From: Opitutia bacterium
GTDB taxonomy: Bacteria; Verrucomicrobiota; Verrucomicrobiia; Opitutales; Opitutaceae
Assembly: GCA_016187945.1 (NCBI GenBank)
Contig: JACPIT010000005.1
Location: 372,001 to 436,000, forward strand
DNA length: 64,000 bases
Direction of reading: 5' to 3'
Shown here: one piece after another, positions 1-64,000 of the stretch
Layout: the number at the start of each line of letters is the position of its first letter
How positions within the stretch are numbered: the first letter of the stretch is position 1
Program-made: the position numbers and the translations under genes
The notes under the pieces: generated by a model
The model's database searches: none
What the model was told of the DNA's origin: nothing
Seen by the model: the letters and a program-made list of their open reading frames with translations, nothing else

Positions 1-16
1 GACACATCGCCTGCGC

Positions 17-2272
17 ATGCATTCGCGAATTTCCAATTGGATCAAAACCCTCGCCGTTCGCCGCGGGACTCGCGACAAGGGCGGCGAGCGTTCGCAGGCT
101 CTGGAGCCGAAGATGCGGCTGACGAGGCTGACGCTCGCGACCGGCCTCGCGCTCACGGTGGCCACTCTGCTGGTCGTCCTCTTGGGGCGGGCCTATTTGT
201 TGGAGCGCATCGGCGAAACCTACGTCGAAGTCCAGCGCCACACCGCAGCCGACCAAGCGCGTCGCATCGCGCTCCTGCTTGAGCGGGAACTTGCCGCGGG
301 CGAAGCACCGGGCGCCGTGCAACGGCGCCTTCAGGAAAGCCTCAGCCGCAGCCCCTACGACGACGCGGGTTTCCTGTGTTTGTTGGACGACCGCGCGACG
401 ATTCTCTGCCACCCGGAACTCGCCGCGATTGGGATGCGAGTTCCTTTTGCCGCCGGGCCCGCGGCTCCCGCGTCCGGGGGAAGAGCCGAGCTGCTCACCG
501 GACAAGATTACGCCGGAGACACGCATCTCGTCGTGCGACACCGCGTGACGGGCGCGCCGTGGCAGGTGTCGGTGCATTCGAACTATCGTGCCATCGAAGC
601 GCGCGCGCGGTCGTTGCGCGACCGGGTCACCGTTGCGGCGCTGCCGCTTTTCTGCGGATTCATCGTGCTCGGGACGATTGCCGCGCGATTTGCCGGACGA
701 AACTACGAGCGGCAGATCGAGGGAATGAACCGCACACTGGAAGAGAAGGTGCGACAGCGCACGGCGGAGCTCGCCGACACGTCCGCCTATTTTCGTCAGA
801 TCATCGAAGCCGCACCGAGCGCACTTTTCATCTGCGGCACCGACGGAAAGATCCGCAGCGCGAATCGGCACGCGCTCCGCCTCGTCGACCGGCCATTCGC
901 CGAACTGATGGGCATGGCGGTCGATTCGCTGTGGCGGTGGGCGCCGTCGCAACTGGCCCATGCCCACCGCACGCCGCCCGATGGTCTGCGGCTGCGCGAG
1001 GCGCAACTGGCAGCAGCCGACGGCCGCATCCGCGAACTGCATGTCTTTACCTGCGTGATCCAGCAGCGCGACGAGGCGGAAGCGCTCTTCGTCGTGCAGG
1101 ACATCACCGAGCTGAAGACCCTCGAACGCGAGTTCCTCCAAGCGCAGAAAATGGAGGCAGTCGGCCAGTTGGCGGGCGGCGTCGCGCACGATTTCAACAA
1201 CCTGCTCGCTGCGATCATGGGCTTCGCGGAGATCGCGCGACTGCAAAGCAGCGACCCCCCAGTGATCCGGCGGCTCGACCAGGCGGTCGCCGCGTGCCAG
1301 CGCGCCGGCCGGCTGAGCCAGCAACTGCTCGCATTCAGCCGCAAGCAGGTGCTCGAGCCGCAAGTGGTGCTCCTCCCCGACCTGATCGACGAAGGAAGAA
1401 AAGTTCTGGAGCGCGTCCTCGGCGAGGGCATCGCCATCGCGACGGAGCACGAGACTTCGCCGTGGTCGCTGCACATCGACCCCACGCAATTCGAGCAGGC
1501 GCTCCTCAATCTCGCCATCAACGCGCGCGACGCGATGAACGGACAGGGCACGCTCCGCCTGCGCTCGCGCAACGTGCCCGCCGGCTCCGCGAGTGGCGAC
1601 AACAACCGTTGCCTGCTTTCCGACTGCGTGTGCCTCGAAGTGGAGGACACGGGGCCGGGGATTCCTCCGGAAATCCAGTCACGGATTTTCGAGCCGTTTT
1701 TCACCACCAAGGAAGTCGGCCGCGGCACCGGACTCGGCCTCGCCTCCGTGCAAGGCATCGTCCAGCAGCACGGCGGTCACATCGAATTGCGGAGCGCGCC
1801 GGGGCGCGGCGCGCGCTTCTCGCTCTATTTTCCGCGCCACCACGGCGCGGCCGAATCCGCCACGAAGACGGAGAACGCCACCGCCATCGCTGGAGCGCGA
1901 AACCGGTTGCTCGTGGTGGAGGACGAACCGGCCCTGCTGGACTCGCTTTGCGGCCTCCTCGACCAACACGGCTATCGTTGCACGGGCTGCGCGACTCGCG
2001 AGGCCGCGCTCGACTCGCTGTCGCGGGAACCTGATTTCGATGTCGTGCTGAGCGATGTCGTGATGCCGGGAATGAGCTTGGCGGAGTTCATGCCCCGCAT
2101 CATGGACCGCACCCATCCACCGCGCCTCGTGCTCATGACCGGACACGCCAGCGGCCACTCTCTCGATGGGGCCGAGGCCGCCGGCGTGCCGGTGTTGAGA
2201 AAGCCATTTCGCATCGAACAACTCTCGACCCTGCTCGCGTCGCCCGCTGCGATGCGTCCGCTCCAAGCATGA
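17..2272 (+). CDS. Hybrid sensor histidine kinase with C-terminal receiver
   Basis: A membrane sensor kinase of 751 residues that should autophosphorylate and pass phosphate to its own receiver. Two membrane segments (about residues 37-60 and 203-227) flank a roughly 145-residue periplasmic sensor region. A linker helix and a PAS-like domain (about 255-370) follow, then a HisKA domain with the H-box [11 protein letters not shown] (His391), an HATPase domain with DTGPGIPPE and GTGLGLAS boxes, and a receiver with phospho-acceptor Asp680 (LSDVVMP) and a conserved KPF lysine. The ATG at 113 (MRLTRL, just before the first membrane segment) is an alternative start, and only 16 bases lie upstream of the first ATG. 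The next gene overlaps by 4 bp (ATGA), so the three genes to 3413 are probably cotranscribed. The signal sensed is unknown. Confidence 0.93.
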
Positions 2273-2868
2273 CTCCGGGAAGTGGCTCTCGTGGCGGATT
2301 CTCGACGGCGCCCGGCCGGCGTGCGCTCACTGCGGCGCTCGCCGCGATGATGGCGGGAACCTCTGGATGCCATTCCGCACTCGTCTCGCGGGAGTCTGGA
2401 TCGGCATTCGGAACGACCACCTACGTGGTGCAGACCGTGCCGCGCGATGCAGTCGCGGCGTCGCGATCGGAAAGCGATCCCGAAGAGGCATCGAATGCAA
2501 TGGCGACGAAGGTGGACTACTTTCTGCCCGCGCGCCCAATCGGTGTGCTCGCTCCGGCGCGTTACCCAGCCGCGCGAATTGCCGACGGTCCGGAGAGCGT
2601 CACGGTTGCGGTGATTCTGAAAATTTCCGACCGCGGCGACGTGAGCGGCATCGACTTGGACCCGCTGGCCTATTCGACGCCCGTGAAGAGAATCGTGGAT
2701 TTCGTCGCAGCTCTGCGTGCCGTCGCTTCCGAATGGGAATTTGTCCCCGCCGCCGTGATGTCGGCCGCGACTGACCCGGGCCCGGACGGAGCGACGACGT
2801 TGGAAAAGCGGCCGGTCGCCTCGGAGTTAGCGGTGCAATTCACGTTTTCACGCGCGGCCATCCGATGA
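2269..2868 (+). CDS. Putative lipoprotein with TonB C-terminal-like domain
   Basis: A 199-residue protein whose N-terminus has a hydrophobic stretch ending in a lipobox-like TSGC (Cys34), suggesting a lipid-anchored protein. Residues of about 95-165 (ARYPAARI, VTVAVILKISDRGDVSGIDL, a helix, then WEFVPA) resemble the beta-alpha-beta fold of TonB C-terminal domains, in which a variable region is followed by a W-x-F-x-P segment. There is no proline-rich periplasmic spacer, so it is unlikely to be a standard energy transducer. It overlaps the kinase gene by 4 bp and the thioredoxin-like gene by 4 bp (ATGA both times), which implies translational coupling. The real function is unknown and the TonB resemblance is by eye only. 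Confidence 0.7.
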   Translation: MTPGSGSRGGFSTAPGRRALTAALAAMMAGTSGCHSALVSRESGSAFGTTTYVVQTVPRDAVAASRSESDPEEASNAMATKVDYFLPARPIGVLAPARYPAARIADGPESVTVAVILKISDRGDVSGIDLDPLAYSTPVKRIVDFVAALRAVASEWEFVPAAVMSAATDPGPDGATTLEKRPVASELAVQFTFSRAAIR

Positions 2869-3413
2869 ACGCCGCGCGCAAATTTCCTTGGCGAGCGTTC
2901 GTCACGATCGGGTGCGCGCTCGCATTTTCTTTTTTGGGCCGCGCTCCGTTATTCGCCGAAGAGGCAGCCGATCGCGGCCCCGCGCCGGAGTATCCGCGCA
3001 TGGGCCCGGATATCTTCGACACCCACGTGGACGGCGCCGTCTTGATCTCTTCCGCCTTCGCGCAGGCCAGAACCTCCGGCAAACAGGTGCTGCTGCTCGT
3101 CAGCGCGAACTGGTGTCCATGGACGCGCCGACTGCACAGCATTCTGCACGGAACGCCCGCACTGCAACGCCGACTGAACGAGCGTTACGTTTTGGTCTAT
3201 CTCGACGCGAACACGCGACGCGATCGACAGCGAAACGCGTCGGTGCTCGCCCGCCTCGGCGACCCGCAAAAGCGCTTCGGCATCCCGGTCTTCGTGCTGC
3301 TCGATGCGGACGGCAAAGTCGCGGAAACGCGCGAAACGCAGTCGATCGCCGCACCCGATGACGCGGAGGTGGCAACGAGGCTGTCGCGGTTGTTGCTCGT
3401 CCAGGACGACTGA
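2865..3413 (+). CDS. Thioredoxin-fold protein with CPWT active site
   Basis: A 182-residue exported or membrane-anchored protein. Residues 10-32 form a hydrophobic signal segment and the rest is a thioredoxin-like domain of the kind with a signature such as VLLLVSANWCPWTRRL. The active-site motif is CPWT (Cys84), so the resolving cysteine of a CxxC dithiol site is replaced by Thr and no second cysteine is nearby. That argues against a simple dithiol reductase and for a monothiol or structural role. The cis-proline region is visible as FGIPVFVLLDADGK. It is the last gene of a coupled three-gene set with a sensor kinase and a TonB-C-like lipoprotein. A T-run follows the stop codon. Confidence 0.8.
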   Translation: MNAARKFPWRAFVTIGCALAFSFLGRAPLFAEEAADRGPAPEYPRMGPDIFDTHVDGAVLISSAFAQARTSGKQVLLLVSANWCPWTRRLHSILHGTPALQRRLNERYVLVYLDANTRRDRQRNASVLARLGDPQKRFGIPVFVLLDADGKVAETRETQSIAAPDDAEVATRLSRLLLVQDD

Positions 3414-3603
3414 ATTTTTTGGGATCGCGAACCCGCTTTCGGAAAACATGTCCGCGTAGAAGAAGCTCGGTTTGGGTTGCCGCTCGGGCGGAGCGGATCC
3501 CGTCTGCCGCGCCGTAGCGATTGACGCACACGCCGCGAGCGAGCGTTTGACGACGGGCACGAGTGCGAGAGACTGAGCGGCGAGCTGTCCGCTCTTTTTC
3601 GTC

Positions 3604-4701
3604 ATGTGCGCCAAACGTTCCTCCTCTACCGCTGCGATCACCTCCGCTCAGTTCGGCAAACTGCCGGACGGCCGCGCCGCCACGCTCTTCACGCTCGTGA
3701 ACGCGAATGGCGTCCGTGCCGACATCACCGATTACGGCGCGATCGTCGTGCGTCTGCTCGTGCCGGATCGCGCGGGTAAACTCGAGGACGTGATGCTCGG
3801 CTGCAACTCGGTCGAGGACTACGCGAAGGGCTCGCCGTATTTCGGGGCCGTTGTCGGTCGTTTCGGCAATCGCATCGCCGACGGCCGATTCACGCTCGAC
3901 GGCCAGACCTACACGCTCGCGAAAAACAACGCGCCCGGCGGCATTCCCTGTCACCTCCACGGCGGCAACGTCGGCTTCGACAAAGTTCTCTGGACCGCCA
4001 CGCCCGAGCCGAAAAGCAAAGCCCCCACGCTCACGCTCCGCTATCTCAGCCGCGACGGCGAGGAAGGTTACCCCGGCAATCTCGACGTCACCATCCGCTA
4101 CACGCTCACGGCCGACAACACGCTGCGCGTCGCCTACTCGGCCACCACCGATCGTGCGACTCCCGTCAATCTCGCGCAGCACGCCTACTTCAACCTCAAG
4201 GGCGAAGGTCGCGGCGATATTCTCGATCACGAACTCACGCTCAACGCCTCGCGCTTCACGCCGGTGAACGCCGGCATGATCCCGACCGGCGAGATCGCCT
4301 CGGTCGGAGGGACGCCGCTCGACTTCACGACGCCACACGTCATCGGCACGCGCATCGATGCGGCACACGAGCAACTCCAGCTCGCTGGCGGCTACGATCA
4401 CAACTTCGTCCTCGACGGTCCGACGCGCCAGCTCGCCTTCGCCGCGCGCGTGCGGGAGCCGGCGAGCGGCCGCGTGATGGAAGTCTGGACCGAGGAGCCC
4501 GGCGTGCAGTTCTACGCCGGCAATTTTCTCGACGGCTCGAATGTCGGCAAAAACGGCGCGCGCATCGTCCGCCGCGGCGGCTTCTGTCTCGAGACGCAGC
4601 ACTTCCCGGACTCGGTCAACCATCCGGATTTTCCGACGACGATCCTGCGGCCGGGCCTGCGCTACGAGACGAGCACGGAGTTCCGTTTCAGCGCGCGCTG
4701 A
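3604..4701 (+). CDS. galM: Aldose 1-epimerase (mutarotase)
   Basis: Interconverts alpha and beta anomers of aldoses such as glucose and galactose, feeding free sugars into catabolism. The 365 residues match the usual family length. Visible signatures are ITDYGAIVVRLLVPDR near the N-terminus, GNRIADGRF, CHLHGGNVGFDK, the catalytic-acid region NLAQHAYFNL (His193) and the catalytic-base region FCLETQHFPDSVN (Glu330). There is no clear signal peptide, so it is probably cytoplasmic. It stands alone, with 190 bp of featureless sequence upstream and a REPIN-like palindrome 29 bp after the stop. It fits the carbohydrate-centred neighbourhood but is not operonic with it. Confidence 0.93.
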   Translation: MCAKRSSSTAAITSAQFGKLPDGRAATLFTLVNANGVRADITDYGAIVVRLLVPDRAGKLEDVMLGCNSVEDYAKGSPYFGAVVGRFGNRIADGRFTLDGQTYTLAKNNAPGGIPCHLHGGNVGFDKVLWTATPEPKSKAPTLTLRYLSRDGEEGYPGNLDVTIRYTLTADNTLRVAYSATTDRATPVNLAQHAYFNLKGEGRGDILDHELTLNASRFTPVNAGMIPTGEIASVGGTPLDFTTPHVIGTRIDAAHEQLQLAGGYDHNFVLDGPTRQLAFAARVREPASGRVMEVWTEEPGVQFYAGNFLDGSNVGKNGARIVRRGGFCLETQHFPDSVNHPDFPTTILRPGLRYETSTEFRFSAR

Positions 4702-4730
4702 GCGAACGGCGCAGAATGCGCGTTGCGTGA

Positions 4731-4801
4731 GTAGGGCCAGTCTCTGACTGGCCTGCCTGGCGCTCGCCCGCGGAAAAAGTCCGGTCAAAGACCGGACCTA
4801 C
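4731..4801. repeat. REPIN-like palindrome (GTAG...CTAC)
   Basis: Two inverted halves bounded by GTAG and CTAC. The left half contains the stem GGCCAGTC/GACTGGCC and the right half GTCCGGTC/GACCGGAC. It lies between galM and the receiver gene. The preceding bases CGTTGCGTGAGTAG also precede the element at 23609. Confidence 0.8.
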
Positions 4802-4859
4802 GCCGAAAGGCGGCGGAGGTTTTTTCGACTTTCCGAGGAAAGGCCGCGACGCGGCGCGC

Positions 4860-5243
4860 TCACACGTTCGTCTCGATCGCCGCGAGCAGCTCGACGTCCG
4901 TGAACGGTTTTTTCAGGCACGCGTGCGCGCCGGCCGCGGCGGCGATCGTGAGGCAGTTGTGCGAGTCGACGTAGCGGCCGCCGCCGGAGATCGCGACGAG
5001 CCGCGGCACGTGGCGGCCGGTGCGCCGGACGTTGTTGAGCAACTCGATGCCGTCGCCTTCCGGCATCAACACATCGGTGATCAGCACATCGACCGCGACG
5101 GAATCGAGGATGACGGCGGCCTCTCGGCCGGAGCAGGCGCAGACGACGGCGTGGCCTTCGCGCCGGAGGAGTTCGGAGATGAACTCCACCACGTGCGTCG
5201 AATCGTCGACAATGAGCACGGAATAACGTTTTGCAGCAGGCAT
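4860..5243 (-). CDS. Single-domain response regulator receiver
   Basis: A stand-alone receiver of 127 residues with acidic pair Asp13/Asp14, phospho-acceptor Asp57 (LITDVLMPEGDG) and the conserved lysine in CLKKPF. It has no output domain, so it probably acts by protein contact or as a phosphorelay intermediate. It lies downstream of the sensor kinase at 5436-6824 on the same strand, separated by a REPIN-like palindrome. The kinase lacks a receiver of its own, which makes the pair a plausible cognate couple. The start at ATG 5243 gives the normal N-terminus of the fold. Confidence 0.9.
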   Translation of the reverse strand: MPAAKRYSVLIVDDSTHVVEFISELLRREGHAVVCACSGREAAVILDSVAVDVLITDVLMPEGDGIELLNNVRRTGRHVPRLVAISGGGRYVDSHNCLTIAAAAGAHACLKKPFTDVELLAAIETNV

Positions 5244-5353
5244 GCGTGGAAGCGTGGTAAATGGCCCGTGGCAGCACGAATACGCAGCACCTCCGCGAAA
5301 GCAACGCTGTGGTTGACCGCGGTGCGCGTGTCGAGCGCGGCGAGCGGTGCACT

Positions 5354-5426
5354 GTAGGAGCGGCTTTACGCCGCGATTGCTGCGATGCGCATGCCGCGTC
5401 CGAATCGCGGCGTAAAGCCGCTCCTG
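5354..5426. repeat. REPIN-like palindrome, long perfect stem
   Basis: The arms GTAGGAGCGGCTTTACGCCG... and ...CGGCGTAAAGCCGCTCCTGC pair over about 25 bp, apart from one base near the tip (GTAG against CTGC). The sequence type GTAGGAGCGGCTT-N-GCCGC strongly resembles REP elements known from gammaproteobacteria. It sits between the kinase and the receiver genes. Confidence 0.85.
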
Positions 5427-5435
5427 CAGCGAGCC

Positions 5436-6824
5436 TCAGCCTCCGAGCGGCAGCGTGATCTCGAACGTCGTGCCGCGCTCGTTCGTCTCGCGCAGCGTGA
5501 GCTCGGCGCCGATCTGGCGCGCGAGCAGGTGGCTGATCGCGAGGCCGAGGCCGGTGCCGCCGGGTTTCGTGCTCTGGCCGGGACGGAACAGCGCTTCGCG
5601 CACGCGCGGCGGAATCCCGCGGCCGGCGTCGACGATGTGCAGGCGCCAAGCGTCCGCGGTGGTGGCGAGTGTCACGCGCACGGCGGCGCCGCGCGGACTG
5701 GCTTCGATGGCGTTTTCGACGAGGTTGCCGGCGACGAGCGCGAGCAGGTTGCCGCGATCGCTGGCGAGCGAGCCGTGGGAATCGGCCGCGTGCAATTCGA
5801 GCGCGATGCCGCGTGCGTGCGCCGTGGCACGGTGGCGCTCGCGGAGCAGCGCGGCGAACTCGGCTCCGTTCAGCTCGTAGGAGACGTGCGCCTGGCGCTC
5901 GCCGAGCATCGCGACGGTTTGCTGGATCATCTGCTGCAATCTCGCGGTGTAGTCGGCGGCGGTTTGCCAGTCGTCGTCGCCGCTGCCGCTGTCGCGGCCG
6001 CGCGTGGCCATGACGGCGCGCAAGCCGGCGACGGGCGCCTGCAAACCGTGGAGCAGGTGCGAAGTAATCTGGCCGAGCACGGACGCCTTGGCGGCGAGCG
6101 AGAGTTCGAGGTTGGCGCGGATGAGCCGCTCGTTGCGCTCGGCGATCTCGCGCTGTGCACGCGACAGGCGCCAGTAGGACAAGCCGACGACGAGACCGAC
6201 CAGCGCGGCGCCGAGCGCGAGTGTCGCGCGGGTTTGGCGGGCGATGCGCGCCTCGATGGCGTCGAGATCCTGCGCGAGCGCGCGGGCGTCGATCCAGTAT
6301 TGCACGGCGCCGGCGAGACGCGTTTCGCCGGCGCGATTGAGCGGGAGCAGCACTTCGAGCACGGGCGAGCCGGCCATCGGCGTGTCGTCGGAGCCGAACG
6401 TCGTGTGCAGCATGAAATCGGGGTGATAGCGGCTGACGGGTTGCAGGCGCGTGAGCTCGAGGTAATCGGCGGGCGCGAGGTCGATGAACGGGAGCGACGC
6501 CGGCACGGCTTGCACGAGGCCGCCCTGCTCGTCGAAGACCGCCATCGCGAGCATGCCGGGCTGCTCGGCGCTGCGGAGGACGGCGCGGAGATGGTCGGTG
6601 TCGGAGGCGGCGGGCGCCGACGCGGCAAAGCGTTGCAGCACGATCGGGTGCAGCATGGCGCCGGACCGCTCGATGAGCGTGCGCTGCATCTCGTCGCGCA
6701 ACTGATGCCGCACCGGCAGGAGCAACGCGGTGAACACCGCCATCAACGCGAGCACCGCCGCGGCCGCGACGATGCCGGGCCGGGCGGTGAACAGGCGGAC
6801 GAAGTGCAGGGCGGTGGTTTTCAG
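5436..6824 (-). CDS. Sensor histidine kinase (two-TM), start codon irregular
   Basis: A membrane kinase of about 462 residues, with TM1 (about 17-38), a periplasmic sensor (about 40-198), TM2 (about 200-218), a divergent H-box TSHLLHGLQAPV (His259 the likely phospho-site) and an HATPase domain with GNLVENAIEAS, DAGRGIPP and GTGLGLAIS. No ATG, GTG or TTG occurs in frame near the expected N-terminus. The CTG at 6824 overlaps the stop of the upstream gene (CTGA) and gives an intact first membrane helix. The first ordinary starts are GTG at 6755 and ATG at 6743, and both would cut into TM1. It is probably coupled to the secreted protein gene upstream and may partner the sigma-54-type regulator at 8858-10264 or the receiver at 4860. 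Confidence 0.85.
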   Translation of the reverse strand: MKTTALHFVRLFTARPGIVAAAAVLALMAVFTALLLPVRHQLRDEMQRTLIERSGAMLHPIVLQRFAASAPAASDTDHLRAVLRSAEQPGMLAMAVFDEQGGLVQAVPASLPFIDLAPADYLELTRLQPVSRYHPDFMLHTTFGSDDTPMAGSPVLEVLLPLNRAGETRLAGAVQYWIDARALAQDLDAIEARIARQTRATLALGAALVGLVVGLSYWRLSRAQREIAERNERLIRANLELSLAAKASVLGQITSHLLHGLQAPVAGLRAVMATRGRDSGSGDDDWQTAADYTARLQQMIQQTVAMLGERQAHVSYELNGAEFAALLRERHRATAHARGIALELHAADSHGSLASDRGNLLALVAGNLVENAIEASPRGAAVRVTLATTADAWRLHIVDAGRGIPPRVREALFRPGQSTKPGGTGLGLAISHLLARQIGAELTLRETNERGTTFEITLPLGG

Positions 6825-8497
6825 CGGTTCAGCAGCGGCAGGTCGAGTTTTTCGAGGGCGGCGCCGAAGAGGAGGCGGCGTTGCTCGGGCGAGAGACCGG
6901 GCTGGAGCACGGCGGTTTCGTAGTCGGCGTAGCGCAGCCAGTTTTCCTGCTGGCGGAGCGCGTGGTCGAAGACGGCGAGCTGCTGGTCGATGCTGCGCGC
7001 GGATGGGCGGCCGGCGAGATTGCTGGCGATCGAGAGGATCTCGGTGGTGAGCTGCTCCTTTTCCCGCGCGAGCGTATTGTAGCCGGTGCGCTGGCCGGCG
7101 TTGAAGGTGGCAAGTTCGACGATCGCGGCGTCGCGCTTCGGTGCGAGAGCGGCTTTGTTGCGGCGATTCGCGACGATCTGGATGCTCGGCGCGCCGTCGA
7201 GACGCGAGAACTCGACGCGGTCGTCGGGGAATTCCGTGCGGAGCGCGTTGAGTTTTTCGACCATGCCTTTCTGCCACGCGCTTTTTTGCGCCATGTAGGC
7301 GGAGATGCGCTTCATCAGCGGGGTGGGCAGCGGCAGGGCGGCGGGGCGCGCGGGATTCGGGAACGGCGCGAGACCGATGCGGATTTCCTCCGCGAGCTGG
7401 TCGATCGCGGCGAACTCCGGCGCTTGCGACGTCGCGAGGGCCTTGAGGGCGTTGGTGCGCGTGCTGGCCCAGAAAGCGCGATCGGTTTTGTAGAGCGCGT
7501 CGCGCAGCTCGTGTTTCAGCGCGGATTTTTTCGCGCGGTAGGCGTCGATCTTCGCCTCGAGTTCCGGCGGCAGCCCGGCGGGGAGGCGGATGCGCGCGGT
7601 GAACGGCGAGAAATAGAAATACGGTCCGGGCGTGCCGAGCGAGATGTCGGCGTCGGGCGCGCGCAGGCTGTCGGCGAGTTCCATGGCCATTTCGCGGAGC
7701 AGCAGGCGTTGCGGCGAGGAGAGGCCTTCCTGGAAAAACGAGGCGCCGACGACGACCTTGATCTCGTCGAGCTGCGATTCCCAGCGGGTGTCGTCGCCGA
7801 GGCGCCATTGACGAAGGTCGTCCCAATCGACGCCGCTTTGGAGCCACGAGCCGTTGACGAGGTTGTCGCGGATGCCGTCGGCGGTGGTCTCGAGCCCGAC
7901 GAGTTGGGGTGTTTGCGCGCCGGCGAACACAGTCAGCTCGCGCACGCGCGTGTCGGGATCGGCGCTGGCGAGCGACTCGACTTTCGCGCGCAGAGCGCTG
8001 ACGGCGGTGAGGCGCGCGGCGATGTAGCCGTCGAGTGTTTCGCGGCGCTTGCGCGAGAGGTCTTCCGAATACATCAGCGCGCTGAGCGGCGCGTAGAAGG
8101 TGTCGTAGATGCAATTGCGCAGGACCGGCGGCAGCGTCATCGCCGTGAGCGTCGACGAGGTTTGCCGGGCCGAGGCGACCGGCACCGTTTCCCCGAGTGC
8201 AGGCGGCGTCGGCGGGAGGAAAATCATCTGGCGCCGCACCGTCACCGTCGTGGAAAAGCCGCTGCTGAACGGAGTGTGGAAGCCGGAGCCGTAGCCGAAG
8301 CGGTCGCCGTAGAAGCCGGGGCTCACGAACGTCGTGTCGGTGCGGTAGGTCGTGGTGTTGTCGGTGTAATTGCGCGGGGTTTCGCGAACGGTGTCGGACG
8401 ACGACGATGCCGGCGCGGGACTGCTCGTTTGTTCCGCGGCGAAGGCGGCCGTGACGAGCGCGGAGAACAGCAAAGAGGAACGAACGATGGGTTTCAT
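6821..8497 (-). CDS. Secreted protein of unknown function between two-component genes
   Basis: A 558-residue protein with a clear signal peptide (MKPIVRSSLLFSALVTAAFA, cleavage near AEQ). After a Ser/Thr/Pro-rich segment and a Gly/Tyr-rich stretch, the body is largely helical, with charged heptad-like segments (for example ALMYSEDLSRKRRETLDGYI) and no motif I recognise. The ATG at 8497 is chosen because it begins the signal peptide; the open frame continues upstream to 8671 without protein-like sequence. It overlaps the kinase gene downstream and follows the sigma-54 activator gene, so it could be a sensed or regulated envelope component. No function is assigned. Confidence 0.8.
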   Translation of the reverse strand: MKPIVRSSLLFSALVTAAFAAEQTSSPAPASSSSDTVRETPRNYTDNTTTYRTDTTFVSPGFYGDRFGYGSGFHTPFSSGFSTTVTVRRQMIFLPPTPPALGETVPVASARQTSSTLTAMTLPPVLRNCIYDTFYAPLSALMYSEDLSRKRRETLDGYIAARLTAVSALRAKVESLASADPDTRVRELTVFAGAQTPQLVGLETTADGIRDNLVNGSWLQSGVDWDDLRQWRLGDDTRWESQLDEIKVVVGASFFQEGLSSPQRLLLREMAMELADSLRAPDADISLGTPGPYFYFSPFTARIRLPAGLPPELEAKIDAYRAKKSALKHELRDALYKTDRAFWASTRTNALKALATSQAPEFAAIDQLAEEIRIGLAPFPNPARPAALPLPTPLMKRISAYMAQKSAWQKGMVEKLNALRTEFPDDRVEFSRLDGAPSIQIVANRRNKAALAPKRDAAIVELATFNAGQRTGYNTLAREKEQLTTEILSIASNLAGRPSARSIDQQLAVFDHALRQQENWLRYADYETAVLQPGLSPEQRRLLFGAALEKLDLPLLNR

Positions 8498-8857
8498 GCC
8501 GGAAGCAATTGCGAGAACTGTGCCGCGCCGCGCGGCCCGGCGCAGCGACGTTGCGAGCGAGAAGCTTGCGGAGATTTTCGCGGAAAACGAGCCGCGAGCG
8601 CGCGCGCAGAGTTGGTTGCAGCCCCCCAACGCGGGCCAGACGGGCGGTGGAGGTTGGGTGTGCGGCACCAAGGAGGACGGCCTCGGAGATCCAGAGCCGA
8701 CAGAAGAAGCGGACGGTTTTCTGTGTCTTTCGTGTGTTCTGTGGTCTGCTCTGTCTCGGGTGGAGGGCCGAGTCCCGGCGAGGCCGTTGGCAGTGAGGGC
8801 AATTTCACGTTCGCGGCCCCGGGCGCTCCATTCGGACTGTCGCGCGCAACGCCCGCG
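8498..8857. other. 360-bp gap upstream of the secreted-protein gene
   Basis: It contains no credible gene. It holds a copy of the C-T-rich 'ttctgtg...ctctgt' dispersed repeat near 8720-8757 and a half-copy of a GGAG-type palindrome at 8761-8790, almost identical to the left arm of the element at 21964. The candidate sigma-54 promoter lies at its left end. Confidence 0.6.
8499..8525 (-). promoter_or_regulatory. Candidate sigma-54 (-24/-12) promoter
   Basis: On the minus strand, CGGCACAGTTCTCGCA has the GG-N10-GC spacing of a -24/-12 element (GG at 8524-8523, GC at 8512-8511) with about three mismatches to the consensus. It lies next to a gene for a sigma-54-type activator. The predicted transcript would start within a few bases of the ATG at 8497, leaving almost no leader, so the assignment is weak. 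Confidence 0.3.
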
Positions 8858-10264
<1,407 letters not shown>

Positions 10265-10500
10265 TCGCGGACGGAACGCGCGCGACTTCAACGTCAAAGC
10301 GGCCGCCGGCGCCTTCTCGGCAAGGGCCCTTCGGGCACGCCGGACACCGAGCGACACGAACGAGCCGAAAAAACGCCGTTGAAACGCGGAGGACGCGGAG
10401 AGCACAGAGGAGAAACTCCGATCATTCCGCTCCGCGGCCCTTCACCGGGCAGGTGAGTCCTTCGGAGGCCGGATTTTCCCGCGTTCTGCTCCGCGTCCTC

Positions 10501-10540
10501 CGCGCTCTCCGCGCTCTCCGCGCTCTCCGCGCTCTCCGCG
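10501..10540. repeat. 9-bp tandem repeat (CGCGCTCTC), 4.4 copies
   Basis: Four perfect direct copies of CGCGCTCTC plus CGCG. It is embedded in a larger dispersed element ending in CTCCGCGTTTCAAC. Related sequence occurs inverted at 10378 and in direct orientation at 17534. It is likely a slippage expansion within the element. Confidence 0.85.
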
Positions 10541-10619
10541 TTTCAACTGCGGAATTTAGGATGAGACGGCAAGGCGCCGGTTCCCGCGCGGAGCTTCGGC
10601 ACCCGGATCGATGTTTCCC

Positions 10620-10668
10620 ATTAGCCCCAATGCCCCGGCGGGGCTCGTCGCAAGGCATTGGGGCTAAT
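10620..10668. repeat. Perfect 15-bp inverted repeat
   Basis: ATTAGCCCCAATGCC and its exact inverse GGCATTGGGGCTAAT are separated by 19 bp. It lies 43 bp beyond the amylase-esterase stop. There is no adjoining T-run, so it is either a repeat element or a transcript-stabilising hairpin rather than a standard terminator. Confidence 0.75.
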
Positions 10669-10710
10669 AAGCAACAATGCTCCCGCCAGGAGGCAAACGG
10701 GCGGCCGGCG

Positions 10711-13700
10711 CTACTCGCGGGCGAGGAGGAACTCCAGCGGGAGGTCGATGCGGGCGGACCAGGATTGCTCGTTGTGCGCGGCGCCGGGGAATTTCTTCGT
10801 CAGCCAGTCGCGGCCTTCGGTGTAGCCGAGCGTGCGCAGGGCGGCGTCCATGCGCTGCTGATACGGTTCGTAGGACGCGTCGAGCGTGGCGGTGCCGAAG
10901 TCGAAATAGAGTCGATGCGCGCCGGCATGCGGGAGGTTTTGCGCGAAGAAGTCGATCGCGCAGCCGTCGCCGATGGGCCAATGAGTCGAGACGCAACCGG
11001 CGGCACCGAAGACGGCGGGATGTTCAGCAAGCGCGTAGGCGGAGATGAGGCCGCCCATGCTCGAGCCCATGATGCTCGTGTGCGTGCGGTCGGGGAGCGT
11101 GCGATAGGTGCGGTCGATGAACGGCTTCAATTCCTCGACGAGAAATTTCAGGTAGGCGTCGGACTTGATCTGCGCGGCGGTGAGGCGCGGGCCGTTGGGC
11201 CAGAGCGGGAGTTCCGGAGCGGTGACGGCTTTGCGCGGCATGTATTCGGGCACGCGGTCGTAGCCGTTGTTCCAAACGCCGACGACGATGGCGCCGCGCG
11301 TTTTGCCTGCGGCGATGAGGCGATGCATCGCCTCGTCGATGCCCCACGTGACGCCGCCGTAGCTGAGGTTGGGGTCGAAGAGATTCTGGCCGTCGTGCAT
11401 GTAGAGCACGGGGTAACGCTCTGCGGCGTTTGCGTCGTAGCCGGGCGGGAGCCAGACGTCGACGTGGCGTGCGCCGGCGAATTGCGACGGGAACGCGGCG
11501 TGCCGCACGAGGCGCGCGGTGCCGACGGTGACGTGCGTTTCGCCGCTGAGCGTGGTGCCGGCGAGGTTGTGCACGGCGACGCGGTAGGAGCCGGTGTGCG
11601 CGGTGACGGCGTGCGGGACGGCGTAGGTGGCGGACGTGGCGCCGCGGAGGAGTTCGCCGTCGCGATACCATTGGTATTCGAGATCGCCGGAGCCGGTGGC
11701 GGCGGCGGTGAGTTTCAGCTCGGCACCGAAGGCGACGGAGATTTTGGCGGGCGGTTGGGCGGTGAAGGTCGGGCACTGCGCGCGCGCGATGCCGAACTGC
11801 ACTTTCGCGGAGGCGGGCGCGACGGTGATGCCGCCGACTCGCGCGGCGGCGAGGTGGCCGCGGAGGTCGTTCACGGTCGCGGTGAATTCGAGTTTCTCGT
11901 CGGGCGCGAGGTCGGCGGGCGGCGTCCAGAAAACGCGATATGGCGGGGCATCGTCGGTGCCGAGCAGCTCGACTTGGCCGGGGCGCGAGGCGCGCGTCAT
12001 CGTGAACGTGACTTCGGCCACGCCGTCGGTGTTCGCGACTTCGGCGCGGATTTCGCGGCGCGAGGGGAAGACGAGGTCGTCGATCTCGCGGGAGCCGAAG
12101 GTGAGGTGCGCGCCGGTGGCGGGCGCGACGAGTGCGATCGTGGGCGCGGTGGCGGGAGCGGCGAGCGGGCGCTCGGCGCGCCAGAGGGCGAATTGCAGCG
12201 GGGCGAGCGTGACGCGGGCGGCGCCGTGGGCGTCGGTGGTGAGGTGGCCCGCGACCTCCGGTCGCGGGGTTTCAGACGATGGCGGCAGCTTATCTGCGCC
12301 GCCGGCCGACCCGCGCCCGGAGGTCGCGGGCCAGCTTGAGTCGAAGAGCGGTGCGAGCGTCGCGCCGGCGGGCTGGCTGGTGGGGACGCTGGCGGTGAGC
12401 GTGGCGGTGCGGGAGTTGTTGAAGACGGCGAGGTATTCGGTGCGTTCGCCGCGCTCGAGGCGCGAGAAGGCGAAGAGGCCGGGCTCGGCGGTGGAGCGCA
12501 GAATCATCGCGCCGGTGCGGAGCGCGGCGTGTTCGCGCCGGAGTTGGCCGAGGCGGGCGAAGAGGCGGTAGAACGGGTGCGTCGGGTCGAACTTGTCGTC
12601 GGCGCCGGTGCGGGTGGTGGCGAGGAGCTGGGCGTTTTTGTAGACGGGCGCTTGCGGGGCGAACATGTCCTCGCGGGCCTGCTGGTCGATGCCGCCGGCG
12701 CCGAGCATGCCTTGTTCGTCGCCGTAGTGGAGCGTGGGCATGCCGCGCACGAAATACATCAGGCCGTGGCCGAGGCGCGCGAGGTCGGCGATCCGGTCGA
12801 GCGGCGCGCCGGGGTTTTCCTGGAGCAGGTAGTAGCCCCAGCGGCCGATGTCGTAGTTGCCGAGGAGCGTGATCGACGAGTGGACGTTGCTGTCGTGGTC
12901 CGTGTAGTAATCGTCGCGGAGAAAAAATTCCTCGAGGGCGGCGGCGGGGCCGCCTTGAGCGACGAATTTCCGCGCGGCGCCGGCGAAGGCGAAGTCGGTC
13001 GTCGAATCGACGGGCATGGTGCCGGTGGAGAACTCGCTGAGGTAGGCGACGTCGCCGGCTTCGTTCATGACTTCGCCGAACTGGATGAAGTCGGCGCGGC
13101 CGAGCGCGCGCGCCTGGGCGCGGAGGGCGGGATTGAAGGCCTGCCAGAAGCCGGCGTTGGCGTGGCGCATGGTGTCGATGCGGAAGCCGTCGACGCCCCA
13201 CCCCAGCCATTGACCGAAGACGTCGATGAAGCCGCGGACGACGCGCGGGTGCTCGGTCATGATGTCGTCGAGGCCCATGAAGTCGCCGAGGACGGCGCTC
13301 TCGCCGGTGAAGGTGCTGTTGCCGCGGTTGTGGTAGAGAGTGGGGTCGTTGAGCCAGTCGGGGTTTTTCGCGTGGGCGAGCTCGGGTGCGATCACGGGGC
13401 GGTAGGCGAAGCTGCGCTCGGCGGAGAGCGCGGGGAATTCCGCCTTCGTCGAGGCTGCGGCGGGGTTCGCGTCGAGGGTCGCGCCGTCACGCGGCGGCGC
13501 GGTGGGCGCAGGCGGGAGGCCGTTGTAGGAGGCGGCGCGCTCGTCGAAGGGCTGGCCGGCGGCGTCGCGGGTCGGTGCGGTCTTGGTGTCGACGTAGGTG
13601 TAGTTGCCGCCGGCGTATTTGATGATGTCGCCGGTGTGGTTGACGACGATGTCGAGATAGACGCGGAAACCGCGCGCGTGCGCCTGCTCGATGAAGGTGC

Positions 13701-14151
13701 GGTATTCGGCGTTGGTGCCGAGGTGTGGATCGACGTTCAGGAAATCGAGCGGCCAGTAGCCGTGGTAGCCGGCGGAGCGGTCGGAGGCTTGGACGGCGTT
13801 GTTCTTGTAGGGAGGCGTCGTCCAGATCGTGGAGACGTTCAGGCCCTGGATGTAGTCGAGCTTGCTGGTGAGGCCGGCGAAGTCGCCGCCGTGGTAGTAA
13901 CCGATGCGCGTGGGATCGAAGCCGTTTTCCTCGGGGCCGCCGGGGATGCCGCCGGTGTCGTTCGCCGTGCTGCCGTTGGCGAAGCGGTCCGGCATGAGGA
14001 TGTAGATGGTCTGGCCGGCGCCGGGATGGGTGAAGCGCGGCAGAGCCACCGGTGCGACCGTCTGCGCGCGAGCGCACGGGAACAGAGCGAGAGCGAGCAG
14101 CCAACACGCGGCGCGCGCGCGCCACGGACGAGTCGAGGGGTGAGACATCAT
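10711..14151 (-). CDS. Secreted GH13 alpha-amylase / Ig-like / esterase fusion
   Basis: A 1146-residue secreted protein joining two enzymes. A signal peptide is followed by a GH13 barrel (about 35-640), with QTIYILMPDRFANG, the nucleophile in GVDGFRIDTMRH (Asp326), the acid/base in FGEVMNEAGD (Glu360) and GNYDIGR for the third acidic residue. A beta-rich stretch and an Ig-like domain (about 800-890; YQWYRDGELL, GSYRVAVHN) lead to an esterase-D-like hydrolase with YPVLYMHDGQNLFD and the nucleophile elbow GSSMGG (Ser1031). It probably degrades starch-type glucans, with the esterase removing acyl groups or acting on a linked substrate. A palindromic repeat (12245-12333) lies in frame after the barrel. 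ATG 14151 or 14148 starts the signal peptide and is preceded by CCCTCCCC. It is divergent from the receptor gene at 14538. Confidence 0.92.
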   Translation of the reverse strand: MMSHPSTRPWRARAACWLLALALFPCARAQTVAPVALPRFTHPGAGQTIYILMPDRFANGSTANDTGGIPGGPEENGFDPTRIGYYHGGDFAGLTSKLDYIQGLNVSTIWTTPPYKNNAVQASDRSAGYHGYWPLDFLNVDPHLGTNAEYRTFIEQAHARGFRVYLDIVVNHTGDIIKYAGGNYTYVDTKTAPTRDAAGQPFDERAASYNGLPPAPTAPPRDGATLDANPAAASTKAEFPALSAERSFAYRPVIAPELAHAKNPDWLNDPTLYHNRGNSTFTGESAVLGDFMGLDDIMTEHPRVVRGFIDVFGQWLGWGVDGFRIDTMRHANAGFWQAFNPALRAQARALGRADFIQFGEVMNEAGDVAYLSEFSTGTMPVDSTTDFAFAGAARKFVAQGGPAAALEEFFLRDDYYTDHDSNVHSSITLLGNYDIGRWGYYLLQENPGAPLDRIADLARLGHGLMYFVRGMPTLHYGDEQGMLGAGGIDQQAREDMFAPQAPVYKNAQLLATTRTGADDKFDPTHPFYRLFARLGQLRREHAALRTGAMILRSTAEPGLFAFSRLERGERTEYLAVFNNSRTATLTASVPTSQPAGATLAPLFDSSWPATSGRGSAGGADKLPPSSETPRPEVAGHLTTDAHGAARVTLAPLQFALWRAERPLAAPATAPTIALVAPATGAHLTFGSREIDDLVFPSRREIRAEVANTDGVAEVTFTMTRASRPGQVELLGTDDAPPYRVFWTPPADLAPDEKLEFTATVNDLRGHLAAARVGGITVAPASAKVQFGIARAQCPTFTAQPPAKISVAFGAELKLTAAATGSGDLEYQWYRDGELLRGATSATYAVPHAVTAHTGSYRVAVHNLAGTTLSGETHVTVGTARLVRHAAFPSQFAGARHVDVWLPPGYDANAAERYPVLYMHDGQNLFDPNLSYGGVTWGIDEAMHRLIAAGKTRGAIVVGVWNNGYDRVPEYMPRKAVTAPELPLWPNGPRLTAAQIKSDAYLKFLVEELKPFIDRTYRTLPDRTHTSIMGSSMGGLISAYALAEHPAVFGAAGCVSTHWPIGDGCAIDFFAQNLPHAGAHRLYFDFGTATLDASYEPYQQRMDAALRTLGYTEGRDWLTKKFPGAAHNEQSWSARIDLPLEFLLARE
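12245..12333. repeat. Palindromic repeat inside the amylase-esterase coding sequence
   Basis: Sixteen-base perfect inverted arms (TGGCCCGCGACCTCCG at 12245-12260 and its inverse at 12318-12333) enclose 57 bp, all translated in frame. The encoded segment is Gly/Ser/Pro-rich (SGRGSAGGADKLPPSS and following). Nineteen bases of it (12310-12328) recur inverted inside the GH20 gene at 56399-56417. Confidence 0.85.
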
Positions 14152-14537
14152 GGGGAGGGCGCCACGGTCGCGTGCGGTCGGCGGGCCGTCAAACGGACGA
14201 GCCGGGAGAAGACTTCCAAGGCCGCGAAAAAACTTAGGAGCCGGACGCCGAAAACCGAGCCGCGGAGCGTGCGCGCGCGGTGGGCCGCGGCGACGGCGTG
14301 TGCGGCCGCGGGCGATTTTCAGAGGGGAACGTGCGGATTTTTCGCCGCCGCGACGGACGAGGCGGCGCGCGGGGAGCGCATCTAAGAGTTCTCCGGAGCA
14401 TCTCGGTTTTCTGCGTCGAAAGCCAATCGCGACCGGCGGTGGAGACGATTTCATCGGAACATCCCCTCACGGCGCCCGCTGTTGGCGCACCCCTGTTAAC
14501 CCCACCCTTGCTGCTGACGGATTTTTATCCCCCCACC
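14152..14537. promoter_or_regulatory. Divergent promoter region, amylase-esterase / TonB receptor
   Basis: A 386-bp non-coding gap that must carry the divergent promoters of the starch locus. Both start codons are preceded by pyrimidine tracts (CCCTCCCC before 14151 on the minus strand, TATCCCCCCACC before 14538). I could not find a convincing -35/-10 pair or a palindromic operator, and no transcription factor gene adjoins it. Confidence 0.5.
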
Positions 14538-17309
14538 ATGCACACCCACAAACATCAGAAATTGACGCGCCGGTTCCTCACTCGAGGACTGGTCGCCGGC
14601 CTGCTGCTTTCGCAGACGGCCTTGTCGGCTTACGCGCAAGCGGCGGCCGCAACGGACGAGAAGAAGAAGGACGACGACGTCGTCGTTCTCGAAGCCTACA
14701 AGGTCCGCGCGGGCTTCAGCGGCTCGCTCGCGGCCGCGGCCGAGAAGAAACAGGCGGCCGTCAACATCACGGAAGTGATCGCGCCGGAAGACCTCGGCAA
14801 GTTGCCCGACGTCTCCATCGCCGACTCGCTGACGCGCCTGCCCGGCCTCGCCGCGCAGCGCACCAACGGCCGCAGCCAGCAGATCAGCGTCCGCGGTCTC
14901 GCGGCGGACTTCACGGTCGGCACGCTCGGCGGCCGCGAACAGGTTTCGACGAACCTGAATCGCGCGCTCGAGTTCGACCAGTATCCGGCCGAGCTCTTCG
15001 ACGGCGTGACGGTTTACAAGACCGCCGCCGCGAACCTGATGAGCCAGGGCCTCGCCGGCACGATCGACATGCAGACCTACAGCCCGCTCAGCAAAGGCAA
15101 GCGGCAGGTCAGCATGAACGCTTACTACAACTGGAACCAACTCGGCCAGCTCACGCCCGGCGTCAGCTCGACCGGTGAGCGCTTCGGCCTCACCTACATC
15201 GACCAAGTGGCCGACGGCAAAGTGGGCATCGGTCTGGGCGTCTCCTACTCGAAGACTCCGTGGGCCGGCCAGCAGTTCCAGGCCTGGGGCTACCCGCAGG
15301 ACGGCGCCGGCAACTACGTCCTCGGCGGCACGAAGTCCTACGTCCGCAACTCGATCCTCGATCGCAAGAGCCTGATGTTCGTCCTCGAGTTCAAGCCGAA
15401 CGAGCACATCCACGCCAAGATCGACATCTTCAAATCCGACTTCCAGGAAAAGCAGTTGCTCCGCGGCATGGAGATTCCGCTCTGGTGGAGCGGTGCGCAG
15501 GCCCAGTCCGGCGCCACCTACACGAACGGCCTCGCGACCAACCAGGTCTTCGCGAACGTCATGCCGATCGTCCGCAACGACGTGTTCGTGCGCGACGCCT
15601 CCCCGATCGCCATCGGCGGCAATCTCAAGATCAACGAAAAGTCCGAGTGGCCGATCGAGATCGACGCCGGCTACTCGAAGATCTCCCGTGAGGACGAGAA
15701 TCTCGAAACCTACGCCGGCATCAGCCAGCGCGGCACGCCGTTCACCCAAGCCGACCGCATGACGATCAAGCTCGTCCCCGGCGGCATCCCGACGATCACG
15801 CCGACGCTCAGCTACGCCGACGGCAGCATCCTCAAGCTCTCCGACCCGCAAGGCTGGGGTCCGGATTCCCTCCCCGGCGGCGGCATGTATGGCTACCTGA
15901 AGTTCTTCAAGTCGAAGGACGAACTCGGCCAGATCAAGGCCTCCACGAAGCACGAGCTCCCGAAGGTCTTCAAGAGCATCGAAACCGGCGCCTTCTTCTC
16001 CGAGCGCTACAAGCGCGAAGGCGAAGGCCCGTCCGGCTACATCAACACGCCCACCGGCGCCGTCACGCTCCCGCTTCCGGCCAAGGTCGGCACCACGGAC
16101 ATGAGCTTCCTCGGGCTCGGCAGCATCTACGCCTTCGACCCGCTCGCGGCCTATAACGGCGGCACCTACGGCTTCACCGCCAACAACGACACCGGCATCG
16201 TCGCCAACCGCTACGACGTCGACGAGAAGGTCACGCAAGCCTACGTGCAGCTCAACATCGAGACGAAGTGGGGCAACGTTCCGATCGACGGCAACATCGG
16301 CCTGCGCGGCATCCACACCGACCAGAAGTCGAAGGGTTTCTCCGCCAGCGGCAACCTCCTCAACCCGGTCTCCGCCGGCGCGACCTATAACCAGGCCGCC
16401 CCGAACCTCGCGCTGAATTTCCACCTCCGCGAGAGCACCGTCCTGCGCTTCAGCGCCGCACGCCAATACGCCCGCCCGCGCATGTATGATATGCGCGCCT
16501 CCCGCACGTGGAGCTACGATCCGTCCTTCGCGGCCTCGACCACCACCAGCCCGTGGGGCGGCGGCGGCGGCAACCCGAACCTCAAGCCTTGGGCGGCCAA
16601 CTCGCTCGACCTCTCCCTCGAGCACTACTTCGCCGACAACAAGGGCTACTTCGCCATCGCCGGCTTCACCAAGAAGCTCACGAACTACATCTACGAGCAG
16701 CAATCCGTCGCGAGCTTCGTGGGTTATCCGGTCCGCACCGGCCCCGAGCCCGTCCTGCGCCAAGGCATCGTCTCCCAGCCGGTCAACGGCCAGGGCGGCT
16801 CCATCAAGGGCGTCGAAGTGACGCTCTCGCTCGCCTCCGAACTGATTAACAAAGACATCAAGGGCTTCGGCATCTGGGCCAGCGGCGCCTACACCGATTC
16901 CGCGATCAAGCCCTTCGGCCCCACCGGTCCCGACATGCCGATCGCCGGCTGGTCCCGCAAGGTCGCCCAGCTCACGTTCTACTACGAGCGCCACGGCTTC
17001 TCCGCGCGCATCAGCGAAAAGTATCGTTCGGCCAATCGCCAATACATCACCACGTTCGGCCCCCCGAACCGTGGCGGCGACGTCAGCCCGAACGGCGGCT
17101 TCTCCGTCGCGCAGCCGGAAAAGACCATCGACGCCCAAGTCAGCTACACCTTCGAGAAGGGCCCGCTCAAGAACCTCACCCTGCTCGCCCAGGCCTACAA
17201 CCTGAACAACGAGCCGCTGGTCACGTATAACAACGACGACCCGCGCCAGGTGATCAACTATCAGAAATACGGCGCCTCCTACTCGGTCGGCGCGTCCTAC
17301 AAGTTCTGA
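14538..17309 (+). CDS. TonB-dependent outer-membrane receptor (maltodextrin-type)
   Basis: A 923-residue receptor that should import oligosaccharides across the outer membrane using TonB energy. It has a signal peptide (cleavage near AYAQ), a plug domain with ITEVIAPEDLGKLPDVSIAD, LTRLPGLAAQR and ISVRGL, and then a beta-barrel ending in the aromatic residue of GASYKF. The 'dlGKlPDvsiADsLtRlPG' plug is the style of the TonB receptors from Xanthomonas and Caulobacter, which include maltose receptors. The open frame extends upstream to 14280, but ATG 14538 starts the signal peptide. It lies among GH13, GH31, GH77 and an SLC45 carrier, so maltodextrin is the likely ligand. The stop is followed by hairpins at 17317-17374. 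Confidence 0.93.
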   Translation: MHTHKHQKLTRRFLTRGLVAGLLLSQTALSAYAQAAAATDEKKKDDDVVVLEAYKVRAGFSGSLAAAAEKKQAAVNITEVIAPEDLGKLPDVSIADSLTRLPGLAAQRTNGRSQQISVRGLAADFTVGTLGGREQVSTNLNRALEFDQYPAELFDGVTVYKTAAANLMSQGLAGTIDMQTYSPLSKGKRQVSMNAYYNWNQLGQLTPGVSSTGERFGLTYIDQVADGKVGIGLGVSYSKTPWAGQQFQAWGYPQDGAGNYVLGGTKSYVRNSILDRKSLMFVLEFKPNEHIHAKIDIFKSDFQEKQLLRGMEIPLWWSGAQAQSGATYTNGLATNQVFANVMPIVRNDVFVRDASPIAIGGNLKINEKSEWPIEIDAGYSKISREDENLETYAGISQRGTPFTQADRMTIKLVPGGIPTITPTLSYADGSILKLSDPQGWGPDSLPGGGMYGYLKFFKSKDELGQIKASTKHELPKVFKSIETGAFFSERYKREGEGPSGYINTPTGAVTLPLPAKVGTTDMSFLGLGSIYAFDPLAAYNGGTYGFTANNDTGIVANRYDVDEKVTQAYVQLNIETKWGNVPIDGNIGLRGIHTDQKSKGFSASGNLLNPVSAGATYNQAAPNLALNFHLRESTVLRFSAARQYARPRMYDMRASRTWSYDPSFAASTTTSPWGGGGGNPNLKPWAANSLDLSLEHYFADNKGYFAIAGFTKKLTNYIYEQQSVASFVGYPVRTGPEPVLRQGIVSQPVNGQGGSIKGVEVTLSLASELINKDIKGFGIWASGAYTDSAIKPFGPTGPDMPIAGWSRKVAQLTFYYERHGFSARISEKYRSANRQYITTFGPPNRGGDVSPNGGFSVAQPEKTIDAQVSYTFEKGPLKNLTLLAQAYNLNNEPLVTYNNDDPRQVINYQKYGASYSVGASYKF

Positions 17310-17316
17310 GTAACCA

Positions 17317-17374
17317 CGGGACTCCGTCCCGGTTTGTTTCCACGCGGCCACCAGTTCTACTCTGGTGGCCGCGT
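17317..17374 (+). terminator. Tandem hairpins after the TonB receptor
   Basis: A short hairpin CGGGAC-tcc-GTCCCG (17317-17331) is followed by GTTTGTTT, giving a terminator-like U-rich tail. A perfect 13-bp stem, ACGCGGCCACCAG / CTGGTGGCCGCGT (17342-17374), then follows without a T-run. Confidence 0.65.
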
Positions 17375-17420
17375 CATCTCCGCCGTCTGCTTCATTTATC
17401 GCGCATGTCCTCCTCTGTTT

Positions 17421-17498
17421 GTCATCGCGAGCCCGACGTAGTCGGGCGTGGCGATCCAGCTAGCTGGATTGCTTCGTCGCTGCGCTCCTCGCAATGAC
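17421..17498. repeat. Dispersed repeat, 'GTCATCGCGAG...CTCGCAATGAC' family
   Basis: A 78-bp element that reads GTCATCGCGAGCCCGAC at one end and CTCCTCGCAATGAC at the other, with an internal GCCCGAC/GTCGGGC stem. Relatives are at 43111-43211 and, inverted, at 55581-55658. This type of element is common in unrelated genomes. Confidence 0.85.
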
Positions 17499-17533
17499 AC
17501 GGCAAGGGTGCTGAGTTTTCGTGCGACACTGCC

Positions 17534-17567
17534 CCTCCGTGCTCTCCGCGTCTTCTGAGTTTCAACC
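17534..17567. repeat. Dispersed C/T-rich repeat ending in TTTCAAC
   Basis: Contains GTGCTCTCCGCGTCTTC and ends TTTCAACCG, matching the element at 10480-10545 and its inverse at 10378. It lies between the possible GTG start at 17521 and the preferred GTG at 17596, which argues against the upstream start. Confidence 0.65.
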
Positions 17568-17595
17568 GCCCTCCTCCGCTCAACCCCGCTTCGCC

Positions 17596-20106
17596 GTGCG
17601 TCTCCTCGTGTGCGCCCTCGCTAGTTCGCTCCTCGTCAGCCACGCCGTCATCCTCGCGGCCGACCAAACCTCGCTGCAACCGATCGGCGCCGTCGCGTCG
17701 ACCGCCCGCACCGTGCAAGGCGTCTCGCTCACCGCCGCCGATGGCTCGACCGTCGCCGTGAGCATTCTCGCGCCGGACCTCGTCCGCGTGCGCACGCTAT
17801 TCGCCGGACAAAAGCCCGCGCTCGATCACTCCTGGGCCATCTCGAAGACCGACTGGCCCGCCACGCCCTTCCAGTTTTCCGAGGACGCCGCCGCCGTCAC
17901 GCTCACGACCGCCGAACTGAAAATCGTCATCGCGCGCGACCCGCTCCTCATCGAATTCCGCGACGCCGCCACCGGCCGCGTGCTCAACGCCGACGCCCGC
18001 CCCATGGCGCGCGATCCGCAAACCGGCGCCGTCGGCACCGCCAAGAAACTTGGCTACGAAGAACACTTCTACGGCCTCGGCGAAAAAGCCGCGCGCCTCG
18101 ACAAGCGCCGCGGCAAGTTCGTCATGTGGACCTCCGACACGCCCGGCTACGTCGAAGGCACCGACCCGATTTATCAGAGCATTCCGTTCTACGTCGGCCT
18201 CGAAGCCGGCGTCGCTTACGGCCTTTTCTACGACAACGCCTGGCGCTCCACCTTCGAGTTCGGCCACCTCACGCAGGAATCGGCCAACTACACCGCCGAC
18301 GGCGGCGAGCTGAACTACTATTTCTTCGCCGGCCCCTCGCTGAAGAAAGTCGTCAGCCGCTACACCGAGCTCACCGGCCGCATGCCGCTGCCGCCGCTCT
18401 GGTCGCTCGGCCACCAGCAGAGCCGCTACAGCTATTATCCCGACAAGCTCGTCGAACACATCGCGCAGCAATACCGCGCGCACGACCTGCCGCTCGACGT
18501 GCTCTACTTGGACATCCACTACATGGACGGCTACCGCGTCTTCACGTGGGACAAGTCGCGCTTCCCCGACCCCGCCGCCATGACGCGCCGCCTCGCCGAG
18601 CAAGGCATCCGCGTCGTCACGATCATCGACCCCGGCGTGAAGCACGAACCCGACGGCCGCGCTGCCGAAGGTAGGGCGGGACCGCTGGGCCCGCCGAGCC
18701 CGTCGCAAAACGCCGCCTCCGCAAACACCGCCTCCGCCCGCTACTCCGTCTACGACGAAGGCGCGAAGCACGACTTCTTCCTCCGCCAGACCGACGGCTC
18801 CGTCTACGTCGGCGAAGTCTGGCCCGGCAAAGCCGTGTTCGTCGACTACACGAAGGAAGACGCGCGCCGCTGGTGGGGCGAGCAACACCGCGCGCTCACC
18901 GACGTCGGCATCGCCGGCATCTGGACCGACATGAACGAGCCCGCCGACTTCCTCGACCCGAGCGGCAAGCGCCACGAAAAAATCCGCTTCGACGACCTCG
19001 GCCAGCACACGCCCTACAACGGCCTGCGAAACACGTTCGCGCTGAACATGACGCGCGCCACCTACGAGGGCCTCCAACGCCTCAAGCCGAACGAGCGCCC
19101 CTTCGTTGTCACGCGCGCCGGCTACGCGGGCATCCAGCGCTACGCCGTGAAGTGGACCGGCGACAACAACGCCACCTTCGCCTCGCTCTCACTCAACGTC
19201 CCGATGTTCGCCTCGCTCGGTCTCAGCGGCGAAGCGTTTGTCGGCGCCGACATCCCGGGCTTCATCGGCCGCGGCGACGGCGAACTGCTCGCGCGCTCGT
19301 ATCAGATCGCGGCCTTCTCGCCGTTCTTCCGCAACCACACCGCGATCGACAGCTACGACAAGGAGCCGTGGCGCTTCGGCCGCACCTACGAGGACATCGC
19401 GCGGAAGTTCATCAAGCTCCGCTACCAGTTCCTGCCGTTCCTCTACACGACGATGGAGGAAGCCTCGCGCACCGGCCTGCCGCTCTTCCGTCCGCTCGTG
19501 CTGAATTTCCAGGACGACGAAAACACCGCGACGATCGACGACCAGTTCATGGTCGGCGACGCGCTGCTCGCCGCGCCCGTCACGCGCGCCGCCCAACGCG
19601 AGCGCGAAGTCTATTTCCCCGCCGGCACCTGGTTCGACTACTGGACCGGCGCGCAACTCGCCGGCGGCGAAACGCGCGTTGTTGCCGCGCCGCTCGATCA
19701 TCTCCCGCTCTACGTGCGCGGCGGCGCGATCGTCCCCTCGACGATCTCGATGAGCCACACCGGCGAAAAGCCGTGGAATCCGCTGCACTTCGACGTCTAT
19801 CCCGACGCGCACGGCGCCGCCACCGGCTCGCTCTACGAAGACGACGGCCTCTCGCCCGCCTACCAAAAAGGCGCGCTGCGCCGCACGACGCTCTCCTACA
19901 CCGACCGCAAGCTCACCCTCGCCGCCGAAGGCGCCTTCCAGCCCGCGGCGCGCACGTTCGAAGTCACCGTGCACGGCGTCGTGGCGAATGCCGTGTTGGT
20001 CGACGGCGTGCCGCTGCCCGCCGACGCGTGGTCGCGCAACGCCGACAATTCCGTCTCGCTCCGCCTCTCCGACAACGGCCACGCCCGCGTCGTCGAACTC
20101 CGCTGA
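17596..20106 (+). CDS. GH31 alpha-glucosidase, exported
   Basis: Releases glucose from the non-reducing ends of alpha-glucans, here probably in the periplasm. The 836 residues include a signal peptide (MRLLVCALASSLLVSHAVILAA), a GH31 beta-rich N-domain, the nucleophile in IWTDMNEP (Asp445) and the acid/base in KWTGDNNATF (Asp523). GTG 17596 is preferred because it directly starts the signal peptide; GTG 17521 would translate a dispersed repeat. Between VKHEPDG and RYSVYDEG there is an extra stretch of about 30 residues (AAEGRAGPLGPPSPS and an Ala/Ser-rich tail) encoded by a palindromic repeat. It is followed by malQ, 218 bp downstream with a REPIN between. Confidence 0.92.
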   Translation: MRLLVCALASSLLVSHAVILAADQTSLQPIGAVASTARTVQGVSLTAADGSTVAVSILAPDLVRVRTLFAGQKPALDHSWAISKTDWPATPFQFSEDAAAVTLTTAELKIVIARDPLLIEFRDAATGRVLNADARPMARDPQTGAVGTAKKLGYEEHFYGLGEKAARLDKRRGKFVMWTSDTPGYVEGTDPIYQSIPFYVGLEAGVAYGLFYDNAWRSTFEFGHLTQESANYTADGGELNYYFFAGPSLKKVVSRYTELTGRMPLPPLWSLGHQQSRYSYYPDKLVEHIAQQYRAHDLPLDVLYLDIHYMDGYRVFTWDKSRFPDPAAMTRRLAEQGIRVVTIIDPGVKHEPDGRAAEGRAGPLGPPSPSQNAASANTASARYSVYDEGAKHDFFLRQTDGSVYVGEVWPGKAVFVDYTKEDARRWWGEQHRALTDVGIAGIWTDMNEPADFLDPSGKRHEKIRFDDLGQHTPYNGLRNTFALNMTRATYEGLQRLKPNERPFVVTRAGYAGIQRYAVKWTGDNNATFASLSLNVPMFASLGLSGEAFVGADIPGFIGRGDGELLARSYQIAAFSPFFRNHTAIDSYDKEPWRFGRTYEDIARKFIKLRYQFLPFLYTTMEEASRTGLPLFRPLVLNFQDDENTATIDDQFMVGDALLAAPVTRAAQREREVYFPAGTWFDYWTGAQLAGGETRVVAAPLDHLPLYVRGGAIVPSTISMSHTGEKPWNPLHFDVYPDAHGAATGSLYEDDGLSPAYQKGALRRTTLSYTDRKLTLAAEGAFQPAARTFEVTVHGVVANAVLVDGVPLPADAWSRNADNSVSLRLSDNGHARVVELR
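18671..18696. repeat. REP-like element inside the GH31 coding sequence
   Basis: Begins GTAGGGCGGGACCGCTGGGC and is translated in frame as part of GRAGPLGPP. All 26 bases are identical to an intergenic copy in the opposite orientation at 33003-33028. It interrupts a loop that in other GH31 enzymes passes directly from the DPGVKHEP segment to YxVYDEG. Confidence 0.9.
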
Positions 20107-20187
20107 ACCCGCTCAATCCGGTTCAACCACTGATTCACCCAGATGCACTCAGATGATCCAAATCGCCGGCTGATCGCGCTGCATGAG

Positions 20188-20259
20188 GTAGGGCGGACCG
20201 GCCCGGTCCGCCGAGATCGTGATGCCGCCTGCGCGGCGGACCGAGCCGGTCCGCCCTAC
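20188..20259. repeat. REPIN-like palindrome between GH31 and malQ
   Basis: Two inverted halves, GTAGGGCGGACCGGCCCGGT... and its partner ending ACCGAGCCGGTCCGCCCTAC, enclose a 20-bp spacer. Each half is itself a palindrome. This is the textbook two-REP arrangement. Confidence 0.9.
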
Positions 20260-20324
20260 CCGGCGGCCCTCCATCCGTATTCCTCTGTGCCCCTCTCTGG
20301 TTCGCAAAACCGGTCCCTCTAAAA

Positions 20325-21902
20325 ATGGAAGCGCCCCCGACTTCTTGGCTCAACATCCGTGCCGCCGGCGTGCTCGCGCACGTCTCCTCGCTTCCCGGCG
20401 ACTACGGCATCGGCAACCTCGGCGCCGGCGCTCGCGGCTTCATCGACTTCCTCGCCGAAGCCGGCGTGCGCTACTGGCAAATCTGCCCCATCGGCCCGAC
20501 CGGTTTCGGCGATTCGCCTTACCAGCTCTTCTCCGGCCGCGCGGGCAATCCCTACTTCATCGACCTCGGCGAACTGAAGGAAGAAGGCCTGCTGACCGAC
20601 ACCGATCTCGTGCCGCTGCGCGCGCTGCCCGCGAGCCAGGTTTTCTACGGCGCGCTCTACGAACGTTTCTGGATCGCGCTCGCGAAAGCCAGCGACCGCT
20701 TCCTCGCGAGCGGCAAGGACGAGATCGATGCGATGGGCTCGTTCCGGGAATTCCGCGCCGCCAACGCCGGCTGGCTCGAACCGTTCGCCGATTTCATGGC
20801 GCTGAAGGCGCACTTCCAAGGTCGCCCGTGGACGATGTGGCCGACGGAGCTGCGCCGCTGGACGCCGGCGTTGCGCACGCTTTTCCCTGACACCGTGAAA
20901 CGCGAGGTCGAGCGCCACGCGTTCTACCAATATGTTTTCTTCGGCCAATGGGACCGCCTTCGCCGCTACGCCGCGCGCCGCGGCGTCGGCATCATTGGCG
21001 ACGTGCCGATCTTCGTCGCGCTCGACAGCGCCGACACCTGGGCACACCGCGAAGTCTTCCAACTCGACGCCGACGGCCAGCCGACCGTCGTCGCCGGCGT
21101 GCCGCCGGATTATTTCTCTGCGCTCGGCCAGCTCTGGGGCAATCCGCTCTACGATTGGGAATACCTGCGCGGCACCGGCTACGTTTGGTGGATCGATCGC
21201 CTGCGCGCCGCGTTCGAGCTCTACGACATCATCCGCCTCGATCACTTCCGCGGCTTCGACACTTACTGGGAAATTCCCGCCGACGCGCCCGACGCGCGCA
21301 CGGGTCAGTGGCGCACCGGCCCCGGCGCGGTGTTCTTCGCGGCGATCCGCACGGCGCTGCCCGATGCGAAGATCATTGCCGAAGACCTCGGCTACATCGG
21401 CCCCGGCGTCGTCGCGCTGCGCCGCGCCGCCGGCCTGCCCGGCATGAAGATCGTGCAGTTCGCCTACGGCCACGACGCGAACAACGCCAACCTCCCGCAC
21501 TACTATCCGCCCGACAGCGTCGCCTACACCGGCACGCACGACAACGTCACCACGCGCGGCTGGCTCGAGTCGTTGACGGAACCTTACGCGAGCAAGATCG
21601 CCGACTACTTCCAACTGAACGGCAACGCGAAGTCCGCCTGGCCGATCATCCGCGCCACGCTGTCGACCGTCTCGCGTCTCGCCGTGCTTCCGATGCAGGA
21701 CTTGCTCGATCTGCCCGCGAGCGCGACGTTCAACCGGCCCGGCACGATGGACGGCAACTGGGTCTGGCGTTTCACCGCCGACGATCTCGCCAAACTCCGC
21801 GCCGACAAAGTCGCCACGCTCAAGCACTGGATTCAGCTCTACGACCGCACCGGCGACCGCCCCGTGCGCGACTACAGCGAGCCGCCGGAAGCCAAAGGCT
21901 GA
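20325..21902 (+). CDS. malQ: 4-alpha-glucanotransferase (GH77)
   Basis: Amylomaltase, which disproportionates maltodextrins by moving glucan segments between chains, in the cytoplasm. The 525 residues match the short bacterial type. The N-terminal signature GVLAHVSSLPGDYGIGNLG, the nucleophile in IIRLDHFRGFD (Asp306), the acid/base in IAEDLGYIGP (Glu353) and the third acidic residue in GTHDNVTTRGW (Asp406) are all present. It has no signal peptide. It lies between the GH31 and SLC45-type carrier genes on the same strand, with repeat-filled gaps on both sides. The sequence just after the stop belongs to the GAAGGGCTG dispersed family. Confidence 0.96.
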   Translation: MEAPPTSWLNIRAAGVLAHVSSLPGDYGIGNLGAGARGFIDFLAEAGVRYWQICPIGPTGFGDSPYQLFSGRAGNPYFIDLGELKEEGLLTDTDLVPLRALPASQVFYGALYERFWIALAKASDRFLASGKDEIDAMGSFREFRAANAGWLEPFADFMALKAHFQGRPWTMWPTELRRWTPALRTLFPDTVKREVERHAFYQYVFFGQWDRLRRYAARRGVGIIGDVPIFVALDSADTWAHREVFQLDADGQPTVVAGVPPDYFSALGQLWGNPLYDWEYLRGTGYVWWIDRLRAAFELYDIIRLDHFRGFDTYWEIPADAPDARTGQWRTGPGAVFFAAIRTALPDAKIIAEDLGYIGPGVVALRRAAGLPGMKIVQFAYGHDANNANLPHYYPPDSVAYTGTHDNVTTRGWLESLTEPYASKIADYFQLNGNAKSAWPIIRATLSTVSRLAVLPMQDLLDLPASATFNRPGTMDGNWVWRFTADDLAKLRADKVATLKHWIQLYDRTGDRPVRDYSEPPEAKG

Positions 21903-21963
21903 AGGACTGAAAAGCGGAAGGGCTGAATGAACGATTTCCTCACAATCCGCGCCCGGGCGCCAA

Positions 21964-22032
21964 TGGAGGGCCGAGCTCCCGCCAGGCCGTTCGTCGATGC
22001 GGCCCGCGGCCTCGCAGGAGCTCGGCCCTCCA
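21964..22032. repeat. GGAG-type REPIN-like palindrome
   Basis: The arms TGGAGGGCCGAGCTCC and GGAGCTCGGCCCTCCA are perfect inverses over 16 bp. A half-copy with two or three mismatches lies at 8761-8790. Confidence 0.85.
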
Positions 22033-22062
22033 ATTATCCCAACGCACTGTCTTTCCTGCCGA

Positions 22063-22126
22063 GTAGCCGCGTTGGAGCGCAGCGACAACGTGGCCACGCT
22101 TTCGCGCAAAGCTCAAGCGCGGCTAC
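22063..22126. repeat. REPIN-like palindrome (GTAGCCGCG...CGCGGCTAC)
   Basis: Bounded by GTAGCCGCG and CGCGGCTAC, with internal partial palindromes (GCGCAGCGACAACGTGGCCA region). It is less regular inside than the neighbouring elements. Confidence 0.7.
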
Positions 22127-22170
22127 CAGATCTCGCCCATCTGTCGAGCGAACCTGCGCAGCCCTTTGGC

Positions 22171-22244
22171 GTAGCGCCGGTCTCCGACCGGCGTCGTTGG
22201 ATTTTCGCACTCGTTTCGATCCGCCGGTCTGAGACCGGCGCTAC
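22171..22244. repeat. REPIN-like palindrome abutting the SLC45 start
   Basis: GTAGCGCCGGTCTCCGACCG and the inverse ending GGTCTGAGACCGGCGCTAC enclose a spacer. The element ends 5 bp before ATG 22250, so the ribosome-binding region lies inside or against a strong hairpin. Confidence 0.9.
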
Positions 22245-22249
22245 TCCCC

Positions 22250-23608
22250 ATGAAAGACCTCAAACCCCTCTCTCTGCCCGCCATCTGGAACATGAGTTTC
22301 GGATTCTTCGGCATCCAATTCGGTTGGGGCCTCCAGATGGCGAACATGAGCCCGATCTACAAATACCTCGGCGCGGCCGACGACCAGATCGCGCGCCTCT
22401 GGATCGCGGCGCCGCTCACCGGCCTCCTCGTGCAGCCGATCATCGGCGCGATGAGCGACCGCACGTGGTGCTGGCTTGGGCGTCGTCGCCCCTACTTCCT
22501 CATCGGCGCCATCCTGAGTTCGCTCGCGCTGTTGCTCATGCCCAACTCCGGCTCGCTCGCCGAGTGGCTCATCCCTCACCTGCCGAAATTCTACATGGCG
22601 GCCGGCCTGCTCTGGGTGCTCGACGCGTCGATCAACATCTCGATGGAGCCGTTCCGCGCGTTCGTGGCGGACAAGTTGCCCGAGCAACAACGCGGCAAGG
22701 GTTTCGCGATGCAGAGCTTTTTCATCGGTGCGGGCGCCGTCATCGCCGGCATGCTGCCCTACATCCTGCGCAACTGGTTTGACGTGAGCAGCGCGGCCGA
22801 CGGCGCCAACGCGCTCCCGACCAACGTGAAAATCTCCTTCTACGTCGGCGGCGCGGCCTTCCTCGCCGCGGTGCTGTGGACCGTGATCTCCACTCGCGAA
22901 GAGCCACCGGAAGACCTCGAGGCGTTTCGCCGCAAGAAAACCGAGACCGGCGGCGCGGGTCATCTCGTGCGCGAGATTTTCGACGCGCTCCTCCACATGC
23001 CGCGCACGATGCAGCGCCTCGCGTTCGTGCAGTTCTTCACCTGGCTCGGCCTCTTTTGCATGTGGCTGCACTTCTCCAACGCCGTGCCCGTGCTCTTCGG
23101 CAGCGACGACCCGTCGGCCGACCTCTTCAAGCGCGGCGCCGAATGGGCGGGCGTGTGCTACGCCGTGAAAGACGCCGTGACCTTCCTCACCGCCTTCGCG
23201 CTGATGGCCCTCGCACAGCGCAGCGACCGTCGCCTCATCCACGGCGTCTGCCTCGTGCTCGGCGGCCTCGGCCTGCTCGCGGTTGGCTTCATCCACGGTG
23301 AGGAAAACAAATACTGGCTGCTCGCCGCACTGGCGCTCGGCGGCGTCGCGTGGGCGTCGATCCTCTCGATGCCCTACGCGATTCTCTCCGGTGCGCTGCC
23401 GCGCGAGCGCGTCGGCGTCTACATGGGCATCTTCAATTTCTTCATCGTGCTCCCGGAAATCCTCGCCGCGCTCTTCTTCGGCTCGCTCGTGAAAAACTAC
23501 CTCGGCGGCAACCTTGTCCACGCCGTCATGGCCGGCGGCGTGTGCATGGCGATCGCCGCCGCGTTGCTGTTCTTCGTGCCCAAAGAAAACACCACATCCG
23601 TTGCGTGA
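22250..23608 (+). CDS. SLC45-type MFS sugar transporter
   Basis: An inner-membrane carrier of 452 residues and about 12 membrane segments, of the MFS branch related to the SLC45/sucrose-maltose carriers. The N-terminus (WNMSFGFFGIQFGWGLQMAN) and the loop motif GAMSDRTWCWLGRRRPYF are typical of this branch. In the starch locus its likely cargo is maltose or maltodextrin, proton-coupled. The start at ATG 22250 leaves only ACTCCCC between a REPIN and the codon. The stop TGA at 23606-23608 lies within a repeat flank (TTGCGTGAGTAG) shared with 4724-4734, and the next REPIN starts at 23609. Confidence 0.92.
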   Translation: MKDLKPLSLPAIWNMSFGFFGIQFGWGLQMANMSPIYKYLGAADDQIARLWIAAPLTGLLVQPIIGAMSDRTWCWLGRRRPYFLIGAILSSLALLLMPNSGSLAEWLIPHLPKFYMAAGLLWVLDASINISMEPFRAFVADKLPEQQRGKGFAMQSFFIGAGAVIAGMLPYILRNWFDVSSAADGANALPTNVKISFYVGGAAFLAAVLWTVISTREEPPEDLEAFRRKKTETGGAGHLVREIFDALLHMPRTMQRLAFVQFFTWLGLFCMWLHFSNAVPVLFGSDDPSADLFKRGAEWAGVCYAVKDAVTFLTAFALMALAQRSDRRLIHGVCLVLGGLGLLAVGFIHGEENKYWLLAALALGGVAWASILSMPYAILSGALPRERVGVYMGIFNFFIVLPEILAALFFGSLVKNYLGGNLVHAVMAGGVCMAIAAALLFFVPKENTTSVA

Positions 23609-23677
23609 GTAGCGCCGGTCTTCGACCGGCGGATTTGCACGCGCGAATCCATCAGGCCGGTCACAGACCGGCCCTAC
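23609..23677. repeat. REPIN-like palindrome directly after a stop codon
   Basis: GTAGCGCCGGTCTTCGACCG at the left and an arm ending AGACCGGCCCTAC at the right. It starts on the base after the SLC45 stop codon. The preceding CGTTGCGTGA matches the flank of the element at 4731. Confidence 0.85.
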
Positions 23678-23710
23678 CCTCGCACCGAAATCTTCTCGCT
23701 CCTCCTCCCC

Positions 23711-25099
23711 ATGCTCCGCCTCCGCCGCTCCATCCTCCTCGCCGCGCTTCAAGCCGCCCTCGCCTCGCTCGTCTTCGCCGTCGCCGCACCCGAGCGCGAA
23801 AAGCCGATCCCGAGCGCGATGCACGCCGCCGTCGGCGTGCCCGCCTGGGCGCGCGGCAGCACGATCTACGAGATCAACGTCCGCCAGTTTTCCGCCTCCG
23901 GCAAATTCGCCGCCGTCACCGCCGACCTTCCGCGCCTCAAAGCACTCGGCGTCGACATTCTCTGGCTCATGCCGATCCACCCGATCGGCGAAGTCCATCG
24001 CAAGGGCCCGCTCGGTTCCTACTACGCCGCGAAGGATTACCTCGCGGTGAACCCCGAGTTCGGCACCGAGCAGGATCTGCGCGACCTCGTCGCCGCCGCG
24101 CATGCGCTCGGCCAGCGCGTCATTCTGGATTGGGTGCCGAATCACGTCTCGCCCGACAACCCGCTGACGAAGACGCACCCGGAATTTTTCTGGCGCGACG
24201 AAAAGGGCAACCTCACGCCCCCGCACGGCACCGACTGGACCGACGTCGTGCAGTTCGACTTCAACGCCCCCGGCCTCCTCGATTACCAAGCGGACGTCCT
24301 CATCCACTGGGTGAAAAATTTCGGCATCGACGGCTTCCGCTGTGACGTCGCGTGGGGCTTGCCCACGCCGTTCTGGAATGAAGTCACGAAGCGCGTGCGC
24401 GCCGTGAAGCCCGACGTCTTCTTCCTCGCCGAGGCCGAACTGCCGCAGCAACAAGTCGCCGCCTTCAACGTCTCCTACGGCTTCGATCTGCACCACGCGA
24501 TGAACGGCGTCGCGCAAGGCAAGAAGTCCGCCAGCGGCCTCGACGAGGCCTACGCGAAAATCCGCGCCACGTTCCCGCGCGGCGGCGCGCTGATGGTTTT
24601 CACCAGCAGCCACGACGAAAACAGTTGGGCCGGCACCGAGTTCGACCGCATGGGCGCGGGCTTCGCGCCGTTCGCCGTGCTGACGTTCCTCCTCGATGGC
24701 GTGCCGATGATCTACAACGGCCAGGAAGTCGGCCTCGACCGCCGCCTCGAGTTTTTTCAAAGCGACCCGATCGTCTGGCCGAAGGAAACGCATCCGACGA
24801 CGAAGCTCTACCAAGTGATGACGAAGCTGCGCCGCGAAAACGCCGCACTCCACACTGGTTCCGCGATGCGCCGCCTCGACACGACCGACAACGCGACGTT
24901 CTACGTCGTCGAGCGCGCGGCGGGAAACAAGCGGGTTGTCGGCATTTTCAATCTCACCGCGAAAGACGCGAAAGCCGACCTCTACGACGCCGCGTTGACC
25001 GGCAAGTGGACGGACGCCTTCACCGGCGAAACGGTCGAACTCAACGGCCTCGTGCCGCTCGATCTGAAGGGCTGGCGCTATCGCGTGCTCGTGCAGTGA
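23711..25099 (+). CDS. GH13 alpha-amylase-family enzyme, exported
   Basis: A 462-residue alpha-glucan hydrolase or transglycosylase. A signal peptide (to about residue 26) precedes a GH13 barrel beginning GSTIYEINVRQFSASG. Conserved regions are VILDWVPNHVS, GIDGFRCDVAWGLP (nucleophile Asp212), FFLAEAELPQ (acid/base Glu241) and SSHDENSW (Asp302). A short C-terminal beta domain follows, with no binding modules. The N-terminal sequence resembles periplasmic amylases of maltodextrin loci rather than large extracellular amylases. It is the last gene of the plus-strand maltodextrin set and is followed by a good terminator. Confidence 0.94.
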   Translation: MLRLRRSILLAALQAALASLVFAVAAPEREKPIPSAMHAAVGVPAWARGSTIYEINVRQFSASGKFAAVTADLPRLKALGVDILWLMPIHPIGEVHRKGPLGSYYAAKDYLAVNPEFGTEQDLRDLVAAAHALGQRVILDWVPNHVSPDNPLTKTHPEFFWRDEKGNLTPPHGTDWTDVVQFDFNAPGLLDYQADVLIHWVKNFGIDGFRCDVAWGLPTPFWNEVTKRVRAVKPDVFFLAEAELPQQQVAAFNVSYGFDLHHAMNGVAQGKKSASGLDEAYAKIRATFPRGGALMVFTSSHDENSWAGTEFDRMGAGFAPFAVLTFLLDGVPMIYNGQEVGLDRRLEFFQSDPIVWPKETHPTTKLYQVMTKLRRENAALHTGSAMRRLDTTDNATFYVVERAAGNKRVVGIFNLTAKDAKADLYDAALTGKWTDAFTGETVELNGLVPLDLKGWRYRVLVQ

Positions 25100-25163
25100 C
25101 CTTCTCGCCGGGTGCTGCGCAGTCGGGGGTAACCTGACGGCACTCCGCGAGCAGAACATCAGA

Positions 25164-25196
25164 AGGGCGTCGGCCGGGGGCCGGCGCCCTTTTTAT
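25164..25196 (+). terminator. Rho-independent terminator after the starch locus
   Basis: AGGGCG-tC-GGCC, a G loop, then GGCCgGCGCCCT is followed by TTTTTATT. This is a GC-rich stem with a T-run in the right orientation to end the GH13 transcript. Confidence 0.85.
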
Positions 25197-25247
25197 TACC
25201 ACCGATTCGCGTCGCATCTCGAAGCTCGGCCAGTTGAATCGGCAGCA

Positions 25248-25718
25248 GTGAAATGGTGGCAGAAGATTCTCTTAGCTCCGATCATTGTAGCCGTAGTCAT
25301 ATTTGGCCTGCCGCTCGTGGGGATCGTGCTCCTATGTTGGTTCGGTGCGTCGGTGGGATTGATCGTTGCTGTGTCGCTGTTTTGGTTGCCGCGTGGAAAA
25401 CGATATTTGGTGGTCTATTCAGAAAGCGAGCATTGGCGCTCTTTCTTTGAGGACGAGGTTTTGCCGGCGTTCGGTAATGCGGCTCATGTGATCAATCTCT
25501 CGCGGGAGGGAGGCCAGAGGCGCTGGTGGCATCTCGGATGGGCCCTTCATGTCCACTGCGGTGGATATCGAAACCGGTTTCCGGCGGTTTATCGTTTCGC
25601 GTTATTCGGCCCATGGGTGTCGATACGCTTTTATGATGCCTACATGCAGGCGAAGAAGGGAAAAACGGCGGCGCTGGATAAAGCACGCGCTGACCTGAGT
25701 CTTTGGCTGCGCGGCTAA
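25248..25718 (+). CDS. Small membrane protein, hypothetical
   Basis: A 156-residue protein I do not recognise. Residues 6-50 form two closely spaced membrane helices (KILLAPIIVAVVIFGLPLV, then LLCWFGASVGLIVAVSLFWL), and a soluble, aromatic-rich tail follows (RRWWHLGWALHVHCGGYRNR). It starts with GTG. Its base composition is clearly lower in GC than the neighbours (near 53%) and it uses codons that are rare elsewhere in the window, which suggests horizontal origin or low expression. It is isolated between a terminator and the convergent AraC gene. Confidence 0.75.
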   Translation: MKWWQKILLAPIIVAVVIFGLPLVGIVLLCWFGASVGLIVAVSLFWLPRGKRYLVVYSESEHWRSFFEDEVLPAFGNAAHVINLSREGGQRRWWHLGWALHVHCGGYRNRFPAVYRFALFGPWVSIRFYDAYMQAKKGKTAALDKARADLSLWLRG

Positions 25719-25733
25719 GCGTGCGGTTCTTTC

Positions 25734-26762
25734 TCAGCTTTCCGCTGAAGAACTCGCGCCCGCTTCCTTCTGGTGCGGCACGCCGTGCGTGTAGTCGAGG
25801 TGGTCGAAGTAGACGGTCTTCGGCTGCTGCTCCTGTTGCTGGCGGCGCGCTTCGATCTGCGTGCGGAATTCCTGCGGCGTGACGCCCTTGTGCTGCTTGA
25901 ACACGCGCGCGAAATACGCGGGGTCGGCGAAGCCGCTGGCGTAGGCGATTTCCGAGATGGTCAGCTTCGTCGTCTCGAGCGCGAGGATCGCGCCGTCGAT
26001 GCGGATGCGTTGGATGTAGTGCGTGAGCCGCTCCTTCGTCTCGATGTGGAAGAGATGCGAGAGATAGTCCGCCGAGCAGCCGAGCACCTCGGCGACGTGC
26101 TGCACGCTGAGGTCGGGGTTGGCGAATTGCTCGCGGACGAGGCACTTCGCCTGAAACACCTTGCCGATGTCGCTGTTGAGCTGACCGCTGCCGGTCTCGA
26201 CGATGTTGCGCATCAGGCCGAGCAGCGCGAGCAGCAGCCCTTGCAGCACGGCGTCGCGCGCCGGGCCGTGCATGTTGTGCGTCGAGGCGATGCTGTTGGC
26301 CAGCGTGAGAAACACGTCGAGGTTCGGCGCGTCGAAGAACTCGATCACCTCGATGTCCGGCTTGCCGGGGCGCGCCTCGTGCGCGAGGTGCAGGCTCAGC
26401 GTGTTGTTGTAGAAACCGGCGACGAGATTGCGGAACGAGTCGCCCGGCGCCGCGCCGACCTTTTCGCCGTGCGGCACGCCGGCGGGGATCACGCACACCT
26501 CGTCCGGGCCGACGCGGAAGTTTTCCTTGGGGAAATTGAAATCCGTCCACCCGCGCACGCCGAAGAATATCTCGGGGCGGTAATGGTAGTGCATGCCGCG
26601 CTTGTTCTGCACGGGGCGCACCTCGTGCGGCACGCGCAGCATGATGCGATTGCGCTCCGCGAGGCGGATCGCGTGATCGAAGATTTGCCGCATCTCCGCG
26701 CGATTGTGCTGGCTCATCGCGCGAGCAGCGAACAGGGCAGACGGGGCCGCGGGTTCGGACAT
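25734..26762 (-). CDS. AraC-family transcriptional regulator
   Basis: A 342-residue regulator with an N-terminal cupin-like sensor domain (HYHYRPEIFFGVRGWTDF, PDEVCVIPAGVPHGE) and a C-terminal AraC/XylS double helix-turn-helix (about 225-320; LSVQHVAEVLGCSADYLSHL and ISEIAYASGFADPAYFARVF). A Gln-rich tail ends the protein. ATG 26762 (MSEPAA) is preferred over the longer open frame; ATG at MSQHNRAEM is also possible. A CCCCCC tract precedes the start. The gene is divergent from nadA with a palindromic repeat between. The cupin sensor suggests a sugar-type inducer, and the regulon is unknown. Confidence 0.92.
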   Translation of the reverse strand: MSEPAAPSALFAARAMSQHNRAEMRQIFDHAIRLAERNRIMLRVPHEVRPVQNKRGMHYHYRPEIFFGVRGWTDFNFPKENFRVGPDEVCVIPAGVPHGEKVGAAPGDSFRNLVAGFYNNTLSLHLAHEARPGKPDIEVIEFFDAPNLDVFLTLANSIASTHNMHGPARDAVLQGLLLALLGLMRNIVETGSGQLNSDIGKVFQAKCLVREQFANPDLSVQHVAEVLGCSADYLSHLFHIETKERLTHYIQRIRIDGAILALETTKLTISEIAYASGFADPAYFARVFKQHKGVTPQEFRTQIEARRQQQEQQPKTVYFDHLDYTHGVPHQKEAGASSSAES

Positions 26763-26853
26763 GGCCGGGGGGTGCTGGGTTAGACGCTTCCAGCGAAGAG
26801 CCAATCCGGGGAAACTCAAATGGAATCAGGCGGCGCCGCTTCTCCCCTCCCCT

Positions 26854-26911
26854 GTGGGCAGCGCGCTTGCGCGCGCAGATCCTGGATGGCGCGCGCAAGC
26901 GCGCTGCCCAC
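26854..26911. repeat. Palindrome between AraC gene and nadA
   Basis: GTGGGCAGCGCGCTTGCGCG and its inverse ending CGCGCTGCCCAC lie around a short spacer. It occupies the middle of a divergent intergenic region and is bounded by GTGG/CCAC rather than GTAG/CTAC. Confidence 0.85.
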
Positions 26912-26980
26912 ACACGTGCCCGATTTAAGACGAGCCTCCGCCTTTGACGCGGCGCGCCACTCGCCTACCGTGCGCCTTGA

Positions 26981-28030
26981 ATGATCGCCACCGACCACGA
27001 ACTCGAAGCCGAGACCGAGCGCCTCTTCCGCGCGCTCATGCACGTCGATTGCGAGCCGGGCCGCGTCTGGAACTACGACGCCTGCCGCCGCATCGCGCCG
27101 CTCACGCTCGAGATCAACCGCCTGAAAAAAGAGAAGGACGCCGTCATCCTCACGCATTCCTACGTCGAGCCCGAGATCATCTACGGCGTCGGCGACTTCA
27201 AGGGCGACTCCTACTTCCTCAGCCTGAAAGCCAAGGAGGCGCGCGCGAAGGTGATCGTGTTCGCCGGCGTCGTCTTCATGGGCGAGACGGCGAAAATCCT
27301 CTCGCCCGACGCGACTGTCGTCGTGCCCGATCGCGGTTCCGGTTGCTCGCTGGCGGACTCGCTCACCGGGGAGCAGTTGAAAAAATTGAAAGCCGCCTAC
27401 CCCGACGCCGCGGTCGTCTGCTACATCAACTCCACCGCCGAGGTGAAAGCGGAGTCCGACGTGTGCGTCACCTCCGGCAACGTCTACGACATCGTCGCCG
27501 CGCTCCCGCAACGCCGCATCCTTTTCGTGCCCGATCGCCTCATGGGCGAAAACATCCGCGCCGAGCTGAAACGCCGCGGGGTCGACAAGGAGATCATCAC
27601 CTCCGACGGCACCTGCATCGTGCACGACGAGTTCACGCCGGCCGACATCGCCGACGCGCGCGCGCGTTTCCCAGGGCTCAAGGTCGTCGCGCATCCCGAG
27701 TGCGAGCCGAGCGTGGCGGCGCTGGCGGATTTCGTCGGCAGCACGGGCGCGATGATGAAATACGTGAAGAGCACGCCGGCCCCGTATTTTCTCATGCTCA
27801 CGGAATGCGGCCTCGTCGGCCGGCTGCAGGTCGAGACGCCCGAGAAACACTTCATCGGCGGCTGCCGCCTCTGTCCCTACATGAAGCTGAACTCCCTCGA
27901 AAAAGTCCGCGACGCGCTCGCCGCCCCGCGCCCCGAGCAGATCGTCACGCTCGACGAGGATCTGCGCCGCCGCGCGTTGCGCAGCATCGAGCGGATGTTC
28001 GAGATGGCGGGGACGGGCGCAGCCGGTTGA
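26981..28030 (+). CDS. nadA: Quinolinate synthase A
   Basis: A 4Fe-4S enzyme that condenses iminoaspartate with dihydroxyacetone phosphate to give quinolinate in de novo NAD synthesis. The 349 residues show ILTHSYVEPEI, VFMGETAKILSP and PDRGSGCSLADS, with probable cluster cysteines at 122 (GSGC), 212 (DGTCIVHDE) and 298 (GCRLCPYMK). TECGLVGRL is also conserved. The start ATG 26981 gives a normal N-terminal length. The stop TGA lies within the first bases of an inverted repeat, and nadC begins 83 bp later. Confidence 0.97.
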   Translation: MIATDHELEAETERLFRALMHVDCEPGRVWNYDACRRIAPLTLEINRLKKEKDAVILTHSYVEPEIIYGVGDFKGDSYFLSLKAKEARAKVIVFAGVVFMGETAKILSPDATVVVPDRGSGCSLADSLTGEQLKKLKAAYPDAAVVCYINSTAEVKAESDVCVTSGNVYDIVAALPQRRILFVPDRLMGENIRAELKRRGVDKEIITSDGTCIVHDEFTPADIADARARFPGLKVVAHPECEPSVAALADFVGSTGAMMKYVKSTPAPYFLMLTECGLVGRLQVETPEKHFIGGCRLCPYMKLNSLEKVRDALAAPRPEQIVTLDEDLRRRALRSIERMFEMAGTGAAG

Positions 28031-28102
28031 GAGTTGAGAGCTGAGAGTTGAGAGCCGGACGACGCGGTTCGATCTCTCAACCCTCAACTCTCATCTCTCA
28101 AC
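28026..28102. repeat. Inverted repeat of GAGAGTT units between nadA and nadC
   Basis: Twenty-nine-base arms made of GTTGAGAG/CTGAGAG units pair at 26 of 29 positions around a 19-bp loop. The left arm begins inside the nadA stop codon and the right arm ends 11 bp before the nadC start. A strong hairpin in the nadA-nadC mRNA is expected. Confidence 0.85.
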
Positions 28103-28113
28103 TTTCCCTCTTC

Positions 28114-28959
28114 ATGCTCACGCCCCGCACCGAACACCTCATCGACCTCGCGCTCGAGGAAGACGCCGGCCTTGGCGATATCACGAGCCGCGCCATCTTT
28201 CCGGCAGCGCACTGCAGCCGCGGCGAGATCGACGCCAAGCAGGATCTCGTCCTTTGCGGCCTCGAGGTCGCGGCGCGCGTTTTTGCCAAGGTCGATCCGG
28301 CGCTGAAAACCAAGCTGCTCGCCCGCGACGGCGATCGGGTGAAGAAAGGCGCGATCGTCCTGCGCGTCGAAGGGCCGACGGCCGCGATGCTCACGGCCGA
28401 GCGCACCGCGCTGAATTTTCTCCAACGCCTCTCCGGCATCGCGACGCAGGCGCGCCGCTACGCCGATGCAGTCGCCGGCACGGGCGTGCGCGTCGTCGAC
28501 ACGCGCAAGACGACGCCGGCCTGGCGCGCGCTCGAGAAATACGCCGTGCGCACCGGCGGCTGCTTCAACCACCGCAGCTCGCTCGGCGAGCATGTGCTCA
28601 TTAAGGACAACCACATCGCCGCCGCCGGTTCGCTCACGCGCGCGGTCGAGCTTTGCCGCTCCGCCGCACCGCACGGTGCGAAGATCGAGGTGGAGGCGAA
28701 GACGCTCGCCGAAGTGAAGGAAGCACTGCGCGCGCGGGCCGAGATCGTGCTGCTCGACAACATGACGCCCGAGCAAGTGCGCGCGGCGGTGAAGGAGATC
28801 GCCGGCCGCGCCGTCGTGGAGATTTCCGGCGGCGTGAAATTCGATACGCTCCGCGACTACGCGTTGCCTGGCGTGGACGTCATCAGCATCGGTGCCCTCA
28901 CCCACTCGGCCATCGCGGCCGATCTTAGCCTCGATGTGCAACCAGTTCGGAAAAGGTAG
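28114..28959 (+). CDS. nadC: Nicotinate-nucleotide pyrophosphorylase (quinolinate phosphoribosyltransferase)
   Basis: Converts quinolinate and PRPP to nicotinate mononucleotide, the step after NadA. The 281 residues show ALEEDAGLGDITSRAIFP, ERTALNFLQRLSGIAT, VVDTRKTTPAWRALEKYAV, GGCFNHRSSLGEHVLIKDNH, KIEVEAKTLAEV and VEISGGVKFDTLRDYA, all typical. ATG 28114 is the normal N-terminus and is preceded by TTTCCCTCTTC. The TAG stop is the TAG of a GTAG that begins a REPIN-like palindrome, so the last codon ends within the repeat boundary. Confidence 0.97.
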   Translation: MLTPRTEHLIDLALEEDAGLGDITSRAIFPAAHCSRGEIDAKQDLVLCGLEVAARVFAKVDPALKTKLLARDGDRVKKGAIVLRVEGPTAAMLTAERTALNFLQRLSGIATQARRYADAVAGTGVRVVDTRKTTPAWRALEKYAVRTGGCFNHRSSLGEHVLIKDNHIAAAGSLTRAVELCRSAAPHGAKIEVEAKTLAEVKEALRARAEIVLLDNMTPEQVRAAVKEIAGRAVVEISGGVKFDTLRDYALPGVDVISIGALTHSAIAADLSLDVQPVRKR

Positions 28960-29007
28960 GGCGAATCCTCCGGATGAGCCGCGGCTCGTCGGGACGACTC
29001 GCCCTAC
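28956..29007. repeat. REPIN-like palindrome overlapping the nadC stop codon
   Basis: GTAGGGCGAATCCTCCGG ... ACTCGCCCTAC with internal inverted segments (GAGCCGCGGCTC). Its first four bases, GTAG, include the nadC stop codon. It ends 10 bp before the nadB ATG. Confidence 0.85.
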
Positions 29008-29017
29008 CTCAAAAAGC

Positions 29018-30577
29018 ATGAAAACCATCGAAACCGATTGCCTCGTTCTCGGCGCGGGCCTCGCCGGGTCGGCTTATGCGCTGCACGCGGCGCGGGCTGG
29101 CTTGCGCGTCGAGCTGCTCTCGCTGGCGGAGCCGCTGGTCGCCAACAGTGACTGGGCGCAGGGCGGCATTATCTACGGCGCACAGAGCGATCCTGCGCAG
29201 CTCGCGCGCGACATCCTGGACGCGAGCGCCGGCACGGCGAACCCGGCGGCGATCGAACAGCTCGTGCGCGAGGGGCCGGCTGCGGTGAAGGATTTGTTGC
29301 TCGACGAACTGCACGTGGACTTCGACCGACGCCCGGACGGCGAGCTGGATTTCACGCGCGAGGGTGGCCACCACGAACGGCGCATCATCCACACTCGCGA
29401 CACGACCGGGCACTCGATCCTCACGGCGGTCGCGGCGAAAGTGGACGCGACGCCGGGCATCACTCGCCGCGCGGGTTTTGTCGCGGTCGACCTGCTCACG
29501 CTCTCGCACAACGCCGCCGATCCGGCGCACCGCTACGAGCCGCTGACGTGCTTCGGCTGCTACGCGCTCGACACTGCGAGCGGCGAGGTGATCGCGATCA
29601 CGGCGCGGAAGACCATCCTCGCGACGGGCGGCTTGGGTGGAATTTTTCTGCACACGACGAATCAGCCCGGCAGCGTCGGGCACGGCGTGGCGATGGCGTA
29701 TCGCGTGGGCGCACGCGTCATCGACCTCGAATACGTGCAGTTCCACCCGACGGTGTTCTTCCCGCGCGACGCGGCGCCGTTTCTCATCACCGAGGCCCTG
29801 CGCGGCGAGGGCGCGGTGATCGTCGATGCGCGCGGTCGGCGGTTCATGGATAAAATCCATCCGCTCGGCTCGCTGGCGCCGCGCGACATCGTCGCGCGCT
29901 CGATCAGCCAGCACCTCGCAGCGACGGGTGACGCGTGCGTGTTTCTGGATCTATCCGCGCTGAAGCCGGAGTTCATTCGCGATCGGTTTCCGGCGATTCA
30001 CGCGCGGTGTCTGGAGGCGGGCATCGATATCACGCGCGAGCGGATTCCGATCGTGCCGGCGGCGCACTTCTCGTGCGGTGGCGTGCACACGGACTTGCAG
30101 GGCCGGACGAACGTGCGCGACCTGAATGCCATCGGCGAAACGGCGTGCACCGGTCTGCACGGCGCGAACCGCCTCGCGAGCACGTCGCTGCTCGAGTGTC
30201 TCGTGAGCGCGCGGGCGGCGGCGAACGCCGATGTGCGGGAGCTTGCCGAGCGCGGCGCGGCGGCGCGTCCGGTGGCGCGCGAGTGGCGGAGTCCGGCGAA
30301 GGTGGCGGACCCGCTGTTGTTGCAGCAGGACCTGCATCAGATCCGGCAGACGATGTGGAACTACGCGGGCATCATCCGCTCGCCGCGGCGGCTGGCGCGG
30401 GCGCGGCGGATTTTGCTGGAGCTGCGGGAGGACATCCAGGCGTTCTACCGCGATTGCCGGCCGACGCGGGAGTTGATCGAGCTGCGCAACGCGATCCAAA
30501 CGGCGTTGCTGGTGGTGCACGCGGCGTCGCTGAATCCGGTGAGCAAGGGGTGCCACTTCGTGGCGGAGGAGAGCTGA
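29018..30577 (+). CDS. nadB: L-aspartate oxidase
   Basis: A flavoenzyme that oxidises L-aspartate to iminoaspartate, the first step of the NadA/NadC route. The 519 residues begin with the FAD-binding LVLGAGLAGSAYALHAARAG and include the family signatures SDWAQGGIIYG, HTRDTTGHSI, TGGLGGIF, EYVQFHPTVFF and HFSCGGVHTDLQGRTNV, with a C-terminal helical domain. ATG 29018 is chosen because it begins the FAD fold. Gene order is A-C-B, so the enzyme for the first step is last. A hairpin (30582-30605) follows the stop by 4 bp. Confidence 0.96.
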   Translation: MKTIETDCLVLGAGLAGSAYALHAARAGLRVELLSLAEPLVANSDWAQGGIIYGAQSDPAQLARDILDASAGTANPAAIEQLVREGPAAVKDLLLDELHVDFDRRPDGELDFTREGGHHERRIIHTRDTTGHSILTAVAAKVDATPGITRRAGFVAVDLLTLSHNAADPAHRYEPLTCFGCYALDTASGEVIAITARKTILATGGLGGIFLHTTNQPGSVGHGVAMAYRVGARVIDLEYVQFHPTVFFPRDAAPFLITEALRGEGAVIVDARGRRFMDKIHPLGSLAPRDIVARSISQHLAATGDACVFLDLSALKPEFIRDRFPAIHARCLEAGIDITRERIPIVPAAHFSCGGVHTDLQGRTNVRDLNAIGETACTGLHGANRLASTSLLECLVSARAAANADVRELAERGAAARPVAREWRSPAKVADPLLLQQDLHQIRQTMWNYAGIIRSPRRLARARRILLELREDIQAFYRDCRPTRELIELRNAIQTALLVVHAASLNPVSKGCHFVAEES

Positions 30578-30581
30578 ATTG

Positions 30582-30605
30582 GTGGCCGGGGTCGGCGACC
30601 CCGGC
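30582..30605. repeat. Single REP-like hairpin after nadB
   Basis: GTGGCCGGGGTC-ggc-GACCCCGGC forms a perfect 9-bp stem four bases after the stop codon. No T-run follows, so this is a solitary REP half or an mRNA-end hairpin. Confidence 0.7.
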
Positions 30606-30704
30606 TGCATCGAGGCCGGACAATGGCGCGCGCGAGGCGGAGGCGATGCGCACGGAAAAGGGCGCGGACGAGCCGCGCCCCGACGATTGCAGCGGCGCGG
30701 AGCC

Positions 30705-30908
30705 TCAGCTCTCTTTCGAGCGGGATTTCAGCCAGAGCATGAGACCGCCGAAGAGCGCGAAGATCACGCCCCACGTCAGGTTCACGTTTTGGCCGAGGGA
30801 GTGTTTCGCGTAGATCGCGGGATCGGCCATCACGCCGTAGCCGACGAGAATGAGGCCGAGCGTGAGGAAGAGCAGCCCCATGGGCAGGCGAACGTCGAGT
30901 TGTTGCAT
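30705..30908 (-). CDS. Small two-helix membrane protein, SSS-associated
   Basis: A 67-residue protein with two predicted membrane helices (MGLLFLTLGLILVGYGVMA and LTWGVIFALFGGLMLWL) joined by a short loop, and a basic C-terminus. Its start lies 19 bp downstream of the stop of the large SSS symporter gene on the same strand, so the two are almost certainly cotranscribed. Some SSS carriers have a small partner subunit, but I cannot match this sequence to a known one. The length, hydrophobicity and spacing support a real gene. Confidence 0.75.
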   Translation of the reverse strand: MQQLDVRLPMGLLFLTLGLILVGYGVMADPAIYAKHSLGQNVNLTWGVIFALFGGLMLWLKSRSKES

Positions 30909-30927
30909 GGCAGAGCGGGGTTGCGGG

Positions 30928-32709
30928 TTACCAGAAGATGAGGTTCAGCGCGACGGTGAGCGCGAGGACGATGACGCCGAGCGTGGCGGGGCGCGCATAC
31001 CAGGGCGTGTCGTGGTGATCGACGACCTTCTCGGTGAGCGAGTAGACGAGGCCGCGCAGTTCCGTGTCGGTGCGGTTCGGCTTGGTCGCGAGCGAGATGA
31101 CGATCGTGCCGACGAAGCAGCCGGTGAAGGCGAAGATCGCCATCCAGAAGTTCTGCGCCATCGAGCTGGCGAAGGTGTGCTGCACGGAGATCCAGCCGCC
31201 CTTGTAGATGCTGGCGGCTTCGCCGACGGGGAGCGTGTTGCCCTGGAAAATCATCGCGGCGAGCGTGCCGAGGAGCAGGCCGAAGAAAGCGCCGTGGCCG
31301 GTCGCGCGTTTCCAGAACATGCCGAGGAGGAAGATGGCGAAGAGCGGCGCGTTCACGAAGCCGAACACCAGTTGGAGCATGTCCATGATGTTATTGAATT
31401 TCGTGGCGGCGTAGGCGCAGAACGCGCTGATGATAAGGCCGACGACGGTCGTGATGCGACCGACTTTGATCAGGTGCTCGTCGGTGGCGTCGGGCTTGAA
31501 CCAGCGTTGATAGAGGTCGTAGGTCCAGACGGTGTTGAAGGCGGTGACGTTGCCGGCCATGCCGGACATGAACGAGGCCATGAGCGCGGTGAGGCCGATG
31601 CCGAGCATGCCGTTCGGGAAGTATTTCGCGAGCATCGCGGGCACGACCATGTTGTAGTCGGGATTGCCGTCGGCGCCGGTGGGCAGCGCGATGGCGGCGG
31701 TGCCGCCCTTGTGGTAGAGCGCAATGGCGAGCATGCCGGGGAGAATGACGAGCGCGGGGAACATCATCTTCGGAATCGCGGCGATGAGCGGCGTGCGGCG
31801 CGCGGAGTTCATGTCCTTGGCGGCCATCGCGCGCTGAATGACGAGGAAGTCGGTGCACCAGTAACCGAACGAGAGCACGAAGCCGAGGCCGGCGACCATG
31901 CCGAACCATTCGATGCCGATCGGGTTGGCGCTGGGGCTGCCCATGTGCGCCCACGAGTGGCTCCAGGCGCCCGGCATGCCCTTCGTTTCGGAGTAGGCGC
32001 CGAGCTGCGTCATGAGGCCGTCCCAGCCGCCGATGTCCTGGAGGCCGAGGATGACGAGCGGGAGGAAGCCGAGCACGATGAGGAAGAACTGGAGCACCTC
32101 GTTGTAGATCGCGGAGGTGAGGCCGCCGGTGTAGATGTAGACGAGGACGATCGTGCTCGAGACGACGATGCACGCGTCGAAATTCCAGCCGAGGATCGCG
32201 TTGAGCAGCTTCGCGAGGGCGAACATCGAGATGCCCGACGAGAAGACGGTCATGACGGCGAACGACAGCGCGTTGAACGTGCGCGTCTTTTCGTCGAAGC
32301 GGAGCTTCAGGTATTCGGGGACGGAGCGCGCCTTCGAGCCGTAGTAGAACGGCATCATGAAAATGCCGACGAACACCATCGCGGGGATGGCGCCGACCCA
32401 ATAGAAGTGCGAGGTGGCGATGCCGTATTTGGCGCCGGAGGCGGCCATGCCCATGACTTCCTGCGCGCCGAGATTGGCGCCGATGAAACCGAGCGCGCAG
32501 ATCCACGCGGGAAGGGAGCGGCCGGACTCGAAGAAGTCGGTCGAGGTTTTGAGGTATTTTCGCAGCACCCAGCCGATGCCGAGCACGAAGGCGAAGTAGA
32601 CGGCCAAAATCAGGTAATCGACTTTGGCGAGTTCGAGGACGACACCGCCGGCGGAGGCCGACGAGGCGCTGCCTCCAGTGGAGGCGAGGAACAGGGGCAA
32701 GGATGACAT
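30928..32709 (-). CDS. Sodium:solute symporter (SSS/SGLT type)
   Basis: A 593-residue inner-membrane carrier with about 13-14 membrane segments, belonging to the SSS family. Characteristic stretches are DFFESGRSLPAWICALGFIG, GANLGAQEVMGMAASGAKYG, MPFYYGSKARSVPEYLKLRF and LMASFMSGMAGNVTAFNTVW. The family co-transports sugars, myo-inositol or related solutes with Na+. The long periplasmic insertion and overall look are SGLT-like. ATG 32709 (MSSLPLF) is chosen over the longer frame, and CTCCCCCAACCC precedes it. It lies downstream of the GH30 gene on the same strand, so a beta-glucan-derived sugar such as glucose is a plausible cargo. Confidence 0.92.
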   Translation of the reverse strand: MSSLPLFLASTGGSASSASAGGVVLELAKVDYLILAVYFAFVLGIGWVLRKYLKTSTDFFESGRSLPAWICALGFIGANLGAQEVMGMAASGAKYGIATSHFYWVGAIPAMVFVGIFMMPFYYGSKARSVPEYLKLRFDEKTRTFNALSFAVMTVFSSGISMFALAKLLNAILGWNFDACIVVSSTIVLVYIYTGGLTSAIYNEVLQFFLIVLGFLPLVILGLQDIGGWDGLMTQLGAYSETKGMPGAWSHSWAHMGSPSANPIGIEWFGMVAGLGFVLSFGYWCTDFLVIQRAMAAKDMNSARRTPLIAAIPKMMFPALVILPGMLAIALYHKGGTAAIALPTGADGNPDYNMVVPAMLAKYFPNGMLGIGLTALMASFMSGMAGNVTAFNTVWTYDLYQRWFKPDATDEHLIKVGRITTVVGLIISAFCAYAATKFNNIMDMLQLVFGFVNAPLFAIFLLGMFWKRATGHGAFFGLLLGTLAAMIFQGNTLPVGEAASIYKGGWISVQHTFASSMAQNFWMAIFAFTGCFVGTIVISLATKPNRTDTELRGLVYSLTEKVVDHHDTPWYARPATLGVIVLALTVALNLIFW

Positions 32710-33043
32710 GGGTTGGGGGAGAAACGCTACGGGACCGAACTCAAGAGCGCCGGGGTCCAGCGCCACGACGCGTGGACCGTGGCAGGCGCGCAGGCGCGCG
32801 CCAACCGGAATCTGAATTCATGACGCTCGCGGGCGTGCAGGCGCGGAGGGCGGGCATTTCGGGGTGGGCGGGTTGAGGGCGGCGTGTGAGTTTAGCAATC
32901 GGTGCGGCGCGTGGGCATCACTCGTTCGGGGGAGAAGACCTCACGGGAGTCGGCAGAGTATTCGAAAACGGTCGCGACCGCTGGGTGCGCGAAACACGTT
33001 CGCGGCGGGCCCAGCGGTCCCGCCCTACCTCAGACGTAGTGGT
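32710..33043. other. 334-bp gap with REP-like element
   Basis: Between the GH30 stop and the SSS start. No gene is visible. The right third is a REP-like element (32979-33028). The left part is GC-rich and carries the leader of the SSS gene with its pyrimidine tract. Confidence 0.6.
32979..33028. repeat. REP-like element, identical to the GH31 insert
   Basis: GACCGCTGGG near 32978 pairs with CCCAGCGGTC at 33010-33019, and the element ends CGCCCTAC at 33028. Positions 33003-33028 are the exact inverse of 18671-18696, which lies inside the GH31 coding sequence. Confidence 0.9.
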
Positions 33044-34483
33044 TCAGTTGGCCGAGCGGACGTAGGTTTGGATGGCGCGCGCCGGGATCTGGCAGGCGAG
33101 CGCCTCACCGCTGGCGGAGAGTTGGAACGTCGCGGGCGCGTCGGTCTTGTTCATCACAATGGTGACGAGCGAGCCGTCGGGATTCTGAAACGCGATCGAC
33201 TCGAGGCCGGCGGCGCCGCCCCTCGAGGCGACGCGGTGCGCGCCGGGCTTCACGAATTTCGAGAAGTGTCCGATGTAGTAGAACGACGGGCCGTAGCGGA
33301 CTTCCTTGGTGTCCGTATCGATGATGACGGGCGCGTCGCAGAAATTGCCGACGTGGTTCGGGCCGCCGCGCTGGTCGAGGACGATGTTCCAGTCGATGTA
33401 GCCGCCGACCCAGTTCTTAAAGTCGCCGATCATCTGCGTGGCGTAGCCTTCGCCGTGTTCCCAGACGCCGAGTTTGTTGCCGCCTTCCCAGCAGCCTTCG
33501 GTGAAGAGGAGCGGCTTGTCCGGATAACGTGCGTGAACGCGCGAGGAGGCCTCGAAGTCATTGCTGACATACCAGTGCAGGCCGAGGCCCCAGAAGTATT
33601 TCGCGCTCTCGGGGTCGCCGAAGATCGCGTCGGCGCGGGCTTCCATGCGGTCGCGGTTGTGGTCCCAGCCGACGAGCTTCACTTTGCCGAGCAAGCCGGC
33701 CTTTTCGAACGCGGGCCCGAGGTGATTCTTCACGAAGTCACGCTCCTGCTCGGGCGTGAAGAGGCAGGATTCCCAGCGCTGTTTCGCCTCGGGTTCGTTT
33801 TGGATCGTGAAGGCCCAGATGGGGAAGTTTTCCTCCTTGGCCATCGCTTGGACGAACTTCACGTAGAAATTCGCCCACGGCGCGGCGAAGTCCCAACGGA
33901 GCTCGCCGCCGTCATCGGCGCGGACGTTGTTCTTCATCCACGCGGGCGGGCTCCACGGCGAGACGAGGAGGTGGAAGTTGGCGTCGCCGCCGGCGGCTTT
34001 GCGCGCATCCTGTAGGAGCGGCATGAGCCATTTGCGCATCGGCTCGAGCGTGAAGGCGTGGAGATCGTAGTCGTGCGGGACGTCGTCGAGCGTCCAGATG
34101 TTGAGCGAGAAATCGCACGAGTTCATGTGCGTGCGACCGAGTGTGTAGCCGATGCCGTCTTTCGGGTCGTAGTAACGGCGGATGACTTCCATGCGCCGGT
34201 CGGGGGGGAGCTGCGCGAGCACCCAGGCGGACGACTCGGTGAGTGCGCCGCCGAAGCCGATCATTTCCTGGTAGCGCTGCGCCGCGTCGATCTTGAGCGC
34301 GTCGGCGGACGCGGTGGCGGCGGACGCGGTGGCGGCGGGCGCTGGGGCGGCGATGGGCGCGAGGCGGTGAGCGTTATCGCGGGCGGTCTCGATGACCGTC
34401 CAGTGGGCGGCGGAGGCGGAGGTGTGCATGAGAGCGGCGAGCGCGGTTGCGCCCGCAAGGCGGAGGACTGAGTTGGAACGCAT
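33044..34483 (-). CDS. GH30 beta-glucanase / glucosylceramidase-like, exported
   Basis: A retaining glycosidase of 479 residues with a signal peptide (cleavage near ASAA). Family signatures are YQEMIGFGGALTESSAW, GYTLGRTHMNSCDFS, LLVSPWSPPAWMK, the acid/base in TIQNEPEAKQ (Glu230) and the nucleophile in LLFTEGCWEGG (Glu329), followed by a C-terminal beta domain. GH30 subfamilies include beta-1,6-glucanases, beta-glucosidases and glucosylceramidases; the neighbouring GH16 and GH17 enzymes make a beta-1,6-glucan side-chain role plausible. An Ala/Pro linker follows the signal region. ATG 34483 is preceded by TTTCCCCCCTT. It lies downstream of GPH carrier 1. Confidence 0.93.
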   Translation of the reverse strand: MRSNSVLRLAGATALAALMHTSASAAHWTVIETARDNAHRLAPIAAPAPAATASAATASADALKIDAAQRYQEMIGFGGALTESSAWVLAQLPPDRRMEVIRRYYDPKDGIGYTLGRTHMNSCDFSLNIWTLDDVPHDYDLHAFTLEPMRKWLMPLLQDARKAAGGDANFHLLVSPWSPPAWMKNNVRADDGGELRWDFAAPWANFYVKFVQAMAKEENFPIWAFTIQNEPEAKQRWESCLFTPEQERDFVKNHLGPAFEKAGLLGKVKLVGWDHNRDRMEARADAIFGDPESAKYFWGLGLHWYVSNDFEASSRVHARYPDKPLLFTEGCWEGGNKLGVWEHGEGYATQMIGDFKNWVGGYIDWNIVLDQRGGPNHVGNFCDAPVIIDTDTKEVRYGPSFYYIGHFSKFVKPGAHRVASRGGAAGLESIAFQNPDGSLVTIVMNKTDAPATFQLSASGEALACQIPARAIQTYVRSAN

Positions 34484-34628
34484 AAGGGGGGAAATTCGGT
34501 TGTGAGCACCGTCGCCGGCGCCAAGCCCGCATGTCGTTCGCGGCGGCGCCACTCCTCTTTCGAGGGGGCTTTCGACGACGCGCGCGGCGGAGGGAAGGTC
34601 GGCTACGGCAAGGTGAGGAGCGGAGGAT

Positions 34629-36083
34629 TCAGGCGAAGAATTTCTTGATCGTGACCTCGACGGGTTCGGCGGCGGCTTTGCGGGCGGCGAGATCCTGCTC
34701 GATCTGTTTCACCGTCGGGTCGTCGAGGCGGTAGAAGAAAATCGCGAGGCCGCTGAGCAGCGCGAAGGTGCCGGGCAGCACGGCGAAGACGACGTAGATG
34801 CCGGAGATGGCGCGCGGGGTCTGCACGGCGTTGGCCACGTAGCCGTAATGACTGAGCAGCCAGCCGAGCAGGGCGGTGCCGAGCGCGAGGCCGATTTTTT
34901 GCGCGAGCACGGCGGCGGAGAAGACGAGACCGGTGCTGCGGCGGTGGAACTTCCATTCGCCGTAATCGGCGGTGTCGGCGTAGAACGACCAGACGATGGC
35001 GGGCGTCGGGCCGGCGACGAAAGAGGCGAAGATGTTCAGCGCGGCGAGGACGGCGAGGTTGTGCGGATCGGCGACGTAGAACGCGGCCATCGCGAGGGCG
35101 TTGAGGATGGTGAGCCAGATCATCAACGGGCGGCGCGGGAAGAAACGCAGGAAGAGTTTCGTGCAGAGCGAGCCGATGATGAACGCGAGGCCGCCGGCGA
35201 AGTTGTAGAGGCCGAGGCCGGAGGAGGAGATTTTCAGGAAACCGAGCACGCGCGCGAACGGCCCGAATAGCTCGTCGAAGCCGCGCAGCGCGTCGTCGCC
35301 GACGATGTATTTGAAGTAATAAACGGTGGCGCCGGCGCGCAGGCCGACGTTGGCGAGCGTGAGGAAGCCGGCGAAAAACAGGATCAGCCACGGGGCGTTG
35401 CGCGAGAGGTCGCGCAGATCGGTCCAGACGGATTGCTGCGCGCTGGCCGGCGCGGCGACGCGCTCGCGCGTGTTCCAGAACGTGTAGAGGAACATCGCGA
35501 CCGAAACGGTGGCGAAGACGATCAGCATGTTGCTGAAGCTGTCGGCCTCGTTGGCGCCGAAGTGATCTTTCAGCCACGGGACGTAGGTGCCGATGATGAG
35601 CCCGCCGGTGAAGGCGCACGCGAAACGATACGCGGACAACCCGGTGCGCTCCGCGGAGGACGGCGACATGACGCCCATGAGTGCCGAGTAGGGCGTGTTG
35701 ATGACGAGGTAGGCGATCAGCGTGAGCGCGTAGGTGGCGTAGGCGAAGACGATCTTGGCGGACGGGCTGAGCGTCGGGTTGGAAAACATCAGGTAGCCGC
35801 ACACGCCGTAGGGCAGCGCGCCCCAAAGCAGATACGGGCGGAACTGGCCCCAGCGCGTGTGCGTGCGATCGGCGAGGATGCCGATGAGCGGGATGAGCCA
35901 GGAGACGAACGTGGGCACCAGGCCCGCGACGCTGCCGGCCGCAGCCGGCGTCAGGCCGAAGACGTCGGTGTAGTAGTAGACGAGAAAGCCGTTGAAGAGC
36001 GCGAAGTAGAAATTCGACGCGGTATCACCGAGGCCGTAGGCGAATTTTTCGCGGAAAGAGAGGCGTTCAGGTGCGGACGACAC
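34629..36083 (-). CDS. GPH-family sugar:cation symporter, copy 1
   Basis: A 484-residue, 12-helix carrier of the glycoside-pentoside-hexuronide family, recognised by FAYGLGDTASNFYFALFNGF and the loop GILADRTHTRWGQFRPYLL. It should import sugars or small glycosides with a cation. GTG 36083 is the start, preceded by CCCCTTCCCCCC. The protein is very close to the copy at 41628-43061, with long identical DNA runs (for example 34697-34768, 72 bp). It lies between the terminator after TonB receptor 1 and the GH30 gene. Confidence 0.93.
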   Translation of the reverse strand: MSSAPERLSFREKFAYGLGDTASNFYFALFNGFLVYYYTDVFGLTPAAAGSVAGLVPTFVSWLIPLIGILADRTHTRWGQFRPYLLWGALPYGVCGYLMFSNPTLSPSAKIVFAYATYALTLIAYLVINTPYSALMGVMSPSSAERTGLSAYRFACAFTGGLIIGTYVPWLKDHFGANEADSFSNMLIVFATVSVAMFLYTFWNTRERVAAPASAQQSVWTDLRDLSRNAPWLILFFAGFLTLANVGLRAGATVYYFKYIVGDDALRGFDELFGPFARVLGFLKISSSGLGLYNFAGGLAFIIGSLCTKLFLRFFPRRPLMIWLTILNALAMAAFYVADPHNLAVLAALNIFASFVAGPTPAIVWSFYADTADYGEWKFHRRSTGLVFSAAVLAQKIGLALGTALLGWLLSHYGYVANAVQTPRAISGIYVVFAVLPGTFALLSGLAIFFYRLDDPTVKQIEQDLAARKAAAEPVEVTIKKFFA

Positions 36084-36224
36084 GTGAGACGACGGGGGGA
36101 AGGGGTTAGGCTAACAGCCGGAGCGAAGGCGCGCTGCGCCGGGGTTGCGAAAACTCGCGCGCGGAAAAAAGAGAAGTGTGGGAGGCGTGTCGCCGCCCGC
36201 GATGTTTTTTGCGCGGGCGGCGGC

Positions 36225-36263
36225 GAAAAAAACGCGCGCACCGAAAAAGAACGGTGCGCGCGT
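36225..36263 (-). terminator. Terminator after TonB receptor 1
   Basis: A perfect 12-bp stem, ACGCGCGCACCG / CGGTGCGCGCGT, with an 8-base loop. Read on the minus strand it is followed by a run of six T. A second perfect 10-bp hairpin (CGCCGCCCGC / GCGGGCGGCG, 36191-36222) follows. It separates the receptor gene from GPH carrier 1. Confidence 0.88.
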
Positions 36264-36290
36264 GGAGAAAGAACGGAGAACGAAAGCAGC

Positions 36291-39260
36291 TCAGAGCTTC
36301 TGCGTGTAGGTCAGGGACCAGCGACGCGGGGCCTGGGCGATGAAGCCGTAGTAGTCGGTATTGTTGGCGAGGTTGTCGATGTTCAGTTGGATCGAGGCTT
36401 CGTGGCCGCGGACCTTGAACTCGTAACGCGCCATGCCGTTCCACATCGTCTTCGATTTCGTGCTCAGGAAGATGACGTTGCCGTTGGCGTCCTTCGGCTG
36501 GGTGAAGAACGTCGGGTAGATGACGCCGGGGCCTTCGTAGACCGCGCCGATGCCGAGCGAGAGACCTTTAAGCGAGGAGGCCTTCGGGAAGTTGTAGTTC
36601 ACCCAGGCGGAGCCTTGGTTCTTCGGCGTGCCGTCGAGCGTGAGGCCGTCGCCGAAGGATTTGTGGGTGGACGTGTCGGTCGGATCGGTGAAGCGAGCGG
36701 AGGCCGCGGAGCCGCCGTCGGCCCAATCGATCGGAGCATACCAGATCGCCCACTTGTCCTGCGGGTAGGGATACTTGATCCACGCGGAGGCGTTGAGAAC
36801 CTTCTTCTCCACGTGCGCCCACGAGAGGGCGATCTGGAGATTGTCGGTCGGCGAGAGGAGGACTTGTGCGTCCCAGCCCTCGGAGCGATCGGAGCCGAGC
36901 GGCACGGAGCGGCCGCCGGTCGGTCCCGGGGGCCCGCCGCCGTTGTAGTCGGCCGTGGCTTCGTTGGTCAGGTTGTCGAAGCTGTAGATCCAGCCCCACC
37001 AGCCGGTCTGCTTTTGCGCGAGGACGTTCGAGAAAATCGAGTCCATGAACGCGGCGCCGGTGGTGCTGGAGGCGTTGACATACCAGTTGGTGTTACCGGC
37101 GGAGTTGGTGGCTTGGTAGATGGAGCCGGCGGCGACGGCGGCGTTCCATTGCGCGGTGGAGGCGACGACGGCGCCGTTCCAGCCGTTGGTGTTCGGGTTC
37201 AGATCGTTGATCTGATAAACGATGTTCTTGTTCGGATTGAAGTAGTGGACGCTCGCATCCGTCGGGGCCCACCAGATGCCGCCGGGGTTGCCGATGCCGA
37301 CGCGGGTGCGGGTGATCTCGAACTTGCTGATCGTGCCGGACAGGCGGCCTTCGAAGAGGTCGAACTTGAGGCCGATTTCCTTGTCCTCGCCGAGGGCGGC
37401 TTTGATGACGTTGCCGTTGAAGTCCTTTGCGCCGTCGTAATTCGGCAGGCTGGACTCGGCCTTCATCGCATAGAGCGAGAGGTTGCCGCTGCGGGTGAGG
37501 CGGATGTCGATGCCGTATTGGTAGGTCGTGTCCTTGCTCGGCTCGCCGTATTGTTCGACGGGCGCGGCGTCGTAGCCCTGGTTGTGCGAGATGTGATCGG
37601 CGCCCCATTGCGGGTTGTAGTGCCAGAATTTATTCCAGCTCCGATCCTTTCGGGCACCGGCGATGAGCGTGACCCAGTCGTCGAGGAGCTTGCCTTGGTA
37701 GACCGCATAGAGGGCGGAGTCCTTCGTCTTCTGGATTTGGTGGAAGAGGTCCGTCATGACCGCGTCGGGCGTGTTGTCGGCTTGGAAACCGTATTTGAAC
37801 GGCGTGAAGTCGGACGGGTTTTTATACATGTTGCGGTCGTAGGGCGTGCCGCGGACGGAGCTCTCGTAGCGCTCGTTGGTGTAGTTGAGGCCGACGAGGA
37901 AGGTGTTGCCGAGCTTCAGCCACTTCGAGTCTTGGAAGAGGTCGAGCTTGTAGGTGAGGTCGGCGCGGATCTGCTCGTGGTTATCGTGCTCGTTGGAGAG
38001 ATTCCACTGGTAGCCGATCGTGGCGGCGCGGGCGCCGGTCGGGAAACCGCTCTGGCCGGTGACCAGCGGGATGTAGGTCACGGTGCCGCGGGCCCAAGCC
38101 GGGACGGAGGTGCCGGGATTTTGGAGCGAGGCCGAGACGTCGAGCTGATCGTAGCTGAAGCTGGAGTTGTTGTAGCCGAGATTGAAGTAGAGGTTCTCGG
38201 CGAGCTTCTGCTCGAGCTTCACGAGGATGTTGTAGGCCTTGCTGTCGTTGAAGGTGTCGGGACCGCTCCAGCGGAACTCCTTCGGGTCGCGACCGCCGGG
38301 CGTGAGGAAGCCGCCGTTGTAGGCTGCGGAGTCGTTCACGAAGCCGCTCGGGACCGCACGGAGGTTTTGGAAGCCGATGCCGCGGCGGTTCTGCTCGCCG
38401 AACTCGGTGTCGAAGGTGACCTTGGTGTCCTTGAAGGGCTGCCAGGTGACGATCGGGGCGACGAAGAAGTGGTTCTCCTTGGCGTAGTCGGTGTAGTCAT
38501 CCTTCGACTGGTAGGCGGCGGTGAGGCGGTAGTTGACCGTGCTCGAGATCGGGCCGGTGTAGTCGAGGGTGGCGCGCTTCTGGTTGTAGCTGCCGATGCC
38601 GAAACCGATCTCGCCGCCGGCTTTGTTGCTCGGCTGCTTGACGAGGTAGTTCACCACGCCGCCGAAGTTGCCGACGCCGTAGAGCAGCGAGGATGGGCCG
38701 CGGATGACTTCGACGCGCGAGAGGTTGACCGAGTCGGTCGAGTTCTGGCGGCGGAAGCCGTCGCGCAGCGAGGCTTCGGTAAGGAAGCCGCGGATCTTCA
38801 CGTGCGTCTGGTCGGCGGTGCCGGTGCTGCCTTCCGGATTGTTGATGCGGCCGGGTGTCGTGGCGGCCCAGCCCTGCGTCGTGCCCCAGTCGTTTTGCGA
38901 CTGGAGCTGGATGCCGGCGCTGTAGCGCAGCGACTCACGCAGATCCTTCGAGCCGGTGTCGCGGATGAATTGCTCCGTGATCACCTCGATGGGCATCGGC
39001 AGGTCTTTGATCGCGGTGTTCAGGCGCGTGCCGGACGTGGTGTTGGTGGCTTTGTAGCCCTTGTCCTTGTCGGTCGTGACGGTGAACGGGGAGAGCTGGT
39101 AGGTTTGCTCTTCTTCGGCTTTCGGGGCGGCGAGGGCCGCGGTGTTGTCGGTCGCCGGCTGCGTCTGCGCCAGAGCGAGGCTCTGGGACGAGACGAGCAG
39201 GAGGGCCGCCAAACACGATTTGAATCCGGCATCGCGGATTGGGTTTAGCTGGGGGTGCAT
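36291..39260 (-). CDS. TonB-dependent receptor 1 of the beta-glucan locus
   Basis: A 989-residue outer-membrane receptor. It has a signal peptide (cleavage near ALAQ), an extension carrying YQLSPFTVTTDKDKGYKATN, a plug domain (IKDLPMPIEVITEQFIRDTG, VEVIRGPSSLLYGVGNFGGV) and a beta-barrel to the end (SLTYTQKL). The 'atnTtsGTRlntaIkDLPmpi' plug is of the FhuE/ferrichrome style that is expanded in this group, where it can accompany sugar genes. ATG 39260 begins the signal peptide. It is divergent from LacI regulator 1, and palindromic operators lie between. Paralogue of the receptor at 43301-46234. Confidence 0.92.
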   Translation of the reverse strand: MHPQLNPIRDAGFKSCLAALLLVSSQSLALAQTQPATDNTAALAAPKAEEEQTYQLSPFTVTTDKDKGYKATNTTSGTRLNTAIKDLPMPIEVITEQFIRDTGSKDLRESLRYSAGIQLQSQNDWGTTQGWAATTPGRINNPEGSTGTADQTHVKIRGFLTEASLRDGFRRQNSTDSVNLSRVEVIRGPSSLLYGVGNFGGVVNYLVKQPSNKAGGEIGFGIGSYNQKRATLDYTGPISSTVNYRLTAAYQSKDDYTDYAKENHFFVAPIVTWQPFKDTKVTFDTEFGEQNRRGIGFQNLRAVPSGFVNDSAAYNGGFLTPGGRDPKEFRWSGPDTFNDSKAYNILVKLEQKLAENLYFNLGYNNSSFSYDQLDVSASLQNPGTSVPAWARGTVTYIPLVTGQSGFPTGARAATIGYQWNLSNEHDNHEQIRADLTYKLDLFQDSKWLKLGNTFLVGLNYTNERYESSVRGTPYDRNMYKNPSDFTPFKYGFQADNTPDAVMTDLFHQIQKTKDSALYAVYQGKLLDDWVTLIAGARKDRSWNKFWHYNPQWGADHISHNQGYDAAPVEQYGEPSKDTTYQYGIDIRLTRSGNLSLYAMKAESSLPNYDGAKDFNGNVIKAALGEDKEIGLKFDLFEGRLSGTISKFEITRTRVGIGNPGGIWWAPTDASVHYFNPNKNIVYQINDLNPNTNGWNGAVVASTAQWNAAVAAGSIYQATNSAGNTNWYVNASSTTGAAFMDSIFSNVLAQKQTGWWGWIYSFDNLTNEATADYNGGGPPGPTGGRSVPLGSDRSEGWDAQVLLSPTDNLQIALSWAHVEKKVLNASAWIKYPYPQDKWAIWYAPIDWADGGSAASARFTDPTDTSTHKSFGDGLTLDGTPKNQGSAWVNYNFPKASSLKGLSLGIGAVYEGPGVIYPTFFTQPKDANGNVIFLSTKSKTMWNGMARYEFKVRGHEASIQLNIDNLANNTDYYGFIAQAPRRWSLTYTQKL

Positions 39261-39661
39261 GTTAGGAGGGGCAGAGTTGGGCTGCGGCGCCTCTCTGCTG
39301 GAGTTCTCCGCGCAGGCGTTTTCGCCCGTGGGGACGAGCGGGGAAACGAGAGGTGGGGAGCAACAGCGGGGAGGCGATAACGGCTCACCAAGCGAGCCGT
39401 TACCGCATCGGAGCACGTCGAATTGCACGTGGTCAACACTAATGTGCACAAGACTGTGCGCATATGACGGACGGTCTTTTGTCCCTAATTTATCTCATAA
39501 AACTCTACAATAGAGCAGATAAAAATACGCGCTCGCGTGCGACTGGTCACAAATTGCGCTTAGATTGTGTAGTTATGTGCACATAAAATTACGTCTTGAA
39601 AGTGCGCACGCCCTCGTCGATAACACCGCCCGCGCCGCGCCCGCGGCGTGCCCCACCCCGA
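39261..39661. promoter_or_regulatory. AT-rich divergent control region, locus 1
   Basis: A 401-bp gap whose central part (about 39460-39600) is much richer in AT than the rest of the window. It carries several palindromes centred on TGYRCA: TGTGCACA at 39443-39450, TGTGCGCA at 39455-39462, TTATGTGCACATAA at 39573-39586 and GTGCGCAC at 39602-39609. These are candidate LacI sites between TonB receptor 1 and its LacI gene. The exact -35/-10 boxes are uncertain. Confidence 0.7.
39573..39586. promoter_or_regulatory. Candidate LacI operator, perfect 14-bp palindrome
   Basis: TTATGTGCACATAA is its own reverse complement. It lies 76 bp upstream of the LacI 1 start and 313 bp from the receptor start. 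A second copy of the core TGTGCACA at 39443-39450 is centred 133 bp away, which would suit looping by a tetramer or two dimers. The binding factor is inferred to be the adjacent LacI protein. Confidence 0.7.
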
Positions 39662-40717
39662 ATGGAAACGCTGAATCAAGGCCTCATCGCGAAGCGGCTG
39701 AATATCTCGCGCACGACCGTCTCACGCAGCCTGGCGAACCACCCCGCGATCAGCGCGGAGACGCGTGCGAAGGTGCATTCGATGGCCGAGGAGCTCGGCT
39801 ATCGCCAATCGCCGGGACGCCGCGCGCGGCGGGCGAAGGCGGCGAGGCGCGACGTCACGATCGGCGTGCTCATCGGCGTGCCCGAGGGCAACGTGAAGAT
39901 GGCGACCTTCCCCTATCTGCTCAAAGGCATCCGCGAGTGCGCGGAAGTGGAGCGCGTGAAAGTCGACATCCACTACCAGCCGCCCGAAGCGTTTCATCCC
40001 GAGGCGGGGCGCAAGCCGGTCTTCCGCCACATCCGCAGCGGCGATTGGCGTGGCGCGCTGCTCATCTATCCGTTCACCGAGGCGGCGGTCGACGTGATCG
40101 CGCGGAAAATTTCCACCGTCTCGCTGCTCGAAAATTACGACAACCCGCTCGTCGACACGATCGACACCGACGAGGTCGCCGGCATCGTCGTGCTCGTGCG
40201 GCAACTCGTCGCCGCGGGCCACCAGCGCATCGGCTATCTCACGTGGAATTATCCCGTCGGCGGCCACTGGGCGCTGCAACGCTTCGGCGGCTACGTCGAG
40301 GCGCTCTTCAGCCTCGGCCTGGAGTTCAACCCGAGCTGGGTGCTCAACATTCACAAGGATGCGACGCGACGCAGCCCGGTCGAAATCTGCGACGAGGTCG
40401 CGCGCCTCACGCGCGCCGGCGGCCCCACCGCCTGGGTCTGCGCGGCCGACCACCAAGCCTACCAACTCATCCAGGATCTCCAGGTGCGCGGTGTGCGCGT
40501 GCCGGTGGATATCTCGATCACCGGGTTCGATGGACTCGAGCCGCCGCAGCACTTGCCGCGCGTGATGTCGATGCAGGTGCCGAGCGAGGACATCGGCATC
40601 GCCGGCGTGTCGCGTCTGCTGAATCGACTCGTGCACCCGAACTCGCCGCGCCGGAAAATCCTGGTCGAGGCGAAGCTCGTGCCCGGCGAGACGATCGCCG
40701 CGCCGCTCGGCGCGTGA
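39662..40717 (+). CDS. LacI-family regulator 1
   Basis: A 351-residue DNA-binding repressor or activator. The N-terminal helix-turn-helix reads LIAKRLNISRTTVSRSLANH with the hinge-type AISAETRAKVHSMAEELGY, and a periplasmic-binding-like sensor domain follows (ITIGVLIGVPEG-like start, AWVCAADHQAYQLIQDL, SITGFDGLEPPQHLPRV). ATG 39662 is chosen over a longer frame from 39596. The same-length paralogue at 46654 differs at only one position in the recognition helix (SRTTVSRS against SRATVSRS). It is divergent from TonB receptor 1, which it probably controls. Confidence 0.93.
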   Translation: METLNQGLIAKRLNISRTTVSRSLANHPAISAETRAKVHSMAEELGYRQSPGRRARRAKAARRDVTIGVLIGVPEGNVKMATFPYLLKGIRECAEVERVKVDIHYQPPEAFHPEAGRKPVFRHIRSGDWRGALLIYPFTEAAVDVIARKISTVSLLENYDNPLVDTIDTDEVAGIVVLVRQLVAAGHQRIGYLTWNYPVGGHWALQRFGGYVEALFSLGLEFNPSWVLNIHKDATRRSPVEICDEVARLTRAGGPTAWVCAADHQAYQLIQDLQVRGVRVPVDISITGFDGLEPPQHLPRVMSMQVPSEDIGIAGVSRLLNRLVHPNSPRRKILVEAKLVPGETIAAPLGA

Positions 40718-40739
40718 GATCCCGGCGCGCGGAAACCCT

Positions 40740-40811
40740 GTAGCGGCGGTCTATGACCGCCGAGCGAAAGATGAACACGCGCGCGAGTCGGCGGTCATAG
40801 GCCGCCGCTGC
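40740..40811. repeat. REPIN-like palindrome after LacI 1
   Basis: GTAGCGGCGGTCTATGACCG and an arm GGTCATAGGCCGCCGCTGC enclose a spacer. It lies between the convergent stops of LacI 1 and GH16. Confidence 0.85.
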
Positions 40812-40821
40812 AGAAAGCCGC

Positions 40822-41631
40822 TTACCCCGCGGCGCGCTGATAGACGCGCACGAATTCGATTTCCATGCGCGCGGGGAACGCCGACTCGTCCACGCCTTTC
40901 GCGCCGCCCCACAGGCCGCCGACGGCGATGTTGAGGATCAGATAAAAATTCTGCTGATACGGCCAGCGGCGCCAGTCGGCACCGTTTTTCCGATCGGTGA
41001 AGTAACACGCGTCGTCGACGAAGATGCGAATCTCCTCCGCGTCCCATTCGAGAGCGTAGGTGTGAAACGCTTCGCTCGCGTCGGGCACGAGCGTCTGCGC
41101 CGTGACGGGTTTGCCGCCCTTGTCGCCGTTGTGTTGCTGATTGTGCAGCGAGCCGTGCACGACGCCCGGATCGTAGCCGACATGTTCCATGATATCGATC
41201 TCGCCGATGTCGGGCCAAAAGCCGCCGCCGAGCGTGTGCTGCACCGGCAGCATCCAAATCGCCGGCCACGTGCCGCGACCGGCGGGGAGTTTCGCGCGCA
41301 CTTCGATGCGGCCGTAGCGCCAATCGGCTTTGCCGCGCGTGACGAGACGCGCGGAGGTGTAGGCACAGCCCTGCCATTTTTCGCGCCGCGCTTCGAGCAC
41401 GAGGCGGCCGTGTTCGACGCGTGCGTTCTCGCGGCGCGCGGTGTAGCTCTCGAGTTCGTTGTTGCCCCAGCCGTCGCTGCCGAGGTCGAAGTTCCATTTC
41501 GCGGCATCGGGCGCGCCGTCGCGCTCGAATTCGTCGGACCAGACGAGTTGCCAGCCGGACGGAGTGGCGCCGGACGCGGCGATCGACGAGAGCGGAAACA
41601 TGAGAGCGAGGGAAAGTGCGGCGAGTTTCAC
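40822..41631 (-). CDS. GH16 beta-1,3(4)-glucanase (laminarinase type)
   Basis: A 269-residue exported endoglucanase. A short signal peptide (KLAALSLALMFPLSSIAASG) is followed by a GH16 beta-jelly-roll with DEFERDGAPDAAKWNFDLG, the catalytic EIDIME (nucleophile Glu144, Asp146, acid/base Glu149), HTYALEWDAEEIRIFVDD and a C-terminal EFVRVYQ strand. The GTG start at 41631 overlaps the GPH 2 stop by 4 bp (GTGA), so the two are translationally coupled. Laminarinase-type sequence and context point to beta-1,3-glucan as substrate. Confidence 0.94.
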   Translation of the reverse strand: MKLAALSLALMFPLSSIAASGATPSGWQLVWSDEFERDGAPDAAKWNFDLGSDGWGNNELESYTARRENARVEHGRLVLEARREKWQGCAYTSARLVTRGKADWRYGRIEVRAKLPAGRGTWPAIWMLPVQHTLGGGFWPDIGEIDIMEHVGYDPGVVHGSLHNQQHNGDKGGKPVTAQTLVPDASEAFHTYALEWDAEEIRIFVDDACYFTDRKNGADWRRWPYQQNFYLILNIAVGGLWGGAKGVDESAFPARMEIEFVRVYQRAAG

Positions 41632-43061
41632 GAAGCGGAGGCGGGCGAAGGCGCGGCACGGCGCGCGGCGAGATCGCGCTCGATCTGTTTCACCGTCGGG
41701 TCGTCGAGGCGGTAGAAGAAAATCGCGAGGCCGCTGAGCAGCGCGAAGGCGCCCGGCAGCACGGCGAAAACAATGTAGATGCCGGAGATGGCGCGCGGGG
41801 TTTGGGCGGCGTTGGCGACGTAGCCGTAGTAGCTGAGCAGCCAGCCGAGCAGCGCGGTGCCGAGAGCGAGGCCGACTTTTTGCGCGAGCACGGCGGCGGA
41901 GAAGACGAGACCGGTGCTGCGGCGGCCGAACTTCCATTCGCCGTAGTCGGCGGTGTCGGCATAGAAGGACCAGACGATGGCGGGCGTGGGACCGGCGACG
42001 AAGGAGGCGAAGATGTTGAGCGCGGCGAGGACGGCGAGGTTGTGCGGATCGACGACGAAGAACGCGGCCATCGCGAGCGCGTTGAGGATGGTGAGCCAGA
42101 TCATCAGCGGGCGGCGCGGGAAGAAACGCAGGAAGAGTTTCGTGCAGAGCGAACCGACGATGAAGGCGGACGCGCCGGCGAAGTTGTAGAGGCCGAGTCC
42201 GGAGGAGGAGATTTTCAGGAAACCGAGCACGCGCGCGAAGGGCCCGAAGAGTTCGTCGAAGCCGCGGAGGGCGTCGTCGCCGACGATGTATTTGAAGTAA
42301 TAGACCGTGGCGCCGGCGCGCAGGCCGACGTTGGCGAGGGTGAGAAACGCGGCGAAGAAGAGGACGAGCCAGGGGCCGTTGCCGGCGAGGTCGCGGAGGT
42401 CGGTCCAGACGGATTGCTGGGCGTTGACCGGAGCGGCGACGCGTTCGCGGGTGTTCGCGAAGGTGTAGAGAAACATCGCGACGGAGATCACCGCGAAGAG
42501 AATCATCAGATTGCGGAAGCTGTCGGCTTCGGTGGCGCCGAAGTGGTCTTTGAGCCAGGGCACGTAGGTGCCGATGACGAGGCTGCCGGTGAAGGCGCAG
42601 GCGAAGCGGTAGGCGGAGAGCGACGTGCGATCTTCGGAGGATGGCGACATCACGCCCATGAGCGCGGAGTAAGGCGTGTTGATCGCGAGGTAAGCGAGCA
42701 GCGTGAGGCTGTAGGTCGCGTAGGCGAAAACGATCTTGGCCGTCGGGCTGAGCGACGGGTTGGAAAACATCAGGTAGCCGAGTGCGCCGTAGGGCAGCGC
42801 ACCCCAGAGCAGATACGGGCGGAACTTGCCCCAGCGGGTGGTGGTGCGATCGGCGAGCATGCCGACGACGGGATTCATCATCCCGACGATGAACGGCACG
42901 AGACCGGCGATGGTGCCGGCGGTGGACGAGCCGAGGCCGAAGACGTCGGTGTAGTAGTAGACGAGAAAGCCGTTGAAGAGCGCGAAGTAGAAATTCGAAG
43001 CGGTGTCGCCGAGGCCGTAGGCGAGTTTTTCGCGGAAAGTGAGGACGCTGGAGGTGGGCAC
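41628..43061 (-). CDS. GPH-family sugar:cation symporter, copy 2
   Basis: A 477-residue carrier with the same fold and signatures as copy 1 (YGLGDTASNFYFALFNGF, GMLADRTTTRWGKFRPYLL). It starts with GTG 43061, preceded by CCTCTCCC, and overlaps the GH16 start by 4 bp. DNA similarity to copy 1 is strikingly high, including identical runs of 72 bp (41678-41749) and 41 bp (42199-42239), far beyond that of the neighbouring receptor and LacI paralogues. It is likely a carrier for gluco-oligosaccharides produced by GH16 and GH17. Confidence 0.93.
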   Translation of the reverse strand: MPTSSVLTFREKLAYGLGDTASNFYFALFNGFLVYYYTDVFGLGSSTAGTIAGLVPFIVGMMNPVVGMLADRTTTRWGKFRPYLLWGALPYGALGYLMFSNPSLSPTAKIVFAYATYSLTLLAYLAINTPYSALMGVMSPSSEDRTSLSAYRFACAFTGSLVIGTYVPWLKDHFGATEADSFRNLMILFAVISVAMFLYTFANTRERVAAPVNAQQSVWTDLRDLAGNGPWLVLFFAAFLTLANVGLRAGATVYYFKYIVGDDALRGFDELFGPFARVLGFLKISSSGLGLYNFAGASAFIVGSLCTKLFLRFFPRRPLMIWLTILNALAMAAFFVVDPHNLAVLAALNIFASFVAGPTPAIVWSFYADTADYGEWKFGRRSTGLVFSAAVLAQKVGLALGTALLGWLLSYYGYVANAAQTPRAISGIYIVFAVLPGAFALLSGLAIFFYRLDDPTVKQIERDLAARRAAPSPASAS

Positions 43062-43110
43062 GGGAGAGAGGCGGTGAGAGGTGTGCTAGTGCGATGACTT
43101 CACTTCGTTT

Positions 43111-43211
43111 GTCATCGCGAGCCCGACGGAGTCGGGCGTGGCGATCGATCGCGCTGGATTGGTTGGCCGATGTCGCCGGCGGCTCGGTAGTCGCTGCGCT
43201 CCTCGCAATGA
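43111..43211. repeat. Dispersed repeat, 'GTCATCGCGAG...CTCGCAATGAC' family, expanded
   Basis: Same ends as 17421-17498 (GTCATCGCGAGCCCGACGG and GCTCCTCGCAATGAC) but about 23 bp longer, because of extra sequence between the GCTGGATTG segment and the right end. It sits in the gap between TonB receptor 2 and GPH 2. Confidence 0.85.
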
Positions 43212-43234
43212 CAAGCTGCGATAATGGATACGGG

Positions 43235-43273
43235 CGAAAAAACGACGCGCACCAGCGGTGGCCGATGCGCGTC
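43235..43273 (-). terminator. Terminator after TonB receptor 2
   Basis: On the minus strand CGACGCGCA, a 14-base loop and TGCGCGTCG are followed by TTTTTTCG. It is at the same relative place as the terminator after TonB receptor 1, separating receptor and GPH genes. Confidence 0.87.
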
Positions 43274-43300
43274 GGAACTTGGGAACATGCTACCCCAAAC

Positions 43301-46234
43301 TCAGAATTTGTAGTCGAACTCGAGGCGGTAGGTGCGTGGCGCGGCGTAGAGCAGGCCGTAGAGCTTCCGATCGTCCGTGAGGTTATCGATGTTCATCTGC
43401 ACCGCGGCGTCATGATCGTAGAGCTTGAACGCATAGCGGGCCATCGCGTTGTAGGCGTAGCGAGACGGCGTCTTGAGGACGACGATGTTGCCGTTCTTGT
43501 CGGTGATGCGCTGGCCGCCACCGTGAGTGATGCCGGACTGATATTCGCGCGGGGACTCGAAGGTGCCGCCGAGGCCGAAGCTCCAGCCCTTCATGACGCC
43601 GTCCTTGAACTGGTAGTTGGCCCAGACGGACGCTTGGTGTTCGGGCGTGTCGTCCTGTTTCTCGCCGTAGCCGAAGCCGATGCCGGACCACGAGGAGGAA
43701 TCATACGGGCTCTTGTAGGCGACGTTGAGCGGCTTGCCGGTCAGACCCCAGTCGGTGTTGGGGAAATACCAGACGGCCCACTTGTCGGCCGCATTGCCAT
43801 ACTTCGCGAAATCGCCGGCGGAGGTGATGATCTTCTCCATGTGAGTATAGCTGGCGATGATCTGGAGGTTGTTCGTCGGCGAGAAGACGATGTCAGCCTG
43901 CCAGCCTTTGCCTTGGTCTGAGCCGATCACGTATTCGTTGCCCTGCGGGCTCGAGGCACGGTCGTTCCAGGCGTTGTTCGTTTCGGAGTCGTAGTTGTAG
44001 AGCCAGCCCGGCCAGCTCATCCCGTGGGCCTTCGTGAAGTCGAAGATGGCATTCAGGAAGTCGGCACCGGTGGTTTTGGAGGCGTTGACATACCAGTTGG
44101 AGTTACCATCGACGGTCTTCTGGTAGATGGCGCCTGCGGCGACGCCGGCGTTCCACTGGGAGATGCTGGCGTCGTTGGCGCCGTTCGTCCAAGTCGGGCC
44201 ACCGACGGAGGTCGGACGAAACTCGTTAACCTGATAAACGATGTCCTTGCTCGCGTTGAAGTTTTTGTAGTTCGAGGTCGGGGCCCACCAGTAGAAGAAG
44301 GGCGTGCCGGAGCGGTTGATCTTGAAGGACGAAACCGAGCCGGAGATGCGGCCGTCCCAGAGGTCGAACTTCACGCCGAATTCCTTCGAGCGCGCGATAA
44401 CGGCGCCGATGGGATTGCCGTTCGTGTCGACATAGCCGTTGAAGTTGGGCTGCACGCCTTCGGCTTTCAGAGCGAAGAGCGAGATCTGCTTCGTGACTTC
44501 GAGGCTGACGCCGCGCTGGTAGGTGCGGACCTTCGCCTTGGGGCTGCGAACCTGACTGACGGAATTGCCGACGCGATTGTGTGTGTAGACGTAGTTGTCG
44601 CTCAGGTCGTCGCGGCCGCCGAGAATGACGAGGACGCGGTCTTGGATGAACTTGCCCGAGTAGACGAGGTAGGTCGATTGATCCCAGGCCTTGTTCTTGT
44701 TGTAGGTGCGGGCGACCATCGCAGCGTCGGCAGAGCCATCGCCCTGCTTGCCGAAGGTGATCGGGGACGTGTCGAGCGGGCTCTTGTAGTTGCGGACGTT
44801 GTCGGCGGTGCTGCGACCGTCGGACATGTTGTTCTGCTTTTCCTCGGAGTGACCGAGGAGGACGGAGTGGGTGTTCGCGAACCACTTGCTGTTCTCGAAG
44901 AATTTTTCTTTCCAGCTCAGCTCGGCGCGGAACTGGTCGTGAGAATTTTCGGCGACGCTGTCGTTCCAGCCGTATTGAAGGACGACGTCGTTGACGGTGC
45001 CGTTGACGACGTTGAGGTTCGAGTCGCCGTTGATCTTGTCGAGGCCGGCGGTGCCGAAGTTGACGGTCTTGCGGAGGCTGGCGGGGCCGACGCCGGTGTT
45101 GAGGTTCGCGTAGACGTCGCGGGAATCGAACTTCACCTTGCTGTAGTTGTAGCCGGCGAGGAAGTGGAGGCTCTCGAAAATCTTTTGATCGACCTGGAGG
45201 CGCAGGTTGCTGGCCTTCGTCTTGACGAATGTGTCCTCGCCGCTCCAACGGAACGTGTAGGGATCGGTGCCGGGCACGGTGTAGAAATCGGCGTGCTCGC
45301 CTTGGTCGCCGCCGCTGACTCCGGTCATGGCGCGGACGCGCTGGAAGCCGACGCCCTTGTCGGTCTGCTTGCCGTATTCGTAGTCGATGGTGACCTCGGT
45401 GGTCTTCGTCGGCCGGAACGCGAAGGCTGGCGAGATGAAGGTGTGGTTGGAGTTGTAGTATTGCGTGTGATTATCGCGGTCCTCGAACGCGCCAGTGACG
45501 CGATAATTGAAGTCCCACGTTTTGCTGACGGGCCCGGTGGTATCGAGCGTCACGCGCTTGAGGCCGTAGCTCCCCATCGTGAGGGCCACTTCGGAGGCCT
45601 GCTTGGCCTGCGGAACTTTCGGGATGTAATTAACGATGCCGCCGAATTCGCCGATGCCGTAGAGCAGGGCGGTGGGGCCGAACGCGACTTCGACACGGCC
45701 GATGTTGATCGAGTCCGTCGAGTTCTGGCGGCGGAAGCCGTCGCGCAACACCGCGTCCGTGACGTAGCCGCGGATTTTGTAGGAGGTGGCGGTCTTGTTG
45801 GCGGTCGCGCCCTCGGGGTTGTTGACGCCGCCGGGGCCTTGGTAAGCGCCACCGGGCGTGCCGAGGTCGTTTTGCGACTGTAGCTGGATGGCGGAAGTGA
45901 ACGAAAGCGCCTTGCGGAGGTCGTTCGCGCCGGTGTCGCGCACGAATTTTTCCGTGATGACCGAGATGGGCATCGGCAGATCCTTGATCGCTTCGTTCAA
46001 GCGCGTGCCCGTGGTGGCGTTGGTGGCTTTGTAGCCGTTGTCCTTGTCCGTGGTCACCTTGAACGGCGACATTACGTAGGTTGACTCGCCATTATCTTTG
46101 GCGTCCGCAGAGCCCGCCGGGGCGGGATCGGTAGCAGCGCCGGTGGACTGCGCTGCGGCGTAGGTGGGGAACAGCCCCAAGGCAGAGCTGGCCATAAGTC
46201 CGGCGCAAAGCACGGAACGATGGGTGGGGATCAT
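43301..46234 (-). CDS. TonB-dependent receptor 2 of the beta-glucan locus
   Basis: A 977-residue outer-membrane receptor and paralogue of receptor 1. It has a signal peptide (cleavage near AAAQ), a TYVMSPFKVTTDKDNGYKAT extension, plug signatures (IKDLPMPISVITEKFVRDTG, VEVAFGPTALLYGIGEFGGI) and a barrel ending RLEFDYKF. ATG 46234 is the signal-peptide start. The plug is closely similar to receptor 1, and the barrel is much more divergent, suggesting different ligand chain lengths or linkages. It is divergent from LacI regulator 2. Confidence 0.92.
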   Translation of the reverse strand: MIPTHRSVLCAGLMASSALGLFPTYAAAQSTGAATDPAPAGSADAKDNGESTYVMSPFKVTTDKDNGYKATNATTGTRLNEAIKDLPMPISVITEKFVRDTGANDLRKALSFTSAIQLQSQNDLGTPGGAYQGPGGVNNPEGATANKTATSYKIRGYVTDAVLRDGFRRQNSTDSINIGRVEVAFGPTALLYGIGEFGGIVNYIPKVPQAKQASEVALTMGSYGLKRVTLDTTGPVSKTWDFNYRVTGAFEDRDNHTQYYNSNHTFISPAFAFRPTKTTEVTIDYEYGKQTDKGVGFQRVRAMTGVSGGDQGEHADFYTVPGTDPYTFRWSGEDTFVKTKASNLRLQVDQKIFESLHFLAGYNYSKVKFDSRDVYANLNTGVGPASLRKTVNFGTAGLDKINGDSNLNVVNGTVNDVVLQYGWNDSVAENSHDQFRAELSWKEKFFENSKWFANTHSVLLGHSEEKQNNMSDGRSTADNVRNYKSPLDTSPITFGKQGDGSADAAMVARTYNKNKAWDQSTYLVYSGKFIQDRVLVILGGRDDLSDNYVYTHNRVGNSVSQVRSPKAKVRTYQRGVSLEVTKQISLFALKAEGVQPNFNGYVDTNGNPIGAVIARSKEFGVKFDLWDGRISGSVSSFKINRSGTPFFYWWAPTSNYKNFNASKDIVYQVNEFRPTSVGGPTWTNGANDASISQWNAGVAAGAIYQKTVDGNSNWYVNASKTTGADFLNAIFDFTKAHGMSWPGWLYNYDSETNNAWNDRASSPQGNEYVIGSDQGKGWQADIVFSPTNNLQIIASYTHMEKIITSAGDFAKYGNAADKWAVWYFPNTDWGLTGKPLNVAYKSPYDSSSWSGIGFGYGEKQDDTPEHQASVWANYQFKDGVMKGWSFGLGGTFESPREYQSGITHGGGQRITDKNGNIVVLKTPSRYAYNAMARYAFKLYDHDAAVQMNIDNLTDDRKLYGLLYAAPRTYRLEFDYKF

Positions 46235-46653
46235 TTGGGTAGACGGTTGGGTTTTGCTGCCCTTCTCATCGGCCACGCGCGAGCCACGGGGGGAACGGGG
46301 TTCACGCGGAACCAATGGGGAGCGAAGGGGGTGAAGGGTTTTGCCGAAAGCGGGCCGGAGCTCGCCGTTCGATGGACGAAAGCGTCGCGTTTTGCGCACG
46401 CTCATGTCAACGCGTTTGTGCATTGGCTGTTGCACGCTAACTGAGCCGTTTTGTGCTAAATCAAATCGTTGAAAGACAATCTAAAGCATCGATCCAATGC
46501 AATTAGGCTCGGCGAAAATTTCTGCCATTGTTTCATTTGTTGCATGGATAATTGCTTGCTTCCTTGTGCGCTATTCGTAGCAACAGCGCTCGCGTGCGCG
46601 CGATAGCTGTTTCGTGCCCTCGCACTGTTTCCCCACCCCCGCGGCAGCCAGTC
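46235..46653. promoter_or_regulatory. Divergent control region, locus 2
   Basis: A 419-bp gap, AT-richer from about 46400 to 46570. It lacks the perfect TGTGCACA palindrome of locus 1 but contains several TTGTGC half-sites (near 46416, 46452 and 46564) and TTGCGCAC/TTGCAC variants (46394, 46431). The recognition helices of the two LacI proteins are almost identical, so these may be degenerate or half operators. Promoter boxes are not clear. Confidence 0.55.
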
Positions 46654-47709
46654 ATGGCTCAGATCAACCAAAACCTCATCGCCAAGCGCCTGAACATCTC
46701 TCGCGCGACGGTCTCGCGCAGTCTCGCCAATCACCCGGCGATCAGCTCCGAGACGCGCGCGAAGGTGCACAGCATGGCTGAGGAGATGGGCTATCGCATC
46801 AGCCTCGGGCGCATGTCGCGCCGCCATGCGAAGGGCGCGAAGCGCCTCACGGTCGGCGTCCTCATCGGCATCCCGGCCGAGAATGTCGTAATGGCGACGT
46901 TCCCGCACATTCTTAAAGGCATTCGCGATCGCGCGGAGGTCGAGCGCATCAAGGTAGACATCTATTACCAGCCGCCCGGCGACTTCCATCCCGAGAGCAA
47001 TCGCAACCCGCTCTTCCGCCACCTGCGCGATGCCGACTGGCGCGGGGCATTGCTCATTTATCCGTTCGCCGAGGCCGCCGTCGAAGCGATCTCGCGCCGC
47101 ATCTCGACCGTCGCCGTCCTCGAAAGCTACAGCTACCCAGGCATCGACATCATCGACACCGACGACGCTTCGGGCGTGCTCGGGCTCGTCGAATGCCTGC
47201 GCGCCGCCGGACACTCGAAAATCGGATTTCTCTCCTGGCTCTATCCGATCGGCGGCCACTGGGTCGCGCGGCGCTTCAGCGGCTACGTCGAGGCGCTCTA
47301 CTTGCACGGACTCGAGTTCAACCCGGACTGGGTGATCAACGTGCACAAAAAAGGTCCGCAGCTCAAAACCAACGAGGTCTCCGATCTCGTCGCGCATCAC
47401 GTGAAAAACTCCGGCGTCACCGCCTGGGTCTGCGCCGCCGACCACCAGGCCTACCCGGTCATCAGCGATCTGCGCGCGCGCGGCATTCGCGTGCCCGAAG
47501 ACTGCTCCATCACCGGCTTCGACGGTCTCGAGCCGCCGCCGGGCCTGCCGCGCGCCACGTCGATGCGCGTGCCGCACGAGCACATCGGCGCCTCCGCGCT
47601 GAACCGCCTGATCAACCGGCTCGAGCACCCTTCTTCCCCCCGCCGCAAAATCTTCGTCGAGGCCGATCTGGTCCAAGGCGAAACCATCGCGCCCGCGCGC
47701 ACCCTTTAG
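46654..47709 (+). CDS. LacI-family regulator 2
   Basis: A 351-residue paralogue of regulator 1. The helix-turn-helix reads LIAKRLNISRATVSRSLANH. The sensor domain keeps VKVDIYYQPPGDFHPE-like and AWVCAADHQAYPVISDL segments. ATG 46654 is preferred. The TAG stop overlaps the GTG start of the following 1161-residue enzyme by one base (TAGTG), so regulator and enzyme share a transcript. It lies opposite TonB receptor 2 and probably controls both directions. Confidence 0.93.
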   Translation: MAQINQNLIAKRLNISRATVSRSLANHPAISSETRAKVHSMAEEMGYRISLGRMSRRHAKGAKRLTVGVLIGIPAENVVMATFPHILKGIRDRAEVERIKVDIYYQPPGDFHPESNRNPLFRHLRDADWRGALLIYPFAEAAVEAISRRISTVAVLESYSYPGIDIIDTDDASGVLGLVECLRAAGHSKIGFLSWLYPIGGHWVARRFSGYVEALYLHGLEFNPDWVINVHKKGPQLKTNEVSDLVAHHVKNSGVTAWVCAADHQAYPVISDLRARGIRVPEDCSITGFDGLEPPPGLPRATSMRVPHEHIGASALNRLINRLEHPSSPRRKIFVEADLVQGETIAPARTL

Positions 47710-50700
47710 TGAACGTCTCTTCGCCCGTCTCCCCCGCCTCGCGAATTTCCCCTCGCCCCGCTCCCTCAAACGCGACGCCCACCGGCTCGCTCGTCGACAT
47801 CTTCGGCGGTCGCTACCATCGCATCGCGCACAGCGACCGCCTGGCGCCGTTCTTCATGAACGTCGTCAGCTCGTCCGATCTCTGGCTCTTCGTCGCCAGC
47901 AACGGCGGACTCACCGCCGGCCGCAGCGACGCCGAGCAATCGCTCTTTCCCTACCAGACCGTCGATCGCATCTACGACAGCGCCGGCGTCAGCGGCCCGG
48001 TCACGGCGCTCTGGGTCGCCACCGCGCGCGGCCTCGTGCTCTGGCGGCCCTTCGCGCCTGCCACCGCCGCGGGCGCCGCCGTCACGCGCACGCTCTACAA
48101 GAGCGTCGAAGGCGATCGCCTCTGGTTCGAGGAAACCAACACCGAACTCGGTCTCGTCTTCCGCTACGGTTGGTCCTCCGCGGAAAATCACGGCCTGCTC
48201 CGCCGCTGCGAACTCGAGAACCTCACCGGCGAGCAAATCTCCGTCCGCCTCGTCGACGGCCTGCGCAACATTCTCCCGTCCGGCGTCTCGCTCCGCCTGC
48301 AAAACGTCAGCTCGTGCCTGACCGACGCCTACAAGACCGCCGAGTTCTTCCCCGAGTCCAACCTCGGCGTGTTCTCGCTCGCCGCCGCGATCGTCGATCG
48401 CGCCATCGCGCTCGAATCTCTCCGCGCCAGCATCGTCTGGTCCGACGGCCTGCCGAAGCCGACCGTGCTCCTCTCCGACGCACAACTCGGCGCCTTCCTC
48501 GAAGGCGGCGCGCTCACGCCCGAGTCGCATCGCCGCGGCGTTCGCTGCAGCTACCTGCTCGCGAGCGAATTCATCGTCCCCGCGAAGACGACCACGCGCT
48601 GGATGTTCGGCGCCGACATCGGCCTCACGCAAAGCGACGTCGCCGCGCGCCGCGCCCTTGCACGCAGCGGACAACTCCGCGCCGCCGCCGTGGCCGACGC
48701 CGATGCGTCCACCGCGAAACTCCGCCAACTCGTCGCCGCCGCCGACGGTTTCCAGCGCGGCGCCGACGACACCACGACGACGCACCACTTCACCAACGTC
48801 CTCTTCAACATCATGCGCGGCGGCGTCTTCGCCGAGGGCCACGCGATCCCGACGGGCGACTTCGCCGCCGTCGTCGCGCGCCGCAACCGCGCCGCTGCCC
48901 AGCGCCACGCCGCGCTGCTCGCGAGTTTGCCGGCGACGCTCACGCGTGCCGAGTTGCTTGCCCACGCGCGCGCCACCGGCGACGCCGACCTCGCGCGTCT
49001 CGCCGAGGAATACCTGCCGCTCACCTTCAGCCGCCGCCACGGCGACCCGAGCCGCCCGTGGAATAAATTCAAAATCCGCGTGCGCGACGAGAAAGGCCAG
49101 CGCGTCCTCGCCCACGAAGGCAACTGGCGCGACATCTTCCAAAACTGGGAGGCGCTCTGCGTCAGCTACCCCGAGTTCATCGACTCCGCCGTCGCGAAAT
49201 TCCTCAGCGCGTCCACCGCCGACGGCTACAATCCCTACCGCGTCACGCACACCGGCATCGACTGGGAGACGCCCGACCACGAAGATCCGTGGGCGTCGAT
49301 CGGCTACTGGGGCGACCACCAGGTCATCTATCTTCAAAAACTTCTCGAGTGGTCCGGCCGCTATCATCCCGGCCGTCTGCACGCCGCTCTGCGCGAAGCG
49401 CGCTACGCCTACGCGAACGTTCCCTACCGCCTCGCCAACTACGCCGACACCCGCCGCGACCCGCGCGTCACGATCCAGTTCGAGAGCGAAAAACACCGCG
49501 CCATCGTCGCGCGCGAAGCCGAAGCCGGCACCGACGCGCGCCTGATCGCGGGCGCCGACGGCCGCGTGCTGCACGTCAATCTCACCGAAAAACTCCTGCT
49601 GCTCGCGCTCACGCGGATGACGAACTTCGTCGCCGGCGGCGGCATCTGGATGAACACCCAGCGCCCCGAGTGGAACGACGCCAACAACGCCCTCGTCGGC
49701 TACGGCGTGTCGTTCGTCACGCTCGCCTACCTGCGCCGCATGCTCGCGCACGTGCAGGGCGAGCTGTTGTCTGCACTCGGCAGCGAGTCGGTCGCGATCT
49801 CGTCGCGCGTGCTCGACCTGCTCCGCGGCGTCCACGCTGCACTCGATGCGCACCGGGCGATGCTCGCTTCGCCCGCGATCGCTCCCGCGCAACGCCGCTC
49901 GCTCCTCGATGCGCTCGCGACTGCCGGCTCGGATTATCGCGAAGCCGTCTATCGCTCCGGCTTCGGTGCCGCGCAGTCGGTCACGCCGCAGCAACTCGCC
50001 GCCACGCTCGCGCTGGCGCTCGAGTTCGTCGACCACACGCTGCGCAACGGACTCCGCGCCGACGGTCTCTACCAGTCTTACAGCCGCCTCGAATTCACCG
50101 AGTCGCCCGCCGGCCTCGAGGTCCACGAACTCTACCCGATGCTCGAGGGCCAGGTCGCGGTGCTCAGCTCCGGCCTGCTCGCGCCCGCCGAAGTCGTGCG
50201 CCTGCTCCGCGTGCTGCGCGACAGTCCGCTCCACCGTGCCGACCAGCGCAGCTACCTGCTCTATCCGGATCGGCAGCTCGCCGGGTTCCTCGCGCGCAAC
50301 ACGATTCCGCCCGAGGCCGTCGCTTCCTCGCCGTTGCTCAACGCGCTGCTCGCCGCCGGCGACGATCGCGTGGTCGTGCGCGACGCCGTGGGCGCGCACC
50401 GTTTCCAGGCCGATCTCGCCAACGCCGACGCGCTCCGCGAGCGCCTCGCCCAACTCGCGCGCGAGCCGCGCTGGAGCGAACTCGTGCGCGCACACGGCGC
50501 GGCCGCCGAGGAGGTTTACGAACAGGTGTTCCACCACCGCGCCTTCACCGGGCGCAGCGGCAGCATGTTCGGCTACGAAGGCCTCGGCTGCATCTACTGG
50601 CACATGGTCGCGAAACTCCTGCTCGCCGTGCAGGAGAATCTCGTCGCTGCCGAAGCGCAGCACGCGCCCGAGGCGTCGGCATTGCGCGAGTGCTACTACG

Positions 50701-51194
50701 AGATTCGCGCCGGCCTCGGTTTCAACAAGACGCCCGCGGAATACGGCGCGTTTCCGACCGATCCTTACTCGCACACGCCCGGTCACAGCGGCGCGCAACA
50801 ACCCGGCATGACCGGCCAGGTGAAAGAGGAAGTGCTCACGCGTTGGGGCGAACTCGGCGTGCGGGTCGAGGGCGGCGCGCTGGCGTTCCGGCCGACGTTC
50901 CTGCGCGCGGCGGAGTTCACCGTCGCGCCGGCGACGCTGCGCGTGCCGGCCGGCGACGGGCGGGAGCAGAGCGTCGCGATCCCCGCGCGCGCCCTCGCCT
51001 TCACTTTCTGCGGCGTGCCTGTGATCTACCAACTCACTCGCGGCGCCGCGCGCGTGCGCTGGACCGATGCCGCCGACGCGCACGAACTCGCCGGCACCGC
51101 ACTCGACGCCGCGGCCAGCGCCGCACTCTTCGCGCGCACCGGTCGCGTAACGCGCATCGAGGTCGAACTCGGCGACGAGTTCCGCCCGCTGTGA
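47709..51194 (+). CDS. Large putative glycoside phosphorylase or hydrolase with GH94-like motif
   Basis: A 1161-residue protein without a signal peptide, so probably cytoplasmic. The middle contains FQNWEALCVSYPEF, GYWGDHQVIYLQKLLEW and TQRPEWNDANNALVG. The last resembles the catalytic DWNDG motif of GH94-type phosphorylases, which puts the candidate catalytic acid at Asp657 in a probable (alpha/alpha)6 barrel. Beta-rich N- and C-terminal parts flank it. It is longer than cellobiose phosphorylase and nearer in size to GH149/GH161 beta-1,3-glucan phosphorylases, but I cannot assign a family. It is fused by a 1-base overlap to LacI 2 and precedes a double GH17 protein, which makes phosphorolysis of imported beta-1,3-gluco-oligosaccharides an attractive inference. 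Confidence 0.75.
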   Translation: MNVSSPVSPASRISPRPAPSNATPTGSLVDIFGGRYHRIAHSDRLAPFFMNVVSSSDLWLFVASNGGLTAGRSDAEQSLFPYQTVDRIYDSAGVSGPVTALWVATARGLVLWRPFAPATAAGAAVTRTLYKSVEGDRLWFEETNTELGLVFRYGWSSAENHGLLRRCELENLTGEQISVRLVDGLRNILPSGVSLRLQNVSSCLTDAYKTAEFFPESNLGVFSLAAAIVDRAIALESLRASIVWSDGLPKPTVLLSDAQLGAFLEGGALTPESHRRGVRCSYLLASEFIVPAKTTTRWMFGADIGLTQSDVAARRALARSGQLRAAAVADADASTAKLRQLVAAADGFQRGADDTTTTHHFTNVLFNIMRGGVFAEGHAIPTGDFAAVVARRNRAAAQRHAALLASLPATLTRAELLAHARATGDADLARLAEEYLPLTFSRRHGDPSRPWNKFKIRVRDEKGQRVLAHEGNWRDIFQNWEALCVSYPEFIDSAVAKFLSASTADGYNPYRVTHTGIDWETPDHEDPWASIGYWGDHQVIYLQKLLEWSGRYHPGRLHAALREARYAYANVPYRLANYADTRRDPRVTIQFESEKHRAIVAREAEAGTDARLIAGADGRVLHVNLTEKLLLLALTRMTNFVAGGGIWMNTQRPEWNDANNALVGYGVSFVTLAYLRRMLAHVQGELLSALGSESVAISSRVLDLLRGVHAALDAHRAMLASPAIAPAQRRSLLDALATAGSDYREAVYRSGFGAAQSVTPQQLAATLALALEFVDHTLRNGLRADGLYQSYSRLEFTESPAGLEVHELYPMLEGQVAVLSSGLLAPAEVVRLLRVLRDSPLHRADQRSYLLYPDRQLAGFLARNTIPPEAVASSPLLNALLAAGDDRVVVRDAVGAHRFQADLANADALRERLAQLAREPRWSELVRAHGAAAEEVYEQVFHHRAFTGRSGSMFGYEGLGCIYWHMVAKLLLAVQENLVAAEAQHAPEASALRECYYEIRAGLGFNKTPAEYGAFPTDPYSHTPGHSGAQQPGMTGQVKEEVLTRWGELGVRVEGGALAFRPTFLRAAEFTVAPATLRVPAGDGREQSVAIPARALAFTFCGVPVIYQLTRGAARVRWTDAADAHELAGTALDAAASAALFARTGRVTRIEVELGDEFRPL

Positions 51195-51308
51195 ACGGCG
51201 ACGATGCGATCGATCGTCACACCTTCGATGACGACGGTTCGAAAGGTGGAGCGCGTTGAGGTCAACGCGCTCCACCTCGGAACGATCGTTACGTCGGATT
51301 TTTCTGCC

Positions 51309-53291
51309 ATGAAGTTCCCTGCCCTGCTCCTCGCCGCCTGCGCGGCGCTGTTTTTCCTCGCACCCGCCTCGCGCGCCGCCGAACTGCCCGGCGGACGCCG
51401 CGCGCTGAACCTCGAACTCGACGGCCGCTGGATCGGCAACGCCGTTTCCTTCAGCCCCTATCGCGACGGCCAGCGCCCGGAGGAAGTCGCGCCGAGCGAT
51501 GCCGAGATCCTCGCCGACCTCCGTCTCGTTTCGCGTTACTGGAATCTGATTCGCACCTATGACAGCAGCGACGTGACCGCGCGCACGCTGCGGCTCATCC
51601 GCGAAAATCGCCTGCCCTTGCGCGTGATGATCGGCGCGTGGGTCTCCGCCGAGCCGAAAGGGCGTGAGCAAAACCGCAGTGAACTCGCGAACATCGTGCG
51701 GCTGGCGAACGAGTTTCCCGACATCGTGATCGCCGCCGCCGTCGGCAACGAGGCTTGCGTGTGGTGGTCGGGCCATCGCGTCGATCCGGCGCTGCTCGTC
51801 GGCTGGATTCGCCAGGTGCGCGCCGCGATCAAGCAGCCGGTGACGAGCGCCGACGACTACAACTTCTGGAACAAGGACGAGTCGCGCGCCGTCGCGGCCG
51901 AGTTGGATTTCATCGTGCTGCACGGTTACGCGCTCTGGAACGGCCGACCGCTCTCCGAGGGCATCTCGTGGCTCGAGCAGCAATACGACGCCGCGACGCG
52001 CTTCCACCCCGGCATCCCGATCGTCATCGGCGAAACCGGTTGGACGACGAGCCGCGACCCGTCGCGCACGAAGGTCGGCGAGGAAGGCTACATGATGAAA
52101 GCCGAGGTGTCCGTCGCGGCGCAGGAAGACTATCTTCGCCAGCACTTCCGCTGGGTGCGCGCGCGGCGCGTGCCGACATTCCTCTTCGAGGCCTTCGACG
52201 AAAACTGGAAGGGCGGCGGCGTAGCGGTCGCGCCGCACGCTTCCGAGAAACACTGGGGCGTGTTCGATGCGCAGCGTCGGCCGAAGCCGTCGTTCGAGGC
52301 GATCATCCGCGAATTTTATCCGGAGGAGGCGAAACTCGCCGGCGGCCCGCGCCCGCTGAACCTCGACCTCGACGGCCGCTGGATCGGCAACGGCATTTCG
52401 TTCAGCCCGTATCGCAACGGCCAGGCGCCTTACGGCAAGGAACCGACCGACGACGAAATCCTCGCCGACCTGCGCCTCGTCGCGCGCTATTGGAATTTCA
52501 TTCGCATGTATGAGGCGACGAGCGTCACCGAGCGCACCGTGCGCCTCATCCACGAGCACCAACTCCCGCTGCGCGCGATCGTCGGCGCGTGGGTCGTGAC
52601 GAACGACACGCCGGAGCACCAGCAGCGCAACCGCGACGAACTCGCGCTCGTCACTCGCGTGGCCAACGCCTACCCCGACGTCGTGCTCGCCGTCGCCGTT
52701 GGCAACGAAGCGTGCGTCTCCTGGTCGTGGCACCGCACCGATCCCGCCGACGTCGCCCGCTGGGCGCGCGAAGTGCGCGCGGCCATCAAGCAGCCCGTCA
52801 CCGTGGCCGACGACTACAACTTCTGGAACAAGCCCGAGTCGCAGGCCGTCGCCGCCGAACTCGATTTCATCATCCTGCACGGCTACGCGCTCTGGAACAG
52901 CCGCCCGCTCTCCGAGTGCATGTCGTGGCTGGAACAGCAATACGACGCCACCGTGCGCCACCACCCGGGCAAGCCCGTCATCATCGGCGAAACCGGTTGG
53001 GCCACGAGCTTCGATCCGACGCGCAACAAACCCGGCGAGGAGGGCGCGCTGATGAAGGCAGAAGTCTCCGTCGCCGCGCAGGAGCACTACCTGCGCGAGC
53101 ACTACCGCTGGGTCGCGGCGAAACGCATCCCGACGATTCTTTTCGAGGCCTTCGACGAAAACTGGAAAGGCGGCGGCGAGAAGACGCCGGCTCACGTCGT
53201 CGAGAAACACTGGGGCGTGTTCGACACGCAGCGGCGCCCGAAATCCTCGTTTGCGGCGATCGTCCGCGAGTTCTATTCTGCGCAACCATGA
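51309..53291 (+). CDS. Exported protein with two tandem GH17 domains
   Basis: A 660-residue exported protein with a signal peptide (MKFPALLLAACAALFFLAPA) and two complete, similar GH17 beta-1,3-glucanase domains (about 30-335 and 345-655). Each has acid/base VGNEAC (Glu148 and Glu467) and nucleophile IGETGW (Glu242 and Glu561), as well as DDYNFWNK, LDFI(V/I)LHGYALWN and FEAFDENWKGGG repeats. The two halves are much closer to each other than to typical GH17 proteins, indicating internal duplication. ATG 51309 starts the signal peptide. The gene overlaps the GH89 gene by 4 bp (ATGA). It probably acts on beta-1,3-glucan as hydrolase or transglucosylase. Confidence 0.92.
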   Translation: MKFPALLLAACAALFFLAPASRAAELPGGRRALNLELDGRWIGNAVSFSPYRDGQRPEEVAPSDAEILADLRLVSRYWNLIRTYDSSDVTARTLRLIRENRLPLRVMIGAWVSAEPKGREQNRSELANIVRLANEFPDIVIAAAVGNEACVWWSGHRVDPALLVGWIRQVRAAIKQPVTSADDYNFWNKDESRAVAAELDFIVLHGYALWNGRPLSEGISWLEQQYDAATRFHPGIPIVIGETGWTTSRDPSRTKVGEEGYMMKAEVSVAAQEDYLRQHFRWVRARRVPTFLFEAFDENWKGGGVAVAPHASEKHWGVFDAQRRPKPSFEAIIREFYPEEAKLAGGPRPLNLDLDGRWIGNGISFSPYRNGQAPYGKEPTDDEILADLRLVARYWNFIRMYEATSVTERTVRLIHEHQLPLRAIVGAWVVTNDTPEHQQRNRDELALVTRVANAYPDVVLAVAVGNEACVSWSWHRTDPADVARWAREVRAAIKQPVTVADDYNFWNKPESQAVAAELDFIILHGYALWNSRPLSECMSWLEQQYDATVRHHPGKPVIIGETGWATSFDPTRNKPGEEGALMKAEVSVAAQEHYLREHYRWVAAKRIPTILFEAFDENWKGGGEKTPAHVVEKHWGVFDTQRRPKSSFAAIVREFYSAQP

Positions 53292-55558
53292 CGTGGTCTG
53301 TGTTGCGTTTTCCAGCGGCCAGGAGCGTGTGCGCGTTCTTGGCCGCGGTCGTTTTCGGCCCCGGCGTGCTGCGCGCCGACTCGCTCGACGCCGCCCGCGC
53401 TCTCGTGCAACGCGTGCTGCCGCAGCACGCCGCGCAGATCACGCTCGAGCCGCTCGACCACGCCGCCGGCGCGCCGGACGCGTTTGAAGTCGAGACGCGC
53501 GACGGCCGCCTCGTCTTGCGCGGCCACAATGGCGTCACCATCGGCTCCGCGCTGAACTGGTATCTGCGCAACGTCGCGCACGCGCAGCTCTCGTGGTGCG
53601 GCGACAACCTCGCGCTTCCGGAAAAGTTGCCCGCCGTGCCGGAGAAAGTGCGCGTCACCTCGCCTTACGCGCAGCGCGTCTACCTGAATTACTGCACGTT
53701 TAACTACACCGGCGCCTGGTGGGACCGCGCGCGCTGGGAGCGCGAGATCGACTGGATGGCGCTGAACGGCATCACGACTCCGCTCGCGATCACCGGCCAG
53801 GAAGCGGTGTGGCAGGCGACGTTGCGGCGCTTCGGCATGAGCGACGACGAGATCCGCGCGTTCTTCGTCGGCCCGGCGTTCTTCGCGTGGCAGTGGATGA
53901 CGAACATCGAGGCGTGGGGCGGGCCGCTCCCGCAGTCGTGGATCGATTCGCACCTCGAGCTCGGCCAGTGGATCGTCCGCCGCGAACGCGAGCTCGGCAT
54001 GACGCCGATCCTCCAGGGCTTCACCGGCTGCGTGCCCGTGGCGCTGGCGAAAAAATTTCCCGAGGCGCGCATCGCGCAGAAAAAGGTTTGGTGCGAAATC
54101 CCGCCCGGCCCCGCGCAAATCGATCCGGCCGACCCGCTCTTCGTGAAAATGGGCCGCGTCTTTCTCGCCGAGCAGCAAAAGCTCTTCGGCGGCGATCACC
54201 TCTACGCCGCCGATCCGTTCCACGAGGGCGAGCCGCCGCAGGAGGGCGCGCAATACCTCCACGACGTCGGCGCGACGATTTTCAAGCTCACGACCGAGTT
54301 CGACCCACAGGCGACGATCGTCATGCAAGGCTGGTCGATCCGCGAAGGCATCGTGCGCGGCATCCCGGCCGATCGCCTGCTCGTGCTCGATCTCACCGGC
54401 CAGAAATGGCGCGAAACGAAATCGTTTTGGGACCGCCCGTGGGTCGCCGGCATCATCCAGAACTACGGCGGCCGCCACAGCCTCGGCGGCAACTTGCCGC
54501 AACTCGCCTCGACCGCGCCTTCGCTGCTCGGCACCGCGGAGGGCAAGCACCTCGTCGGCATCGGCCTCTTCCCGGAAGCGATCGAGCACAACCCGCTGCT
54601 CTTCGATCTCGCGGCGGATCTCGCGTGGCACACGCGCACGCCCGACTTGCCCGCGTGGGTCGAGCGCTATGTGCACGCGCGTTACGGCAAGAACAACGCC
54701 GCCGCGCAACGCGCCTGGGCCACGCTGCGCGACAGCGTCTACACGCAGAAGAGTCCCGAACCGCCGATGGAATCGCCGCTGCAAGCGCGCCCGGCGCTCG
54801 AACTGAAGCAGGCCTCGCCGTGGGGCTCGTTCGAGCGCGACTACGACGTCACCGCGCCGTGGCGCGCGTGGAGCGATTTGCTCGCGGCGTCCGCCGAACT
54901 CGGTGGCGTCGATCCGTTCCGCTACGACCTCGTCGATGTCGCGCGCCAGTCGCTCGCCGATTTGTCCGTGCCGCTGCACCGCGAAGTCGTCGCCGCGTGG
55001 CGTTCCGGCGATCGAGAAAAGTATGCGGCCGCGCGCGATCGCTTTCTCGAACTCGGCGCCGATCTCGACACGCTGCTGGCGACGCGGCGCGAGTTTCTGC
55101 TCGGCCCATGGCTCGCCGACGCGCGCGAATGGGGCACGACCGCCGCCGAGTCCGATCTCTACGAACGCAACGCGCGCCTGCTGATTACGGTCTGGGGCGG
55201 CGCGCCGGAGAACACCGCGCTCTTCGAATACTCGTGCCGGCAGTGGTCGGGCCTGATGCAGAATTTCTACCTCGAGCGCTGGCGGAAATACTTCGCGTGG
55301 CTCGAACAACAACCGGCCGGCTTCGACGACCACGCGCTGCCGCGCCGCGACGGCCGCGTGCTGCCGGCCGCGAACGATTTCTACCGCGACCTCGCGCGTT
55401 GGGAATACGCCTGGTGCGACGCGCACGAGCCGCACGCGACGCAGCCGAGTGGAGATTCGGTTGCGGTCGCGTGTGCGCTGTTCGAGAAATGGTCGGCCGC
55501 GCGCGAGCGGAGCTATGCGACTTTCGACTGGAACTCGCTAAAGTCGTCGTCGCCGTGA
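53288..55558 (+). CDS. GH89 alpha-N-acetylglucosaminidase (NAGLU-like), exported
   Basis: Releases terminal alpha-linked GlcNAc, the reaction of human NAGLU on heparan sulfate and of bacterial homologues on host glycans. The 756 residues include a signal peptide (cleavage near LRAD), the NAGLU N-domain, the (beta/alpha)8 domain with NYCTFNYTGAWWDR, WEREIDWMALNGIT and ADPFHEGEPP (acid/base Glu313), and GLFPEAIEHNP (nucleophile Glu430), then a helical C-terminal domain. ATG 53288 overlaps the GH17 stop. The gene is the transition between the beta-glucan and amino-sugar sets on one transcript. Confidence 0.95.
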   Translation: MTWSVLRFPAARSVCAFLAAVVFGPGVLRADSLDAARALVQRVLPQHAAQITLEPLDHAAGAPDAFEVETRDGRLVLRGHNGVTIGSALNWYLRNVAHAQLSWCGDNLALPEKLPAVPEKVRVTSPYAQRVYLNYCTFNYTGAWWDRARWEREIDWMALNGITTPLAITGQEAVWQATLRRFGMSDDEIRAFFVGPAFFAWQWMTNIEAWGGPLPQSWIDSHLELGQWIVRRERELGMTPILQGFTGCVPVALAKKFPEARIAQKKVWCEIPPGPAQIDPADPLFVKMGRVFLAEQQKLFGGDHLYAADPFHEGEPPQEGAQYLHDVGATIFKLTTEFDPQATIVMQGWSIREGIVRGIPADRLLVLDLTGQKWRETKSFWDRPWVAGIIQNYGGRHSLGGNLPQLASTAPSLLGTAEGKHLVGIGLFPEAIEHNPLLFDLAADLAWHTRTPDLPAWVERYVHARYGKNNAAAQRAWATLRDSVYTQKSPEPPMESPLQARPALELKQASPWGSFERDYDVTAPWRAWSDLLAASAELGGVDPFRYDLVDVARQSLADLSVPLHREVVAAWRSGDREKYAAARDRFLELGADLDTLLATRREFLLGPWLADAREWGTTAAESDLYERNARLLITVWGGAPENTALFEYSCRQWSGLMQNFYLERWRKYFAWLEQQPAGFDDHALPRRDGRVLPAANDFYRDLARWEYAWCDAHEPHATQPSGDSVAVACALFEKWSAARERSYATFDWNSLKSSSP

Positions 55559-55580
55559 AGACCTTGTGTTTCGGTGGCTT

Positions 55581-55658
55581 GTTATTGCGAGGAGCGAAGC
55601 GACGAAGCAATCCAACGAGATGGATCGCCACGCCCGACTGCGTCGGGCTCGCGATGAC
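55581..55658. repeat. Dispersed repeat, 'GTTATTGCGAGG...GCGATGAC' family, inverted copy
   Basis: A 78-bp element that reads GTTATTGCGAGGAGCGAAGC at the left and GTCGGGCTCGCGATGAC at the right, i.e. the inverse of the copies at 17421 and 43111. It lies between the GH89 and GH20 genes. Confidence 0.88.
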
Positions 55659-55687
55659 AGTTAAAAGGTGATGCCCTGACGTCCGAA

Positions 55688-57877
55688 ATGAAACTTTCCG
55701 CTCGGTTATTCATGAGCGCTTGCGCCGCCTCTCTCGGAATTTCGTTCGCCTCCGCTGCGCCCGCGCTGATGCCGTGGCCGGCACACGTCGAGTGGCACGA
55801 GGGTGAGCTGCCGATCGCCGCGGAGTTTCGCGTGCGCATCGCCGGCCATGACGATGCGCGGTTGCGCGCCGGCATCGGGCGCGCACTCGACCGGCTCGAG
55901 AAACGCACCGAGCTGAACTTCGGGCCGCGCTATGCGACCGAAGGCGGCACGCTTGTCGTGACGTGCGCCGCGGCCGGCTCGGCGATTCCGCGGCTCGGCG
56001 ACGACGAATCCTACACGCTCGAAGTCCGCAGCGGCAGCGCCGAGTTGCGCTCGCCGAATGTCGTGGGTGCGCTGCGTGGACTGGAGACGTTTTTGCAGTT
56101 GGTGGAGGCGCGGTTCGACGTAGCGCAGGCGTCTCGCCTGCCTGCTTTCGCGGCGGGGTGCGTCGTGATCCGCGACGCGCCGCGTTTCCCGTGGCGCGGA
56201 CTGATGATCGACGTCGCGCGGCACTTTCAGCCGCCGGAAGTGCTGCACCGCAATCTCGACGCCATGGCGGCGGTGAAACTCAACGTTCTCCACCTCCACC
56301 TGACCGACGACCAGGGCTTCCGCATCGAGAGCAAGCGGCACCCCGAGTTACCTGCGGTGAGCGCAGACGGCGCGTCGATTGGCGCGAGCGAGGAGGCTCG
56401 CGACCTCCGGGCGCGGGCAAACCCGTCCGCGGAGCGGCCGGGCCACCATTCGGGCGACGTGCTCACGCAGGAGCAGATCAAGGCGCTGATCGCCGCGGCG
56501 GCCGAACGCGGCATCCGCGTCGTGCCGGAGTTCGACGTGCCGGGTCACACGACCGCGTGGCTCGCGTCGCACCCGGAGATCGCGAGCGCGCCGGGGCCGC
56601 ATGCGGTCGCGCGGCGCTGGGGTGTGCTCGACGACGTGATGGACCCGACGCTCCCGGAGACGCACGCGCTGCTCGAATCGTTTTTCGGCGAGATGGCGGC
56701 GCTGTTTCCCGACGAGTTTTTCCACATCGGCGGCGACGAGAACAACGGCAAGCAGTGGAACGCGAGCGCGCGGATTGCGGCCTTCAAGCGTGAGCGCGGC
56801 CTCGCCACGAACGAGGCGCTGCACGCCTGGTTCAACCAACAGTTGGCGGTGCTGCTCGCGCAGCACGGCAAGCGGCTCGTCGGCTGGGACGAGGTGCTTC
56901 ACCCGGATTTGCCGCGGAGCGCCGTCGTGCATTCCTGGCGCGGCCCGGAGTCGCTCGCGCGCGCGGCGCAGGAGGGCTTCGCCGGAATTTTGTCCGCGGG
57001 CTACTATCTCGACCTGCACTATCCGGCGGCCGATCACTACGCGGCGGACCCGCTGCCGGAAGGACGGGCGGCGACTCCGCTCGCCGCCGAGCGCGACGGC
57101 GCGGAGCGGAGTCCGCGCCCTACCCTCACGCCGGAGCAGGCCGCGCGCGTGCTCGGGGGTGAAGCGGCGATGTGGACCGAGTGGGCGGACGCGCAGAATT
57201 TCGACTTTCGCGTCTGGCCGCGGGCGGTCGCGGTGGCCGAGCGACTCTGGTCGCCGCGCGAGGTGCGCGATGTCGCCGACATGTATCGCCGGCTGGCGCG
57301 GGTGGACGAACTGCTGGTCGAGACCGGCGTGCAGCATCGCGCGTGGCCGCGGTTCGAGGGATTTTCCGCGGAGGACGCGACGGCTTTGCGCGTGCTGGCG
57401 TCGGCGGTCGAGCCGGTGAAGCGCTATCGGCGTCCGCAGATTCAAAAGGGCGGCGCGGATTTTCCGCTGAACGAACTCGCCGACTGGGCGCATTCGGAGA
57501 GCCGGCCGGCGCGGGAGTTCGCCGAGCGGTTGGACCGCTGGGGCGAGTTACCCGCCGCGGAGAAACGCGCCGCGCTCGACGGAGTCTTGGCGCCGCTCGC
57601 AGCGTGGCGCGCGGCGGCGACACAAGTGGCGGCAATGCCGGCGCCAACGGAGTTCGCGGCGGGTCGAAACGAGACGGCGCGGCGATTGGTGACGCTCTGC
57701 GAGACCGCCGGGAAGGCGTTGCGTGCAGTCGCGAACGACGGACGATTCGCGGCGGAAGAAGCCGCTCAAGCGCGCGAGTTGTTAAAGCGAGCCGCGCAGC
57801 CGACGGCGGCCGCGGTGGAGTTTCCGTTTTTGCCGGCGTTGGAGCGGCTGGTCGCGGCGGCGGAGGTGGCACGATGA
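55688..57877 (+). CDS. GH20 beta-N-acetylhexosaminidase, exported
   Basis: Removes terminal beta-linked GlcNAc or GalNAc by substrate-assisted catalysis. The 729 residues have a signal peptide (cleavage near FASA), an N-terminal GH20b-type domain, then RFPWRGLMIDVARHF, HLHLTDDQGFRIESK, PEFDVPGHTTAWLASHPEI, the catalytic pair in HIGGDENNGK (Asp350-Glu351) and EAAMWTEWADA. It is overlapped by 4 bp by the NagX-like gene downstream. Three palindromic repeat segments lie in frame (56120, 56399 and 57073 regions), each encoding residues that interrupt otherwise conserved family spacing. Confidence 0.94.
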   Translation: MKLSARLFMSACAASLGISFASAAPALMPWPAHVEWHEGELPIAAEFRVRIAGHDDARLRAGIGRALDRLEKRTELNFGPRYATEGGTLVVTCAAAGSAIPRLGDDESYTLEVRSGSAELRSPNVVGALRGLETFLQLVEARFDVAQASRLPAFAAGCVVIRDAPRFPWRGLMIDVARHFQPPEVLHRNLDAMAAVKLNVLHLHLTDDQGFRIESKRHPELPAVSADGASIGASEEARDLRARANPSAERPGHHSGDVLTQEQIKALIAAAAERGIRVVPEFDVPGHTTAWLASHPEIASAPGPHAVARRWGVLDDVMDPTLPETHALLESFFGEMAALFPDEFFHIGGDENNGKQWNASARIAAFKRERGLATNEALHAWFNQQLAVLLAQHGKRLVGWDEVLHPDLPRSAVVHSWRGPESLARAAQEGFAGILSAGYYLDLHYPAADHYAADPLPEGRAATPLAAERDGAERSPRPTLTPEQAARVLGGEAAMWTEWADAQNFDFRVWPRAVAVAERLWSPREVRDVADMYRRLARVDELLVETGVQHRAWPRFEGFSAEDATALRVLASAVEPVKRYRRPQIQKGGADFPLNELADWAHSESRPAREFAERLDRWGELPAAEKRAALDGVLAPLAAWRAAATQVAAMPAPTEFAAGRNETARRLVTLCETAGKALRAVANDGRFAAEEAAQARELLKRAAQPTAAAVEFPFLPALERLVAAAEVAR
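56120..56141. repeat. REP-like element in GH20 coding sequence (first)
   Basis: GTAG followed by the palindrome GCAGGCG-tct-CGCCTGC, translated as VAQASRLPA just before the VVIRDAPRFPWRG segment. Confidence 0.8.
56399..56450. repeat. REP-like element in GH20 coding sequence (second)
   Basis: CGCGACCTCCGGGCGCGGG (56399-56417) is identical, inverted, to 12310-12328 inside the amylase-esterase gene. The segment is translated as RDLRARANPSAERPGHHSGD, a stretch not expected between the DDQGFRIES and QIKALIAAAAERG segments of GH20. Confidence 0.8.
57073..57124. repeat. REP-like element in GH20 coding sequence (third)
   Basis: The arms GACTCCGCTC and GAGCGGAGTC are perfect over 10 bp and are followed by GCGCCCTACC, the inverse of a GGTAGGGCGC tip. 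It is translated as about 20 residues (RAATPLAAERDGAERSPRP) before LTPEQAARVLGGEAAMW. Confidence 0.8.
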
Positions 57878-58992
57878 GCGCCCCGACGCCGATTCCGGCT
57901 CCGGCAAACCGCCTGCTCGCGCTCGATGCGCTGCGGGGGTTCGACATGTTCTGGATCGTCGGCGCCGACGCGATTGGCGGAGCGCTGCACCATCTCCGCG
58001 GCGGACCGGTGCTGCAGCTCGTGGCGGAGCAGATGGAGCATGTGGCGTGGGAGGGATTTCATTTCTACGATCTGATTTTTCCGCTGTTCGTGTTCATGGT
58101 CGGCGCGGCGATTCCGCTGTCGATCGACAAGCTTGTGGCGCAGGGCGGCCGCGCCGAGGCGTTGCGGCGGATCACGCGGCGGACGCTGTTGTTGTTCGCG
58201 GTCGGAATTTTCTACTACGGCGGGATCGCGCAGGAGCCGCGGCTGCTCGGTGTGTTGCAGCGCATCGCGCTCTGCTACGGCGCGACGAGCGTTCTGTATC
58301 TGTGGCTGCGGCCGCGTGGGCTCGCGGCGGTGGGCGTGGCGTTGTTGGTCGGCTATTGGGCGCTGCTGAGGTTCGTGCCGGTGCCGGGCTTTGGCGCGGG
58401 CGATTTTCGCGAGGGGCACAATCTGACGAACTGGATCGATGCGCGCTGGCTGCCGCTGCGGAAGTGGAGCGGCGATCACGACCCCGAGGGATTGCTGAGC
58501 ACGCTGCCGGCGATCACATCGTGCCTGCTCGGTGTGTTCGCGAGCAAGTGGATCACGAATGCCGCGCGCAGTGCGCGGGTGCGCGTGATCGGGCTCGCGG
58601 CGGCGGGCGTCGCGCTGATCGCGCTCGGCTGGATGTGGGGCGTGCAATTTCCGGTGATCAAGAATCTGTGGACGTCGTCCTTCGTGCTCGTGGCGGGCGG
58701 TTGGAGTTTGCTGCTGCTCGCGGCGTTTTATCAGGTGATCGACGTGTGGCGCGTGCAGCGGTGGGCGCGGCCGTTCATGTGGGTGGGGGCGAATTCGCTG
58801 CTGATTTATCTCGTGAGCAACGTGGTCGATTTCGCGAAGCTCTCGGAGCGATTCGCGGGCGGCGCGGTCGCGGCGTGGCTCGACGCGCAGTGGGCCGGGC
58901 TCGGCGGGCTGGTGCTGGCGCTCGTGGGCGCGGGCTTGGCGGTGGGTTTCTGCGGCTGGCTGTATCGGCGCGGAATTTTTCTGCGGATTTGA
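57874..58992 (+). CDS. NagX/HGSNAT-like membrane protein (DUF5009-type)
   Basis: A 372-residue integral membrane protein with about 10 helices. The start RLLALDALRGFDMFWIVGAD, EHVAWEGFHFYDLIFPLFVF and GASIPLS-like segment (GAAIPLSIDKLV) are typical of the family that includes NagX of bacterial GlcNAc pathways and human HGSNAT, a heparan-sulfate glucosaminide acetyltransferase. Its neighbours are GH89 and GH20, so a role in amino-sugar processing or transport at the inner membrane is likely. ATG 57874 overlaps the GH20 stop by 4 bp. The activity of the bacterial family is not settled. Confidence 0.9.
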   Translation: MSAPTPIPAPANRLLALDALRGFDMFWIVGADAIGGALHHLRGGPVLQLVAEQMEHVAWEGFHFYDLIFPLFVFMVGAAIPLSIDKLVAQGGRAEALRRITRRTLLLFAVGIFYYGGIAQEPRLLGVLQRIALCYGATSVLYLWLRPRGLAAVGVALLVGYWALLRFVPVPGFGAGDFREGHNLTNWIDARWLPLRKWSGDHDPEGLLSTLPAITSCLLGVFASKWITNAARSARVRVIGLAAAGVALIALGWMWGVQFPVIKNLWTSSFVLVAGGWSLLLLAAFYQVIDVWRVQRWARPFMWVGANSLLIYLVSNVVDFAKLSERFAGGAVAAWLDAQWAGLGGLVLALVGAGLAVGFCGWLYRRGIFLRI

Positions 58993-58995
58993 GGG

Positions 58996-59087
58996 GTGGA
59001 GCGGCTCCAGCCGACCGAGTGGCGGCGGTGTTCGCAGGTTCGGTTGGCGCGCGGGAATCTAGCTGGGCCGGCTGAAGCCGGCCCTAC
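58996..59087. repeat. REPIN-like palindrome after NagX-like gene
   Basis: GTGGAGCGGCTCCAGCCGACCG at the left and GGGCCGGCTGAAGCCGGCCCTAC at the right are two different palindromic halves. It begins 3 bp after the stop codon and fills most of the gap before the SSS gene. Confidence 0.75.
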
Positions 59088-59173
59088 GCCGAAGGGCGGC
59101 GCGGGCTTGACCGGTCGGTCAGGGAGAACGGGCTCGCCAGCGCGCGGCGGTTTGCGCTGCATCGGCGCGCGGC

Positions 59174-60703
59174 ATGAATCCGTTTTTCAACGCCGGCGAC
59201 TGGATCGTCATCCTGCTTTATCTCGGCGGCGTCGTGGCGCTCGGGCTCTGGTTCGGGCGCGACCAGCACAACACGCGCGACTACTTCCTCGGCAGCCGCA
59301 ACATTCCGTGGTGGGGCATCGGGATGTCGATCGTCGCGGCGGAGACGAGCGCGTTGACGATCATCGGCGTGCCGGCGATCGCATTCGGCGGCAACCTGAT
59401 GTTCATCCAGATGATCGTCGGCTACGTGATCGCGCGCGTGATCCTCGCGGCGGTGATGGTGCCGCATTATCTGAGCGGCGAAATCTACTCGCCTTACCAA
59501 CTGCTCGAGCAGCGCCTCGGCGTCGCGCCGCGGCGCGTGGCGGGCGGGTTGTTTCTGTTTTTGGAAACGCTGGCGGCGGGCGTGCGCGTCTACGTCGCGT
59601 GCATTCCGATCCGGCTGCTGCTCGGCGAGACGGTGTGCAGCTTCGGCGGACTCGTCGATCCGATCCTCGGCGCGATCGTGCTCTTCGTGGCGCTGTCGCT
59701 GCTCTACACCTACGTCGGCGGCGTGAAGGCTGTGATCTGGACCGACGCGGTGCAGTTCGGGCTGTTTCTCGCGGGCGGATTGTTCGCGCTGTTCTACGTG
59801 CCGACGCTGATGGGCGGCTGGGACGCGGCGTTCGAGGTGGCGCGCGCGGGCGGGAAGCTCGTTTGGTTCAACGGAACGTTCTCGTTCGGCGCGCCGTTTA
59901 ACATCTGGATGGGCGTGCTCGGCGGCACGCTCATTGTGCTGTCGTCGCACGGTGCGGAGCAACTGATCGTGCAGCGCGTGCTCGCGTGTCGCACGGTGGC
60001 GGATGGACGGAAGGCGCTCGCGCTGAGCGCGGTCGTGATTTTCCCGCTGTTCCTGATTTTCCTGCTCGTGGGCGCGCTGCTGTGGGCGTTCTACCAGTCG
60101 CACCCGATGCAGATTCCGCTGCCGGAGAGCCGGCCGGGCATCAAGGCGAACGATTTCATCTTTCCCGTGTTCATGCTCACCGAGGTGCCGCATGTGCTGA
60201 AGGGGTTTCTCATCGTGGCGATTTTGTCAGCGGCGATGTCGTCGATCAGCTCGGCGATGACGGCGCTGGCGTCGGTTTCGACGATGGACTTCGTGAAGCC
60301 GCTCGCGCCGCGCTTGAGCGAGGCGGCGTTGCTAGCGTGGAGCAAGCGCTCGACGGTGTTCTGGGCAGCGGTGCTCGTCGGCGTGGCGTGGCTGACGCGC
60401 GAGGTGCAATTCGTGCTGAACGCGGCGTTTTCGCTGCGCGGGCTGACGAGCGGCGCGTTGCTCGGCGGGTTGCTGCTGGCGCTGTTCGCGCGCGGCGTCG
60501 GCGCGCGGGCGGTGGTGGTCGGGATGCTGACATCGGTCGCGGTGATGAACGTGCTGTATTGGCCGCCGAACATTCCGGCGGTGCGCGGCTGGTGGCTGGC
60601 GACGTTCGGCGGCGAGATTTTTTGGCCGTGGTTTACGCTGATCGGCACGCTGGTGACGCTCGGCGTCGCGGGGGCGATGCGGCGATTCGCGCCAGAAAAG
60701 TGA
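59174..60703 (+). CDS. Sodium:solute symporter (SSS), amino-sugar locus
   Basis: A 509-residue inner-membrane carrier of about 13 helices with the SSS signatures DYFLGSRNIPWWGIGMSIVA, AAETSALTIIGVPAIAFGGN and ILSAAMSSISSAMTALASVS. The subclass resembles the sialic acid/sugar carriers of SSS. Its place directly after GH89, GH20 and the NagX-like gene makes GlcNAc or a related amino sugar the likely cargo. ATG 59174 is chosen because it begins the first helix (DWIVILLYLGGVVALGLWFG). It ends the plus-strand group; the DNA after its stop belongs to the GAAGGGCTG repeat family. Confidence 0.92.
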   Translation: MNPFFNAGDWIVILLYLGGVVALGLWFGRDQHNTRDYFLGSRNIPWWGIGMSIVAAETSALTIIGVPAIAFGGNLMFIQMIVGYVIARVILAAVMVPHYLSGEIYSPYQLLEQRLGVAPRRVAGGLFLFLETLAAGVRVYVACIPIRLLLGETVCSFGGLVDPILGAIVLFVALSLLYTYVGGVKAVIWTDAVQFGLFLAGGLFALFYVPTLMGGWDAAFEVARAGGKLVWFNGTFSFGAPFNIWMGVLGGTLIVLSSHGAEQLIVQRVLACRTVADGRKALALSAVVIFPLFLIFLLVGALLWAFYQSHPMQIPLPESRPGIKANDFIFPVFMLTEVPHVLKGFLIVAILSAAMSSISSAMTALASVSTMDFVKPLAPRLSEAALLAWSKRSTVFWAAVLVGVAWLTREVQFVLNAAFSLRGLTSGALLGGLLLALFARGVGARAVVVGMLTSVAVMNVLYWPPNIPAVRGWWLATFGGEIFWPWFTLIGTLVTLGVAGAMRRFAPEK

Positions 60704-60874
60704 ACCGAAGGGCTGGAGGGATTGTTTGAACCGGAAAGCGCAGAAGAGGCGTCGCGCGAGCGTCCTCTCCGCTTCCTCGGCAGTTTCCCGTTTTTGTTTG
60801 AACAGGAGAGAACGGAGGAAACGGAGAGAGAGGGGGGCTCCGCTCTCGCCGTTTCCTCTGGGGAGAAATTTCGG
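60704..60874. other. Convergent gap with dispersed repeat
   Basis: No gene. It contains GAAGGGCTGGAGGG at 60709-60722 and an inverted pair of purine/pyrimidine-rich stretches (CCTCTCCGCTTCCTC near 60761, and GAACAGGAGAGAACGGAGG near 60799) typical of the 'TTTGAAC...GGAG' dispersed family. Confidence 0.55.
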
Positions 60875-61750
60875 CTAGTTCCGCCCGGCGGCGACGTGGC
60901 GGAGTTTTTCGGGATTGCGGACGATGAAGATCGTGCGGATGCGGTCGCCGGACATTTCGAAGGAGAACGCGTTCACGAGCCGGCCGGCGGAGAACATCAG
61001 CGCGCCGATGCGGCCGTTCACGCGGGCGAGGCGGAAGTTCACGTCGGGCAATTTCCAGCGCTGCACGCCGACGAAGAAGCGGCTGATGCGATCGGCGGTG
61101 ACGATCGGGCGGCCGACCGAGACGACGCGGCCGCCGCCGTCGGCGTAGAGCGTGGCGTCGTCGGTGAGCAGCGCGAGCAAGTCGCGCACATCGCCGGACG
61201 CGGTGGCGTTGAGGAATTGGCGGACGATGGTCTCGGCGCGCGGGCTGGGCGGCGCGGGCGGTTGCGCGGCGTCGGCGAGGCGCGCTTTGGCGCGGCTGAC
61301 GATCTGGCGGCAGGCGGCTTCGGATTTTTCGACGATGGCGGCGATGTCCCCGTAATCGTAGTCGAAGGCCTCGCGGAGGAGAAACACGGCGCGCTCGTCG
61401 GGCTTGAGGCGTTCGAGCAGCAGCATGAACGCCATCGTGAGCGAATCGGCGAGCGCGGCGGCCTCCGCGGGCGACGCGCCGGAATTTTCGACGAGCGGCT
61501 CGGGCAGCCAGACGCCGTAGTAGTCGGTGCGGGCGCGTTGGGCGGAGCGGAGCTGGTCGATGCAGAGGCGCGTGGTCGTGGCGACGAGCCACGCGCGCGG
61601 GGAATCGATCGCGGCGGCGTCCTGCTTTTGCCAGCGCAGCCAGGTTTCCTGCACGGCGTCCTCGGCCTCGGCGACGCGGCCGAGCATGCGGTAGGCGATG
61701 TCGAACAGCAGGCGGCGGTGCGAGGTGAAGGCGGAGGCGTCGGCGGGCAT
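60875..61750 (-). CDS. ECF41-group RNA polymerase sigma factor
   Basis: A 291-residue extracytoplasmic-function sigma factor with a regulatory C-terminal extension. Region 2 (LFDIAYRMLGRVAEAEDAVQ, PRAWLVATTTRLCID) and region 4 (LLERLKPDERAVFLLREAFD, YGDIAAIVEKSEAACRQIVS) are followed by a SnoaL-like domain. All three ECF41 hallmarks are visible: WLPEP (81-85), DGGGR (204-208) and NPEKL (279-283, family NPDKL). ECF41 factors lack a classical anti-sigma and are controlled by their own C-terminus. The gene lies 7 bp behind an AhpD-like gene, its usual kind of partner and target. ATG 61750 is the normal start. Confidence 0.95.
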   Translation of the reverse strand: MPADASAFTSHRRLLFDIAYRMLGRVAEAEDAVQETWLRWQKQDAAAIDSPRAWLVATTTRLCIDQLRSAQRARTDYYGVWLPEPLVENSGASPAEAAALADSLTMAFMLLLERLKPDERAVFLLREAFDYDYGDIAAIVEKSEAACRQIVSRAKARLADAAQPPAPPSPRAETIVRQFLNATASGDVRDLLALLTDDATLYADGGGRVVSVGRPIVTADRISRFFVGVQRWKLPDVNFRLARVNGRIGALMFSAGRLVNAFSFEMSGDRIRTIFIVRNPEKLRHVAAGRN

Positions 61751-61757
61751 GGCGGGG

Positions 61758-62237
61758 TCAGGCGGCGGCGCCGGGCTGGATGTGGAAGGCGACGTTGAAG
61801 CGGTTCCAGCCGTTGATGACGACGATCGCCAGCGTGAGGTGGAAGAGTTCCTTTTCGGAGAAATGCGCGCGGGCTTCGGCGAAGATTTCGGCGGAGACGC
61901 CGTGTTCGCCGAGGCGGGTGACGGCTTCGGTCCAGCGGAGAGCGGCGCGTTCGCGCGGCGTGTAGCAGGAGACTTCCTCCCAGGCGGGCAGGAGTGCGAG
62001 GCGCTCGTCGGTCTCGCCGCCGGCTTTGGCGTCGCGGAAATGCATGTCGAGGCAGAAGCCGCAGCGGTTGAGCTGCGAGGCGCGCAGGCGGACGAGATCG
62101 AGCAAGCCGCGGTCGAGGAGGTTGGCGGCAGGCGATTGCGAGATCGCCAGCATGGCTTCGAGCACTTCGGGCGCGCTGGTGTGCGAGGCGCGCGGCGTGA
62201 TGACGTGGGGAGTTTCGGTGGAGGCGGTGGTTTTCAT
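61758..62237 (-). CDS. Carboxymuconolactone decarboxylase/AhpD-like protein (ECF41 partner)
   Basis: A 159-residue, mainly helical protein with the AhpD-type redox motif CGFCLDMH (Cys59, Cys62, His66). Such proteins act as peroxidase-linked or thiol redox enzymes and are one of the standard target genes next to ECF41 sigma factors. The ATG at 62237 is preferred to GTG 62246, because a CGTC element of a probable ECF41 promoter ends at 62249, so transcription should begin very close to the ATG. The mRNA may be leaderless. The gene forms a two-gene unit with the sigma factor. Confidence 0.9.
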   Translation of the reverse strand: MKTTASTETPHVITPRASHTSAPEVLEAMLAISQSPAANLLDRGLLDLVRLRASQLNRCGFCLDMHFRDAKAGGETDERLALLPAWEEVSCYTPRERAALRWTEAVTRLGEHGVSAEIFAEARAHFSEKELFHLTLAIVVINGWNRFNVAFHIQPGAAA

Positions 62238-62248
62238 GTCATCCACAG

Positions 62249-62275
62249 GACGAAGCAGCGCGGTGGTTTGTGACG
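62249..62275 (-). promoter_or_regulatory. Probable ECF41-type promoter
   Basis: On the minus strand CGTCACA (62275-62269) and CGTC (62252-62249) are separated by 16 bp. The described ECF41 promoter is TGTCACA at -35 and CGTC at -10, so only the first base differs. It lies directly upstream of the AhpD-like gene and so would make the sigma factor operon autoregulated. Confidence 0.65.
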
Positions 62276-62497
62276 GCGGTCGTGGATTTTTGTTTTTTTG
62301 AACCGGAGGAAACGGAGGAGCTGAAAGCGCGAGCGCGGCAGCGGCGAGCAGTCGTGATTCTTTGCGTCCTCTGTGTTTAGCGGATCGGAGTTTTGAACAC
62401 AGAGGACACAGAGGTCGCAGAGGATCGGATTTGGCGGCGGAAACGAAAAACGCCGGCGCGGGGCCGGCGTTCGGGAAAGCGGGAGTTTTTCCTGAGC
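62276..62497. repeat. Dispersed purine-rich inverted repeats
   Basis: GAACCGGAGGAAACGGAGG (62300-62318), GCGTCCTCTGTGTTT (62363-62377) and the near-inverse AACACAGAGGACACAGAGG (62395-62413) belong to the repeat family also seen at 10378, 17534 and 60796. A GC-rich hairpin GCCGGCGCGGGGCCGGC near 62452-62468 may end the glutaredoxin transcript. No gene is visible. Confidence 0.55.
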
Positions 62498-62833
62498 TCA
62501 GAAGAAGCGCACGGGCTTGGCTTGCATGCGGGCGTGCTCGTCGTCGGAGCAGCCGGCGTTGGTGTTCACGTCGACGGCGGCGTTGGTCGGCTTCACGATG
62601 TCGTTTGCGAGCATGTAGTTTTCCACTTCCTCGCCTGAGATGTCGGCGAGCATGACGCCGTCGATTTCGACGCAGGGCGAGAGGGGCTGGCCGGATTTGC
62701 GGACCATCTCCTCGTAGTTCGCGCGGATGTTGATGATGTCGATGTCCTCGAAGGGCAGGTTGTATTTGCGCATGATGGCGCGGACGCCGTTGGACCAGCC
62801 GCAGTGGGGCTTCAGGTAAGCTTTGATCTTCAT
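62498..62833 (-). CDS. Glutaredoxin-like protein (monothiol CGWS)
   Basis: A 111-residue thioredoxin-fold protein with KAYLKPHCGWSNGVRAIM (Cys11, motif CGWS), then FEDIDIINI and a cis-Pro-type SPCVEIDGVMLADISGEEVENYML, all glutaredoxin features. The active site has one cysteine followed by Ser, as in monothiol glutaredoxins, though a second Cys occurs at the SPC motif. A C-terminal tail with a further Cys is unusual. ATG 62833 gives the normal N-terminus, and a CCTCTCACCTCTCC tract precedes it. Confidence 0.85.
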   Translation of the reverse strand: MKIKAYLKPHCGWSNGVRAIMRKYNLPFEDIDIINIRANYEEMVRKSGQPLSPCVEIDGVMLADISGEEVENYMLANDIVKPTNAAVDVNTNAGCSDDEHARMQAKPVRFF

Positions 62834-62932
62834 CGTGGAGAGGTGAGAGGGAGCGTGTGTGGGTTCGGAGGCGGAATGTAGGTGGGGAGTTTTCTTCTTC
62901 AACTGAAAGTTTTGGCGGCTACGGTGCGGAGC

Positions 62933-63946
62933 GTGTCAGCTCCCCTGCCCGCGCTCACTCCTGCCCAGGCCTCGGCGTTCGCGCGCCTCGCGCTCGACAA
63001 TGTCCGTCGCGAATTTCCGCACGCGCAACTGCATGTGTTGAGCGAGGCCGACGACGCGCGTCCGCCGCGGGCGTTGCATCCGGCGTTTTACGGGAGCTAC
63101 GACTGGCATTCGTGCGTGCACCAATTCTGGATGCTGGCGCGCCTGGCGCGGCTGTTTCCGCAACTGCCGGAGGCCCGCGCGATCGACGCGGTGCTGCGCG
63201 AGCATTTGACGGCGGGGAATCTCGAGGCGGAGACGGCGTATTTCACGGCGCCGGGGCGCGCGGCGTTCGAGCGGCCATACGGGTGGGCGTGGTTCTTGAA
63301 GCTCGAGCAGGAGGTGCGCGCCTACGATCCGGCGCTGGCGAAAAATCTCTCGCTGCTCACGGAAGTCATTCGCGACGGGTTCATGACTTACCTGAAGGCG
63401 CTGACGTATCCCGTGCGCCATGGCGTGCACGGCAACACGGCGGTCGCGACGGCGTTCGCGTTGAACTGGGCGCGCTCGGTCGACGACCAGGATTTGAAGC
63501 TCCTGTGCACGAGTCGCGCGGCAGCGTGGTTCGGGCATGATCGCGATTACCCGGCGCATCTCGAGCCGTCGGGCGAGGATTTCTTTTCGCCGGCGCTGGT
63601 GGAGGCGGGTTTGATGGGGCGCATCCTGCCGCAGGTGGCGTTCGTGGCGTGGTTCCACCGGTTTTTGCCGCAGCTCGCGGAGGGGAAGCCGGCGTCGCTA
63701 CTGCAACCGGCGGCGGTGAGCGATCCGGCCGACCCGCGGATCGGGCACTTGATCGGGCTGAACCTGAACCGCGCGTGGGTGTGGCGGCGGCTGGCGGATC
63801 TGTTGCCGAAGAGCGATCCGCTCGTGCCGGTCTGCGAGGCGGCGGCGGCGCGGCACTTCGAGACGGCGCTGCCGATGCTCGACCCGCACGATTTTCACCG
63901 CGCGCACTGGCTGGCGTCGTTCGCGGTGTATGCGTTGACGGAGTGA
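62933..63946 (+). CDS. DUF2891-family protein
   Basis: A 337-residue, largely helical protein of the DUF2891 family, recognised by FYGSYDWHSCVHQFWML, RPYGWAWFLKLEQE and PVRHGVHGNTA. The repeated helical pairs suggest an (alpha/alpha)-type barrel, but no enzyme activity is established. GTG 62933 is chosen as start because homologous sequence begins at about LTPAQASAFARLALDNVRRE; GTG 62924 and ATG 62882 are alternatives. It is divergent from the glutaredoxin-like gene. Sequence after the stop repeats GGCTGGAGG three times (63967-63993). Confidence 0.85.
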   Translation: MSAPLPALTPAQASAFARLALDNVRREFPHAQLHVLSEADDARPPRALHPAFYGSYDWHSCVHQFWMLARLARLFPQLPEARAIDAVLREHLTAGNLEAETAYFTAPGRAAFERPYGWAWFLKLEQEVRAYDPALAKNLSLLTEVIRDGFMTYLKALTYPVRHGVHGNTAVATAFALNWARSVDDQDLKLLCTSRAAAWFGHDRDYPAHLEPSGEDFFSPALVEAGLMGRILPQVAFVAWFHRFLPQLAEGKPASLLQPAAVSDPADPRIGHLIGLNLNRAWVWRRLADLLPKSDPLVPVCEAAAARHFETALPMLDPHDFHRAHWLASFAVYALTE

Positions 63947-63955
63947 GCGCGAGAA

Positions 63956-63996
63956 ACCCGAAGAACTGAAGGGCTGGAGGGCTGGAGGGCTGGAGA
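63956..63996. repeat. GAAGGGCTGGAGG dispersed repeat with tandem expansion
   Basis: GAACTGAAGGGCTGGAGGGC continues as near-perfect tandem copies of GGGCTGGAG. The same core follows the stop codons of malQ (21903-21925) and the SSS gene (60704-60722). Confidence 0.75.
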
Positions 63997-64000
63997 CTCG

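Follow-up and report, generated by a model that had tools for sequence, protein, structure and literature searches.

A GH31 alpha-glucosidase-like gene of the source genome (G000; 5.47 Mb, 16 contigs, assembly 95.7% complete) carries, within its reading frame, a copy of a repeat that is abundant elsewhere in the same genome. We consider it very probable that this repeat is a GTAG-type REP, i.e. half of a REPIN, that a transposase activity of the RAYT/TnpA-REP type placed in a loop of the GH31 protein tolerant of length changes, where it is translated as GRAGPLGPP. The identity of the repeat as a REP and its in-frame insertion are established at the sequence level by the genomic copies and by comparison with six relatives (G001, G002, G005, G006, G007 and G018). 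The case offers a clean before/after view of a non-coding mobile element that became protein sequence in a conserved enzyme. Coordinates refer to the window, the 64-kb stretch of G000 that was analysed.

The repeat family

The preliminary description of this DNA had noted two identical, mutually inverted 26-bp copies; identity and inversion were confirmed, whereas the coordinates given for them (18671-18696 and 33003-33028) were each off by one. The 26-mer GGTAGGGCGGGACCGCTGGGCCCGCC, whose REP family we call class A, occurs exactly at 18670-18695 (plus strand) and 33004-33029 (minus strand), and it had no match in 100 shuffles of the window. The genome-wide search that had been proposed found 31 exact copies in the 5.47 Mb of G000, and 85 class-A cores when a G/C variant and at most 3 mismatches were allowed; the reversed sequence, used as a control across the genome, gave 0 in both searches. 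The second copy of the window is intergenic, as had been described:

33004-33029, minus strand: identical class-A REP, intergenic, 14 bp past the stop codon of a GH30 gene (33044-34552, minus strand)
32970-32990, plus strand: degenerate inverted partner of the REP at 33004 (inverted repeat I15; locus L018)

The GH31 copy and every perfect copy have GTAG at one foot (GGTAGGGCG...). The 26-mer folds into an imperfect hairpin, GGCGGG.CC...GG.CCCGCC (-9.8 kcal/mol, z -2.8), and is thus a short imperfect palindrome in the 20-40 bp range of GTAG-type REPs. A second form with paired G/C changes (GGCGCG...CGCGCC, GTAGGGCGCGACCGCTGGGCGCGCC) was also common in the core search of G000. In most cases a class-A copy forms the left half of an inverted REP pair whose members are separated by a spacer of about 10-30 nt; for one such pair of 74 nt the folding energy is -43.9 kcal/mol (z -9.8). 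Most members of the family therefore have the two inverted REPs and the spacer that define a REPIN; the GH31 copy does not, it is a single REP. Class A is a high-copy, mostly intergenic family; of 123 elements, some 14-16 are in frame within genes. A stop codon immediately precedes 22 of 123 distinct perfect copies, and REPs hugging gene ends are described in the main text of PMC3733652. The GTAG foot, the hairpin, the inverted pairs and, in two sister genomes, a RAYT gene with these REPs on its flanks (see below) are features of GTAG-REPs and REPINs as set out in the text of PMC3733652, PMC3116915 and PMC8266576. On these sequence features, the repeat is a GTAG-footed REP hairpin that is usually paired as a REPIN.

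The GH31 gene and its insert

The host gene and the parts of the insert are as follows:

17521-20106, plus strand: GH31 alpha-glucosidase-like gene, 861 amino acids, annotated start GTG (Pfam PF01055, E=2.6e-113; PF13802, PF21365, PF17137)
18658-18738, plus strand: net insertion RAAE-GRAGPLGPP-SPSQNAASANTASA, 81 bp or 27 codons, residues 380-406 (codon alignment with G001, G007 and G002)
18670-18695, plus strand: class-A GTAG-REP read in frame as GRAGPLGPP, residues 384-392 (31 exact genome copies; hairpin)
18696-18738, plus strand: Ala/Ser-rich rest of the insert (28 of 43 bases identical to G005)

Pfam thus bore out the earlier assignment of the host to GH31, as the translation did the peptide GRAGPLGPP encoded by the REP. 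Besides the PF01055 match, D470 and D548, which we take to be the two catalytic Asp residues of the GH31 TIM barrel, are invariant in the family alignment. The extra stretch is real, its net length being 27 residues (380-406) rather than about 30. The recognisable REP makes up 9 of these 27 residues; the element does not account for the 4 residues ahead of it and the 14 behind it, which are mostly small, and no inverted partner REP was recognisable in the 3' half of the insert.

The dN/dS of the gene against its relatives is 0.24-0.34 and, as judged from these alignments, the gene is under purifying selection. The open frame, the invariant D470 and D548 and the dN/dS values agree with the earlier view that a repeat had entered a coding frame and been tolerated; tolerance of the REP in an intact GH31 enzyme appears well supported. 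In the AlphaFold model (mean pLDDT 87.7) the insert lies between a barrel strand (372-374) and a helix (409-416). Because residues 383-405 are the sole internal stretch with pLDDT below 50 (the N-terminus is also low), the model places the insert in a flexible loop predicted to be disordered. The preliminary description had spoken of an enzyme surface loop; the predicted disorder fits this, and the word surface would follow from that disorder.

Relatives and origin of the insert

At the insert site G001, G007, G002 and G018 read KYQPEGGY or KFQPEGGY and have no insert. G000 reads KHEPDG-RAAE-GRAGPLGPP-SPSQNAASANTASA-RYSVYDEG, with a net gain of 27 codons. The segment is, as had been anticipated, missing from nearly all relatives; G005, a second species, shares it at the same codon with an identical 26-mer and with different bases beyond it. 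The homologous segment is a plain stretch of 28 residues without insert in 62 of 93 GH31 rows (some genomes being represented twice), and conservation of the insert across GH31 was therefore rejected. These rows agree with the earlier statement that GH31 enzymes normally run straight through at this place. In Opitutaceae, in which most of the longer segments were found, the loop varies in length, from 30 to 57 residues, and non-REP extensions occur too.

The gene tree built with FastTree was (((G001,G007),G000),G005), with G002 outside. Sites shared by G000 with G005 are enriched around the insert (4/30 vs. 24/2436, p=3e-4). One gain before the split of G005 and G000 followed by one loss in G001/G007, and one gain followed by one transfer, fit these sequences equally well. 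We did not adopt the idea that a donor resembling G005 had clearly and recently contributed a recombination tract: the excess of shared sites is present, yet such a tract is not needed because vertical inheritance with a single loss is compatible with the gene tree.

The REP may also have entered the loop separately in G000 and G005. The 26-mer is identical in the two genomes, yet the insert bases beside it agree at 28 of 43 positions on the 3' side and at 23 of 27 on the 5' side, and in other genes one site has been taken by different REP classes (see below). On the other hand, G000 and G005 share the codon position, HEPDGRAAE before and RYSVYDEG after the REP, which the relatives without the insert do not have, and the bases shared next to the insert argue against two fully independent insertions. 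We regard separate entry as unlikely. The preferred history is a single origin, which would have taken place before or near the split of G000 and G005; thereafter the insert would have been lost or replaced in G001/G007, or a short tract would have been transferred laterally.

In the GH31 gene of G007 (L039), which lacks the class-A insert, a different loop (alignment columns 717-739) carries another REPIN in frame (GTGGGAGCGAGCTTGCTTGCGAC...).

REPs in other genes

Among 123 REP elements in the loci fetched from G000, G001 and G005 (nearly all copies of G000, part of those of G001 and G005), a GC3-frame scan flagged 16, including the GH31 pair; the in-frame calls were based on a GC3 criterion set by us and then on protein-family matches for ten proteins, and at one flagged locus with two overlapping frames only the conserved frame is meant. 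Besides GH31, about a dozen class-A copies were in frame in other conserved genes of these three genomes. The hosts include CusA/CzcA, IcmF, MenD, IspG, HrpA (in three places), NuoM, a D-2-hydroxyglutarate dehydrogenase-like protein (D2HGDH), a DUF3516 helicase and a GH9 protein. Two further glycoside hydrolase genes of the window contain REPIN-like palindromes:

12242-12336, minus strand: REPIN-like palindrome GGTGGCCCGCGACCTCCGG... in the open frame of a GH13 alpha-amylase gene (10711-14454, minus strand; inverted repeat I4, translation, Pfam)
57059-57127, plus strand: REPIN-like palindrome in frame in a GH20 hexosaminidase gene (55688-57877; inverted repeat I10, alignment)

The GH13 palindrome is read in frame and separates the amylase domain from an Ig-like domain. 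That of GH20 adds about 18 residues, and the G001 and G007 orthologues are without it. From the GH31 gene, the other class-A hosts and the GH13 and GH20 cases we conclude that, to judge by reading frames, in-frame REPs are frequent in this genus, which thus has many parallel cases of empty, occupied and differently occupied orthologues. The GH20 gene has a second insert, of 28 residues (VSADGASIG...GHHSGD), resembling a decayed REP of the GGTGGCCCGCGACCTCCGG type.

Shared sites and conserved arms

Where G001 or G005 has a class-A REP, the G000 orthologue often has another REP family within a few bases: GTAGGGCGAATCCTCCGG... in CusA, GTAGGAGCGGCTTTACGCCGC... in IcmF, GTAGGGCGGACCGGCC... in MenD and GTAGGGCGGGGTCGCC... 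at the first HrpA site. The second HrpA site is occupied by class B in G000 and G001, by class A in G005 and by a class-A-like relic in G007; at the D2HGDH site G000 and G007 both have a degenerate palindrome, GTGGGC..., and further palindromes occur at the NuoM and DUF3516 sites. In CusA (L268, L269, L270) and at the second HrpA site (HrpA loci L344-L347) the different classes start after an identical codon across species. G007 has no REP at the CusA site and at the first HrpA site. Six of eight G000 REPs coincide in this way, with a rough p of 2.5e-8 if sites are spread evenly over the proteins and of 0.014 if 10% of each protein tolerates inserts; the estimate is exploratory because the choice of the eight, the tolerance window and the class assignments were ours and were made post hoc. 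These coincidences suggest recurrent docking sites or in-place replacement at shared coding sites; possible causes are a tolerance of the loops for inserts, a preference for certain targets and replacement in place. In the literature on REP insertion hot spots within genes we found only PMC3733652, in whose main text Xanthomonas recB is the one gene noted to carry different REPs at roughly the same place.

In the three inserts shared between species (GH31 in G000/G005; CusA and IcmF in G001/G005) 127 of 129 bases of the REP arms are identical. In the same genes the figures are 1651/1878 for the flanks (Fisher p=4e-5 against the arms) and 492/624 for third codon positions (Fisher p=7e-10); the spacers of the two paired inserts (CusA, IcmF) are identical at 30 of 34 positions, which like the figure for the flanks amounts to 88%. 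This suggests that the arms are kept more identical than their surroundings, a reading no stronger than suggestive because the bases are non-independent and come from three genes.

Such conservation could reflect domestication of the insert, with selection acting on the hairpin or on its peptide for mRNA structure, for an enzyme property or for transposase binding. However, gene conversion among REP copies would give an equal signal, the positions are non-independent and from three genes, and the insert is absent in relatives; we consider domestication rather improbable. It is also conceivable, although we put it forward only tentatively, that certain protein loops are standing REP docking sites, where families succeed or replace one another at the same nucleotide and where the intragenic arms are kept intact as DNA, through gene conversion or through the transposase acting repeatedly, and not via protein selection.

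That the GH31 loop is an ordinary length-variable linker grown by slippage, with a coincidental match to the REP, is highly improbable. The Opitutaceae loop does vary in length without REPs and the insert is partly low-complexity Ala/Ser, but 26 of 26 bases are identical to a 31-copy family, where zero matches are expected by chance; slippage or coincidence is refuted for the 26-bp core and possible for the 55 bp flanking it. Misassembly of a repeat into the gene, which such repeats are able to cause, can practically be dismissed, as the insert is present in frame in two independent assemblies of different species, with diverged neighbouring bases.

RAYT genes and the proposed mechanism

In the sister genomes G001 (L091) and G006 (L092) a Y1/RAYT gene is flanked by class-A REPs; it has an oxidoreductase gene on one side and an lpxB-like gene on the other (names assigned from translations). 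A class-A-flanked RAYT was not found in the G000 assembly, which is 95.7% complete. The best G000 RAYT (L098; G000:C11:5711-5908) shares 51% identity with the G001 RAYT of class A and has GTAGGGCGAGTCGTCCCGACGAGCCG as its flanking REP class.

By analogy, a RAYT would be the agent of the GH31 insertion. RAYT/TnpA-REP type activity would have placed the REP in the length-tolerant loop; the reading frame in which the TAG of the foot is not a codon would have stayed open, so that the REP would be read as GRAGPLGPP in the flexible loop between the strand and the helix. Expression and activity of the GH31 protein are inferred, as is near neutrality of the insert.

Relation to known elements

The principle of in-frame REPs is not new: in 2013 Di Nocera et al. 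described GTAG-REPs within genes, above all for Opitutus terrae, in the main text of PMC3733652. The elements described there share with ours the GTAG foot, the short hairpin, the dimers, the association with RAYT and the extra residues in open frames. GH31 is not named in that main text, and relative to it the empty-site comparison, the arm conservation and the occupation of the same site by different classes across species are new. REPINs with their RAYT (Bertels and Rainey 2011, PMC3116915) have the same inverted REP pairs with a spacer and the same near-identical copies; Pseudomonas REPINs are, however, almost wholly extragenic, whereas the GH31 copy is an intragenic single REP. Rickettsia palindromic elements (RPE) resemble our case in being palindromic repeats in frame in genes of functional proteins. 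According to the main text of PMC3733652, elements of the RPE-4/RPE-6 type bear a CGTC tag, and no transposase dedicated to them is known; their sequence is unrelated to class A, which lacks the CGTC tag and has GTAG at the foot, and class A was therefore rejected as an RPE. Cases like the present one allow tests of REP insertion sites, of in-place replacement and of hairpin identity amid changing neighbours.

Other palindromes in the window

One more REPIN lies next to the GH31 gene:

20187-20260, strand not assigned: REPIN of class D, another GTAG class, between the GH31 and GH77 genes (inverted repeat I3, 96%; fold -38 kcal/mol, z -7.7)

Together with this element, the palindromes at 5352-5429, 22168-22247, 26853-26912, 28954-29009 and 40738-40813 appear to represent at least five more REP-like families in the 64 kb, with GTAG or GTGG feet.

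Follow-up and report, generated by a model that had tools for sequence, protein, structure and literature searches.

The GH20 gene examined here, which lies in the window (the whole 64,000-nucleotide stretch that was analysed), contains three palindromic inserts. A comparison of the sequences indicates that these very probably represent three independent insertions of REP (repetitive palindrome) sequences, very small palindromic elements most likely mobilised by RAYT transposases (Y1/HUH, IS200-like), into a gene that is still in use. The first-pass annotation had reported three palindromic segments in frame within this gene, and they were confirmed as real. Its coordinates were exact for insert 1 (56120–56141), slightly shifted for insert 2 (56399–56450) and too short for insert 3 (57073–57124), the first arm of which had been clipped. 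The positions obtained in the present analysis are listed in Table 1. Two of its further statements were also reproduced: insert 3 ends in CCCTAC, the inverse of the GTAGGG tip, and insert 2 has 19 bp in common with an insert in an amylase-esterase gene (the 19-mer CGCGACCTCCGGGCGCGGG at 12310). The inserts had, however, been treated as members of one family, and three different families were found.

Table 1 Positions of the GH20 gene, its inserts and two other REP-containing sites in the window
Feature	Position	Strand	Characteristics
GH20 beta-N-acetylhexosaminidase gene, host of the three inserts	55688–57877	+	729 aa; PF00728, PF14845, PF02838
Insert 1, single REP GTAGCGCAGGCGTCTCGCCTGC	56120–56141	+	22 bp; perfect 7-bp stem; peptide VAQASRL; net gain 21 bp / 7 aa
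Insert 2, entire net gain	56369–56452	+	84 bp / 28 aa; from alignment to G001 and G007; edges approximate
Insert 2, REP arm 1 GAGGCTCGCGACCTCCGGGCGCGGG	56393–56417	+	family f; consensus GTAGCCCGCGACCTCCGGGCGCGGG; 3 mismatches
Insert 2, REP arm 2 GTGGCCCGGCCGCTCCGCGGACGGG	56422–56446	−	same GTGGCCC tip; own compensated stem
Insert 3, net-gain region	57060–57124	+	54 bp / 18 aa; edges approximate; about 65 nt in place of 11 nt of the empty site
Insert 3, REP arm 1 GGACGGGCGGCGACTCCGCTCGCCGCC	57062–57088	+	tip decayed from GGTAGGGC
Insert 3, REP arm 2 GTAGGGCGCGGACTCCGCTCCGCGCC	57098–57123	−	family b; exact consensus
Family-f REP pair in the amylase-esterase gene (10711–14049, −)	12244–12334		19-mer in common with insert 2; same place in G007 and G001 orthologues
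Intragenic REP GTAGGGCGGGACCGCTGGGCCCGCC in the GH31 gene (17596–20106, +)	18671–18695	+	missing from G007 and G001 orthologues

The gene product was identified by a Pfam profile search (PF00728; E 9e-92, 308 bits), and its nearest solved structure, by sequence, is 6yhh. The Asp-Glu pair of the GH20 catalytic domain is present as D350 and E351, which were invariant among the 47 aligned sequences, and the GGDE motif and the invariant columns are kept in the window protein. Over the whole alignment, this protein is 71% and 69% identical to its orthologues in G001 and G007, respectively. Hereafter, G000 denotes the genome carrying the window, and G001, G006 and G007 denote genomes of the same genus. 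Two other repeats were observed in the window. A longer dispersed repeat (TGTCATCGCGAGCCCGACG...GTCGGGCGTGGCGATCCA...) occurs at 17420–17504, 43110–43169 and 55575–55659, with copies 86–91% alike, and one of its copies lies just upstream of the GH20 gene. In the protein encoded at 51204–53291 (+), a single domain is present twice in tandem; at the DNA level, the two copies lie about 950 bp from each other and are 77–87% alike.

In a multiple alignment of GH20 homologues, the comparison that the first-pass annotation had proposed, the three segments were found to be lineage-specific. The net gains relative to the G001 and G007 orthologues are each a multiple of three and free of stop codons. 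The spacing between the conserved anchors flanking the three sites is 14, 37 and 28 residues in the window protein. Among the 71 homologues, which include those of distant phyla, it is 6 residues at the first site in 67 sequences, 9 at the second in 65 and 10 at the third in 61. An equal-length version of any of the inserts was found in none of the 71. The divergence from G007 in this protein (about 24%) makes the exact junctions, and any deletion of the target, unreadable. The GTAG tip was also considered as a pre-existing target site: neither GTAG nor CTAC occurs at the three empty sites, within the limits that this divergence sets on the test.

The three inserts differ in composition. Insert 1 is a single unit. 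In insert 2, two decayed units of the GTAGCCC/GTGGCCC family face each other head to head, and the tips of both have decayed (GAGG and GTGG); the REP pair makes up 54 of the 84 bp gained, which leaves about 30 bp without an explanation. Two units of the GTAGGGCG family, likewise head to head, form insert 3, one with an intact and the other with a decayed tip, and the 62-nt sequence of this insert gave no match to plasmids. Each of the three family consensuses carries the tetranucleotide GTAG at its hairpin foot; among the window copies, GTAG itself is kept by insert 1 and by one of the two arms of insert 3, and insert 2 has GAGG and GTGG.

Each of the three families is dispersed in the own genome. 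The pattern of the insert-1 family had 48 matches with at most 2 mismatches, and those of the insert-2 family (f) and the insert-3 family (b) had 21 and 41 matches, respectively, with at most 3 mismatches; in no case was a reversed match found. A scan for hairpins with 7-bp stems detected one after GTAGGG at 80 of 289 sites, as compared with 1–4% for scrambled or altered hexamers. The stems of the GTAGGG families are 8 bp long and thus below the reach of a scan for stems of at least 9 bp. A survey of a contiguous 840 kb (15% of the genome, the window included) revealed 245 REP units of 22–26 bp in 149 elements, of which 66 were single and 73 paired, and the reversed consensus of the searched families had no match there. 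When genes were predicted with a custom codon-usage caller rather than a standard annotator, 120 of the 149 elements were intergenic and 18 were inside predicted genes. Because genes span about 80% of this sequence, selection acts strongly against REPs that enter genes, although such insertions are not rare in absolute terms.

The first-pass annotation had also suggested that the family can evolve stop-free frames, and this was not borne out. Of the eight REP consensus units, seven can already be read through in five of the six frames, and the other in four; the stop that they share is the TAG within GTAG, which affects one frame. Moreover, whole intergenic elements show no excess of open frames: their mean is 4.11, and random sequences of equal length have 4.40 when taken from intergenic DNA and 4.81 when taken from the genome at large. 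Evolution towards open frames is neither needed nor seen in these REPs.

Genes that may encode the mobilising enzymes were found in the genus. The own genome contains 8 Y1_Tnp genes and 12 matches to NCBIfam NF047646 (REP_Tyr_transpos), giving about 12 RAYT-like genes, and four of these were seen to be flanked by inverted GTAG REPs, namely, those of families d (L041), g (L042), i (L044) and c2 (L258). At L039, L040, L043, L045 and L046, the flanking inverted repeats are of other types. The insert-1 family (e) flanks a RAYT in the congener G006 (G006:C219), and family f flanks one in the congener G007 (G007:C1:2633878), where the differences between the two copies around the gene are matched across the stem. 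Family b is tied to a RAYT only through its sister family i, which flanks the RAYT of L044 and whose units pair with those of family b, for example at 61993–62063 of the 840-kb stretch. At L040 (G000:C10:319263–322505), the RAYT open frame seems to take in the flanking palindrome at both ends, where the peptides AGVPAG...DVGAP and TGVLAG...DVGAP are encoded.

REPs are also present in other genes, two of which lie in the window (Table 1). In the amylase-esterase gene, the arms of the REP pair are nearly identical in G000, G007 and G001, while the spacer differs. Arm 1 is read as WPATSGRGS in G000 and as SPRPPGAGS in G007, that is, in different frames; it is therefore not the peptide that has been conserved, and the DNA hairpin has outlived it. 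This site holds either a shared element with compensating shifts or the products of two separate strikes. As for the GH31 gene, its G007 orthologue was observed to contain a palindromic pair of another kind, at a position other than that of the G000 REP. Further intragenic REPs were found in the conserved genes for MiaB, PrmB, a SpoU-type methylase and rhamnulokinase. The MiaB protein, with a compound insert of 32 residues, scores above the curated equivalog cut-off and is 95% identical to that of G007 outside the insert.

The share of REPs among long insertions was examined with a single gene caller and a single aligner in 351 pairs of G000 and G007 orthologues, which give about 125,000 residues in alignment, with polarity checked against G001 only where G001 covers the gene. 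Seventeen in-frame insertions of at least 12 aa were found in G000 relative to G007. Seven of them coincide at least partly with a listed REP unit, another, at 257609, was recognised by eye as a GTAGGGCC...GGCCCTAC pair, and four more have period-7 repeats (match 0.71 to 0.95), one of which passed the preset 0.81. G007, in turn, has 4 such insertions relative to G000, and 2 of them consist of paired copies of the palindrome GTGGGAGCGAGCTTGCTCGCGAC. From these alignments, we estimate that REPs make up about half of the long in-frame insertions between the two congeners. A tentative, rather doubtful reading is that REPs are a main source of long new protein segments in the genus and that the palindrome is kept or renewed at the DNA level within genes regardless of frame; the REP pair of the amylase-esterase gene gives a hint of this.

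Some features of these repeats were noted in passing. Of the 7 copies of the GTGGGAGCGAGCTTGCTCGCGAC palindrome in 800 kb of G007, 5 are intragenic by gene prediction, which is an unusually high proportion. In-frame arrays of heptanucleotides (ACTTGNN, TCAACYC, GGTCAGC and AATCCAG; period 7) occur within G000 genes, at G000:C9 14539, 565380, 565662 and 568979, and at 527193 inside the MiaB insert; an array of the CTCTCAA type is found in genes of both G000 and G007. These arrays were considered as a possible cause of the GH20 inserts and set aside, as they constitute a second repeat class different from the GH20 segments.

We suppose that a RAYT would act on single-stranded REP hairpins, cutting this DNA and joining it into the GH20 gene. 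Insertions that were out of frame, carried a stop or damaged the protein would then be lost, and the surviving REPs would occupy loops that can accommodate additional residues. The peptides added in this way are most probably neutral or of slight cost to the protein. Other origins of the inserts should be weighed against this scheme. Codon bias, which the first-pass annotation had named as a possible source of the palindromes, does produce short GC-rich stems easily at 66% GC, and the control hexamers are followed by hairpins at the rate of 1–4% given above; nevertheless, the existence of exact family consensus copies elsewhere, the lack of reversed matches and the clean gaps in all orthologues leave this explanation practically no chance of being correct. 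It is also very unlikely that the gene has turned into a pseudogene in decay, where selection against insertions has ceased. Outside the inserts, the gene does evolve somewhat faster than the median gene (identity 0.76 vs 0.85; pN/pS 0.35 vs 0.25), and it has received three insertions; the 729-codon frame is, however, open, all three net gains are in frame, pN/pS is well under 1, and the catalytic GGDE and the invariant columns are retained. As judged from these values, which place the gene at the 25th percentile of identity, the protein is constrained, yet looser than most, and this supports the tolerance of inserts.

The first-pass annotation had left it undecided whether the gene tolerates or attracts such elements. 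Tolerance is plausible, in agreement with the purifying selection and the kept GGDE motif, while attraction is unproven. According to the latter, the gene would be a preferred target, for instance, owing to a local hairpin or a lagging-strand context, beyond mere tolerance. Three insertions in one gene are indeed somewhat above the expectation from random scatter: when the in-gene elements of the 840-kb sample were scattered by gene length, some gene received at least three in 0.5–0.8% of trials (0.45% with 16 elements and 0.80% with 18). This figure suggests a tolerant gene, but it was computed afterwards for a gene chosen for having three. Furthermore, the inserts come from three families, the empty sites have neither GTAG nor another obvious common motif, and the somewhat fast evolution of the gene favours tolerance, so that we regard attraction as improbable. 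Even less probable is the selection of the inserted peptides for a new enzyme property. The frames that have stayed open after partial decay of the tips in inserts 2 and 3 would fit such selection, but the same peptides occur in unrelated proteins (VAQASRLP in three genes), and the amylase-esterase element, found at the same site in three species, has arm 1 in different frames in G000 and G007. Insertion of mobilised REPs into a tolerant gene is therefore the reading that we prefer.

The REPIN/RAYT systems of Pseudomonas and enterobacteria consist of inverted REP pairs with a GTAG tip and a RAYT gene flanked by its own REPs, and the present elements resemble them in the inverted pairs, the tip and the REP-flanked RAYT genes. 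Typical REPs are mostly extragenic; this also holds here, but the 18 elements inside predicted genes depart from it. In Opitutus terrae, GTAG REPs have been reported in frame within genes, singly or as head-to-head pairs (Di Nocera et al. 2013, PMC3733652). Its number of intragenic GTAG repeats was the highest among the species in that analysis, some genes contained two of them, and GTGG-tipped variants were noted (PMC3733652). The elements described here are likewise GTAG-tipped hairpins, single or paired and in frame within genes, and this parallel points to a possible relation of the host to Opitutaceae. In contrast to that report, three families were found here in one gene, empty sites were seen in congeners, the share of long in-frame insertions is given, and RAYTs beside the insert families were located in the genus. 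Thus, the phenomenon has already been reported for an apparently related bacterium and is not a new kind of element; what is new is the empty sites of congeners, the three families in one gene and the finding that REPs account for about half of the long in-frame insertions.

Rickettsia palindromic elements (RPE) have been described as REP-like (PMC3733652). RPEs lie in frame in genes whose products are probably functional, and the GH20 inserts are similar to them as palindromes in frame within a gene; the conservation of the GH20 protein suggests that it may function as well. This likeness is one of description and not of membership in the RPE families, whose sequences are presumably different. 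RPE-4 and RPE-6 of R. conorii belong to the CGTC class, for which a dedicated transposase was not found (PMC3733652), whereas the GTAG families in this genus flank RAYT genes. In an unrelated organism, mitochondrial protein-coding genes of Nematomorpha are reported to tolerate inverted repeats (PMC6649704), and these palindromes likewise lie inside protein genes.

In-gene REPs are usually described without their ancestral state, and the present analysis provides both filled and empty sites for them in congeners. A transposase-linked repeat system is proposed as the supplier of about half of the long in-frame insertions, and this may help to explain the origin of in-gene palindromes of the Rickettsia type.
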